NCBI GenBank assembly: GCA_002189035.1
Contig: NEEC01000017.1
Span: 682,001-746,000, forward strand
Length of the DNA stretch: 64,000 bases
Direction of reading: 5' to 3'
Source: Utricularia gibba
Taxonomy: Eukaryota; Streptophyta; Magnoliopsida; Lamiales; Lentibulariaceae
Position numbers and translations under genes: made by a program. Under the pieces are notes generated by a model, which was given only the letters and a program-made list of their open reading frames with translations, searched no databases and was not told the DNA's origin. Position 1 is the first letter of the stretch. Each line of letters opens with the position of its first letter. Below are positions 1 through 64,000 of the stretch, one piece after another.

Positions 1-1288
1 CTCAACAGCGCTCTTAAACTTGTGTGGTGCTTCTCCAAGCACTTGGGCATCCCATCCCCGCTTTACAATATCCCAATCATTCTGGAAAATGAAGACCATC
101 AGTATATGCATAACCAACTGAGAATGGATTTCAGCAGGACGACCCAGCCCAGTTATCCCAAGTAACATAACTATATATACAAAGAGGACGTACTTCATAT
201 CTGTCCATAGTCACATACATACGCCCACCACCAGAGGCAATGCGCGCATCTATGCCTTTTTCACGCAGTGCTGCGAGATCATTCTCTAGGGTTTCAACAA
301 AGCCTACGCTTGATCCATCCAAGACATCACGTCCATCCGTAAGAATGTGTACCCTGATCCTTTTAGCACCATTGGCACTAGCACCTTTAAGTAACAACTG
401 AAGCAAGTAATAAGAAGTGAATAAGTAACAAAAGGTATAAAGAGGAAAAAATCACTGGTCCTCAATGATTGAGCAGCAGAATAGGTCATCAAGTAAAAGT
501 TTAAAACCTGTATCTGATCGAGTCTAGAGTGAACACCTCCATCACTTAACAAGCCAATGAGATGCAATGTTCCAGTTTCAAAGCTTTCCTTTATGTACTT
601 GAAACCTTCGCCTTCAAAAAGTTTACCGGTTTCTAGAGCAATATCAACAAGCTTTGCACTGTAGTACAAACATGGATAAGAAAACAAGTTAACGCATCAT
701 ACTTCAGAGAGGATATATCTTTTGCGTGTCATATGCATCAGCAAGTCACTGAGTCAGCAAAATGATGGCAAAAGAGAACCCCCACCAAGCGTTCCAATGG
801 AATCACAGAAATGTAAGTTCCAATTTAAAGATTTAGCCCTTTAACTAATAAACCAGTGGAACGAATCACACAAACAAATAATTTAATTATTTTTTAAAAG
901 GACATAAACAAAGCTCACCCTTGGGCATAAATCCTGCCTGCACCAAGGGCATTGTGACCGACCTCACTGTTGCCCATATCATCATCCGTGGGCAACCCAA
1001 CGGCCTTACCATGAGCCTTCACCAGTCTCCATGTCTCAGGAGCACCCTTATCATTTCCCCAACAAATATTCAGTAAATTTACATTTTCAATGGTATTAAA
1101 AAAAATTCAACGAAAGCAAAGATTACATTTTTAAGCGAATCCATGGTAGGTGTTTGAGCTACATGGATGCAATTGTACTGATCGGGTGTAGCCTCCCCCC
1201 AACCATCCAAAACAACCAATGCTATCACCTTCCCCTTGGGGAGTTTAGGATGATCCTCCAATTTCCATGCGACTCCAGCGGTACCCAT
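1..1288 (-). CDS. 2,3-bisphosphoglycerate-independent phosphoglycerate mutase, N-terminal part (cut by window edge)
   Basis: Glycolytic and gluconeogenic enzyme interconverting 3- and 2-phosphoglycerate in the cytosol; a metal-dependent member of the alkaline phosphatase fold. Five coding exons read leftward: 1288-1127, 1046-919, 658-508, 397-194 and 81 to the edge, with all phases agreeing. The start gives [20 protein letters not shown], the usual N-terminus of plant iPGAM. VVLDGWG near residue 26 holds the metal-binding Asp, and [17 protein letters not shown] holds the catalytic Ser of the phosphoserine intermediate. [17 protein letters not shown] and [11 protein letters not shown] are further family signatures. 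About 240 of the usual 560 residues are present; the rest lies left of position 1. No defect is visible. Confidence 0.95.
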
Positions 1289-3722
1289 CTCAATCTACCG
1301 TCAAACCCGATACACGAATCGTCAGTAATCCAAACGCAATCAGCAGCATATTCAGCAATCCTGAATCTCATAAAGAACACTAACCCACCGTAAACAATCG
1401 GCGACGGCGCAGCTGAGAAGAACCTGGAAATTGACCAACAATTGCGCCTACCAGACGCAGATGATATTACTGCTGGCCGTTGGGCGTGGGGTGTGACCAG
1501 TGACCACAGAATTAATTAAAAAAAACAATAAATTAATTATCCAATGGCACTTCCGTGTACAAAACCAATATCACGTGTTTAATTCCCATTTTGTTTAAAA
1601 TATTGTATTTAATTTACATTAATATAATTGATTCCCATTATTTAATGTAACATTCATATTAATCTTCAAAATTCGAAATTAATTTCAAATATTTTTTAAT
1701 TCATACATAAATGATTCCCATAATTTGAATTTTAAATATAATTTATCTTCATTTTTTAAAAACCGAATCTGTCAGGTTTCTATTGTTTTAGTATATAAAA
1801 AATTGAGATTTAAATTAAAGTAATATTATGTATATTATTTTTCAAATGATCAAATTGATGATCATATTCAAATTCTAATTTTTCAAAATGGTCATCCCAT
1901 ATTGATGCAAAGGTGATTTATGGTTTTCACTACATATAATAGATACTATATATAAGTTTTGTGTGTTCGAATTCAAGATATGTTTCTTATGTTCTTAAAT
2001 TAAACCATATCTTCGTATATTATTTGTTTCCTACATAATATCTTTTAAATTATAATAATTCATACTTCCAACAACATGCTGTTTCAAAGTTTATTCCAAA
2101 ACCATTGCATCGAATCATGAAAGACTAGTGGTACGATGAACCCTTGGTTGGTGTGATGTATGTATAGGGCCGTTGAGCTTCTTCAAATATTTGGGTCCGG
2201 TGAACTAATTTGTACTGGACTATGGGCCCAGCCCAAGAAGCATCTATTTTCTTCTTTTAAAAAATAAATAATATATATAATAATAATATTATTATATAAA
2301 TAGTTCAATTTTTGGTATAATGTTTTTTTTATTTTCTATATTAATCTAGTCTTTAGAGAATATTCTAGCACTAAGTAATTCGATAAAAGAATATGCCCAC
2401 GATACATCATCTCGAGACAAAACCTTGAACATGTGTTGTTTGCTTTAGGATCAATCAAACATCCAAAAAAATGTGAAAATACGAGAAAATAAGAAAAAAA
2501 TTCAATCCATACAAATATTGAATAAAAATAATATTTATTCTTTAATTAATAGAGACTTGAAAATAACGAAAACAACATGAATAGTACTATGATATTATTA
2601 AGGTTGATTTTTTTGTGATAAAGAGATTTATCATTTTGTTATAAAGAGCGTCGAATATTATTAAAATTGGGCATACGCATATTTTTTTATTAATGCATAT
2701 GTTATATCTTTGATCAAAAATTTTAATTTATTCATTATAGTAACTTATTTTTGAAAAAAAAATAATAGATTTGTAATTTATGTTGACCTTGATAAATTTA
2801 ATTCTTTTTTTCTTTGGGCATCCAATTGTATAATTCAATTCATTTCTCTATGATTTCGATTTCTTTTTTTCTTTTTTTTGTAATTTCGATTTATTTTAAT
2901 TTAATAAATGTTATGATATACACTGTATTGGAATTATATTTTATATTTTATTAATTTTAATTTAATAATATGATTAAAAAAGGGGGTAAAAAGAAGAGAT
3001 AAAAATTGAAATCTGTATTTATCACCCTCGGTAGCTGTAGCGTGAACCATTTCTGAATCGCAGATACTTCACCCAACACATTTACCTTCGGATTTTGCAT
3101 TCTGCTGCCGCTGCTGAAGAGGAATTCGGGAATTTGGTTTCTATACTTTTCTTTGGAACGATTTCCGATTTCTTTGTATTTGAATGCTTGAGTTGTGATT
3201 GATGACTCGGTGGTTTGGGTTCCGGATAGTGATTTTCTGTTTGTGGACTACTGGAAATCGAGCGTGGGATCGTTTGGATTACTAACCCCTCATTTAAGAT
3301 TTCTCCTGTTTTGACTGAATCTAGTAGGTTCTAAGGCGTATGTTTTTAAGTTGTGCGCATGTACCAATTGCTGCTTGATCAGCTTCTTATTTTGATGGGG
3401 ATTCGTTGAACAAATCAGTTTCTCGAAAGTTTGGGGTTTCTGGCTTTGTTTGCATGAGAATCCTTTTGTGCATCATGTGGTTTTCGCTTGCTAGAAAAGC
3501 TCCTGGTATGTAGGTTACCCTCTTTCGGATGGGTGGAAATTAGCTTTTTTTTACATTCTGTGCACTGTATTTCTCATTTTAAAAAAATCTTTTGTGTTGT
3601 TCACCTAATTTACATGGTTTTCTTGGTTCGCTGCAGATTGGTATTTTAGATTCGTCATTATTTAATATAACCCTGTCGTAGCACTTCCGAGATATCAATA
3701 TATGGGCTGAAGCGTGCTGTTC
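1289..3722. other. AT-rich divergent intergenic region plus 5' leader of the WD40 gene
   Basis: About 2.4 kb between two divergent starts. Roughly 1500-2980 is strongly AT-rich with no ORF or conserved motif I can support. From about 3030 the base composition becomes balanced, and a leader with probable introns (for example an acceptor near 3636) runs to the WD40 gene start. It probably holds both promoters. Confidence 0.5.
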
Positions 3723-6456
3723 ATGGGAGGTGTAGAGGATGATGAACCACCCTCAAAACGTGTGAAAGTATCACAGACCATACCGCAGGGCAGCTCATTG
3801 ATTGACTCGATGGCTCGGTTGCTAGCCTCCCAGGAGGCTGATGAGGTTCTTGGCTCAAAAGGTGTTATAAAGAAAGGTGAACTTGTACGCATTATAGTGG
3901 ACGCATTGTATTCTCTTGGCTATTCCAAGTCTGCAGCTCTACTTGAGGAAGAGTCGGGAATACCTTTGCACTTCTCTCCCGTAGGCTCGTTCATGCAACA
4001 AATACTTGATGGTAAATGGGATGAGAGTGTTGCAACACTGCATGAGTTCGGCCTCATGGATGATGAAATCGTCAAAATGGTTTCGTTTGCTATTTTTAAA
4101 CAGAAATTCTTGGAACTTTTAGATGATAAAAGAATCATGGATGCTTTGAATACCCTAAGGCATGAGATCATCCCCCTCTGTGTTAATAGTGACAGAGTTC
4201 GGGAGCTGTCATATTCCATTTTATCTCAATCCGATAACATCAATGAAGGAATTTCCCTGGAGACAAGGCTGAAATCTCGTAAAAAGTTACTTGACGAGAT
4301 TCAGAAGTTACTTCCTCCAACAGTGATAATTCCAGAAAATCGATTGGTTCATCTGGTTGAACAGGCTCTGGGCTTGCAAAAGGATGCTTGTAGGTTCCAC
4401 AACTCCTCAATTGGTGAAATGTCATTGCTCACTGATCATCAGTGTGGTAGAGATCATATTCCTAGCCAGACATTGCAGGTAGTGCATTTTATTTCAACAA
4501 CCACAAGGTGCTTCTGATTTCATGGATTTCTCTACATTCCATGTCATGAATTCTCGTCTATCACATGTTTGTTTCCAAATCCTCCCTTCAGATATTTTTG
4601 AGATCATTTTAGTTCTCTTTTAAGCCTCTACGACAGTGGTTATAGGGTTTGAGGCTTTTCTTGTGCCATAAATGGTATTCAGGCGCTTCAATAACCGTTC
4701 GCCTGGAATTGATGTCTTGATCATGAATAGTTGCTTTGTTGTTGATTATGTATGGCACTTATTATGTCTAAAATCCCTATGACTACACTGTCTGTGTTTT
4801 TGGTTGATGTAATCATGTTTCTGTGATCGTGATGTTTTCAGATTCTACACGATCACAATGATGAAGTCTGGTTTTTGCAATTTTCTCACAATGGGAAGTA
4901 CTTGGCTTCATCATCTGGAGACTGCCTTGTGATCATATGGGAGGTATCGCTTTTTTGTTTTTCCGATCATGTTATGCATTAAAAATTGAAGTATATTTCA
5001 TATGCGTCTGCCAACATTTGTTACTTTTCTTTTGAAACATTGCGAGAAAGCCCAGAAATGTATCCTATTTTGAAGAGTGGTATATTCAAAATGTCTCGTA
5101 CTTTTGGTTAGAAAATGCTGAAATATGAACATTGTTATTGAAAAAGGTTTTTTATGATTCTGATTTTTCACTGAGTGCAGCTCAAGCATATTCTGAACCT
5201 TCGTTGATTTCATTATGCATCATGTACTGTCTCATAGTGTGCCGCCCTGACTGTTTTTCTGTTTTTCAGCTTATGGTTGATGGTCGACTGTGCATGAAAC
5301 ATAGATTATCCGGTCACCTGAAGCCTGTCTCTTATATTTCATGGAGCCCAGATGATCTTCAGATTCTTACATGTGGGGAAGAAGAGATGGTGAGGCGATG
5401 GGATATTGTTTCTGGCGAATGCCTCCAGGCATATGAGAAAAATGGTCTTGGTTTTGTCTCTTGTGGATGGGCTTCGAATGGAAAGAATGTTTTTACTGGT
5501 GTTACTGATAAGAGCATCTGCATGTGGGACTTGGAAGGAAAAGAGGTGGATTGTTGGAAAGGGCCGAGGACCATTAGGATTGCAGACATGGGAATTGCTA
5601 ATAATGGAAAAGATCTAGTAACAGTGTCTAAGGAGAACACGATATCATTGTTTGCATGGCAAACGAACTATGAGAAAATCATTGAAGAAGATGAAACAAT
5701 AACTTCATTTGCACTCTCGGAGGATGGAAAGCTTTTGCTTGTCAGCCTGTTGAACGAGGAACTTCATCTCTGGAATATAGATGGTTGTGCCAAGCTAATA
5801 TCAAAATACAGAGGTCATAAGCGCTCTCGCTTTGTTGTTCGATCTTGTTTTGGTGGTCTAGATCAATCATTTATTGCCAGCGGGAGTGAGGACTCTCAGG
5901 TCATCTTTTCATTTTTGTATTATGAAACAGTGATTTTTTTTTGTTTTTTGCCATCTCCCTTTGATTTCCACTTCTTTTGGTTCTTTCATTCATAATTGCT
6001 TGAAGTTGTCCAGTAAATGAATCTTGGTAATATACAACAGTTAATTTTTAATGCTGCATGGTTGAGCACCACCAGTACCTACAAGGTTGGTGTTCACCAA
6101 GCTATTCTATGAGCTGACATTTTGAAACTTTGCTAACTGAAGGTCTTATAGCCACTTTGCCATGTTTTGTGTGAGCATATTCACGTACTCGATGTCATCT
6201 TGTTGGCTTTATTCCAATGTGTTTTGAATGCAATGTCTAGGTTTACATATGGCATCGACTCTCCGGGGAGCTGATTTTGAAACTTGCCGGGCATTCTGGG
6301 GCTGTTAACTGCGTAAGCTGGAATCCAGCCAACCCTCACATGCTGGCTTCTGCAAGTGATGACCGCACGATACGCATATGGGGATTGAGCCGCGCAAGTA
6401 ATTCCAATGGCAATGCAAGTCATAGCAATGGCATCCTCGGCAATGGTAACACCTGA
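3723..6456 (+). CDS. WDR26-type LisH-CTLH-WD40 repeat protein
   Basis: Plant homolog of WDR26, a substrate-recruiting or scaffold subunit of the CTLH/GID-type E3 ubiquitin ligase assembly. Exons 3723-4478, 4842-4943, 5270-5899 and 6241-6456 join in phase 0 to give 567 residues, typical for the family. I chose the second Met (MGGVEDDEP) over the one at 3714 because it is the family N-terminus. A LisH motif ([25 protein letters not shown]) and CTLH region lie at about residues 60-150. WD40 repeats run from about 255 to 550, with clear WD/WE endings such as [24 protein letters not shown] and TIRIWGL. The C-terminus ends with a Ser/Asn/Gly-rich tail. It is the left partner of a closely spaced tandem gene 525 bp downstream. 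Confidence 0.93.
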
Positions 6457-6980
6457 AACTCAGCAAGGTCTCCCACCACGATTCTCTGGAAATCATGCTC
6501 TCTCCTTCCCTCCCTGTAAATTATCTTTTATTTGTGGAGTAGTAGTATTCATGGGAAGCAAGAACGTGAACTTGTGTATGCTTTCATAACAAACAATTCA
6601 TGCTGCTGCCTTCCCAGTCACACGGTAAATGCCCATCCATTTCTTTCCACAATGCCTAGCAGCTGCACTTCATGCTTGTGTGTTCCATTGTTGCCGGGTT
6701 CAAGCTAGAAATAGAAAGTATGCCGATCCATCTGCATGTCTGGTTTTTTTCACATTGTGTTTTTCCTGGCGAGAAGCAAGAGCCATACCAGATGAAGCCA
6801 TGGATGGACAGGAATGTTCAACTGTTTCCTAGGGATCACCTCACCTTAAGATGGTGTTATAAAGCACCGGAGGGGGCATTCAACTTGCGTATTGTAATTC
6901 TCGCGTTTGATGTATATTTTCTGGTACGCGGTGTGGAATACCGAAATACCAACCTTGTCTTCTTCCTCTTTGGTCCACCC

Positions 6981-8431
6981 ATGGATGCAAGTGCATTCTC
7001 CGAGTCCAGGAATGGAGATCTAGTTCAAGATCCCTTGCCCAACGCCTGTTTCAGGTTCCTGCTGACTGCGACTTTGATTCTGATTCTGAATGCCCATGTG
7101 GGAGATGCCTTCGCCGCTTCCGATCGCAGCCCGATTTCACAATTCATCGGCGTTGCCGATATCGAAGCCCAGGTACACGCCGGAGTCGGCGTCAGAACCG
7201 CGAATGTGTCCGAATGCGCCGCCGATGGGCCCATCGATTGTCGTGACCCCGAAATTTCGACATTGTTGATGAGGGCTGCGATGAGCAAGTTCAAAGATGT
7301 GCATTTTTCCAAGTTCGGGAAGGCGGTTCCCGGAGATAACGATACTTCTTGCCACATGGCTTGGCGCTTCAGACCCAAAAAGGGGAAGGGGGAAGTTGAA
7401 GACCCTAATGCGCTATACAAAGATTACAGAAGCTTTGTCGTCGTGAAGCATGAGAACTGCTCCGTGACGGTTCTCAGCATTGGGGATTATCACTCCGGCG
7501 GAAATGCTAGAAAGCGTAGGAATAAAGAGGATGCGCGGGAAGCCGTGGATGAGCTTCTTCCGGTTGTGGAAACGGAGGAATCGTTTGTTGGTGGTAAGTA
7601 TTTGGTTTACTTCGGAGGTGGGGATAGATGCAAGAGCATGAATCAGTATCTGTGGAGTTTTTCATGTATGCTTGGTGAAGCGCAGTATCTGAATAGGACT
7701 CTGGTTATGGATGTCTCTGTTTGCTTATCCAAAATGTATACTTCCTCTAGAGTAGACGAGGAAGGCAAAGATTTCAGGTACTACTTCGATTTCCAACACT
7801 TGAAGCACTTGATGCCGGTGCTAGATCAAAACCAGTTTTGGATGGAATGGGGGAGATGGCAGGAGAAACATGGACTCACTCTCCATCTTGTAGAGGATTT
7901 TAGGGAGTCACCATTGAAGCTGGCTGAGATTAACCACACTTTGATTATGAGGAAGTTTGGGTCTGTAGAGCCGGACAATTACTGGTACCAAGTTTGTGAA
8001 GAAGAAACAGGATCTGTAATTGAAAGGCCGTGGCATATGCTGAAGAGGTCGAGGAGGTTGAAGGAAATTGCCTCAGCTATTGCAGGAAGAATGGGATTCG
8101 ATTTCGATGCCCTTCATGTGAAGAGAGGGAGCAACCTCAATCTCGTGCTCTGGTTGATGCTCTGGGAGACAAAGTTGAACAAGGAAGGACACTTTACATA
8201 GCTGCAAATCACCAAGATCTGTCCTTGTTTGGTCCTCTCAAAGAAATATACTCACTCCACTTTCTCGATGAATTCAAAGATTTGTGGGACTCTAAAAGTG
8301 ATTGGTCTTATGAAACGAAGAAGCTCAACCATGGGATTGCAGTGGAATTTGATGGCTACATGCGAGACTCTGTTGACAGAGAACTGTTCATGTTGGGAAA
8401 AAAGCAGATTGAGTCTGGACAAGCAACGTAG
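6981..8431 (+). CDS. SUB1-like O-fucosyltransferase-family protein with an apparent -1 frameshift
   Basis: Single-exon gene resembling the plant family of Arabidopsis SUB1 (SHORT UNDER BLUE LIGHT 1) and the related putative calcium-binding, O-fucosyltransferase-like proteins. Start at the Met of MDASAFSESRNGDLVQ. A hydrophobic segment at about residues 24-45 (FRFLLTATLILILNAHVG) suggests a type II membrane or secreted protein. Family blocks follow: CHMAWRFRPKKGKGE, YKDYRSFVVVKHENC, YLVYFGGGDRCKSMNQYLW, FDALHVKRG. At 8127-8129 (GGG) the frame breaks. The frame one base over continues with ALVDALGDKVEQGRTLYIA and SLHFLDEFKDLW to a stop at 8431. One additional G would join both parts seamlessly. 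The C-terminus is shorter than I expect for the family. Role in light signalling is known for SUB1 only; here it is inference. Confidence 0.75.
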
Positions 8432-8891
8432 ATGGATCTTGGAGGTGTTGGTGTTTGATACATGATTCTCCATGACGGCAAGCATTTGTACAGGAGATAC
8501 TACTCAATGTGATGTTTCTGTTCTTGTACATTTGGTAGACAGCATTCCCTAGGTAGTTAACCTCTACATTCATCTCCCTCCTCATGAATGCAGCGTTCTT
8601 CATTCACCCAGGACATTAAAATCGCACCCCAATGCGGGAGCTTAGTGGTTGAATCCATATCTTTCAGTTTGTGGGTTACAGTTGCGATTCTAAGCAACTG
8701 GAGGAGAGAATGCAAGCTCAGGAAAGGAAAAATGCAAAGCTTTATGCATACAGACATAGTGATAGCTTCCTCCAGCAACAGATCTACCGTATCCCAGTCG
8801 AAGGCGTGTGTGTGTATATATGTATAGGAGAATGGAGTACAGTCCACACTCAACTCTTCTCTCACAGTCGAAGCCCTCAACACTTGGTAAC
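8432..8891. other. convergent 3' region between the SUB1-like and COL genes
   Basis: The two genes end tail to tail about 460 bp apart. A short TG/TA microsatellite lies at 8805-8824. Both 3' UTRs probably lie here; no other feature is supported. Confidence 0.4.
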
Positions 8892-10452
8892 TTAGCTGCT
8901 CCGAGTTTCCTCCAATGGATCGAAATCATATGCATCCCCAGCCTTGACAAAGCGTCCCTTGACGCGCCTCCTTACATCTGCCATTGCTTTGCGAGATGCA
9001 TATCTTACTTTCTTCTCAAATCTGCACAGCATCAAGTGGAAGGTCTCAGAAAGTTATAGAACCGTGCACCATCTTAGCTTAGTGAAGTTGGAGAGCAACT
9101 TGATACCCCACCCCTATAAGGTGAAAGGATCTTACTTTCTAGCTTTCTTCTTCTCCTTGTAGCGCATGACAGCATCAGTCCTGCTGGAGGAGGGCATGGA
9201 ATTTTCATGGGTTGGGGGAAGCCATTGCGGCGCACCCACGGCTGGCATTGAGGACACTCCACAGTCATGGTGATCTCCACCAGTGATGCCAGAAAAGGAG
9301 ATGCTTGAATGCTGTCTTCCTAAAAATAAGTTGGGTTCTGTTTTACAGCTGATGATTGAATCAGCAGATGCTGCTGTGCTGCATTCTGGCCGCAGCCGCA
9401 TCCCGCCTTCAGAAGAAACCTAAGCAGAAGAACCAGGCTTGTTATCTCATCTTTGGCCACTGAGTTTCCATATGAAGGCAAGTGTAATGAGGACTAGAAA
9501 CAGCAAAACTATACCTCGGCTGCAGGAGTGACATCCTGACAATTGAACCCAGACATGTACTTTGGACCAAAGAGTCCATCAATATCATCATCATTGAAAA
9601 ACTCTTCAGGATTATTCAGCGCTGTATCAAGAAATGCATCATAGTTTTCAATGCTTGCGTCAACCTCATCCATATTAAAATCATCACAGAAACCAGATAA
9701 CTCCTTTTCTCCTGATGTAAATGCCTGCAGGACAAGAGCTTCACCATAAACTCTTTGCACAGATCAGTGAATCAAATGTAGCCAAGCATGCATTAGCTCA
9801 AATACAGTAATGTTGTCAAAACAGGGGTGGGAAAAAAGAAAGAAGCTTCATTTCATTGTTCAAAAAAACTAAATAGCTGCTGAGGCATCAAACATCAGAG
9901 TACCTTGGGGGTAATAGAGCTGTAAGAAGCAAGGTTATCCACATTGTCCAACCAAAAAGATGCACTATCCATATCATTGAGTGAAGTACCGGGTTCCACA
10001 AAGTTGGAAGCATTTTCAGGTTTATCATTTCCTTGAGACTCTTGGAGATCGCTGGGCTTGTCACCATTGCTCGTTGATCCCATGCCATTCTCACAAACAG
10101 AATCTCCAACAGAACGAAGATCTACTAGAAAGGACACCATTGCAGAAGGTTCTGAAACTGAGGGGCAGCCAGAATAGCACCGTATAGCCTCCCTCTTATG
10201 TGAAGATGTTTTACCAGAGCCCGCATGCACCAACCAATCACAATTTTGGCAGAGAGACATACTTTCATCAAAGCACCTTAAAAAAGCAGGCTGTGAACTG
10301 CATCTTCCGCAAATCAGTGTTCTTGAGTGGCGTTTTGACAAAGCATTGGCAGAATGAACATTGTGGTCGCAGGACAAACATAAGCTAGCCATGTCTGACC
10401 GGCAGTAAACAACTGATACTCCCTCCCCACAAAATTCACAGAGGTATCCCAT
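8892..10452 (-). CDS. CONSTANS-like B-box/CCT zinc-finger protein, COL9/COL10 type
   Basis: Nuclear transcriptional regulator of the B-box family; close relatives act in photoperiodic flowering and light responses. Exons 10452-9904, 9724-9515, 9419-9136 and 9021-8892 join in phase to give 390 residues. The start is placed at [10 protein letters not shown], as in COL9, not at the upstream Met at 10491. B-box 1 (residues 1-45) has [32 protein letters not shown]-box 2 follows with [13 protein letters not shown] and CQNCDWLVH. An acidic middle region ([14 protein letters not shown]) precedes the CCT domain, which is split by the last intron: [11 protein letters not shown] then [19 protein letters not shown] and VKGRFVKAG. 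The last exon ends in [13 protein letters not shown] long 5' leader lies right of the start. Confidence 0.93.
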
Positions 10453-11619
10453 GAATTCAAGTGCCCGAGGGATGCTTCCCCAGCAAATCAAACGGAGAGG
10501 CTAACGGTGATCTTACTGTACAAAATGCGATGTTACTTTTGCAGTACTAGAGCTGAATATGATTAGATAACATTGCATCCATATCATCACCAACGAAAGT
10601 GCAAGTAAAACATCGCATATACGAGTAAAGGCATCCATGGAACCTGCTGCATCATTCAATATCGAAGTAAAGAGCTACCAAAAACAGAAGAAACAAAGAG
10701 AATGGCAAAAATGGAGATTGGGAACTTTCCAGTCAGAACTAAAATACCAGAAAACGCGTTTGAGGTATTTTATTTCCCTTGCCATCCCCTGACATAAATA
10801 CAGGAAATTTCAAGAACTGGTTTTTTATAGCTAGTTGGCTACGTATCACCAATTCCAATACATCACGATAAGAAAACCGAAGCTGTCAGGGGCAGCCCAC
10901 CGAAAAGGATAAGTCCGGGGCAGAACCCCACCCAGAAAATTTTCATAAAATTCACCCCAAAACTCCAACTTCAGCTAATCGGATGCAGGATAGATAGCGT
11001 CCTATTCGTATTAAGAACACGGGAAGGGGAAGGATATGACCTGATTCAGAATACAGCAGGTACTACAGGGAGAAGAAAAGGGCATGAGAAGCTAGCTCAT
11101 CGCCTTCCGTGTTCAGCTGGGGTGGATGATGGACAACCCAAGCATCTGGTGGCGTTTGCAGATGAGATTTGGTGCACCGGTGTCAGTGTTTCGTTAAGCT
11201 TTTTCGAGAAAGGCAAGAGAAATCACCCCACTCATTAGCGGTTGAAATGCCCACCTGGACTTGAACTGTTAGTTATTTTGCAAAGAGCGACGCTGACCTG
11301 GCTCTTCATTCCTCACTTTTTGCCAAGTGATCGGACTCCGGCCCGTCGGAATTCGGCTCAGGCCGATATTAATTCAACCCCATTTAAGTAGGATTTAATT
11401 CTCATCAAAATACGAATTTGACGTCATAATTAACTGTATTTATTAAATGAGTTTTGATCTTTTTTGTATTTATTTTATTAATTAAAATAGAATATATTTC
11501 ATTCCAAATAAATGAAACTTTTTATCCGAATTTCACATCTGCAGTTTGCCGACTCAACGAGATGCATGGATCGCATTTGCATCGCAGGGCGGAGGAAGGG
11601 CCCGGCGCTGCTCGCTCAT
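10453..11619. other. 5' leader/promoter of the COL gene and 3' flank of the plastid-type gene
   Basis: About 1.17 kb. 10500-11240 has balanced composition and likely holds non-coding leader exons and an intron of the COL gene, as is common for COL9-type genes. 11380-11530 is AT-rich. No coding potential beyond short unsupported ORFs. Confidence 0.4.
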
Positions 11620-12158
11620 TCATCGGACAGGGACCTTGATCCAGCCATTCGCGAAAGCGATCGCTAGAATGACGAAGGGAGTCGACATCCCGAAGATTAT
11701 GATGTAAGGAAGCGGGGTCTTCATCGGATTCTCCCCCTCCCGCTCACCCGCCGTTTGCCAGTACCTGCATCGCATGGTTTCACACACATCTGGGAGGAGG
11801 ATCGGAGCGAATGAACCCTAGAAACTCAAGAGAATAGTAGCGAGTGTTTTACTGTTGGGGCTCCTCCTCCTTGGTGATGAACTTCCTCTTCTTTTTCCCA
11901 GATCTGCTGAGCTCCCCCAGGTCTCCTCCCCCTTCCCCTACAACAGGGGTCAGTATTTATCTTGGAGCCAGGGCAGAAAGAAAGGGAATAATTGCAGACA
12001 AGCAAACCTAAATTCGCTGATACTGCGAAATGCCTTTTGGTAGCGCCAATAGGAGGAAATGACGCGACATCGATGGCCGCTGTTGGCCGTGGCGGTTTCT
12101 TGAAAACAGAACAGGCGAAGGCCCCAGTCGCTGATGCTGCTGCTGCTGCTGATGCCAT
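11620..12158 (-). CDS. small single-membrane-span protein, probably plastid-targeted
   Basis: Three exons, 12158-12008, 11937-11853 and 11764-11620, join in consistent phases (151, 85 and 145 nt) to 126 residues. Residues 1-45 are Ala/Ser/Thr-rich with few acids (MASAAAAASATGAFACSVFK), like a chloroplast transit peptide. A basic-acidic middle block reads KKKRKFITKEEEPQQYWQTA. A single hydrophobic span lies near the C-terminus (PYIIIFGMSTPFVILAIAFA), followed by NGWIKVPVR. The tail looks like a small thylakoid-type subunit, and I believe plant homologs exist, but I cannot name the complex. Candidates include a small subunit of the NDH or another photosynthetic complex; that is inference. It is divergent from ADA2, 620 bp away. 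Confidence 0.72.
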
Positions 12159-12778
12159 GAGAATGAGATGAAATTTGTCGCCGGAGGAAGAAGATGATGT
12201 TATTGGCTCCCAGCCGCCGACGCCTTATCCGTAGATTGATTGCAGGATGGAATTGCTGCCCTCTCGATTTCCTCTTGATTTTGCACTTTTTTATATCAAT
12301 AATATTTATTTGTTATATTTAGAAGGATAAACATTATGTAGTTATGCATTCTTTCGATTTAAGATATTACTTTTTTCATTTCTATTTAGGATATATTGGG
12401 TAAAAAAATATAAATATAAATTATGATATTATTTTATAAATTATTAATTTTATTGAGTTTTCTTTTTATAGTTTAATTAAGAAAATTATAATATTTAATT
12501 TTTTTACATATTTTAAGAATATATTTATATTACTATATTAATTTTAGAATTATTTAATTTAATAAATTGAATTTTATAACATAATTTTATAAAAAAAAAA
12601 TAATTGTAATATAAATAGTCCCTCATTGTTCATGATTTTGAGTTTTTGAATAACCAAGAAGCACATTTGGTTGTTTTCAGGAGTCGCTCCGCCGCTGCCC
12701 CGCGCCCTCTGACAATCACTCTCCTGCGCGGGAAAAGTCCGAGAACCGTTAGGCGGCAGCCTCCTTAATCACCGGTAG
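12159..12778. other. divergent promoter region between the plastid-type gene and ADA2
   Basis: The middle (about 12285-12630) is almost pure A/T; the flanks are GC-richer and probably carry the two 5' leaders. No further element supported. Confidence 0.4.
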
Positions 12779-15700
12779 ATGGGGCGTTCCCGCGCTGCCT
12801 ATCACGCCGGTGCCGCCGATGATCTAGGGCAGAGGTTTGAAAGCTACATGTCACAGCTGCATTTCGTACCTATTGTCCATAAACCTAATCCCTTTCTTAG
12901 TTTGATTAAAAAACAGTAGCCAAAGAATAGGCTTCGAACTACTTGAAATTTGGAAAGGAGTTGCGTTGGGGTTCTGGCAATACTTTTGATTCTACATGTT
13001 TTTGGCAATACCTTTGATTCTACATGTTTTTGGCAATACCTTTGATTCTACATGTTTTTGGCAATACTTTTGGTTCTGGCTTAGAACTGACATTTAATTT
13101 ACAAACCTTTTATAGCAAGCACAAGAGAAAGAAGACATCCAATAACGGGGACAGTGCAGGGGGTGTTGCTACTGGTATGGATAAGCACAAAAAAAAAGGA
13201 ACTTCACACGTTTATTCTGGAAAAAATATCATCTAGTGTCTGAATTAGTTAATTATTTATACGATGAATTTTCAGGGATAAATGACTTGGAGAAGGCGCT
13301 TTACCACTGCAACTACTGCAACAAAGACATTTCCGGAAACCTTCGGGTGAAATGTGTGAATTGTTCTGATTTTGACCTATGCATTGAATGCTTTTCGGTT
13401 GGAGCTGAAGTGCATCCTCATAAAAGCAGTCACCCATACAGAATCATGGTATCCTAATCTGCAGGATACAGTGATATCATTATTTTGCTGTCAACGCATA
13501 TACAAGAGTAAAAGCTCTTTGAAACATGGGCTGTGTTCCAATGCTTAAATTCCACTTTCGTGTTCGGCATGGATATTTTCTTAATGTTTCCCGTAAAACT
13601 GGTGGAAATATCACCAAAGTGTATATGATTCTTGAATTTCTAGCAAAGTAGTGGCATTATCAATTGCTCTTTCTGTTTTACATTAAATCCTTCCAAATTC
13701 AACAGGACAACTTGGCATTTCCTTTGATATGTGCTGACTGGAATGCGGATGAGGAGATGTTGCTTTTAGAGGTACTTTATCACTTTGCGATATCTTGATC
13801 GCTTTGGACTCTTAGAAACTTAGAGGTAATTTTATTCTGTGTGCACATATTGAATTTTCCTTTTCCAGGGTATTGAGATGTATGGTCTTGGTAATTGGAA
13901 CCAAGTTGGAGAACATGTTGGAACAAAGAACAGATCACAGTGTGTTTATCATTATGACAGAATTTATATGGATTCCCCTTGCTTTCCTCTCCCGGTACTT
14001 TATTCCAATTTCATAAATTCACACCCCTTTTCCTTCTGGTCTTTAAGTGAACAATCTTAATCAAACTACAATTCATGTGTCAGTAGGATATGTCACACGT
14101 GATGGGGAAGAGCAGAGAGGATCTTCTTTCCATGGCCAGAGAAGAAGGTGTTCATTCAGACTTATTATTATTATTATTATTGAGAAAAGAGTGATTTCTC
14201 TTTGTTCATTGTGTTTGCCCTTCTTCTGTGATATAAAATACGCCAAACGGAAACAAATTTCTCATTCTTCAGTTTTTTTTACGCTGATTAATCGAGTTAG
14301 AGAATATCAAAATTCAAGCTCCTTATCAGAAAACGTTCAGTTGTTTATGTTTCATGTAACATCCTATTTCGATTGTATAGTTTTTGCTATATTGGAGCTC
14401 ATAAAAATGTTTCGCTGATGCCTGGTTCTTGCTAACTTCTATCTCTTAACTCATCAAACAAGTGGCTTAGCTTCCATTATTTTTTTCTCTGCCATATAGC
14501 ATTCATTAGTTTGATTACCTCAGGTTGTTCAACTCCACAAGATATCAGTATGAAAGAAGAGGTCACATTCCCATCAACAGTCAAGTATGTAACTAGAAAA
14601 AAAAAAATTCCCCAAGTTCATGTTCCCAGTTGAGTATGTGGTTTTCTTCATACGCACAGTTTGATGTAATTATTTGTTCAGGATTGAAGACATCAGTAAA
14701 GAGGACCAAGCTAGACGTTCCTCATCAAGTAAATCATCTGGTATGTAAGTTGTGTGTAATCTGATCAAGAGCATTTTTTTAAAAGCAACTTAGCAATAAA
14801 GTGCATTTTTGGATACTATCCTTTTGAGCGATGTGCATGCCCGTCTACTGTCTTACTGGTGGCAAATTTTCATCAGGTATAAGTAAGGGAGCTTCTGATG
14901 ACGCCCTGGGAAATGATACTACTACTGGTGCCATTAAAGGGAAGGCAAGCAATCTTTATTTTCATTGCTCAGAGCATTTTAGATTTGTGGTACAAGAAAT
15001 TTAGTTAACTGTTTCATGTTCAATTTTTAAGTTAGGTACACATGCATCTTTGGGACCATTTTTGAATTTCTAATGAATGGTTCAAGGTTCAATGTTAAAG
15101 CGGCAGGTTTTCTCTAATGTTTCTCGCAGACAGGAGTGTTGGAGAAAAGAAACCTAGAACATCAGACGAGGGAGGTGTTTCTCTGAAAGAATTAAGCGGG
15201 TATAATTTTAAGAGGCAAGAGTTCGAAATAGAGTATGACAATGATGCTGAGCAATTGCTGGCTGATATGGAATTCAAGGATACAGATACTGAATATGAAC
15301 GCCAAGTGAAACTACAGGTTCTGCAGATTTATTCAAAACGGTATTGTTTTTTTTAGTTTATTTTCTTATTAATTTATATATGTTCATTTTACATTTAACT
15401 AATAGAACTGTGATAATTTAGGCTTGATGAAAGAAAAAGAAGGAAAAACTTCATCTTGGATAGGAACATGCTGGTTCCTGCCCCCTTTCGTCATGATCTT
15501 ACTGCAGAAGAGAAAGAACTGTGTCGGCAGTATAGGGTATTCATGAGGTTTCATTCTAAAGAGGATCACAATAATTTTCTGGACAGCATTGTTGAGCACG
15601 GACGTATTGTTAAAAGAATACAGGAACTTCAGGTATTGTACATTTCATGCAGTTTCTGTTCATTCTTATAAGCCGTTTTTGTAAGAGTACCGCACTTGCA

Positions 15701-16323
15701 GGAAGCTCGAGCTGCTGGTTGCCGCACATCCGCTGAGGCTAGAAAGTATGTCGACCAGAAATCTAAAAAGGGGTCGGGGGAAAGTGCCCGGATAATGAAG
15801 GAAAGCCCCCAGTCAGTTTCGACTGGCAATCATTTGCAGAATTCTGATCAGGATATACGAGCTCAAGGTTCTAACACCTCTGGTCAATACTTTCTGACAG
15901 ACTCATTGGCAAAGCTTGTGATCTAAATTTTCATTATTTCGCAGATAGTTGGGACATAACTGGATTTCTTGGTTCCGATCTACTTTCAGATGCCGTAAGA
16001 TCAATTTCCTACGAGTGTGCGCTGAATAATGGAATCATTGTTTATTTTGAGCGCATGCAAAAAGATCATGCTGTTCTGCTTTTGTTTCATTTTTAACCTT
16101 CGTAGCTTATGGTCTTAAAACTGGTTGTCTGCAGGAGAAAAAGCTTTGTGCAGAGAGGAGAATCTTGCCCATACATTATCTTGACATGCTCCAAACCATC
16201 TCAGCCGGCATTGCAGAGGGAAACATTACCAAGAAAGCAGATGCTCATGAACTGTTCCATGTTGATCCTGAAAAAGTTGACGAAGTCTATGAGCTTCTCA
16301 TAACAAGGGGCTTCGCCCAATAA
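12779..16323 (+). CDS. ADA2: transcriptional adaptor ADA2 (ADA2a-like), SAGA/GCN5 coactivator subunit
   Basis: Nuclear adaptor that links the GCN5 histone acetyltransferase to activators. About a dozen exons, beginning MGRSRAAYHAGAADDLGQ at 12779. A basic KHKRKK stretch is followed by a ZZ zinc finger (13277-13448: YHCNYCNKDISG, VNCSDFDLCIECF). A SANT/Myb domain lies in 13706-13993 (ADWNADEEMLLLEGIEMYG, GNWNQVGEHVGTKNRSQC). Next come DMSHVMGKSREDLLSMAREE (about 14089-14147), the ADA2 core (15125-15634: FEIEYDNDAEQLLADMEF, DERKRRKNFILDRN) and EARAAGCRTSAEARKY. A C-terminal SWIRM domain (15945-16323) ends ELLITRGFAQ. Sequence is closer to ADA2a than ADA2b. The junction after the exon at about 14878-14950 needs a GC donor and one extra base to keep frame; see findings. 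Convergent with ThrRS, stops 198 bp apart. Confidence 0.93.
12975..13074 (+). repeat. 28-bp minisatellite, about 3.6 copies, in ADA2 intron 1
   Basis: The string TGGCAATAC recurs at 12975, 13003, 13031 and 13059, an exact 28-bp period. Units read roughly tggcaatacctttgattc plus tacatgtttt, with one or two substitutions between copies. Confidence 0.95.
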
Positions 16324-16520
16324 TGACCTGCTTCTCTCAGATTCAACTTTCCCGAATGTCAAAAACACATCAATTAGCAAGGAGAAGCTGGTTCCGTACA
16401 CACATTTTTCAGTAATCAGTTCTTTTGTTCTTCATGCCATGGCTTTCCAAGCTGCAAGTAGCTTCTTTACACAACTTGAGGAGTCAATGAATGAATCACT
16501 GCTGGCGTACAAATCCCAGA

Positions 16521-19461
16521 CTACAACGAAGTCCGTTTCTCAATTGCATATTTCATTTTGCTGATGAAGTCATCGACAGGCATTGTTCCCAGTTCTCCGG
16601 TGAGCCTGGACCGGACCGTCACCGTTTTGGCTTCCACCTCCTTCGGCCCCACGACAGCCATCAGCGGAATCTTGAGCTTCTCCGAGTTCCTAATCAGCTT
16701 CGCCAGCCGCTCGCCACTGCAAACTTCAGCCCGGATGCCTATTGCTTTCAGCTGGCTGCAGACCTGGTAGCAGTACTCCAGCTGGTGGAAGCCGAGATCA
16801 TTAGGATTTGTACTAAAAGGGCATTTATGTTTCTCAACGAAGAAAGAGCTCATGTTACCTCGGAATCAGTTACTGGCAAAAGTCGAGTTTGAATTGGGGA
16901 GAGCCACAGCGGAAAATCACCAGCATAATGCTCTATGAGAACACCAAAAAACCGCTCCAGGGAACCAAGAACTGCCCGGTGAATCATTATAGGCTGCTTT
17001 TTCTCTTGATTGGAGTCGACATAAGAGATGTCGAAGCGCCGAGGCAAGTTGAAGTCCACCTGTTTGAAAGAAGTTCCCTTTAGTTGCAGTACAGAAGCTA
17101 GCAAGAAGAAGCTAACTAGTTACAGTGAGGATCAGATGCCTGTCACCTGTATGGTTGAGCACTGCCATTTTCTTCCGAGTGCGTCTTCTATTTTAAGGTC
17201 AATTTTGGGACCATAAAAGGCACCCCCACCGTCATCGATCTGATAACTCCAACCTTTGTCGTTTAAAGCATCTTTCAGTGCAGTTGTTGCCTTCTCCCAG
17301 ATATCATCATCCCCAACAGATTTCTCTGGTCTAGTTGAGAGGTTCACTTCATATTTGTTGAAGCCGAACAGCAGCAATATTTCCTCAGTAAGATCAAGGA
17401 CACCCCGGATTTCGTCTCTAATTTGATTGTCTAAACAGAATATGTGGGCATCATCCTGTAAAGCTACCATAGAACACATTGAGTCAAGTGGATTGATTGA
17501 CAGATGAAGAAAAGCACCACAAGTGAGGATCTGATTAGCACAAGAATGTTTTCAAATTATGGTACAGGGGGGTAAAAGGTGATCATGCCCAAGTTTTCTC
17601 AAATGGTTTGCTCAAGGAATGCGGAGAAAGACAAAAGCATACCTGTGTAAATCCCCTTACTCGAAAGAGGCCATGCAAGCTCCCTGACAATTCATATCTG
17701 TACACTGTGCCAAGCTCCGCAACCCTTATTGGGAGGTCTCTGTACGAGTGAAGTTTGTTTTTGTAGACTAATATGTGGTAAGGACAATTCATAGGCCGAA
17801 GTTGATACAGTTCCTCCTCTACACCCATCTGATCAAACATGTTCTCCTTATAAAAATCAAGATGGCCACTAATCTTCCAAAGATCTGCCTTGGCTACATG
17901 AGGAGTATACAGCAGATCATATCCACGCTGAATGTGAATCTTTTTCCAAGCATCTTCGATTATGTGCCGTATCATAGCACCTTTGGGGTGCCAGAAAACC
18001 AAACCTCCGCCTGCATCATCCTGCATAAACTTGTCTAATATCAGCATTCAACTTCTGGTAGTCCGAGGAGAGATTCAAATGTACATCAGCAGGACAGTAG
18101 ACTCAAGATAGCTGAGAACCATCATCCGGATACCTGGATAGAAAACAAATCAAGGTCAAGGCCAATTCGACGGTGGTCACGCCTTTTAGCCTCCTCCTTG
18201 AGTTGAAGATACAGTTTTAGTTGTTCTTCATTTTCCCATGCAGTGCCATATATCCTCTGCAACATGGGCTTATTTGTATCTCCTCTCCAATAGGCCCCAG
18301 CAACAGACTCAAGCTCAAATGCTTTTGTACTAATACTCCCAGTAGTTTCAACATGAGGCCCAGCACAAAGATCCCACCATTCATTCCCTGTGCATCATTA
18401 TGGACTAAAGACTTTATAAAACTTGGAAGGAGATACAAATGCATGGCCTTGGTCCAGATACAAGACTCACAAGAAAATATTATCATCCTTCTGGAAACAT
18501 GTAAAAAGAATAGCAGAACATCCATCACCCTGTAGTCATATTAAAAGGAAGGAAAGGAATCACCTATGTGATATATGGTTATAGGCTCCTGTTTGATGCT
18601 CTCCAATATGTCCATCTTGTATGGCTCATTGATGGCCATTATCCGTCTTCCAGCCTCCTCCCTACTCACTTCTTCTCGAATCAGAGGAAAATTTTTACGA
18701 ATAATGCTATCCTGCATACCCACCAAGACATAATTCATCAAACCAGAACCACAGCCTGACTTTATTCACTTCTACACTATCATTGCCAGGAAATTGAGGA
18801 AAGCGAATAGTGGCCTAAACATGGGGGTACAAGAAGACAGTAATTACCATCTCTTTCTTGATTTTCTTAAGGTCCTGATCCGTCAGGGGCTCCATATCAA
18901 AATCATAATAAAAACCATGTTCGATCCACGGTCCAATTGTCACTTTAGCATTCGGATATATCTTCTGGACAGCCATCGCCATGACATGAGCACACTGCAT
19001 TCACCAACAATTTACTGATGATTACTTGTAACTTACAAACGAGAATGCATAAGGAGACCCACATCCCATGCAGCAACCATCATGCCATTCCCATTTCCAG
19101 ATTCTAGTGGGAACTAAACGAGGAAGAGGTCTTGAAAGTAGCAAAGGAATGGAAGACCCGAAAATACGATAGAAAAACCACTAACGGTGTGTCGAATTCT
19201 GAGTAGCCTCTCCGATGACTGATTAGTAGGGAGGACAATTTGACCCTCCACGGCAGTGGGGACCGTAACGTCGGTGGCAACGGCGGAGAATCTAGCCTTC
19301 CGAAGTATCATCTTATCCGCAGCGTGGAAGGTTGTAGGCTTCGGGGCATAAGAAAAAGAGTGGCAGAGGGGATTTACGCCACGGAGATAAGCAACGGGTG
19401 AAAGACGGTTGCAGAGGAGGAAGGCGGCGGAGCGTGGTACGGATCCCGCCGCCATTGCCAT
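16521..19461 (-). CDS. organellar threonyl-tRNA synthetase
   Basis: Class II aminoacyl-tRNA synthetase charging tRNA-Thr; the closest plant relatives are dual-targeted to plastids and mitochondria. The N-terminus from the Met at 19461 ([20 protein letters not shown]) is basic, Ser/Ala-rich and acid-free, fitting an organelle presequence; an in-frame Met at 19575 is possible. The editing-type domain shows RIRHT then [10 protein letters not shown], split by an intron (H-x3-H type motif). The catalytic core carries the family's zinc ligands Cys ([12 protein letters not shown]), His ([12 protein letters not shown]) and His ([17 protein letters not shown]). The anticodon-binding domain ([34 protein letters not shown]) ends in [12 protein letters not shown]. 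About ten exons, all in frame in my reading. Convergent with ADA2, tandem with the MRS2 gene. Confidence 0.93.
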
Positions 19462-19805
19462 TGCACTCTGCGCGTGTGTGAGTGGATGATAAATGATACC
19501 CCTTGCTGCCCAGTATGTGGTGATAACCGAGCCTCCCATTGACTGACTACTTTTGTGGGCGAGCGCAAAGCTCAATTTTTAGGCGAGACCCCAACCCCAT
19601 TCAACTCGATTCTGCACCGGATTCGAATTGGGATTCGATCTAAACACGACTTCAACAGAGGACTCGAGATACCCAGTAAACAAAATCTCGACTTGAACCC
19701 ACATCCCATTTCAGACAATTATAAGCAGTGTCAGATAGTTTACATAATGCATTCATGTGTCTCTGTGCAGCAGCGGCCATAAGCTTATCCAATCATGATC
19801 ACTCC

Positions 19806-21756
19806 TCAAGCAAGCCCCTTGAAGCGGGCGTACGAAAATATGGCCAAAAAGATGAGGATCCCCACAAACACTGTCAAAAGAATAACCTGCAGAAAATGAA
19901 TCCGTAACTCATGACCCAATCAATCGCTTACGCAGTAGCAATGTTTTTAGTGTTGGTAATCACTAACCCATTTGAAGACATATGCATGACCCGCGTTCCA
20001 CGTATATGGGATGCTCACTCCAAATATTCCCGCCACCAAGGCGTAAAAAGAAAGACTCAGGCTTCCAGCGGTGAGGAAGAGCTCCAACTGCAAGACGAGA
20101 AGGGTTATGGAAGCCTAAGGTTTCGGAAGGAAAGGAACATGTGGGGTTCAAGATCCGGACCCGAATCAGCTGGTTCCGACGGCTTTCATGCTGTAGATTG
20201 AGAAAAACTAAAATTCACATCTACGTTTCCCGTTAAACTCCGGTGAAAGAGCCGGCAATGGTTACCTGAATATTTATGTATCCTTCTGTGCTATCAATGT
20301 ATTCCCGTAGCTGCCAATGTTGCAGTGCGTGATCCATTCATCAAAGAGTTTCTTAAAGGTTGCAATGGTATGGTGAACGAGTTGGGTACCTTAGCTAATC
20401 TGTTCAGCGTCCCGTCCATGTGCATGAAGCAAGCCTGCAGTGCAGAAGCAAGATGATTTTCAAATCCCTGTAACGATGAACACTCCTAAATGTTTGGTAC
20501 CTCGAACAGCATTTCGAGTTGTTCGACATCATTCGGGTGCACTTGAACTGTGGCAATACTGGCAATGCTGCTGCCATCCATGGACGTCTCCAGGTCAGAA
20601 AGTGGACGGATTGGATCCCTTGAGGTGTTTTTCGATAGATGAAGATCTTCCATATGATTGTCGCCATCCAACAGATGCTCTAGCTCGTCTCGCAGCTAAA
20701 TGAATGCAAGAAGGGAACTGCTCCATGTACTGAAATGAGTAGTTTAGTCACAAAAAAGGTGGGATGCCGCTACCTTTTGCACACGAGTTGTCAGTCTAGT
20801 CATTTGGCTCTTTAGCTTCCGCACACGATCTAAGTTGCCGCTGGAGACCTTCAAAACCCAGCAGCATGTTGCAGTCCGGAGACTAAAGGTCAGGAATTCA
20901 GATAAATTCTTGTGCTCAAAATTTCAACTCGCCTTGGATGTGAGCATGTCTAGGGCCGGGTAGATGGCGGCCTCCAAGTCCGTCGTGCGGGTGGAAAGGT
21001 AACTGCAAATGGACTCCAAAGCAGCCTCCAGCGCCAGTAGCTCAAATGGAGAACCTGCTATAGTTCAGGGCCATATGACAGAAGCTAATATCGTTGTGGT
21101 TCATGATAAGAAAATAAGAAACACCTTCGCCATTTTCTTTGTTTGGCTGCTGCTGCTGCTGCATCTGGATATTCTGCTCCCGCTCTGCATTCAGAGGCCT
21201 TATGCGCCTCCGCAGATCCTTCACCACCGGCTCAACATCCTCATCCATTGGATCACGTAGAAATATCTGCATTTTGCAGGCATATGGCAGCAACTGAATA
21301 TGTGTTTTCTGATGGCATGTTGAGAGGAGGCTGAGGCATACCTCTCTGGATGTGATGATCGCCTTGATATGCTGTCAACATTCCATCCAACCCATAAAAA
21401 CAGAAGCAGTAGAAATGCTTGATAACAACAGGGTGCACTCAGGACATTTACTTCACCTCAAGGTTGACGACAATTGCTCTCTTCCGCCTGAGGATGGCCG
21501 AGGGATACGACAACTGCGGATCGAGAACCCGAAGATCCCTCGCATGTATCTGCAGCCGTTGCATCATTGCGTATTTATCGACGTCGAGAAAAGCTTCTTG
21601 GCCGGAAGAGTCCATCAGAATCCAAGTCCGCGAGCCAGCTGCAGCACCTATCTTCATCCCAGAACCATCCTCTGGATCATCCATTGGCGGTGCAGTGCAG
21701 TGCTTGCCCCTCCCTAAAGCTTCATCTTTGATCAGATAGCCCAAAAGGGCCAACAA
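19806..21756 (-). CDS. MRS2/MGT (CorA-type) magnesium transporter homolog with a GVS in place of GMN
   Basis: Member of the plant MRS2 family of pentameric Mg2+ channels. Start is either the Met at 21756 or MDDPEDGSG at 21684. Family blocks in order: [38 protein letters not shown], a 7-residue exon AIITSRE (about 21353-21333), [72 protein letters not shown] 30-nt microexon (about 20191-20162: [10 protein letters not shown]) matches the family's usual microexon. The two C-terminal spans are [20 protein letters not shown] and [20 protein letters not shown], ending RFKGLA. Between them the loop reads [20 protein letters not shown]: the signature Gly-Met-Asn is Gly-Val-Ser. The microexon's donor (GTCCGG) is weak. 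Otherwise the gene looks intact. Confidence 0.88.
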
Positions 21757-22440
21757 TTTAGAGACGCTAATGAAGCCTCTACCGCATCACAATCACAGGC
21801 GTGTCAACGCATTCCGACATCACAACACACGCACACTGCCATTGCATGGTAATAGAAAAGTTTGTAACAGTTAATGAGGGTGGTGTCATATTTTAGACGT
21901 CTAAAGGCAACTACGTTGACTTCTGCAACAACTCTTTCAGCATGCATTCGAGTGAGGTTACACCACAGTCTCACAGAATGTGGATTGTGGGGGTGCAAGT
22001 GGAAAAGCTCGAGCTAATGGGAGGAGAAAGCGGGCCTCAATCCTCACACAACAATACAGTTCGAAGACTGGGATATCAATGCATGGGTTTGGGAGGGGAT
22101 GATCAATCCAAACACAATTGTTTTTCCAAAATTCGAACTCATGGATTTTAGGTTTTCTGTCATTTAATGCCTTTTTATTCAACCCTGTTGCATTTTTTTT
22201 TTTCCAGAACTGGCACTGGTTGGTATCTAGTATGGGGAGCGGAAATCGTAGTACCATGGATGAAAGGTGATGACATGTATAAAAGTGTGAAGCATCTGGG
22301 GCTTTTACATCCAACCGGTTAAATACCATCCTACAAGAAACTGCAGTTGTGCTGGTTTCATGGTAATGAAAATCTTCCTACAGTCAAGCATCCTGAACTG
22401 TAAAGCAACTCAAACTGGACGGTAGCAAAGGGAGCTTTAC

Positions 22441-24678
22441 TCACATGCCCCAAATGCCACGGGCTGATGCTACTCTAGAATTCGGACGAGTGCTGAGTTC
22501 AAAGAGTATCCGAGCAAATGTGTCCGCGTACCTGGGGTCCATGAAAAGCATTTCTGCAAACGCATTCTCATATGCCAGCAGGAGGGGCTTGTTCTGTGGC
22601 TCCAAAACAAGGTTCTCTAAGATCAAGGCAGCTTTCCTGCAGATTTCTGGTACTGGATGTGGCATTTTAATAACCTTCAGCAACCTATCAATTGCCCTGG
22701 GTTTACAGTGCCACAAACCCATGTGAATGCAAACATCATATGGCAATGATTTAAAGGAATGCATTTGTGTGGAATCCCTACCATCTCTCACTCGCTAGTT
22801 TTAACCGGCAGTCCATGTTAACTTCGACCAGGTTGTAAAGTGCACCAATCGCTGCTGCTTGGGCATCAGCAGCAGGGAAGCTCATAATATCAACCAATCT
22901 CCTGTATATCTGTGACTTGACAAAGATTAATTGTTTTGCCAAGATGCTAAAAGATCAACAGCCGCTGAAAGAAATTTGTAGGTTTTGAAACTGAGGATAC
23001 GGAGAAAAAAAAAAAAAAAAACTGACCCTTGTTGCAAATGGGAGGAGAAAGGGCTCATTATCAGGGTTTAGTGCCAGGCGACCGATTAGTTCAGCAGCAG
23101 CACAGTGCCACCCTCGTACACCAGAACCAAGAATTTCCACCATGGCCTCAACGGCTCGTTTGTCACTGGAGAGGTGAACATGACAAACAATCAGAGATCA
23201 AAAGAACGAAGAAATATTTTTGAGCAGAAAATTGCAGTAGCATTACGTCATTTTGATGAAAGAAGGTTTTGATGAGGTAAATATTCGTAGGTCAATCAAC
23301 GGCCCCAAATTCATGATCGTCTCCAGGGCATTTGTAACGAGCTCTTCATCCTCTGTAAACATTCACCATTCAGAAGTTCTAGTAAGAAACGTATGGCAAC
23401 ACAGAATTACAACCACCAGACACAGCAAGTTCTCACGGTCCTTTAACTTCACCAAACAGAAGAATGTAACTCACGTTTATGCTACATAAATTTAAAAGAC
23501 TGAAAATAAATTCAAATCTTCTCACCTGTAACATAATCCTCCAGACACTGGAACATTGTTTCAATGCAATGTCGACTCTGACCCATAGCAATTTCATTCT
23601 CAGTCATAAACGAAAAGTTCCTTATGATGTTTGAAGCAGCTACCGCACACTGCTGCTTTTCCATCCTCCCTTCTTCATCCAGATTAAAAAGACCATCTTC
23701 CTCAAACCACCAAACCGAAGGATGAGGCCTACCATTACCCTTATCACCAGATACCTCATTATTTGATGGAACTGATCCAGCACTACCATTGAGTCATCAA
23801 GTATCAGGATTCAACATACACTGACCCAAATTCATCTATCAAATAAAGTTTGTATGCATTTGAAATTTAAGCAGTCGGTTTTACCCAGGATGAGCAAAGG
23901 AGTCAACAGACTTCAAAGCCTCGTACTCATTTCCAAACCCGTAACAGCAGAGTTTGTCCCCAGCAGTCGTACTCTTGGTCTCTTCATGAGTACTCTTGGG
24001 AGGGCAATATCACGCCAATCATCTATCTGCTCTATTTGGAAACACCCAGATCACGAGCAGCAAAACTCAGTACATATCATGATACACAGGAATAGGTGCT
24101 TACGACTTGGAGCAGAGCATCAAGTAAGCATGGTATCTTGGCAAGAGGAATCGCATCTCTACGCATGTCATCTTTCTCCTTGAAGGAAAGCAATGTAAGA
24201 GCATTTAACGCCCATGTCAATTCACTCTTCAGCCCACTCTGAAGAGCCATAACTATCCGTTTATTATTTTGATCTGGCAATATGACAGCAGACGAAGTAT
24301 GCAATTATAGCCCACACAAAGATGAAAATTACGAGCAAAAAAAGACTAATTTTCTCCCAATATGCGATTAAGGGCAAATGCAAATAGAAACCATTACAAT
24401 TTGCACTTGCATATGATCCCCTGCAGGTGGAAAAATCCACAATCTTTACTCCATGGGCATCACGAAACAATTACCTGCGAACGCGGAGTGAACCTGCAGA
24501 GACGGGCCCAGCAGAGAGAATGGGGCGGCGGAATCGCCCAGCGCAAAATTTGCCGCAGACGCAACTGCTATAGCGGAGCTCCCAGCGCTATTGTTACCGC
24601 TGCCTACCGGACGCCCCCTCTTGGCCGCCGGAGGGCCGAGCCCCCGCCGATTCCTCCTGGCCTGCTTTGTTTCTGCAT
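22441..24678 (-). CDS. LFR: LFR (LEAF AND FLOWER RELATED) armadillo-repeat SWI/SNF subunit, with an apparent frameshift in exon 1
   Basis: Plant nuclear ARM-repeat protein that works with SWI/SNF chromatin remodellers in leaf and flower development. Start MQKQSRPGGIGGG at 24678 matches the family N-terminus (MQKR...). At a five-base run (24641-24645, C on +, G on the coding strand) the frame breaks; one base over it continues LGPPAAKRGRPVGS and FSLLGPSLQVHSAFA to a donor after 24475. Exon 2 from 24273 reads DQNNKRIVMALQSGLKSELT. Later exons give DDWRDIALPRVLMKRPRVRL, HPSVWWFEEDGLFNLDEEGR, ASNIIRNFSFM, GWHCAAAELIGRLALNPDNE, ALYNLVEVNMDCRLKLASER, and the last exon ends NSRVASARGIWGM, the family C-terminus. 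About 460 residues expected. Confidence 0.88.
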
Positions 24679-27600
24679 CATCGGTCTTCTCACGTCAGTC
24701 CAAAGCAAGAAAGATGACGAAAAAAAAAAGAAATAAATAGAGCGGAAGAAACTGGGCCACGCCCCCCTTTTCTCACGTCCATCCATATCTTCTCGGCCCG
24801 GTTTTTAATTGGGCCCCCGACAAGGCATGTCTTGAAGCCCAGATTTCATTATTAAAAGACTAGAGATGGGCACGTGCCCAGCCCGAGAGTGCCAAGAAAC
24901 TTAAGTCAAGCAGAAGCTGGAGTTTTTTCTGAAATATTCCTATAATAAGGATTGGATTAAAGAAAGTAAGGCTGTAATGTTTTGAAAGTAAGCAAACGGG
25001 TGTAATGATTGTTATTCAGCATATATAAAATAACTACAAGGAAGCTTTTTTTATAGTTCATGATTACTTAGACCTAAAAGTGTGGAAATAAGACATGTCT
25101 CAATCCCTTTTTCTCAACTATTAAATTGACTATACTATATGCGGGTTTATGTGGTATCAATTATAAAATTACTTTAATCGTTATGTATAGACAAGTTTGT
25201 CATTTTTATTTTTTCTATACTTATCACCCTATTCTATTGATTGTCTCTTTTACTAAGGATAGTATATGTAAATATCATGTCAAATAATGAGGATCAATTT
25301 TAATCATTAATCATTGAGCAATGAACCCACAACATCAAACTATGAACCATTACTACTCATAACTTTGGGAGAAAAATCAAATGGATTTTTACTTTCAATT
25401 TTTACATGGGTTGCATGAAAGATAATCTTGTAGACAAATTTGTTGAATTAGTTGATATATGCACATGACAAAGGACAATAAATATTAACATCAAGCAGCC
25501 ATAATAACTGTAGATTTCATGTATTTTATAAACTCTAAAGAATATATAAATAACATAAATGTAAGTTCAATGAAAAATGTTTATTTAAAATAAGATAATT
25601 TATAATATATTTATATTTTTAATAAAATAATATCTCACTATATATGTATAAATATATTTTTTGAAAATAAAAAATTTTAGTTCTTCAATGGAACAACAAT
25701 TTTTTCAATCTTCAATTTGCTTACTTTTTCATGATATGATGAATATAGAAATGGATTGAGATGAAGCAATTTTCTTGCTTCTAATTATGATAGCAATTCT
25801 CATGTAAATTTTAAATGAGAGTTTTGAAGTCTTATTATGTAGCAAAAATTTTCATTTACTATCTAAAAAATTACAAAAAATGTAGCAATTACTCAAGAAC
25901 ATATCAAAAAATTATTAAGCTTATTCAAATTTCAAGTTTAGACACATTTGACATATTTTGAGTTTTACAATCACTTGAAAAAAATTTTCGTAATTGGAAG
26001 CATAATGCTGGTACTCACTACAAAGAACAAGATGAGATTGATGGATAGTCTAATGAAACTAAAACAAGTTAATGATTTTGAGTACATCTTTAAACATTTC
26101 TAGAAATATTGATATGGTTATCTAGAAACGTTTATTAACTTTACGGAAATCCTTAATTTAGTGAGAGTTAGATGTGTGGAAATGGAAAGGTGGAAGTCTC
26201 ATTTCTACAAGCAAACGAGGCTAAAAAAGCCTACGAAAATTTTAGCATCTCACTACTACTTCTTCAGTTTCCTTTCACGGCTCATCTCCAAACTTCTTCA
26301 AGTTGTGTTTTATTTCATTTCCATGCATTTTCCATTCTCCTTGCTTCTTGGTTTCTCTAGTTCCATTTTTTACTATTTAAAACATAGGTTTTCGTTCTTT
26401 CTCTACTATGTGAATTGTTTTGGTTTTTCTTTTTTGTTGTCGTGCTCTTCCATATTCTGCGTGAATTTTGTTCTCTGATCAAACTAACTTCTTTGCATTA
26501 CATTATTATGTATATCTATAATTCTAATATACTTGATAGTTGGATTCTTATTTATCATTTGATGCACTTTATTCTTATTATGTTATATATATTTATGATT
26601 TTTTAGTTAGATTTTTTTGTTATAGAATAATCACTAGAGTATTACAATTTCTAATACATGAAACTTCATTTTGGATGTATACATTAAGATAAATTGATCC
26701 TTGTTTTAATTTGAATAAATGTTAGTAAGAATCTAAATATATAAAAATTTACAAAAAAATAATTTTTGGAAAAAAAATTATGAATTACTAATATGAAGCT
26801 CCACATGTCATTTTACAAAACATGTATACAATAAGTAACTTGGAGGAGAATTTAATGAGTATTCTACTATACCTTCACAATTTTCTCTAAGTATTGAAAA
26901 AGAAAAGGTATATATATAGCACAAAAGACAGTGAAGTATAAACAATAAAAGAAATAATTGATAAATTTTATTAGTGTCATCAATGATGAATCATTTGGAT
27001 AATACAAAGATATTATCAACAATTTACATCATGAGTTTCAAAAAAAAAAAATTGATGTGAATATATAATCAATTATATTTCATAGATCATTGTTTAAAAA
27101 TATTTCAAAATAATTTAAATAAGATGAGCCTCGAATAAAAAAAATATAAAATGACATTTTATAGTATTACAAAGATTAAGAGTTTACTTATATCTCATGG
27201 CACTTCGAAAGATAAAAAAAAGATATTACATGTGTCAATCTCTCCGATTTGAATGACTGATTAGACTTTGAAGTATATATTGATAATTTTTTAAACTTGG
27301 AATAATCTATCTATTTTGAATTTGGTGTATGATTAAACTTTATTCATATTTGAATCAATTAAGTTGGTTGCTTATTGGAATAGATCATTAAAAGTGATGG
27401 ACAATAAACTAAGGAGAAGATGAATGAAATGAATAGGCACTAAAGTCGAAATATGTTGCTTGTGGGATTGTAGAAATAGACAAAGAGATAATAAAACCAA
27501 GAGAATAGTCAAATTGAATGATAGTAACAAGTAAATGATAGGAGATGAATGTTGAAATTAAAGAAAACAACAAGAAATATGTTGTTTGATAAAATAGATT

Positions 27601-30600
27601 AAATAAAGGAATGACAATAGACAAATAAAATTTAATAATTAATGATAGTAACAAGTGATAGTTGTTCATCTTCACATTCATTTTCTTTCACACCATTGAA
27701 ATTGATATTTAAGATGTTATTGATACTTAATTAAAATTGAATTTCGAGGTTTTCCTTAATGAACTTCCTTCGTCCTTTTTTTTTCCTTGCCAAAGCTTAA
27801 AATATGAAGAAGATCATGGCTGTCTTTGTTTTTTTTTTTTAATAACCAGAAAGAGAAAAAAAATTAAAAGAAGAACAAATTACTCATAAAGATAAGGATT
27901 CCAAAATTCTGATACCAAATGAGCTGATCATCTAATTTAAGAAGATTAACAACCCATGAATATGAGATGATTTGATGCTAGTAAAGAAACTTATTCAAGT
28001 CTACCCTCAATAGAATAATTCACTTACAATCAGACTATGAGAAAATTGGAAATTATGAGATAAACTTTAGAAAAGAAAGGTACTGAAAAGAATTAGATAT
28101 TTCAAACTTAGGAGTTTGATAAGTAAAAAGTGCTTAAGCATTCAAAGAAGATGAAATTCCTCACAAAATAAGTTAAAGGTACTACAAGAATACATGTTTA
28201 GAGTATTTATATTCTAAAATGAGACTCTATTATTATTAAGTTCAAATTAAATAAAAAAGAAGGCTAGCAAGTTTAATAGTAATTGAACTCTAAGATATAT
28301 ACATCTTCAAGTAATTGAACTTCTGTAATGACAAGTCGTCAAGTTCAAGTTTAATTTCAATAATATTGAGTAGAATCTTCAATGTAGTTTCAAGTATCTT
28401 ACTCTTGTTTCTTTTCATTGATCCTGTTGGAATAATCTTATTATCTAAAATATTCACTTGTGCAACATCCTCATATTTCATCAAATAATTTTCATGATCT
28501 TGATGGGATTCATCATATGAGAAGCAAAAAAACCCTCAAGATAACGATGGCCACACCAATGTCTAGAGTGCAACCTTGAACTAAGACATAAAATGTTGGT
28601 GACTGATTATTTTTGCAATGATACAACTTACATAAATGAACAATTTCGCATAAGATTTTGAATGATAAATCTTTATTTGAAAGAATAGTTAAGATTTTTC
28701 AAATTCATGATTCGTTTTTTTAAGAAAATGTGGATTGTACTAATTGTATAGTGTTGAGTCCTTTGTAAAAATGCATGATTGTTATACATATATAAGTTTA
28801 TAATTCATGTGCTAATAGTGTAGATAAATATATTAGAATTAGAGAAGCAACAAGTCTCCAATATATTCATCTTTTTGTCATTGTTATTCGTATTTATTTT
28901 TTAGAATAATATTTAAGAGCCTCCACAATTGAAAACTTGGAACATTTGATTGCTCGGGAAGATCTCAAGGTTTTCTAGACATGATTGCTAATTTAGAATG
29001 TTTGTAAGTATTGAAAATGAAAAAAATTGTTCAATTGAATAACATGATCAATTAAGCGTGGAGATCATCGCAAACTGTCTTTTATGTTACAAGTGATAGT
29101 CTTTGTAGATATGTGGATTTGACATGTTTTTTTTTTTAAATGCCAAGTGCGAATGATGATCTCAAAATTTTATGTCATTATCTTTTATTCAATGAGTTGT
29201 GTAATAATGCATGTATTCATGAAATTTAGTATACTTTCATAAAGATAAAAAAACATAAAGTATACTTTTGAAATATTGCAAAGTCAATTCAAAATATTAA
29301 TATCTCTTACAAAATTTTGGAATCAAAAAATTTAATAGATATTATGTTTACATGCATCATATTGCATAATATAATTATTAAAAATAAAAGACATTTAATT
29401 CCTAAAAATATTAATATAAATGAGTATAATCAATACACAATAATTCAACCCCTAAAAGTTATAGAAATATTAATGTGAATATACAAAATTATCAAGTCAA
29501 ATAGAACATTCTCAATAGCAGTATCAATTGTCACATGAACAAAAATTTGATTAAACATATTTGAACAAGTTTTAATTAATATATTGTATGATTAATGATT
29601 ATTCAACAAATTTCATATTATATTTTATATTAGAAATATTTTAATATTATAAAATTTATGTTTTAAATTATAAAGAATATTTTTGAAAATTAATAAAAAA
29701 ATTAAAAAAACTTAATAAAAAAATCAATAAAGGTAAATTACAACAATATTTTCAAAAACCATTAACGATGTTTATCTAAATAGTATCATGTTGATGCTCT
29801 TATGAGATCTTGGGTTCACAATTATATTTCAATGGATTTGATCAATGGCTTTAAAAATGTCTGGTCCTCATAAGATTTGGAAATCATTAGAAAAACACTA
29901 TGGTCATACCAGTCTTTTGTTGATTTGAAACTGGCAAAGGGAAATGCCTGACCCTATGTTAGGAGAAAAATCATTAGCATAATATTTCACTCAATCACAT
30001 GCTCTATTTGATGGGATGGATGCTCTTGTTAGTTCATGTTGCAAGTAATAATCTAGTGCAACAACACAATTACGATTCAATGACACATATCAGACTACAA
30101 GAAAACAGACATTTATGATGGAGCCATCCCCTATTTTTGATAAGGCTTATTCCTTATCACTGCAGGCAGAACGGTGAATCTTGTAGTGAAAAACACAACT
30201 GATGTCATAAATAGAAACAATAAAAACCATTAGGTGGACAGAAGACAACTTTGTTTATCGTTGTTTACACTGGTGAACCTCCATCACCAATAATACATGT
30301 CGAACGATTACCTTTTACCATATATCAACAAGATGAATAAATCAATCGCACGGTACCTGGGGATGAATCTAGACTCCTAGAATGTGCGTCTATCTGATGA
30401 GCTTGATAGATTTATCTATGATCTAAGCATAGATAGGCAGCACTAAATTATTGCAAATTTCACTAAAACCCAGTTCAAGTCGGGGAGTTTCAATTGATTT
30501 GGACAATAAAGAATAAGCATTACCACGAGTCTACAAAACAAACAATGGGAAAATACAAAAGGAGTTAAGCAGTTCCATGTCTCAGTTTTGAGAAACAAAA

Positions 30601-30642
30601 AAAGGAATGTGGTGCACGAGTGAACTTCTAAAGATGCAACTT
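24679..30642. other. gene-poor AT-rich region of about 6 kb
   Basis: After the LFR 5' leader and promoter (to about 24900) the sequence is around 75-80% A/T with no ORF showing family resemblance. The only recognisable relic is the copia gag fragment listed separately. A possible primer-binding-site-like motif lies at 27908-27921. The rest looks like eroded transposon or neutral spacer. Confidence 0.55.
29780..30060 (+). mobile_element. decayed Ty1/copia gag fragment
   Basis: Reading across frames gives typical copia Gag pieces in the right order: DALMRSWVHNYISMDLINGF (frame from about 29792), then KIWKSLEKHYGHTSLLL, then WQREMPDPM, then a frame with YFTQSHALFDGMDALV. These correspond to the usual W-I-x-N-S-I, IW-x2-L-E-x2-Y-G and YF-x8-L-x-D-E-L blocks. 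Stops and frameshifts separate them, so it is non-functional. No LTRs or pol could be recognised around it. Confidence 0.5.
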
Positions 30643-31155
30643 TCAGCGTTGGTTAAAGAGAGCTCTACCAACTATACCGGTAGCTTCGATGTAACGCTCT
30701 ACGCACCTGGAGATGCAGCTGCCCTCGCTTCCACTCAAACTGCTACCGGGTTTTGTGATACACTTATCGAGGCACTTCCCGCGAACAGTCTGGATCAAGA
30801 AAGCATTTTGATCATGAACCGATTGCAAAAATCACCAACAATTCGTGAATCAACGTCTTATAGATGAAATATAAGGTGTTCATGGACATCAACAGAAGTC
30901 AAGACAGGCAAACGAACGAGAAAGACCATAAATCCCTCCAGGGAGAAGCCAAAACCATGAGAAGCATCCACAAGACCCAGCATGCTTCAGAACATTGCCT
31001 TAATCAAAACAACCAAAAATTAGGAATTGAAGGGGTACCTCAAGAAACTCTTCTGCGTAAGCTTGAGCAAGCTGAGCCTTGAGTTGATCCATGAGATCCT
31101 CCTGCGAAATCTTCGAACCGGATAACTCAGAAGGCGTGGAGGAGAAGGAATCCAT
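30643..31155 (-). CDS. TIM13: TIM13, small Tim chaperone of the mitochondrial intermembrane space
   Basis: Partner of Tim8 in the hexameric chaperone that escorts hydrophobic precursors across the intermembrane space to the inner membrane. Two exons, 31155-31039 (MDSFSSTPSELSGSKISQED) and 30789-30643, join in phase 0 to 87 residues, the normal family length. The twin CX3C motif is intact: CLDKC and CISRC, 15 residues apart, forming the two disulfides of the fold. The C-terminus ERYIEATGIVGRALFNQR is typical of plant TIM13. No presequence, as expected for a Mia40-imported protein. Divergent from the B3 gene; starts about 480 bp apart. Confidence 0.95.
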
Positions 31156-31635
31156 TTGTTTCGTATCTGCTTCTCCTCGACTCCCTCCCTCTCCCTCAAA
31201 CCCTCCCGCGGAGCATAAACCCTTCCTCCCTTTGGGGAATCTTTCTTAGTGGGCCGACTACAATGGCCCGCTATAACATAACAAAGAGCCCGAAAACACT
31301 TTTAATAAATAAAATAAAAAATATTAATAATGTAAGAAATCTAGGACATACTCTCGTTAAAAATATTTTTCGAGAAATATTTTAATAAATTAAAAATTGA
31401 TATTAATGTATTTTTAATTTATTTTAAAAATTATATAGTTTCTTAGAGCTGCATTTGTGTGATTAGGCCCACGTTTTTGTGCGTTTCTTTTTATTTTAAA
31501 AGAATTAAAAAATTTTGAAAATAATATGAAAAACAATTTTCCTCACTATACCAAAAAAATGCACCCTGCCTACTTAAAGCCTTTTTTAACACACAGTTAA
31601 GGAGGGAAGCTGAACCGCCTTGTCTAGGAGCGAGG

Positions 31636-32394
31636 ATGCCGTCTCCTTCGTCATCTCCTCCCCAACTCTCGGATAACCGAGTGGCCGATACACAGCTTCG
31701 AAGTGGAGGCGGCGTCGTTTCGTCGCGAGAACACATGTTCGATAAAGTGGTCACCCCCAGCGACGTCGGAAAGCTGAATCGCCTTGTGATCCCCAAACAG
31801 CACGCTCAGAAATACTTCCCTTTGGATGTGTCCACAAGCGACAAGGGACATCTGCTGAGCTTCGAGGACGGCTGTGGGAAGAAGTGGCGGTTTCGGTACT
31901 CCTACTGGAGCAGCAGCCAGAGCTACGTGATGACCAAGGGCTGGAACAGGTTCGTCAAGGAGAAGGGCCTGGACGCCGGTGATGTTGTCTCCTTCGGCAG
32001 AGGGGTGGATGAGATGGGGAAAGAAATCCTGTTCATCGGCTGCCGACGGCGAGCAAGTGAGCCTCAGATGCCGGTATACACTTTCTCCCTTTCCCCGATG
32101 CTGCGTCCGTGGAGCCCCCTCGTCCTTCACCAGCCATGGATGTTTACAAATTCGGGTGTTCTGTGTGGCCCATCGGGAATGCAGCCGGTGGTGCTGAACT
32201 CAGTGCCTCTGGTCCAACGCGAAGCAGCGGTGAAGAAGAGAGTGAGGCTGTTCGGCGTAGACTTCGAGTGTCCCCTTCCCGAGCCGTGTCCGACGCTTCC
32301 ATTGCTCCATCAACTTCCTTCACCCGGTTCGGATTCCGTTCGGTTTGATCTATGGAAGGGAAAGGATTCCATATCCTCGGACGTGGACATCTAA
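31636..32394 (+). CDS. B3-domain transcription factor, NGATHA-like
   Basis: Single-exon regulator of the RAV/NGATHA B3 group, 252 residues. The B3 DNA-binding domain spans about residues 32-139: [70 protein letters not shown]. No AP2 domain precedes it, which separates it from RAV1-type proteins. A C-terminal [10 protein letters not shown] (about residues 217-226) fits the (R/K)LFGV B3 repression motif of NGATHA-like proteins, so it probably acts as a repressor; relatives limit leaf margin and lateral organ growth. Start chosen as the first Met of the open frame; its Ser/Pro-rich N-terminus fits the family. Confidence 0.92.
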
Positions 32395-34370
32395 ACCGGT
32401 TTCTTTTTGTTCCTTTTTTTTTAAAAAAAATATAAGTTAATATATGCCATTTTGAAAAAAAAAAAAAGTATGCGTATACAACAATAATTATTATTAAAAA
32501 AACAGGCAAAAAGTTGGTTTACCCAACCATACTACTAAAAAATTTTATAAACTCAATTTCTGTAATTATTTCTCAATTAAAATCCTCATTTTCGTAAAGT
32601 CTAAAAATTAATTGTTTCCATGAAAATAATACAATTGGGACAATTAAATTAGTGCAATAAAATGCGTGGGAATCTAGCGCAGACTTTATAATTGGACAAT
32701 GTAATAATGTGTTTCAATCATCAAATGTTCCTCTTTCTTTCTGGTCCTTAGGGTTAGGCTCTGGATTGGGAGACCATAATTTATATGCTGGAGAGGGGGC
32801 GCGCCTATAACTACCATCTGTAGCCAGACTGTCCGCACGTGATCGATCATATGACTATTTATGTGGAAATTTTTTTATTACTAAAAAATTAATCCTGATA
32901 AATATATTCGGTATCAATATATCTATATGGATATTAACTTTAGTATTATTTTTTTCCGATTTCAGATTTCAATAAATATTAAAAATTCCAATTTTTTTAA
33001 ACAAATTTCAATAAATATGATTCATACGAGGAAACCACATTCAATTTCAAATAGTCGATTATTAATGCCCCCCGATTCGCATACATAATTTAATTATTTC
33101 CTCTTCAACTCGCATGGGATAGTGCTAACAATGACGAGGGCCATGAAATAATTTTATAAATATTATTTTGAATTATGTAGAATAATAATGAAAGCAGTTA
33201 TGAATTCCACACAAATTAGTATTTAAAAAATCATGATTGACTCGCTTTGTGCTATGAAACATTTATAGTATAGGTTAGTTTTCGATAGAACTGTGATTGA
33301 ACCATTTTGGTCGTGAACCATTCAATGGTTTCTATTATATACAATAAATAATTTAAAAACACATGAATATGCTTTGAAAGAAATTTTATTTATCGTTTAT
33401 TGGATAAAAAATGTATAATTAAATATAATGAAAATTGCAAAATAATACCTTAAGTTTTAATCAATATAAAGAATCTAACTCTTCAATTCATAATTGTAAA
33501 CAAGATACATCAAGTTGTCAACACCATTCATGTAATGCCCAAAAGGTTTTTTCAAACTTTTCGACCGTTGATCGATTTACGATATCATAAACCAATTTTA
33601 ATTTCACATCCAGCAAAATTTTATAATAAGACTTTTCACATTTGCACATGAAGTTTGGCAAATCAAAATCCTTTGTTAGGATTGTGTTGCATTTGCATAT
33701 CTTGATTTTTGAAATTTGACAAGAGTAAAACTATTAGAGGAGAAAGAATATAAATTGTAAATATTGTTTATAATGATGCACTATTGTTTATAACGATGCA
33801 CTATTAAAATGATATTAGGGGTCAAAATCGATTAATTTTAGCAATATGTAGAGTTAAATATATAATTTTATAAGTTTGGAGATAAATTATTTACAAAAAA
33901 ATGTAAATTAAAGAAATTATGATACAGTTTTAAAATTTAAGAGTTAAATTTTTTATATGATTATAATTTGATGTGACACTGACAAATCACACCCATTGAA
34001 TATATATACAATATTACTAAAATACACATAATAAGTAGTTGAAGAAAAAAATTTGAAAATTACTAGGATAATATTTTATTTTGCAATTATAAATTTATGT
34101 TTCATTATGAATATAAATTTAAATACAAATTTTGATTAAATATATGATTCTTAATATTAAATATCATTTTTTATCAAATATCTAATTAAAACGTTGGCAC
34201 AAATAGATTTATGATGATTCTGAGGCTAGTATACTTCAGGTTTCTAAAATTAGAATGAATGGTTATTGAGCACGAGTTTGGTATTTACTATTTACATCAC
34301 ATGTCGGACATGTACAAAGGAAGGCGGCGGGCGGGCAGCCCGGTAACTGGACTGCGCTGCACTTTGTGCG
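32395..34370. other. AT-rich spacer between the B3 and HIPP genes
   Basis: About 2 kb, strongly A/T-rich from 32400 on, with no supported gene. Contains poly-A/T tracts at 32414-32465, a telo-box-like TAGGGTTAG at 32748-32756 and the short tandem repeat listed at 33763-33802. Confidence 0.45.
33763..33802 (+). repeat. two-copy 20-bp tandem duplication
   Basis: The unit attgtttataatgatgcact at 33763-33782 is repeated at 33783-33802 with one t-to-c change. It looks like a recent slippage duplication in spacer DNA. Confidence 0.9.
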
Positions 34371-34969
34371 CTACATGATGGCGCAGGCGTGGACGTTGTC
34401 CTCGTTGAACATATTAGTGACCCGGTCGTCGCCGCGGGCGGTCGGGTGGAGGTTGCCGTGTCGGTCGGCGGCATTGTAGCCGTGTCGCCAGTAGTTATAC
34501 GTGTCCCTGAAATCGGCGGCCGAGTCCTTGTAGTACTGCTTAGTCGACGTGAAGTAAAGCGGCGGATTCGGGTGCGGCCAGAACTCCGCCCTTTTGCCCG
34601 CCTTCCTCAGCGCCTTCAGCACCTTGTTCCGTTCCACGTATCCCGTCACCGTCACCTTCTCCATGCTCACCTGCACTTCGACGGACTCCACACCTGCAAC
34701 TCTTTTTACTCTCATTTTTTTATTATACGGATTTTGCAGTGAATTCAGTGGAGTAACAGCAGACCTCTCAGCCTGTTAATGGCGTCCTTGACAACTCTTT
34801 CGCACCCGGCGCAGCACATCCTCACCTTCAGCTCCACAGTCTGCGGGTTCAAAGCATAATTTCACATTCAAACAACTTCGAACTTGACTGGTAAATATTC
34901 CAGGCGTCCTACAATCAAAATCCGGCATGGTAATGGAACCTGGAGGGCGAGTTGGCGAGCTTTGGGCAT
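34371..34969 (-). CDS. heavy metal-associated isoprenylated plant protein (HIPP44/45-like)
   Basis: Three exons, 34969-34940 (MPKARQLALQ), 34840-34765 and 34693-34371, join with matching phases (30, 76 and 323 nt) to 142 residues. The HMA domain starts TVELKVRMCCAGCERVVKDA, giving the metal-binding Cys pair in MCCAGC, and continues VESVEVQVSMEKVTVTGYV. A conserved middle block is KAGKRAEFWPHPNPPLYFTS, then YNYWRHGYNAADRHG. The C-terminus CAIM is a CaaX farnesylation signal, so membrane or nuclear tethering is expected. Relatives bind Cd2+/Cu+ or act in stress signalling; the exact role here is not known. The short first exon is inferred from splice sites and phase and is less certain. Confidence 0.9.
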
Positions 34970-37900
34970 GTCGGGCGTTGCTCTTCTCAAACCAGGCGGC
35001 GAAGAAAGAAACTTGGTATGCGGCAGAGGCAGTGGTAAGTGTTGAGATAACTATAAAGAAGCGAGAGAAAGCAGAAAGTATTCGCTGAAAAAAGGCACCC
35101 CGTTGCTTCATAGTGTTGCCGAATCTTGATATTCCCGTTTACCAACACAGAGTCCTGATATGATCCATCCATTCCATTCCAGAAAACCTGATTTCCGCCC
35201 ATCGCATTTCTGAATCCATGGGGAGAGCAAAGCAAACCCCATCACAACTCCTCCTACGGCCACACATTCCCGTTTACGATACAAAATATTCACCGGAATT
35301 GTTCCTTTTGGAATCCAATCTTGCAATTGATGAGCCGGGCCCCTTCTAAAAACCATGATTAATTAGAGTGAAGGAGCATATTTTGAAGTGCATTGTTCCA
35401 GGGAATCAAATGCAGGAATCTCTTTTTGAATTGATCACTCCCAAACAGCACTTATCTGGCTTTTACTTGAGTAACGGAGACGCCAACACGGGGAATCTAA
35501 GCCTGATTAAGATTTCCGTTACCTGTGGGAGAAGGACAGCAGCTTATTTCGACATAGATATAAGTCACAGACATTAACAGCCTTTCTGCAAGAAGGTATT
35601 TTTTTGCCTGCTGTACCCTGAGCAAGCCTGTACAAGAAGAACAACTTCCCTGGTTTGTCTGTCACTATTCTACACCTCTTAGAAGAAGAATTCCACATCA
35701 ACTAATATAACCTTGCGTTGTTTTTAGTGATTTTTGTAGCTACAAATACAATCATTTGAATTTTCATCCATTTACGCAAGGGACGATTTTCTGCTGAGAT
35801 GGGGAATACCCGGTTGTCGTTGCTGTGTGGATAATCATTGTGTCGAATATATTCAATTATTCAAGAATTACTTCCCTAAACTGCTTCTTGATCTAGTCAA
35901 AAATGGTTATTATATTTTATTTGTGTGAGGATGCAATAAAGTAACGACAAAATATTCTTTTTACATGGAATCAAAACTTGGAGGAAATCGTGAGATTGGT
36001 TGGAATCTAGAGTATAATATGGGTTGTAGTTGAGTGTAGTAACATACTCGGTTGGAACCGAGTGTGGTGTCTAAAGTTATCTTCCCAAACATGAAGAATC
36101 GGAACATGATCTAAGTTGCTCTACTCGTGTTAAGTGGAATCAAGTATACATACAACACATTCCCTCATCAGTATGTTCTAACATACCCATGTATACAGTT
36201 GATCTAGAGCGATAATGACAATTAAGCCATCATTTTGTATTCATAATCGTTTGCTCTATTTATACATTCTCTTGTAATCATTTTCTATACTTTAAAAATG
36301 TGCTTTTTCATTACGTGTTACTGTTGAAATACATTGCATCTCATTTTGTGTTTGGTATCCAAGTATTTGATTTTTGACATGGATTGAATGGTCAAAATGA
36401 GTTTTGTATGGATTCAAATTTTGAATAAAAAATAAAAATATATATTAAATTTAGACAACAAAAATTAGATTAATTTATGATTGAATATAGTTCTTATAAT
36501 CACAAAAACAAACAAAAATCTTAACCATATGAAAGATCAATTTGATGGTAAGTATTAGAACAATTAATCTCAAAGTAGTAAATTGAAAATGAAATATTCA
36601 ATTATATGAAAAATTATAAATTACTAGTAATTAATTGGGCATAATTTTTCTAATGTATTTCATATTTATTATGTAATTGAATTTCACGTATATTCGTCTG
36701 ATCCACCGGATTTTTAATTTGAAGAGCATGGTCTTAGTCTTGGTGTTGGGTTGGAGCAAAGTGAATAGAAGGTGGGTCGATACCTAGTGCACAGTTTGGA
36801 GGAGGAGAGAGGCTGAGGCCCGAGGTCGAAGGGACTTGGTGGTATCGAGTGTCACCTCACATTTAACATAAAAATTGTATTTAATTAATAAGTTTTGTTT
36901 ATTGAAATAGCGTATTTAGTTAATAGGTTTACAAATTAAATTTATACTTATTTATTACCTTCAATATTTCCCTGTTAGTTATGGTTTTTATGAATTAATG
37001 TGTATGTGTTTAAATAGGATTTAGAAAATCATGTGTGTTTAGTTTATCTTTCAAAAAAAATTATTAAATTAAAGATAATCAAGATTTTAATATGAATACC
37101 AAACAAGGCTTAAATGTTCCAACACTCAATAATGATGAAGAATGAAGAAGGGTGAAAAAGGTATGTGGAGGCGAGGAAAATGGAGAATAAGTGGTGTATC
37201 TTTTACCAAAATATCCTTGATCATACATATCTTTTGTATTTTATTCTGTTTTTCACCGTTTTTTTTACATAGTTTGTTTACATTTCAGAATCCAAAATTT
37301 TATGGGTTTCCATGTGCCCACCTCTAATTACAAATTTGGATTCGATCCCATTCATCTTAACTGTTTTTCAAATTGGTACGATTAATCCTAACATTTAATG
37401 AAAATAATATAATTATATTAAATTTACATATTTAATTCCCATATTTTGACATATTTAATCATCACATTTGACGTATCGACCATATTTAATTTTCAATCTT
37501 CGTTAATTTAATCATTTTAGGTCTCAATGTTATAATTAATAGTTATAATTGATCTTCAACATTTAAAACTAGATATATATTTTTGGTACTCATTTTTCAT
37601 AATTTGATAATAATTTCCATTTTTTTCCTCCGACCGCCCGCCCTTCTTGCCCGCCGGTCAGCTGCCTGCACGGGGATCAATTGAAAATCAATTGCATCAT
37701 TTGTGTAAATAGTAAATATTATTTTAGACTCAACCAAATATTGTAAATGTCATCTACTTTTTACGTCTTATGGTTGTATAGGTGATTCTATTGACATGAA
37801 ACCGTTGTCTACTCTAAGACTTCTACAATTCAATTACTATTCAAATCATTGTTATTCTATTTTGATCCCTATCGATCCATCCGTATGTTGCAGATTGTCA

Positions 37901-38364
37901 AAATCTGTTTTTCTCATCCCAACTAATTTGGTACTCTGATTTTCTTCCAAATTATATATGAATTTACTTTCATTATTTTCATGTGGTATTTACCGATTTC
38001 TATGATCCATCAATCAGTACATATCGATTTAGTGTTTTATCATAATTGAAATCAATTATGAATGGTTTAAAATAATAGAAATTGAAACATTATTTATATC
38101 AATTATAACATTTAAACAAATAGGAAGGACCATTCGCGTAATTTTCGCATTATAAATTAGTAGGTCCATGCAATAGAATAGACCATTTTTGAAGCAAGCC
38201 ATGCTCCCTTTAGCTTTGGAGAGGCTTGTTCCATGCGTAGTACAAGGGACCTCTCAAGAAAGGAATAATACCTACCTCCTCCTCGGCCCTTGTTTTCAGG
38301 ACAGAATCCTCTCTTTTCGCTTCTTTAAATCGCAGAGCGGTTGCTGCTACAACTTCGCCCAGTC
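34970..38364. other. intergenic region, mostly AT-rich
   Basis: 34970-35700 has near-balanced composition and likely includes the HIPP 5' leader. 35900-38180 is AT-rich without recognisable coding or repeat families; a small GC-rich island at 37630-37680 interrupts it. I see no supported gene. Confidence 0.45.
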
Positions 38365-38924
38365 ATGGCGTCCGATTCCACCAACACCGGCGAGAGGCAC
38401 AGGAGCTTGGACCAGGAGATCAAGGAACTCATCTCCGCCCTCACCAGCCGTCTCGCCACCATCCACCACCACCAAAAACCAGGCTCCCATGACCATGCAC
38501 TCGACGATGAGCAGGGAATCAGGTGACAAAATAGTATCCCAATGAAGAGCCCTCGATCAGCCCATTCGTTAGAATAATTGAATTTATCAAATGAACGACC
38601 AGGATCATCACCCTGGCGGGGAGCAACGTGGGAGCCACCATGCGCGGCTCCGCCGAGGAGAGGCCGCCGGGGAGTCAGGAACAAGAGGAGTTGGCCACTT
38701 ACATCAACAGCAACTTCCAGGCGATCAACAATTCCGTGATGTTGGGCGGCAGCTACCGAACCAACGATCCCGGCGTCCATCTCGATATCTCCGACCACAT
38801 GGAGCCCAATCACGGCGCCCTGAAACACCGGAGAGGAGGGACAGTAGACCACCATCACCCTGCTGCTCATGAGCAGGAGAAAAGGGGCGACGGAGAGCAA
38901 ACTCCGGTGATCACCGAAGAATGA
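38365..38924 (+). CDS. small conserved plant protein of unknown function
   Basis: Two exons, 38365-38522 and 38603-38924, join in phase (158 and 322 nt) to 159 residues. The N-terminal half contains a short amphipathic region (SLDQEIKELISALTSRLATI) and a His-rich stretch. The second exon opens IITLAGSNVGATMRG, then ATYINSNFQAINNSVMLGGS and DPGVHLDISDHMEP, blocks that look conserved, followed by a low-complexity charged tail with GTVDHHHPAAHEQEKRGDG ending TPVITEE. No signal peptide or membrane span. I recall similar uncharacterised proteins in other plants but know no function. The 80-bp intron has good GT and AG ends. Confidence 0.75.
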
Positions 38925-39757
38925 GCACTGTATTATTATGTTTCATTTTGCATTGTTGAGCTGATAGCATGTGCTGTGTGTGCCTTAAGCTGGAGAATAA
39001 CAGCATGCATCCTTTTGGCGATGCGCGAACTGGAAAATAAAGGGAGCGTCTTGTTTCAGAAGTAATTATTACATAACATAAATTTCTTTATTTTAGATTA
39101 AAAATTTAAAGAATATATATTAAATAAACAAGCACAGACCCAAAATTCATTATATGGGTTAGGCTTTGTAAGAATACGGGATGGGGCGACCCGGGTCCGG
39201 TTCATAGTGTGTGGCGGCTTGGAGAAAGTTACTTAGTGGGCTGAGCCTTTGGATTCGTGATTACTTGTCCTAATGGATCTGAATTAAAGCCTCAAAAACA
39301 AGAAAAAGTTGCGGCCCAGAAATAGAATGAGCCCATTAATAGATGTTATATATATGTTAGCCCGTAAAATATTATGCGTATTCGACAGCTTCTTACAGAT
39401 ACACTCGCTTCACCCTTACGCGACTTCGCCCTGGTGTATCTTTCCTCCGGACTCACTCCTTGACTATCCTTCCCCTGCTGTATGTTTGATTATCTTCTGC
39501 GCTCAGCATTCTTGAACTTCTGTTACGCGGCAATGTAATTCTCGTACAATGGAAAAAAATATGGCGTTTTTTTAGTAAGGGTTCTCTCTTTTTGAAGTAT
39601 CCCGCTGTAGTAGATTGTTTTCCGGGCTTGGAATGTGTTTTCGCGTTCGTTATTTCTGCTGAATTTGATTTTGTTTTACCTTTTAACCGAGTTTGGTTGA
39701 TTTTCTTTCTTGTTTTCAGATCTAGATCAGCTACACCGTGCCCTGGATTGCTGAATC

Positions 39758-42700
39758 ATGTTTGGTAGTAATCGTAAGTGCTTATTTTGCACAAAATGGG
39801 TGATACTGTAGGAATTTTCCTTAGGTTTCATTTAATTTTTCTTGCCGATGGCGGGGGTGGCATTTGCCCCTGGGTACAACCGCACAATCACACAGCTACT
39901 TGTTGAGGTAAACTTTTTTCTGCTATTCTTGTTGTGCTGATCTTTTGTGGTCTCCTGGCAGCTTTTGGGCAGTCCACATCAAGCCCCTTTGGGTCGCAAC
40001 CTGCCTTTGGGCAGACTAGCAGTGCTACCAATAACCCATTTGCCCCAAAGCCCTTCGGAAGTACAAGTCCTTTTAATTCGCAGACTGGAAGTTCCATCTT
40101 TGGTGGCATGTCTTCATCTGCTTTGGGTTCCTCTTCTGCGTTTGGAAGCCCTACACCAGCATTTGGGGCTCAATCTGCTTCTGCCTTTGGGAGTTCAACT
40201 ACTGCGTCTGGCGGTATGTGCGCCAGTGTGCATAGCTAAAGTGTTTTTCTTTCTTTCTTTTGGTGCACCAGCACTTGGTTAGGGCTACTTGCGGATTTTC
40301 ATTATATTTTCAAAGCTTGCAATATGGATCATATTTTATGCTATCGCCTAAAGAACTGTTAGTCATAAGATTTGTGTAGCCAGCATGACTAACAAAAGAA
40401 TGCTCGACATTGGCGATTCATTTTTTTAAAATGTATAAACCGTACGTTTTTGTTTTAGTTGTCAAACCAATCTGCCAGTGTGGTTTTCGTTCTTCATTGT
40501 TTTCTTGCTTCACGTTAATTGGAGCATGCTGGCTTTCAGTTACTATTTCAATTTTGGTTTCATTATAATTATTTTTGCACACTGTTTTTCCTCCTCTCTT
40601 GGGCATAAACATCACGTATCTCCGCGTACCTTATTTTCCCAGGCTCCTCTTTATTTGGGCAAAAACCAGCTTTTGGTGGTTTTGGATCTAGTACTACACC
40701 AACGAGTCCTTTTGGGGTTCATTTCAGCAATCACAACCAGCTTTTGGTAGCAACGTTTTTGGTTCATCTTCTCCCTTTGGTGGCCCTACTCAGCCTTCAT
40801 TTGGTTCTATGAGCACTTCTGCATTTGGTGCATCAAGTACTCCTGCCTTTGGCTCCACTACCCCAGCCTTTGGTTCTACTGCAACTCCGGTGTTTGGAAG
40901 CACAAGTGGTGGCTTTGGCTTGTCAACACCGTTTGGATCAAGTACTCCTGCATTTGGTTCAACTTCCACTCCTGCATTTGGTGCCACAAGTAGTCCTTCC
41001 TTTGGGAGCACTCCTGCATTCGGCTCAACAAGCACTCCTTTGTTCGGTTCCTCAAGTTCTCCTGCGTTTGGTACCACAGGTGTTCTTGGGTTTGGAACTC
41101 CTACAGCTTCTTCTTTTAATGTCAGTCCCAGTCCTGCATTTGGCCAATCAACACCTGCCTTTGGTAGTAGTCCATTTGGCACAACATCAGGTTTTGGTGC
41201 GCAAACGACTTCCTTTGGTAAGTTTTTTATGCACATGCTATAATGCACTTTATTTAGTAACCATACTACCAATGTATTATTTATAGCAGGGTTTCAGTCA
41301 CAGATTTGCGCTCATTTAGTTTGATTTTCCTACATGTATGACCTAGGTTCACGTCCTTCCAAAACATATCGCATTGATATCGTCCGTCTGTCACTTGCAA
41401 TTAATCGGATAGAAGTTTTTTAATTGCTCAACCATTCTTTATGGGAGATCTTACAACATTTTCTTCCAGGTACACAGGCTACGTCACCAAGCTTTGGTGC
41501 TTTTGGTCAGTCTACATTTGGTGTGCAGCGTGGAGGTAGCAGGGTAACCCCCTATGCACAAGTGGCTGAGACAGATGGTGCCCCAGGTTCACAGCCATCT
41601 GGGAAGCTATTATCCATTTCAGCTATGCCAGTTTACAAGGAGAAAAGCCATGAGGAACTTCGATGGGAGGACTACCAGTTAGGGGATAAAGGTTCGTATA
41701 ATGTGTATTAATCATTAAAGTATTCTTTAGTTAAAAAATATTACTAATTGATTTTCTGTGGATTCCAGGTGGTCAGGCCCCTGCCAGCCAGACTATTTCC
41801 AGTGCTGGCTTTAGTAGTCCGGGTTTTGTCTCTTCATCGCCTTCTTTTGCTCAGTCTTCTGCCAACCCTTTCTCTACTTCAACATCTTCCAATCCATTTG
41901 CCCCCAAAGCCCCTGCATTTAGCACCTCAAGCTTTGCGGCTACACCTCAATTTAGCCCTTCGCCGTTTGCAGCATCAAGTGCATCAAACGTCTTTTCTTT
42001 ACCAACGTCAACACCAACTTCGTTATTTTCTCCTGCAACCCAATCTGTAGGGCTTAATACATCTCTTTTTAGCACTCCAAGCACATCTGGATTTGCACAA
42101 CAATCTCTCTTTAGCACTCCAACAGCACCGGGACCTGCACCCAGTGCACTGAATTTTCCAAGCACACAATCTTCCCCTTTATTCCAATCATCTGCACAGT
42201 CACCTCTTCAAACGAGTTCTCTGTTTAGTCAGACCCCTGCATTCAGCCAGACTTCATCTTGGATGAGCCAGCCAAGTTTGTTTTCTGCACCATCAACTGG
42301 ATTTAGTAATCTTTTCTCCGGCTCGTCACTCTTCAGTCAACCTATGGTGAGTTCTTATTTGTATTGTGTTTATTGACTTTTTTACTAAAGTTAAAACAAG
42401 TCATCAGTATCGAAAGACCTTGTATGTGGTGTCTGCTGGCTGTTTGACCTATATATCTGAGATTGTACTCTTTTAAGTTGTTTTATAATAATCTGATCAC
42501 AATTCAATTGTTTCGAACCCTAGTCTCATTGTTAAAGTAAAAAAAAAAAAATTAAACTCATGGTTTTAGTTGAGTTGGCAAATAACGGAAAATTGTATTG
42601 GCTGATTTGTTACGAAATCCGTGTATTTGTCAGTTTACCTCAAGAAATAACCCATTAGTTGGTGTGCTATTTTTCGTTTTTAAATTGTGTAGCGTTCATG

Positions 42701-45063
42701 CATTTTCCTTCTTGATATTCTATGATTGATTTTTTTGGTTGACCTTTTTCCCCTTGCAGACCTCTCTCAGCAGTCCATTTCAGTCGGCACAACCTTCTCA
42801 AAGTTTCAGTCCATTTAATATTAGCAGCTCTGGACTGTTACAATCAGGTTAATTAGCATCCTGATTATATACCTCACTCTTGGTAACAAGTTCCTGAATT
42901 GATGGCTTCTGTTTTGTTTTTTTGGGATGCTTCCATCCGGTGCAGGTGGCTTTACAGGACTTTTTGCCAATGCTCCATCTGGGCATCCGTACGTTTATTG
43001 CCTCATCTATTGTCATTCTTTGGTTTGGCTAGGTTACGACAAGCTGTATATGCATGCTATGGATCCTTCTTTTTTTAGTTGTCAGTTTTTTTTCTTCTAG
43101 TTTTGGATTTTAATGCATTTCCTTCACAGATCGAGTATTGCTCAAGGTCCTGTGGTTGCACAAGTAGCTTCAGTGGCAAACCCATTTGGAACTTTGCCTG
43201 CCATGCCTCAAATGTCAATTGGTCGCTCAGGTGTTTCTCCATCAATTCAGTATGGGATATCAAACTTGCCGGTGAGAAATTTTATAGTAGTTTTGCATCA
43301 TTCTCGACTTCATGGCTACTTTATGCGTCAAAGGATAATAATTGATTACTTCTTATGCTGCTAGCAGGCAGTTGACAAACCAGCACCTGTAAGGATTTCA
43401 TCACTCTTGACATCTCGGCATTTTTCCCAGAGGCGTTTTCGCCTTCCTGTGAGGAAATATAACCCGAAGACAAATGGTCCCAAGGTGGTTATCATGTATT
43501 TTACCGTGTATGGCTGTCACAATCAAGTATTCCTGGCTTCTGAGCTTCAAGCTTCTTGAATACACTTTTTCTCATAGATTACACAGCATTTTAGCTACTG
43601 GACATGCCAGGCACTATTATATTCACAAATGTCGTAATGCTGGAAATTAATTCTTCGTGTGCTCCCCGGCAGGTGCCATTTTTCAATGATGATGAAGAAA
43701 CACCCAGCACTCCAAAGGCGGATGCTTTTTTTGTTCCAAGGGAGAATCCTAGAGCTCTTGTAATTCGTCCTATTGATTCGTGGCCTCCTAGATCTGCAGA
43801 AAAGAAAAAGGAAGCGGCTCCTCATGATTTTGAAAATGGTGAGCACTAGTCTGTTCGCCCAAGGATTGAGTGTTCTCATGCATCCTATATGGCTTATCTA
43901 TTGAAAATGGTTTGTAGTGATTATGCTGTTACTATCAGGTGCGTCTTTTGTTTTGATAAAACTGGTTTTAATTGATGAACTAAGGTCCAAACTCACAGGA
44001 TGTGACCTAGTGGACAAGGCCATTGTTATGTGCTATATAGGTGTATGTGTGAGGCCTTGGTCTAGCTGTTGCTGTTAGATGTTATTGCGTAACTCTCGAA
44101 TGTTTGATTCGAGAGGTTATATTTTAGGTTCATTTTGAGTCGTGTTGAATTGTGCCTCTAAATGCTTGCTTATGGTGGATCTCAGCCCCTGCATTTCTAT
44201 ATATATTATTCTTACGGTTTTGTTGGTGACAACAGGTAAATCTCATCCGCATGATCACAAGACCAACGACAAAGGAGGTTAGAGTTAATTGAGAAATCGC
44301 AGCATCTTCATTTACGTAAAACATCTGAAAAACCTAGACATTCTCGTATCTTATGACTGAATCTGCTAAAGTTGGTGGTTCAGATGTCTCCCAAGGGAGA
44401 GAATCCAATGGACAAGCTGAAGACCATTCTAGCTATTCAAGTGGGAAGAAAAAGCCTGGTGGAGATGCTCCTACCGCTGAGGAACGAAAGATCAAAGCTG
44501 GTGAAGCAGCCGTTGCATATGAACCCGGCGCCGATACCAAGACACAGCTGCCAAAGCTTCTGCACTCTGACTATTACATGGAACCTGGACTCGCGGAGTT
44601 GGCTGCCAAGGAAAGAGCTGAACCAGGTTTCTGCAGCCATGTGAAGAACTTTGTGGTTGGGAGGAAGGGCTATGGCAGCATCAAGTTTTTGGGGGAGACG
44701 GATGTCCGGGGCCTCGACCTGGATTCCATAGTCCAGTTCAATGATCGAGAGGTTTTAGTGTACATGGACGACAGCATGAAACCCCCCGTTGGGCAAGGCC
44801 TGAACAAACCAGCAGAGATGACACTTCTCAACATAAAATGCATCGACAAGAAGACAGGCCAGGCTTGCACCGAGGGGCCCCGAATCGACAAATACAAAGC
44901 TATTCTCAGAAAGAAAGCTGAGGATCAAGGCGCTGAATATGTTTCGTTTGATCCTGTGAAAGGGGAGTGGAAATTTCGGGTGAGCCACTTCAGCAGTTAC
45001 AGTTTATTAGAGGAGGAGGACGATGATGATGATGATGATGATGATGAAGGTACTCGTCCTTGA
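39758..45063 (+). CDS. NUP98: nucleoporin NUP98 with FG repeats and autoproteolytic domain; one apparent frameshift
   Basis: FG nucleoporin of the nuclear pore permeability barrier. Exon 1 (39758-39773, MFGSN) is followed by exons from 39962 and 40643, dense in FG repeats ([20 protein letters not shown]). At 40714-40717 (GGGG) the frame breaks; one base over it resumes [20 protein letters not shown] and runs to a donor after about 41220. Further exons at about 41470-41691 ([19 protein letters not shown]), 41769-42345 (Ser/FG-rich), 42760-43263, 43372-43483 ([17 protein letters not shown]) and 43673-43838 follow. The last exon (about 44338-45063) is the Nup98 autopeptidase domain (LRHSDYY-type [55 protein letters not shown]), with the HFS self-cleavage site, then a poly-Asp tail (45021-45047, GAT repeats). 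The junction between about 44285 and 44338 stays unresolved. Confidence 0.9.
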
Positions 45064-45977
45064 GCAATCAAACTTGAACTTGTGGATTGTGTCTGCGTGT
45101 CTGCATGCTGATTAGGTGGTTTTGTCTGAGTTAGCCGTCATTGTGTTGGTTCCTTTTTCTTTCTTTGTAATAGTACCAAGTTTTTTAACTTCGCAGGTAC
45201 GGGTTAAAAGTTTTTTACTGTACAATGCTCGTCACCTACGTAAAAGTATATTATTATTATTATTATTACATGGATATGTATGTATTTAGAAACCATTCCT
45301 TCAATGGATTGGAACCAAGTAGTTATTTTGTATTGCTTTTTTAATAATATTAAAAAATGTATTGAATTAAGATCATTTCCAAAAAGTATGATAATTAAAC
45401 AATTTTTTATATCTTTTTGGAAATTTGTATATTATGGGCTATGTTTCAAACAATTTTTGTTGTTAAATAAATATTTTTTAAATAAATATTTTATAAATAA
45501 TTTTGTTATTAAATATGAATAATGTTAGAATAAATAACATGATTGTTTTAATCTTATTTAAGAAAATTTTCATGAAAATGTAAATTATGAAAATTGAGTA
45601 TAGAATATTGTACACAAAAGAGTCCTTGGCATTAAAACCAAATGCAGCAATGAATTCATGACTTGTGTCTTTTTGTTGAGACGATAATGGGCTCTTTAAG
45701 GGTATGTAAAGCATCTGGTGGATAATGGGCCTCATATAGAAGAAGTGGGGTCCAGTAATGGATGAAGGTGGTGTTCCGACTGCATCGTGGTGCTTCTGTT
45801 GATACACACTACAAAGACAGGAAGGAGTTCGTTACATGTCCGAGGCTAATACATACCATACAACAGATGCTGGTCGTCCGTCGAGCATCCCGCACCCTCT
45901 TCTTCCTTCCCGTAGTAGAAGAAGAAGAAGAAGAAGAAGAAGAAGATGATGATGATGATGATGATGTGAATGATTTC
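45064..45977. other. convergent 3' region of NUP98 and ARF6-like genes
   Basis: Holds an (ATT)n tract at 45248-45267 and an AT-rich middle (45280-45600). The last part is the 3' UTR of the ARF gene. No gene seen. Confidence 0.45.
45917..45966 (+). repeat. compound (AGA)n(TGA)n microsatellite in the ARF6-like 3' UTR
   Basis: About nine AGA/GAA triplets run directly into about seven ATG/GAT triplets, ending 12 bp before the stop codon of the minus-strand ARF gene. Likely length-variable. Confidence 0.9.
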
Positions 45978-48900
45978 TTACTGGTACTGCTGGAGAACTA
46001 GTTGACTTTTAACAGACGTGGGAAGATTGAGCCCCTGCTTTCCCATCTGCTGCACTTCCACAGGGGATAGAATCTTGATGCACCATACATTATTTACAAA
46101 TTCCCTGGTCAGCAGAGCAACAAGCATCAAGCATCAAGCATCACCCAGGAGAAGAACATCGACTGAAGAGGTAGGTTGGTGTACTTACTGCCAAGGGTCA
46201 TCACCCAGGAGAAGAACATCGTTCTCCCGGTCGACAAATACAAGCTGCCAGCCTGATCTCTGAGGGTCCTCCAGAAGGCCTTCGAGTCCGAACATGCGAG
46301 CCAGTTCACTCCGCAGCTCGCTGTAGTTGCTGAACTTGGAGATATCTAGTGACCGCCCAAACGTTCCTGACTTGTGAACCTGGATAATAAGCACATGTTC
46401 AAGATTAAAGTTAGGCTTGTAATGCTTGATAACCACCGCCCAAAAGTGCCTTTCAGGATCAACAAAAAGCACAGGTTCTTGTAAAACTGATTAATCAACA
46501 AGAGAGCAAGACATTGTGCCAAATGTGAATTCACCTTGACGAAGGCACTGGGAGTTGTGTTGTCATGATCCAGATTTTCTTTCGAGTGAAAGAAACCTGA
46601 TTCATCAACACAGCTCGAGGCTGTAACATCCAAGTTCAGAGGAACACTCGCAAATGCAGGAGATGAATACGGCAGAGAGAGTGACTCTCCCCCACCATTT
46701 CTTGTGGTAGATACACCATTCAGAATATTTGATGGCAAATCAGTGTTCACCCCAAACGAGAAATTGGCATCAGAGTGGGTGACCCCTCTGAACTCTTGGA
46801 GCTCTCTGGGTGGTAGAGGAGGAAACAAAGCTGTGAGATCTGAGGTGCTTTGGGTAAACAGTTGCTCTGGATTTGGAAACCCATATCCAGAGGCTTTGGA
46901 AGGAGGCTCTGGGTCTAATGCTGATGGTTTTGGTAATGGTGAAGGTGAGATGAGTGGATTTCCATGCGAGTCCACATGGCACAATGCCCTTCGGATGAAA
47001 ATGAGCTGAGGAGTCTCTGCATGGAAGAACTGTTATTCGCAGGCACATTGTTTTCATTGATGTTAGCAGAGCTCTGACGCTTCACACCTGATGAGATCAT
47101 CAGATGGCTAATGGGTGACTGAGAATCGGAACCTGCATCAGGGAAACCAGGTATAGCCTTCACAGCCTGCTGATAAGGAGGTAGGGGATGCAGACTCTCC
47201 GACTGCTGGAAACATTGCTGTTGCTGTGGCAGATTCATCAATGGCTGAGAGCCTTGCAACTGTGGTAGAAACTGGGCCTGAGCTACACTATTGTTTTCTG
47301 GAACATCGTGGGATAAACCCGGCTGAGTCTGTGACTGTTGCAACACTCGGCTCTGCAGCATAGATGCAGGGATTTGATTTCCAATTCCATGCAACTGCAG
47401 AAAGGGCTGACTGGCTAGTTTTGATGGGTCCATTGAACCCGCCTGCTGGAAAGCAGCAGCTGCCATTACTTGATAAATGTCATTTTGTGAACCACAGAGG
47501 GGCTGTGCTTGTATAAAGGGAGATGCTCCGAACCCCTGGAAATTCATCGATTGCAGGTATTGATCTCTTGCACCTCCTTGGAGCCACGTAGTTGGACTAC
47601 TCAGGCTCATATCACCATCTTTAAATGCTGTAACAGAACATGTCATTTTTTTAGAAGGATGAACCCAAGTCACAAACAAGTTGACCAGTCTGTAATAAGA
47701 AATAATTTAACAGGTTCATAAAATTTTACCAGGAAATAACGGCAATCCTGATGGCCAAGGTCTCTTCAGTCTCATAGAAAAAGGAGATGGATACATGGGA
47801 AAAGTAGTCAGCGGCTCAATTTCCCACAAAGACACTCTTTGCTGCTTTTCCCCAGCAGTTGATTCATCCCATCCAACCTGATATACATGAAAATTTGTAA
47901 AAAAAACTTCAAGAGATGAGATCCCTTTTGAGTCTTCAAAGAACACTCTATACTGCGCCAAATCAAAATGATGCACCCTTTTTAGATACTGATGTTTCAT
48001 GTGAAGGTTAATGATGATGACCACGTGATTGAAAACTCACAGGTAAGAGTTTTTTTGGAATGTTTTTCATCCACAAAAGGAGACTTCGAAAAAGATAGAA
48101 AGAAAACAACAAGGTTTTCATGAGGAGCGCGGACACTTTGCATTCATAAAAAAGAGAAGAATAATTCTGAGAATTGAAAGCTTGATGCAGAGTATATACC
48201 TTAACTGATCGCCAGAATGAGTTAGGCCAGTGAACCGGGTCAAAATCACTTATACCAAGAATCGTACCCATGTACCTGAAACAATTGGGTTTTATCAACA
48301 GAATTCGAAGCCAGCATCAATGGGGTATTATTAACATGAGGGTTCCCATTAACAGAATACTTTTTAAAGCGCGCGATGAAAAACTTGAAGTTTTGGAGGG
48401 TGTCAACTCTAATTCCTAATGATGATGCAAATAAGGAATCTAAAAAGTATGACACTTACCGGCGAACACTTGACTCTTCAGTTTCAAAGAGCATGCGAAA
48501 ACGCATACCTACTGAAACTCTTGTGTGGTAAACTGCTTTCGCATATCTAGCTAAAGGTATCACAAATTCTGATGGACTCGCTCTGAAAGTATAGATTTCA
48601 AATGTGAAAATGAATTGGTTACCACTTGCATAGCAAGACAGAGAGATGCTACCTTGGATTGTAAAATATGTTAAAACGGCTGTTTGTTGCTACTGCATGA
48701 GCTGCCGCAGCAAGAAGACCAATGTGCATGTTATCATTCGACAGCACTGAAGATGACATAACTGTTTGAGGTCGAGTAGCCCGTCGAATACCCAGAAGCA
48801 GCTGATTGTCTTCATCCCTGATAAAACAGAATAAAAAGAGATGTCGGTACTATATGCACAAGTGAGCAATTCAGAATTGAATATCATACACGTACCAGAT

Positions 48901-50678
48901 AAATATAACAGAATCCCCGGCGGCAAGCTTTTTTGCACTCACAAAGACGCTCCATCCAGTAGTAAGGAGATGGCGTTTTGGCTGGCCTACAAATTTGTTT
49001 AAACACTAAAGCATTCAGCTCACTCAACACTCAAACCAGAAACTTTAAAATCATATAAACGCCCAAAACAATGTCTTTAAAAATGCTAAAGCGACTCATT
49101 GCAACCCACCTCTAAAAATATGTCTGAACTTCCACTCACTTCCATGAAGATCCTTCGCAATCAATTCTTGAGCAGGAGGGGTTTGGGAGTAGTCCTAAAA
49201 TAGAAAATATCAAGCTTGTAGAGGCTAATGAAAGAAAACTGCGAATGTGAGAAAATGCTCCAATGGAAACATACAAGTGCAGGAAACACTTTCTCAGCAG
49301 CACGACGAGGGACTGAAAACCCACCATGGGTGCTGGTATCACTAGCAGTTAATGTCTTACAAAAATAATTTGTAGGCTGCTTGCTGGCGTTCCCAAGCTC
49401 TGCTGGTAAGAGGCATATATCCTTTTGCTCTTGCTAAACACACGCGTGGACTTAATTACAAAATGAAATTATCTACAGAAAAATATAAAAAAGACAAGTA
49501 AGCTCGTACAGGAGTGAGCGGCTGCAATGTCATCTGAGCATAAACTTCATCTGTTTCAACATCTGCCTGCAATGTCCAATACATCTTCTCTCCATATCAT
49601 GAGGAAGATTTAAAATAACCCCATCAAGACAGCCTGCAACTTACATGCATTGTCACATTATGAAGCTGGCATATCAGCTGAGGCTGTAAGCCAGGATAGC
49701 TAGGGACACTAGCATATGAGTCCTTGTTAGTAGATGCAGCAACCTGCAAACAGGATTGGATATTGTACAGTAAACTTCATCACAGAACCAGAATCAACAA
49801 TTTCAAAGGATGATTCTAGTTGATGCAGGCCAGTGATTAATATTTGAAACTCAAAAGCTGATTGTAAATAAATCCTGCTAACTGATCTAAAAAATCCCAC
49901 CGCAAATCAGTAATATTTGCATCCCTAGTCCTAATGCAGGCACTGAAAACTAAGAATTGATAACGCATCTCGAAAAACAATCATCTTGTAAAAAGACACC
50001 AGAGCTTTGTTAACCATCACTATACTGAATGCTTGGGGTGCATGAGGATTTCAGGAAACATGTATATGGGTATGGTTGACTATCAAGCAACACACATCCA
50101 GATTCAGGTGCCAAACTTGGTACGACTTATCAACTTCAGAAGAATAACCACGACTGTAAATCTTCAGCGTGAACTAAAGTTTAGATTTTTAGAGTCAAAT
50201 TTGAGAATAAAAGGCAGTCGAAATATAAATCTGGGGATATTGATCACGAAAAAAAATATAGATTTTAAAACACAACCATCAGCTTTGAAAAGCATGACAG
50301 AATCTACTGCACAGACACCAAAATCAGAACAAAATACACTGAAAATAAACAAATCGAGGATTGTAAACTAAAATCATCAAGAACAAACCTGCTCGCTGTG
50401 TCCTTGAGGAAAGTAAACAACCCGGCTTCCTATTGGAGGAAGTGAAACAAGAGGGCCAGCACAAGCATGCCAGAGCTCCGAGTTCAAGCATTTCTCCTCA
50501 GCTGCCATCATCCAACCAAGAGAACAAACACATACACAAGCCTTAAGATGAGAATTTGCACTAAAACTCCATCGGACACAACAAAAGAAGTAAAACAAAT
50601 AAGATACAGGTATGGCAAACCTTCCTCTGCTTGAGAATTCAACGCACAGCCACTAGAAAACGAACCGGACAACCTCAT
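45978..50678 (-). CDS. auxin response factor, ARF6-like; one apparent frameshift
   Basis: Activator-type ARF controlling auxin-responsive transcription; ARF6/ARF8 relatives drive flower maturation and growth. Exon 1 (50678-50621) reads [19 protein letters not shown] and joins by phase to [20 protein letters not shown]. The B3 DNA-binding domain follows ([54 protein letters not shown]), then the ancillary domain ([40 protein letters not shown]). The middle region is Gln-rich, typical of activators, and [16 protein letters not shown] favours ARF6. At 46987-46989 (CCC on +) the frame breaks; one base over it continues [15 protein letters not shown]. The PB1 domain is intact ([55 protein letters not shown]). 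A miR167 site lies in the PB1 exon. The stop is at 45978-45980. Confidence 0.92.
46141..46222 (-). repeat. partial exon duplication, 60-bp offset
   Basis: The string tcacccaggagaagaacatc at 46141 recurs exactly at 46201. The right copy is ARF6-like coding sequence (VLLLGD of the PB1 domain); the left copy lies in the following intron. Confidence 0.9.
46240..46260 (-). promoter_or_regulatory. miR167 target site in the ARF6-like mRNA
   Basis: On the coding strand the site reads GAGATCAGGCTGGCAGCTTG followed by T, encoding the conserved RSGWQLV stretch. From memory it matches the known ARF6/ARF8 site, pairing with miR167 with a central mismatch or two. This implies post-transcriptional repression of the gene by miR167. 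Confidence 0.85.
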
Positions 50679-52752
50679 ATCCTTGGCAAATCGCAGTGTT
50701 CCCCGAAGGAACTATTACTAAATCCCAAAACCGAAAAGGGGTTTCAAGAAAAAGCCTTTACAAACCGCCCCAGTCCCCCATCCCCACAAAAACCAACGAA
50801 AGAACCCATCCAACTCATTCATAACCTCAATTCTCGAAACCCTTTACATCTTCGACTGGAATAAACAGAAAACTAAAAAAAATACACCAAATTACAAGTA
50901 CCAGCTCCAACAGTTATTAAAGCACAAAAAATAGAAAAAAAGTGAGCAGATCTTAAAGCCTTTGCGCCACGTTCTGCATAACCCTAAAGAAGGAAAAGAT
51001 AGAGACTGGTCCGAGGAATAATGGGTATGCTGCAGAAAAAGCAGGAGCTGAAGCAAGCGCTTAAGTCTCAACTCTATCTCACACACACACAAACACTAAA
51101 CGGTGCGAGGAGCAACAATGAGCTCCAGATCTTTCATAAGATATGGTTCCCTTTTCATTTCAACTTTTATTTCCAGATGAAGAAACAGTTGATTCATGAG
51201 GCCGGAGTAGCGAAAACTATGCAAGCTTAGGAAAGCGTATCTATCATGGAGTCCACTGTACTGGTCAAAATTTTCTGTCATATAAAAGAATTTAATTTAA
51301 AAAATACTTTGCTGCGCACCAATGCATCAATTGGTTATTTATTCTTTTAGCCCCTTAGGTCTGTTATTATTGCAAGTCAAGCTACATCTCCACATGCCCT
51401 TTTGCCCAGGGTTGCTTACTACACTAACACAAAATTAAATAATAACAACATATTAGCATTCATTAATTAGTTTTAATTCAAACTAATAAATACTTATCCA
51501 CTTCTCTACCATTACGCATAATGTCAAACTCATCTAAGCATAGGGGCTTAATATCCAACTCTCTCAAAGCACTGATTGTTATATAGTTTTATTTTTCAGT
51601 TTTGGAGGGGGGCTAATATGAACTTACCAGAGATTAGGGACTAGCGTAGCAAAAAAAAAAACAAAATATGTCATTAAATGTAACGCCATGTTAAAAGAAT
51701 ATTCAAATAATAAAATACTTCTTTTATCCCTAGAACATTAAATTACCAGATCTAGGAGCATGATAAACTAAAAATACTGCCCACCAAGGGGGTATTGACT
51801 TCCACATGCGACGTCGTTTAAGTAACATCGCTGCCATGCTAAAAATAAATATACCTTTTGATCTACTGAGTGTGAAAGAGGAAAGTGCCCATTTTGCACT
51901 TCCAAAGGAGCTTTCTTAATACACTGTGAATTATAAGGAAAATTTCAACGGACCCGAGTTTTTTTTTACTTCGCAACGCCCTCCACCTGTCAAACATAGC
52001 AATAGATCAGGACCGATCCCAGAATTAATGTCGATTGAAACTTCATAATCGCTGCTGCTTGGAAACTACTGCAGTAAATAAAAAAAAAGAAAAAAAAGAA
52101 AAAAAAAAGAAGAAGAAAAGAAGAGTTCCTTCTTCATGCCCAATTAAATCCTAAGCCCAAAAATCGGCCATAGGCCCAGCCCACCAGGCAACGCGTCGTC
52201 AGTGGTGTCTCCCCACCAATTCGAGGACCAATGAAATCATTCGGATCAGAAATTGATGCATTCGGAAAGGTATGCCCAGAAAGAGGCTATGGCTTTTAAC
52301 ACAACAGAAATCTCGCCCACCCATGGTATCATCTGTCGGCAACCTCGCCGGAGTTAACAACCCTCCGCCGAGTGCTCATCTCATCAGGGCCCCCTTCCGC
52401 CTTTACCAATCATTCATGACAGAAGCTTTATTCGCCCATTACCGTGTAACAACTCAATTTCCCACGTACCGCCGTCGCTGCTATAATTTTTCCCTTTCGC
52501 CATTAATTTCGTATATCTCTATCCAGAGAAGCCACCTCGATTTACCAAGGTAAAAACACGAAAAATCGAATCAAAACCTAAAGAATTCATGGTTCTTACC
52601 TGGCTTTTATGGAGGGATAACGGTTCTGTGTTGCTTGATGCTCGGGATTCCAGTAAGGCGCACGTGGAGGCACGTGATAACCATCTGTTTTCTTGCTTTT
52701 TATTTAGGAAGGGGCAGAAACCCCACTCCCCACAGCACACTCTTGCAGGGGA
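50679..52752. other. ARF6-like 5' leader and promoter, and FLA promoter
   Basis: 50680-51100 is a likely ARF leader with long purine/pyrimidine tracts. 51290-51780 is AT-rich. A purine-only tract of about 50 bp (A/G) lies at 52078-52126. 52180-52750 is GC-richer and should carry the FLA leader. No gene supported. Confidence 0.4.
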
Positions 52753-53930
52753 ATGGAGCCCAGAAGCTTCTTGCTCGTTGTCGGCATCCTCCTCTTCGCC
52801 GCCGCCGACACTGCGGAGGCTCACAATATCACCCGGATCCTCGCCGCGCACCCAACTCTCTCCACCTTCAACCACTACCTCACCCTCACTCACCTCGCCG
52901 CCGAGATTAACCGTCGCCGCACCATCACCGTTTGTGTTGTCAACAATGACGCCATGGCCGAGCTGCTAGACAAGCACTACACGCTCCCAACCATCAGAAA
53001 CATTCTATCACTTCACATTTTTGCCGATTACTTCGGCGCCAAGAAGCTCCATCAGGTCTCCAAGGGCTCAACCACCACCTCCTCTCTATTCCAGGCCACC
53101 GGCGAAGCGGCTGGAACCTCCGGATACGTGAATATCACGGATATGAAAGGTGGGAAAGTCGGATTCTCTCCTGTAGACAGCGATTCCTCCCAGCCGGTGG
53201 CTACATTCGTTAAATCTGTCCATGAATTGCCGTACGATCTTGCGGTTATACAGATCAGTCATATTTTGACCTCACCGGAGGCCGAAGCTCCAACGGCGGG
53301 TCCTGGAGAGTTGAATGCCACTACTATCATGGGGAAACAGGGTTGCAAAGATTTCTCGGATCTAATTATCGCGCAAGGAGTTGAAGAAACCTTCACCCAG
53401 AGCCTCCAAGGCGGCCTGACAATTTTCTGCCCTTCCGGCGATACTCTCAAAGCCTTCATGCCCAAATTCAAAAATCTCAGTTCCGATGCCAAAACTTCCC
53501 TTCTCCTGTACCATGGGGTTCCGATTTACAACTCTCTGGGAATGCTGAAATCCAGCAACGGACTTTTCAATACTCTGGCTACTGAGGGAAGAAGAAGTAC
53601 GACTTCACTGTTCAAACCGACGGCGACGACGTGAAGCTCGAGACGAAGGTGGTGACGGCGACAATCACAGCCACATTGATCGACGAAGATCCGCTGGCGG
53701 TTTTCAAAATCAACAAAGTTCTCCAACCGACGGAGCTATTCAAGGCGGCGCCCGCCCCCAAGTCCGCGAAATCAGCTTTCGACGATGACTCAGCCGACGC
53801 TCCAAGCTCCGAGGACGAGGACGATACGTCGGCCGATTCGACCAGTGACGGCGGCGTTACCCTCCTACGCCGTTGGCCTCTCACGGCGTTTTTCACTCCA
53901 GTCCTTGTCAGTCTTCTCCTCCCATTTTGA
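52753..53930 (+). CDS. fasciclin-like arabinogalactan protein (FLA1/FLA2 type), one apparent frameshift
   Basis: Cell-surface proteoglycan with two fasciclin domains, involved in cell adhesion and wall development. Intronless. The N-terminus MEPRSFLLVVGILLFAAADT is a signal peptide, followed by HNITRILAAHPTLSTFNHYL opening fasciclin domain 1 (to about residue 165; H1-like TITVCVVNNDAM). A short EAEAPTAGPGEL linker leads to domain 2 (LTIFCPSGDTLKAFMPKF, SLLLYHGVPIYNS). At 53586-53588 (GGG) the frame breaks; one base over it continues KKYDFTVQTDGDDVKLETKV, DPLAVFKINKVLQPTELF, then a Pro/Ala/Ser-rich AGP-like and acidic region (APAPKSAKSA). The hydrophobic end LTAFFTPVLVSLLLPF is a likely GPI-anchor signal. 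Stop at 53928-53930. Confidence 0.88.
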
Positions 53931-55277
53931 CGTCACCTTCTTTTTCCCCCTTTCTTTTAATTATTTCCCCTATGATTGTGGTGCGCATTTCATGATTTGA
54001 GGTAAAAAAAACATATTAATTAAATATTGCGCCTTATTTCTCCTTGCTGTCTATTAGCTGGAACCAAGACGTGACACCACGTCTCGAATAATTCTGAAAT
54101 TAGAAATTGATGTGCAACATCCGAAGTCACTAATGGGTTGTTAGGGCACGATGAGACGACCAACTAAAGTAGCAAGTTGATGATAGGTTTGGGACTGATG
54201 TATCATCATCATGCATGATGTGTTCCAACCATAATAGGGACAGCTTTAAGACCTGCATAATGTACATAATGAATGATCGACATCATACATGAATAATTGA
54301 GATCCCATGCCTACTGAGCTTTTAATTTTTGCTTCATAATAAAAAAAAAGTAAAATAAATAATTGCAAAGTGATTTACATTTGTAATCAAGGTATAGACC
54401 TAAGTTTTTTCGCTCTATCTTATTTTAATTCAGTTTCTTCTACTATGAATTGGTTATTGAAAGAGATGTATTATTGATTTGCATCGCGACAAGATATATA
54501 AACGCTACAAAAAAATTAATAATGATATCTTAAATGCTGAAATTCGATTTTAAAACGTAGTTTGGAAGTGCAAATTAGACTGTTAGGCATCCGTGAGTAT
54601 GGGGAATGAATGTGTGGAGCTTATCGGGATTCTTGGTGTGGTGCGATTGTCGGTGGGGAAACCGAGGATCCAAGGCTTTTGTCGGTCATGTGCGAGTATG
54701 AAAGGGGGCTGGATATGGTGTGGGGCGGGCCAGGGGAGAAAGGCTGTGGCTGAGTCGTTACTGGAGGAAAAAAGTGGTGAGAAAGATTGCCGCTAGGGGT
54801 TGGGATTGCGAAATGGACAACGAAATTTGTGTGAAACTGCTCTTTAACCTACGTACATCAATCCGAATGTGAACCTTAAAACAGTGAATTAGGGCAATTT
54901 TATACCAGGAACAACAGAGTGAAATGCCACTACGAGAATCGGAACACGCGATCAAATCAGGGAAACACACATACGGAACTACTGAGCAATCGGAAAACAG
55001 TAACTCACCTGTAAAAAAACCGGCGGATAAACGGAACAGAAACACAAAGGTAAGTATCGGATGCAACCGGCGAGAGCGCACAGGTAACCCCGTTGGCCAA
55101 CATTATTTATAGAGCCAATGAAAGTGGGGCCCATGCTTGATACTGGGCGTCGCCATCGAGGGTAGAGGTGGGCTGGATTCCAAGTTGGGCCTTCAGCCCA
55201 TTATTCTGGCCTGGTTGCTTACTGTTGCAATGTGAAGACGAGCAAGTGGTTCTCCAGAATCGAACGGATCAAGAGCT
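53931..55277. other. intergenic region before ETF-alpha
   Basis: AT-rich from 54000 to 54580. A GC-rich patch at 54590-54800 has different composition from its surroundings but no recognisable protein on either strand. 54900-55270 is probably the ETF-alpha promoter. Confidence 0.4.
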
Positions 55278-57418
55278 ATGAATAGGATGAGAATCCGCGC
55301 GCTACTTGGAGCTTTTCGAGGGAGAGCATTCTGTCCTCGCGTGTCCATCGTCTCTCGATTGGTAATTCATCGTATTACTGAAATGGATGGAGTTGGAAAT
55401 CGTTCGTCTTTTGTTGATGGACTTGGGTTTTAATGAGTTTGGTGGTACTTTGTCGTCGATGAAGATCGCAGGATTGATTCTTTTTTTGTAATGCTTTAGA
55501 TAAGTACTCTGGTTCTGGCTGAACATGAGGGAGGTTCTGTAACAGCTTCATCTTTGTGTGCGTTGGAGGCAGCAAAACTCTTGGGCGAGGGGAATTCTGT
55601 CTCTTTGTTGTTAGCTGGTTCGGGTCCTTCGTTACAAGAAGCTGCTGCTCATGCTGCATCATGCAGTCCTTCCATTTCTCGGGTGCCAAACGTTTTTTTT
55701 TATACATATATAGCTTTTACTTATATTGTTGATAGACCTGCCAGAAAAATTAGGGTCATTTATACTGAGGGTAGCCAGTTTTGAAAATTAGGGGCAAAAA
55801 TTTTATAGTGAGGGTGGCCAGTTTTTTCACACACATATCATCATATAGCCACATTTCTGAAAATCCCAGAAAAATATGGGGTCAGATGCAGAGGATTAAA
55901 TGAGGTTCGAGCCTTGCATAGAGCAGGGTGATAGCATCTCCTTGTTGTGTTGCAGGTTCTTCTTGCAGATTCGGACAAGTTCTCATATCCTCTTGCAGAG
56001 GCCTGGGGTAAACTAGTGCACGCTCTGCAACAGAAACGGAACTACTCCCACATCATTGCTGCTTCAGGTTCCTTCGGGAAGAATATTCTCCCTCGTGCTG
56101 CAGCTCTACTTGATGTTTCTCCTATCACTGATGTAATTGAGATTCATGGGCCAAGCGTATTTGTCAGGTAAAGCGTATTTTTCTGTTATGTTTCCTGGAA
56201 CATATTCACTGGATTGGTGCAAAAGGAGCTACACGCGAGGGTGTTACAAATTGTTGATATTGCACTTGTTTTCTTTACTTCTTTTTGGTAGGCCAATATA
56301 TGCTGGTAATGCCCTGAGTACAGTGCGATACATCGGTTCAAAACCATGCATGCTTACCATTAGGTCTACATCATTTCCTCTTGGGCCAGATTCTGCATCT
56401 CATGGTTCTGTTGATGTTGCTGTTGAGACCGTGGATGTTTCCCCATCAGTGAAGGTTAGCCATGTAACTTCCCCATTGCTGTAAATATGTACTGGAAGTT
56501 CTAGACCATTATCTTCGATTCTTTAATCATGAGCAGTTTTCATTCTGCAAGCTTCTTGTTTCAGATGAAGCTTTCAAAAAATCGAAGTACATAAGCATTT
56601 CCTCTCTAGATAAAGAGCGTCCGGATCTGGGAAATTCGCGTGTCGTTGTAACTGGAGGGAGAGGCCTCAAAAGTGCTGAAAATTTTAAAATGATTGAAAA
56701 ACTTGCCGAGAAACTTGGTGCTGCAGGTGCTTCTAATTAACTTGATTTTTAGGCTTTTGTGCTGGTTGAAGTTCTTCTTTGTAGAAGGATAATTCTGTTT
56801 GGAGCTTGTGCTTTTCTTCTTATCCTATTGTTCTGAATGTCAATTTGACTTATCATTTCACACAGTTGGAGCTACGCGTGCAGCTGTAGATGCTGGTTTT
56901 GTACCAAATGAACTTCAAGTGAGATAAATTCTCTGTCTGTTTGGATAGTATTTTACAAAGCACATGGTATACTGGAAATATTTGGATTATCCATAAAAAC
57001 ATTAACCACAATCCCTTACCAGGTTGGTCAAACTGGAAAAATTGTTGCTCCTGAGTTGTACATGGCTTTTGGTGTTTCTGGAGCTATTCAACATGTAGCC
57101 GGAATGAGAGATTCGAAGGTCATAGTTGCTGTAAATAAAGATGCCGATGCACCAATTTTTCAGGTCCTGTTTTGCTAACTACGTTTTATTGCAATAGTTC
57201 TTCATGAGTGATAGAATAGAGCTGCTGTTTTTAGCAGAAGCTTTGAAGAAAGCTTTTTGTCCTAATCTCACTTGGTTAAAAATATTTCTTTTCTTGCCTG
57301 TGCGCCAGCAATTCTTTATCCTCAGACATCTCACTTGCAGGTTGCTGACTACGGAATCGCTGGTGACCTATTCAAGATCATTCCAGAATTGCTGGACAAG
57401 CTTCCTGAGAAAAAATAA
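55278..57418 (+). CDS. ETFA: electron transfer flavoprotein subunit alpha, mitochondrial
   Basis: FAD-binding subunit of mitochondrial ETF, which passes electrons from acyl-CoA and branched-chain amino-acid dehydrogenases to ETF-ubiquinone oxidoreductase. Exon 1 (55278-55361) encodes a basic presequence, [20 protein letters not shown]. Exon 2 (from 55500) gives [20 protein letters not shown] and [10 protein letters not shown]. Following exons give [58 protein letters not shown]. The C-terminal FAD domain shows [55 protein letters not shown] and [20 protein letters not shown], ending DKLPEKK. About nine exons, all in frame. Confidence 0.94.
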
Positions 57419-58799
57419 ATGTAAGATGTTCGCTTTTCTCACCCACAATAGAAAGCTTCATCTTTAATTGCTTTTAGAGTTTCAAGTTTTCACTGAATGA
57501 GCATACACACAAATTTTAATTTTCTCGCTATACCTGTGCCTTTTAGATATTTGAACTTTTTGGAGTATTAAAAAGTGGAGCACCAGCAATATCGGAAGGT
57601 GTTGGTTTTATTCAACAAATTGCACATTCACAGTCGCACCAATCGGATCCTTTTGCAACACTTGCGAAGTTGCGTTCCTTTGTGTGCCAATCCCGAAGTT
57701 GTCCTTCAGGTGTAGCGATCAGTGTGGTCCTGGTGTCTCGAATGAAGGTATCAAATTTGTGGTGAACATTTTTGCTAATTAATAACAAGCATGTCTAATG
57801 AAGTTTACCTTAATTCTGTGTAAATTGTACTCTTTAAACACTGAGCGAATAAATTCTGATGAACGGTATGGATAACAAGCCGTTTGTGCCATTAGAAGAT
57901 AATCAACCATTGGCTTCCAACCTCTTCACCTGGGTTTGACTATAGGACTAGGATGTATGTTATTATTGCAGCTGACTGAAATATCGATTGACCTTTATAT
58001 TTTCAGCCATTTTTTTATATTGGAAAAGACATTCATTCTAATCTATCACTAGCCTTTTCTCTTAATGAATTTTTTACCACTTGGTTCCCCAAAGTTTGAA
58101 ATTGCTATCTACTTTGTTATGTTAAAATTCTCGTAGAAATTTTTTCCCATGACATTCTCTGTACATATTATTAAATACATAAAGTTGATTGTTCGTACTT
58201 ACATTTATATGGCCACCCAGTAAGAAACTGGAGCTCTTTCTACTCTTCTCTTATCAGTTATTTAGGTTTGAAAGTTCTTGTCCAAAAAGAAGTTGAACTT
58301 GGTAACCATTATAGTGACTATAATTACAAGAAATAAATTTGCCTTGCATATTATATCAGAAGGGCTCTAGTGATACATGATCTGTCATAAAGTTGCATCT
58401 GTTACAATTCTATTTTTGAGTGGAAAACCGTGAAAATTTTATTTTCTTTAGTACTGTCTGTTGGTCTTTTTGTTCATGTACCAGTAGTGGGATCCAAGAA
58501 CATCGTTGGTGGAAGAGAAGTCTGCTTTTACCTGCACCAGATGTAAGTCAAGTGTGATATGAAACGGTGGATCTCATGTTTTTGGTAGTTTTGTGTATGG
58601 ATATGTGTAGTACCGTGGATATTTCGAACTCAAAAGATTCACTTTTGTGATCCATGAAGTAGTGGTAGTGGTTCTTGTGAGAAACCTCCTGAGAATAATG
58701 TGGAAGAAAAGTGATGAGAAGATGAAGAACAATAACATGATATGGGGACTGTTTTCAAATTTGCGCTATATTTTGTTGGAGTAGAACAAGGAAACAGAC
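57419..58799. other. convergent 3' region of ETF-alpha and the VUP-like gene
   Basis: About 1.4 kb. 57540-57750 is balanced in composition and may be an extended 3' UTR of ETF-alpha. The rest is AT-rich with no ORF I can support. Confidence 0.4.
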
Positions 58800-59141
58800 T
58801 CAAACCTTGGGGCTTGTAATAGGGGAGCTGGCAGTGTCTTCCAGATCAAAATCTATGGCCCTCAAAGCCCTCTGCATCTTGTAAGTGTCTTGCTTGTTCG
58901 CCACAGAGGGTGGGGAACCAGAACCGGAACCATCATTAGTTGCCGTAGAAAACCCTTTGGAGTCCTTGGCCAGCTTCTTGACTGCAGATGAAGCGGCATC
59001 AGAAACAAGAGAAGGGGTCTCCAGCTCTGATGAGAAGCTGTAGTCCTCATCATCAAAGCCTTCTTCGTTACTCTCGAATCCTTGGAAGTAGTATGTCCAG
59101 CTGCTTTCTTCCATCTGGGAATCTGATTTGTAACTCTCCAT
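58800..59141 (-). CDS. VUP1-like (vascular-related unknown protein) small acidic protein
   Basis: Small acidic protein of 113 residues from the Met at 59141. It carries an N-terminal ESSWTYYFQGFE block, a SLVSDAASSAVKK block in the middle and a C-terminal IDFDLEDTASSPITSPK block. These match the plant VUP1-like family, whose overexpression phenotype links it to vascular development and hormone response; the biochemical function is unknown. No signal peptide or membrane segment. The frame ends PKV-stop at 58800, but CCCAAG|GTTTGAG could equally be a splice donor, so a further exon to the left is possible and the C-terminus is uncertain. Confidence 0.7.
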   Translation of the reverse strand: MESYKSDSQMEESSWTYYFQGFESNEEGFDDEDYSFSSELETPSLVSDAASSAVKKLAKDSKGFSTATNDGSGSGSPPSVANKQDTYKMQRALRAIDFDLEDTASSPITSPKV

Positions 59142-62100
59142 GATCAGGACATGGACGAGATGTGCTGACCATATATAGCGGCTGAGAAGTAGCCAGCTAG
59201 AGCCATGGTTTGAAGTAAGGTAAAAAGCAGCATTGAAACTGACTTTAACTGTGTCTGTGACAAATGTTTTGTTTTTGCTCTGGATTCAATGCCCGTCACC
59301 TTTTCCTGTGGCATTGAATTCCTACATTTTCCACACAAAGATTCTCCATATCTTGCTCACAAACAATAGCAGGGATAGGGATGTTCTTTTCCAGTTTTGA
59401 AAGCCAAGTTTTCTCTAGGGCAAGTGACACTTCTTGAGATTGAACAACCGGACTCCCACTTTATGATCAAAGTGTGCAATCACAATGTTGCGCACGCATT
59501 TCCTTCCTCTTTGCATGATCTTAAACGACAATGTCTCTCGTAAGCTTGACCATTACAAGTCTTCGTCTGTGCGTGGGAACATACAACATCTGGTCCGGAA
59601 TTGGAGCCCGGAAACGTAGTTTTGACTTGTTAGAAGTGACACCACCCTAGCAAGTAAGTCAATCCCAGATGATATGATGCAACCCCACATCAAGATTCTC
59701 CAAATCTTGTACAAAAATTCATTTTTAATGATCAAATCTTTGGTCTTCCCGGATAACAATTAAATAATGAATCTAGCAGCAAGAGGAGCTGCGGCTGTAA
59801 CCTGCAACCGCACGCTGCTGTTTCTCCTCCATGGCCACAGCTTAGTGTACAGAGCTTCGTAGACTTCTCCCATGCAATCAATACATGAAAAAGCACCTGC
59901 CCAGTAACAGGGAGAGTTCCCCATACTGGTTTCACGAGTATCCATCCATCTGTGAATTGACTTGTTAACAGTTTCGATGTTGGGTAAATAATTTCAAGTA
60001 GTCGGGTGGCAGTAAGTAAATGCGAGTGGAGTTATGATTGCAGAAGAGGAAGGCGAGTGGCAGGTCTGCTGCTCCCACATTCGTGCTACTTCAGCCTCTG
60101 CTGTACTGTTTCATCTTTCAACTACAACAACAACAGGGTGTGATGTAAACCGGTTGCCTTGTTCCACCACTTTTGTAGACGGCTCCAGGCCGGAGCCCGG
60201 ACCCCGGCCCATCGGCAAATGGGGTCGTTGTCTTCCGGTTTACTTAACCCAGTCGGCGTATTACAAGTTGTGTTTTACCACGGCCGGCGGTCATTAAGAA
60301 GAGTTTATGAGAGGAATAATTACCTTTTGACTCTTTAAAAATGCGACCCTTTTTAATCTTGTTACCCAAGTCAGATGTCTGACGAGTTAACCGCCCTTAG
60401 AAATCAATTTTTCAATTTTTTTTTTTCTAAAACAAAATATTTTCAAAATTTTGGTTTTGGATCAAATTCAAACATTTCATAGAAATCAATGATGATATCC
60501 ATAGACAAATTTCTTTGAAGAGTTGATAGTAGGTTAAAGAGTTTGGATATTATGAATTTGGAGACATTCTAAACATTGATGTTGTGTATGCATGAGAAGA
60601 ATAGCATTATTGCTTACATTACCTTTGCCCACAATCTACCTGCACTATGATAATGAGTTAAATATCTCATTCAAACAATGGTAGAATACAATCTAAAAAA
60701 GTGGGAGGATGGGGCCACTATGTTATCTTTTTAAAAAATATTACTATAAATCTTTTTTACTTAAACGATAACAAAACCCCATTTGAATTGATCTATGTTC
60801 TGCCCTCTATGTCGAAGTTGGATATATCATCAAACTTTATTCTAGAATCACATTCTGCATACAAAGAAAACAAATCAATCCTATTCATTACATTTCAAAC
60901 ATGTTAGAAAATATTTGTTAAGATATATATATATATGTTTGAGGATTGACTATAAAGTCAAAGGTTGTATAATTCTCATACTTATTTCTACCAAATCACA
61001 ATTTATGACATTCAAATCCAAAATAATCTCTAACAAAGAATGATTTTCATGAATTTTTTAATTAATTTATAGAATTTGAGAAGGGAAAAATACGTTTTGA
61101 TGCGAACGTTTCAAAAATTGTTTATAATTAGATGCACACGTTTTTGAAAATAGTTTTGTGGTACAAACGTTTCAGTTTTTATTCAAATTCAGTATTAATA
61201 TTTCAAAATATATTATTTTAATACAAACGTTAAATATTATATCATTTTTCAAATAACAACGTTTTTTAAAATATTTTTTAAATACATACGTTGTTTAAAA
61301 AGTTAAAAAACAATACAAACGTTTTTTCATACATACTTTTTAATACATACGTTTATTGTAAACTATGATTTTGAATAAAATATATTAAAAATAATTAATA
61401 TATTACAATATATATTAAAAATTAATAGAAAAAATATAAGTTATGTGTCTTTCAAATTTTCATGTTTTCTATCTCATTAATTTTCGATTAGAATAAATTT
61501 TTAATTAAATCTTTATGTGAAATAAAATATGTATTTAACTTAACTATCAATTTAATTTACTTCATTATGTGAATTAGATTATTATATTATATTTATATTT
61601 ATAAGTTTTTCAAAATTTACAACAATATCCGAAAACTTTTTCTAATAATTCAAAAATATCTAAATAATATATTAATATTATAAGTAATATAATTGTAAAT
61701 ATGTATTCCAACATTTAATAATTTGAGTACATCATAATAAACTTAGTGCATTTTAAGTTGGTCAATCACTTTTTTATAAAATGATATATGTCATTAATTA
61801 AATATTTCTATTGATTTGGATACAATGAAAACTAAATATTAGATATTTAAACATTTTTTTCAAATCATCGAAATGTTTAAATATCATCTTATCCATCAAA
61901 GTAAACTAAACGATACCAATCAAAAGAAACAGCGATATAGTTATTGAAGTTTGGGAATCACCTGCATCAAACTAACCAGTTCATCCCTACATGCTATACG
62001 TATTCGATTTCAGGGGAATCGCCGACGTCCATCCATCATCACATTTGGAAATTCACATGTTGCAGCGAATTGTAACACATCATAACTCGTATACCAACTT

Positions 62101-62169
62101 CTCGTAAGCTACAAAATGATCAAAGTTAGTAGTATTCTACCTATAGTATTTAACAACTTTGAATGGTTA
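59142..62169. other. intergenic region between the VUP-like gene and the MULE
   Basis: 59142-60300 has balanced composition and includes the VUP-like promoter; minus-strand ORFs at 59760-59945 are unsupported. 60300-62000 is AT-rich, with an (AT)n tract at 60920-60938 and the 30-bp tandem array listed separately. No gene supported. Confidence 0.45.
61088..61380 (+). repeat. degenerate tandem array, period about 30 bp, with an ACGTT core
   Basis: ACGTT or its close variant recurs at about 61106, 61138, 61167, 61227, 61259, 61288, 61319 and 61349, i.e. spacings of 29-32 bp with one degenerate unit near 61197 (gtattaatattt). The unit is roughly taatacaaacgttttttaaa, in variants with caaacgtt or catacgtt. 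No ORF runs through it. Confidence 0.8.
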
Positions 62170-62830
62170 GAGGCTTACAAATGATGGATACTCAGAAGGA
62201 AAGAAAACTGGTGGTGCATTCTGCATGAGGAGCCTCACCGAATATAAAGCATATAACCCACATTCAGTTGATCCAGTTTGTAGTCGAATCTATATTAAGA
62301 ATAACTATAAAAATGAATTTGCTATAAGTGTTTGTGCTATGCTATTTATTGATGTTGCATTGTGTGTACCTCAGAAAAGCGAATAGGCACAAAATCCAAC
62401 TCATTAACATCGAAAGAAGGTGCCGCAAACCCTAGCATGTATTTTAGACACCTACACATGTAAAGTAGTGGGTAAGTCATAGCTAATTTATTGATTAATG
62501 TAGTATAATAATTTCTAGTACCTATAAAAATCTTCTTCCGCTGAACATAATACATCCCCTGCACCCAAAGAATCTAAGACAATGATCATTCTATTACGAG
62601 CGTCTCCAAAGTTACAGCATATCGTCACCACCCAATGACCTCTAGTTGTAGAACATAACAGGTCAAACACATTGTATATAATGTTCAAATATAAAGCAAA
62701 GTGTATCTTACCGATAAACAATAGGCCACACAATGTATGGGCAAGTAAGAAAGGCTGGTCGATGGGGAAATATTCTACAAACTCTCTCCTTATTATCAAT
62801 CCACTAATTGAAATATAGAGGGTCAATGAA
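62170..62830 (-). pseudogene. Ulp1-like (C48) cysteine protease region of the MULE
   Basis: Ulp1 proteases cleave SUMO from conjugates; in plant MULEs they are captured or domesticated copies of uncertain role. The exon at about 62520-62830 reads PIDQPFLLAHTL, then a His block GHWVVTICCNFG and Asp block MIIVLDSLGAGD. The next, at about 62356-62450, reads KYMLGFAAPSFDVNELDFVP. The third, at about 62173-62275, contains QTGSTECGLYALYSVRLLMQ with the Gln and catalytic Cys, and ends FFPSEYPSF at a good GT donor. The His-Asp-Gln-Cys set is thus complete, although the upstream linker (about 62870-63130) has an in-frame TAG. Any continuation left of 62170 was not found. Confidence 0.7.
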
Positions 62831-63409
62831 ATAAAAAATGTTCAATCGCTCTTCTGGAATCTCACCTCTAATATGACGTAACACTTTTGTAAATCAAAAT
62901 CACTAAGAATTCCATACTTACGAAAGCCAGGAAGACGCTTCTTCTTCTTGCAATCCCTCATCTTTTGTTTCAATACATCATCGTTCACAATAGTGGAATT
63001 GTTAGATGAAAGAATGCCATTTTGGACATTGACAAACTACTGTTCTACCATTGTAGGGGGTGAGAACTCTCCCCACTCAAAGTCTTCTCGTATTTCACTC
63101 GTGGACCCTGATTTCAACAAACTAAACACATGAGCTCAAGCATGAAACAGTTATTAAAAAAATCATACAATTTCGTCTTTGTTTGGCATGTTTGTGTTTC
63201 TCTTGGAAGTAGCTGAATTTTGGGGTTGATCAGAGGTGATCTTTTACTCTGTTCCCGTGGATGTTTCTTGTGTTCCTTGCTCATTTACTTCATTTTTTCC
63301 ATAACCTTCATTTTCCTATAATAAGGAAACAATATATCTTGATAACAAATAATACCATATCATATGGAACAAACTTATGATCCAATATAGCAGGCTACCT
63401 TTTTTTTTT

Positions 63410-64000
63410 GGAGTTCAGCTCACATGTACGTGCGTTGTGCCCTGTGTATCCACATGCACAAAAAAATTGTAATTGTCTTGTTCTAGCTTTCTTCTATTTC
63501 TTATGAGGTGATTGTTTTTCATGTTCATTATCATGAATGCAGCAAGCGTATGTTTCCCTAAAGTGCGTGTCATTATTCCAATCATATATGTGATCCCTTG
63601 GATTATCACGCTTGGTTCGTATAGCTCGCAGCGCATGTTTGCATGGTATACCTACAGTTTATCAAGTAAGAAAGCAAACATAATTTGTGACTAAACACAA
63701 TCACTTACCAGTTAATTGATCTGATTTCCACACCAGCCTCTGGTGTGGAGTTATTCTCTATAGTTTGCATGGATGATGGGGAATACCTATATTTCCACTT
63801 GGATGATTCTGAATGTCGTTTTTTAAATCGATCGGCAATGGTCCATCTGATCTCTTCTAGCATCCGTAGTATCGGTAATCGCCATGCATCAAGTAAGGAG
63901 GCATTCCAAGGCTCTGAAATGTTGTTTGTTAAAGCTCCACATTTGGCATCCTCAGCGAAGTATGCATGCGTCCACCTAGTTTGGTTTATTTTACATAGCC
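63410..64000 (-). pseudogene. MULE transposase, C-terminal fragment with SWIM segment and zinc knuckle
   Basis: At the edge the frame reads RWTHAYFAEDAKCGALTNNI, SEPWNASLLDAWRLPILRML, EEIRWTIADRFKKR, matching the post-catalytic region of MuDR-type transposases. A donor (AACTG|GTAAGT, about 63705) leads to a second exon from about 63652: GIPCKHALRAIRTKRDNPRD, the CxH half of a SWIM zinc finger. After an in-frame TAG (SPHKK-stop) comes a zinc-knuckle-like FFCACGYTGHNARTC (about 63460-63420), with only one residue between the first two Cys. The N-terminal DDE catalytic part lies outside the window. Confidence 0.72.

Follow-up and report, generated by a model that had tools for sequence, protein, structure and literature searches.

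An intact gene of the MRS2 family of magnesium transporters in Utricularia gibba carries Gly-Val-Ser (GVS) at the position of the Gly-Met-Asn (GMN) selectivity filter and has evolved under purifying selection. On balance we favour, from its sequence, the reading that it encodes a retained channel subunit, which would either conduct weakly or modulate mixed pentamers formed with GMN paralogues.

A complete MRS2-like gene with a Gly-Val-Ser filter

The gene lies on the minus strand of the window, the 64,000-nucleotide stretch of U. gibba DNA that was analyzed. We describe it with a homology-built model, a match to PF22099 and a structure alignment. Its features, in window coordinates, are as follows:

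19806..21684, minus strand: MRS2-like gene, 11 exons, 370 aa
21684-21457, minus strand: exon 1
21371-21342, minus strand: exon 2, 30 nt
21266-21125, minus strand: exon 3
21054-20933, minus strand: exon 4
20931..20932, minus strand: GC donor dinucleotide of intron 4
20848-20774, minus strand: exon 5
20695-20501, minus strand: exon 6
20434-20390, minus strand: exon 7
20310-20266, minus strand: exon 8
20190-20161, minus strand: exon 9, 30-nt microexon of the gating helix
20087-19968, minus strand: exon 10, encoding the first transmembrane helix, the filter and the beginning of the loop between the helices
20013..20021, minus strand: Gly-Val-Ser codons GGA GTG AGC (residues 327-329), at the Gly-Met-Asn filter position
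19886-19806, minus strand: exon 11, encoding the second transmembrane helix and the C-terminus

The coding sequence is 1113 nt long including the stop and contains no internal stops or frameshifts. Nine introns have GT donors and one, intron 4, has a GC donor, while all acceptors are AG. The protein scores 96.8 bits on PF22099 (MRS2-like), where the cut-off is 27 (E=1.5e-27), homology far above chance, and its residues 19-361 can be aligned to the MRS2 structures 8TUL and 8IP3 (human and yeast-type compared). Alignment to solved MRS2 channels and to the paralogues places two membrane spans at the C-terminus.

The Gly-Val-Ser assignment of the initial annotation was confirmed: within this complete gene the minus strand reads GGA (20021-20019), GTG (20018-20016) and AGC (20015-20013), and, as also proposed, two A-to-G changes separate GTG-AGC from ATG-AAC. 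The three residues align on G360-M361-N362 of human MRS2. Judged by these alignments the gene encodes an MRS2 protein by descent, yet after the first membrane span it has neither Gly-Met-Asn nor the broader Gly-x-Asn (GxN) signature, the defining mark of this family of transporters.

By eye, the flanking minus-strand genes resemble one for an ARM-repeat protein (22440-24700) and one for a threonyl-tRNA synthetase (18500-19470). U. gibba is reported to have undergone two recent genome duplications. A search of the genome found no second copy of either flanking gene, and an origin of the GVS gene by syntenic duplication is thus without support.

Eight of at least 17 MRS2-like genes have altered filters

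A protein search covering the genome of 100.09 Mb in 516 contigs yielded at least 17 MRS2-like genes, namely the GVS gene and 16 further loci (L035-L050), a count to be read as a minimum, as a diverged member of the chloroplast type might have escaped the search. The paralogue models were built by homology and some of their ends are incomplete. With terminal dS at about 0.4 or above, uncollapsed haplotypes are excluded as the source of the 17 copies. Nine of the genes have a GMN filter (L035, L036, L039, L040, L041, L042, L044, L045 and L048), and the filter is altered in the other eight: the GVS gene, L037 (GAN), L038 (GMM), L043 and L050 (both GVN), L046 (AIN), L047 (AEN) and L049 (AMN). With eight of 17 paralogues altered, the GVS gene is not a one-gene oddity. 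The initial annotation missed the family-wide pattern, the non-GMN filter of the closest paralogue and the diverged gating-helix microexon. For comparison, tomato, likewise an asterid, has seven MRS2 genes, all of them with GMN (PMC10347230).

Several of these loci have features of their own. L046 (G000:C451:5928100-5930500) and L047 (G000:C304:2484800-2487300) are sister MRS2-like genes; the Glu within the L047 filter is a drastic change, and purifying selection is seen nonetheless (omega 0.27 for L046 and 0.18 for L047). L038 (G000:C496:424000-426800) is a second paralogue lacking the filter Asn, with omega 0.18-0.24. The genome also holds a bacterial-type CorA-like plant gene (L051, G000:C413:1293300-1296000; PF01544) with a GIN filter. 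A literature search found no report of a GVS filter in CorA proteins; we met no literature report of GAN, GMM or AEN filters, which were not searched by name.

The altered genes are under purifying selection

Selection was estimated with a GY94-type codon likelihood using F3x4 frequencies and branch-specific omega. A single omega for the six-gene clade that includes the GVS gene is 0.153. On the terminal branch of the GVS gene dN/dS is 0.166 (dS 0.71, dN 0.12; 95% profile interval about 0.10-0.30), for which neutrality is rejected (p=5e-6) and which is not distinguished from the clade background (p=0.75). The estimate is stable at 0.165-0.174 under alternative topologies and four-taxon sampling. 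When the gene is divided, the estimates for the cytosolic part (0.18) and for the helix-plus-membrane part (0.17) both fit better than omega=1.

Taken singly, each of the eight altered genes has an omega below 1 (0.16-0.27), L037 having 0.23-0.27. Over the terminal branches of all 17 genes, omega is 0.199 for altered vs 0.081 for GMN genes (p=5e-10). This contrast is not an artefact of saturated branches, as it holds at 0.192 vs 0.078 (p=1e-8) once the saturated GMN branches L039 and L048 are left out. By these estimates the altered-filter genes are less constrained than the GMN genes and are clearly maintained.

The suggestion that the GVS gene is an early pseudogene does not agree with a dN/dS of about 0.17 over a dS of about 0.7, equal in the membrane part, in a gene with intact frame and splice sites; the marks of a pseudogene, a disabled frame or splice site and a dN/dS near 1, were not found.

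The methionine was probably lost before the asparagine

The nearest relative of the GVS gene in the genome is L037, which is also non-GMN (tree support 90/90), and other placements of the GVS gene cost at least 27 lnL units under the codon model. The exon-intron plan is common to the GVS gene and its five clade paralogues, and the GC donor at intron 4 occurs only in the GVS gene and L037 among the six. L037 (G000:C3:1047900-1050700) has GC donors in three of its ten introns (4, 7 and 10), which is unusual for one gene.

For the common ancestor of the GVS gene and L037, the codon model reconstructs the middle filter residue as Val (0.80; Met 0.16) and the third as Asn (0.94), that is, GVN. On this reconstruction the Met was probably lost before the duplication that separated the two genes, and Asn changed to Ser later. 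Most likely GMN gave way to GVN ahead of the duplication, after which the GVS gene acquired GVS and L037 acquired GAN, and selection most likely kept constraining both lineages once the Met had gone.

Gating helix, loop and pore

In published structures the filter Mg2+ has the side chains of N362 on one side and the carbonyls of G360 on the other (PMC10404273). The acidic loop residues of CtMrs2 make up an uptake site, and the N443A change abolishes the Ni2+ toxicity that depends on Mrs2 in E. coli (PMC11919701). The human and Chaetomium Mrs2 channels (8IP3 and 8Q8P) are like the GVS protein in that they align over the cytosolic domain and the spans and in that the Arg of the R332 ring is kept; unlike them, the GVS protein has Ser at N362, Arg at H331 and Glu at D329. 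It also has Arg at human position 337, where most clade members have Gln; with the Arg at 331 this makes two additional Arg in the gating-helix microexon. Exon 9 has kept its frame, and its content has diverged from the LDNHRNQLIQ that is usual in the clade and in the closest GMN relatives. The description of the rest of the gene, microexon included, as preserved is therefore only partly right: it stands for the frame of exon 9 and not for its content. Overall the GVS gene departs at four sites that are invariant in the other 16 genes, the most of any paralogue.

The loop following the filter has no acidic residue in the GVS gene. Within the six-gene clade the acid is missing from all three altered members (the GVS gene, L037 and L038), and the three GMN members have one or two. 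The association is a hint only, because the sample is small and L042, a GMN gene of a different clade, also lacks the acid, so the feature is not universal; the pattern fails in other clades, and within this clade it rests on few independent events.

Proposed function and alternatives

We suggest that an MRS2 duplication within the lineage of this plant would have yielded the GVS paralogue, which was then retained as protein-coding. The mouth of its pentameric pore would be remodelled, with a GVS in place of a GMN filter ring and with the loop acid lost. Ser would be no substitute for the side chains of Asn, by which hydrated Mg2+ is held, and a homopentamer of the GVS protein would for that reason be expected to conduct Mg2+ poorly. 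One outcome would be a weakly conducting, less Mg-selective channel; a somewhat likelier one would be a modulatory subunit that joins GMN paralogues in mixed pentamers, in which the cytosolic domain and gating helix of the GVS protein would still be constrained. Maintenance of the whole protein, membrane part included, favours a retained channel subunit. What weighs against this reading is that the selection tests are branch averages, which do not date GVS itself, that GVS could be the most recent change on the branch, and that the gene has the most departures at invariant sites. For one paralogue modulating another there is a yeast precedent in Lpe10p and Mrs2p, judging by the title of reference 45 in PMC9276622. 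Sequence does not separate an altered selectivity from a regulatory subunit in mixed pentamers.

The main rival is a change of selectivity: a GVS homopentamer whose Ser ring and lost loop acid would lower the preference for Mg2+ and admit other cations. We consider this a possible reading that falls well short of an even chance. In its favour, the membrane part is constrained and the loop acid is distributed in the clade as if the mouth had been retuned, although the few independent events behind that distribution and its failure in other clades count against it. ZntB, which has GIN, is linked to Zn2+ transport (PMC4613352), but those selectivity variants that are known retain the Asn (GxN), CtMrs2 N443A loses Ni2+ sensitisation (PMC11919701), and the rice AMN and GIN members OsMRS2-4, -5 and -8 have reportedly failed to complement yeast CM66 (PMC9948656).

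It is unlikely, in our estimate, that the gene encodes an ordinary Mg2+ transporter in which the GVS filter is tolerated and carries enough Mg2+. Selection on its branch is not distinguished from the clade background, as would suit such a transporter, but coordination is through the side chain of Asn, and the GVS gene has no loop acid and has gained two Arg in the gating helix. Random mutagenesis of yeast Mrs2p by Sponder in 2013 reportedly gave many GMN variants in which Mg2+ influx was lowered but not lost, which would speak for tolerance. So does ZmMGT6 (AMN), which rescues Salmonella MM281, if weakly and less well than GMN members (PMC9948656).

Very unlikely is a recent inactivation, in which the gene would not yet have collected visible lesions. 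Neutral evolution over up to about the last 5-10% of the branch would often leave no stop and is compatible with the observed absence of stops, but over 20% of the branch the probability of no stop is 0.008. The higher dN/dS of altered-filter branches and the number of departures at invariant sites in the GVS gene lean towards inactivation; against it stand the lack of any stop, frameshift or broken splice site, the low dN/dS over so long a branch, and the sister gene L037, which is altered too and constrained too.

Finally, both codons are read from the assembled sequence, and the chance of a base-calling or assembly error at GTG and AGC is negligible, as two substitutions in neighbouring codons would be an unlikely long-read error, the frame shows no error elsewhere in the gene, and the Val agrees with the reconstructed ancestor.

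Relation to known transporters and significance

From bacteria to man, Mg2+ channels are recognised by their Gly-Met-Asn ring, which is taken as the signature. Some surveys retain only GMN-containing sequences, a selection stated in PMC13022745. Like the plant MRS2/MGT Mg2+ transporters (CorA/MRS2/ALR), the GVS gene has the PF22099 fold, two C-terminal spans and a conserved cytosolic core; unlike them, it has the GVS filter, an altered gating-helix microexon and no loop acid. Naturally altered filters occur in other plants as AMN in rice, maize, wheat, banana and sugarcane (among them OsMRS2-4, OsMRS2-5, ZmMGT6, MaMRS2-4 and TaMGT1A/B/D), as GIN in rice and grape (OsMRS2-8, VvMGT8) and as AIN in sugarcane (SsMGT8). 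Those proteins are likewise intact with a changed tripeptide, and some are reported to complement weakly or not at all, but all keep the Asn at the third position, whereas the GVS gene has Ser and is one of eight altered paralogues in a single genome. ZntB, a bacterial 2-TM-GxN protein, resembles the GVS gene in having a variant tripeptide, in its case linked to a different cation; it differs in keeping the Asn and is only a distant relative.

One small genome with eight altered filters that purifying selection maintains is natural test material, with which one could ask which filters conduct, which shift selectivity and whether MRS2 pentamers mix subunits, and the GVS/GAN/GVN series would offer an ordered evolutionary path through the filter. 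More tentatively, and as a fairly improbable extension, the family may have grown to at least 17 MRS2 genes with the eight filter-altered members kept as non-Mg or regulatory subunits; the GVS gene would then be one of the first members lacking the filter Asn that are known to be constrained, and graded mixed pentamers might tune ion uptake in this rootless carnivorous aquatic plant.
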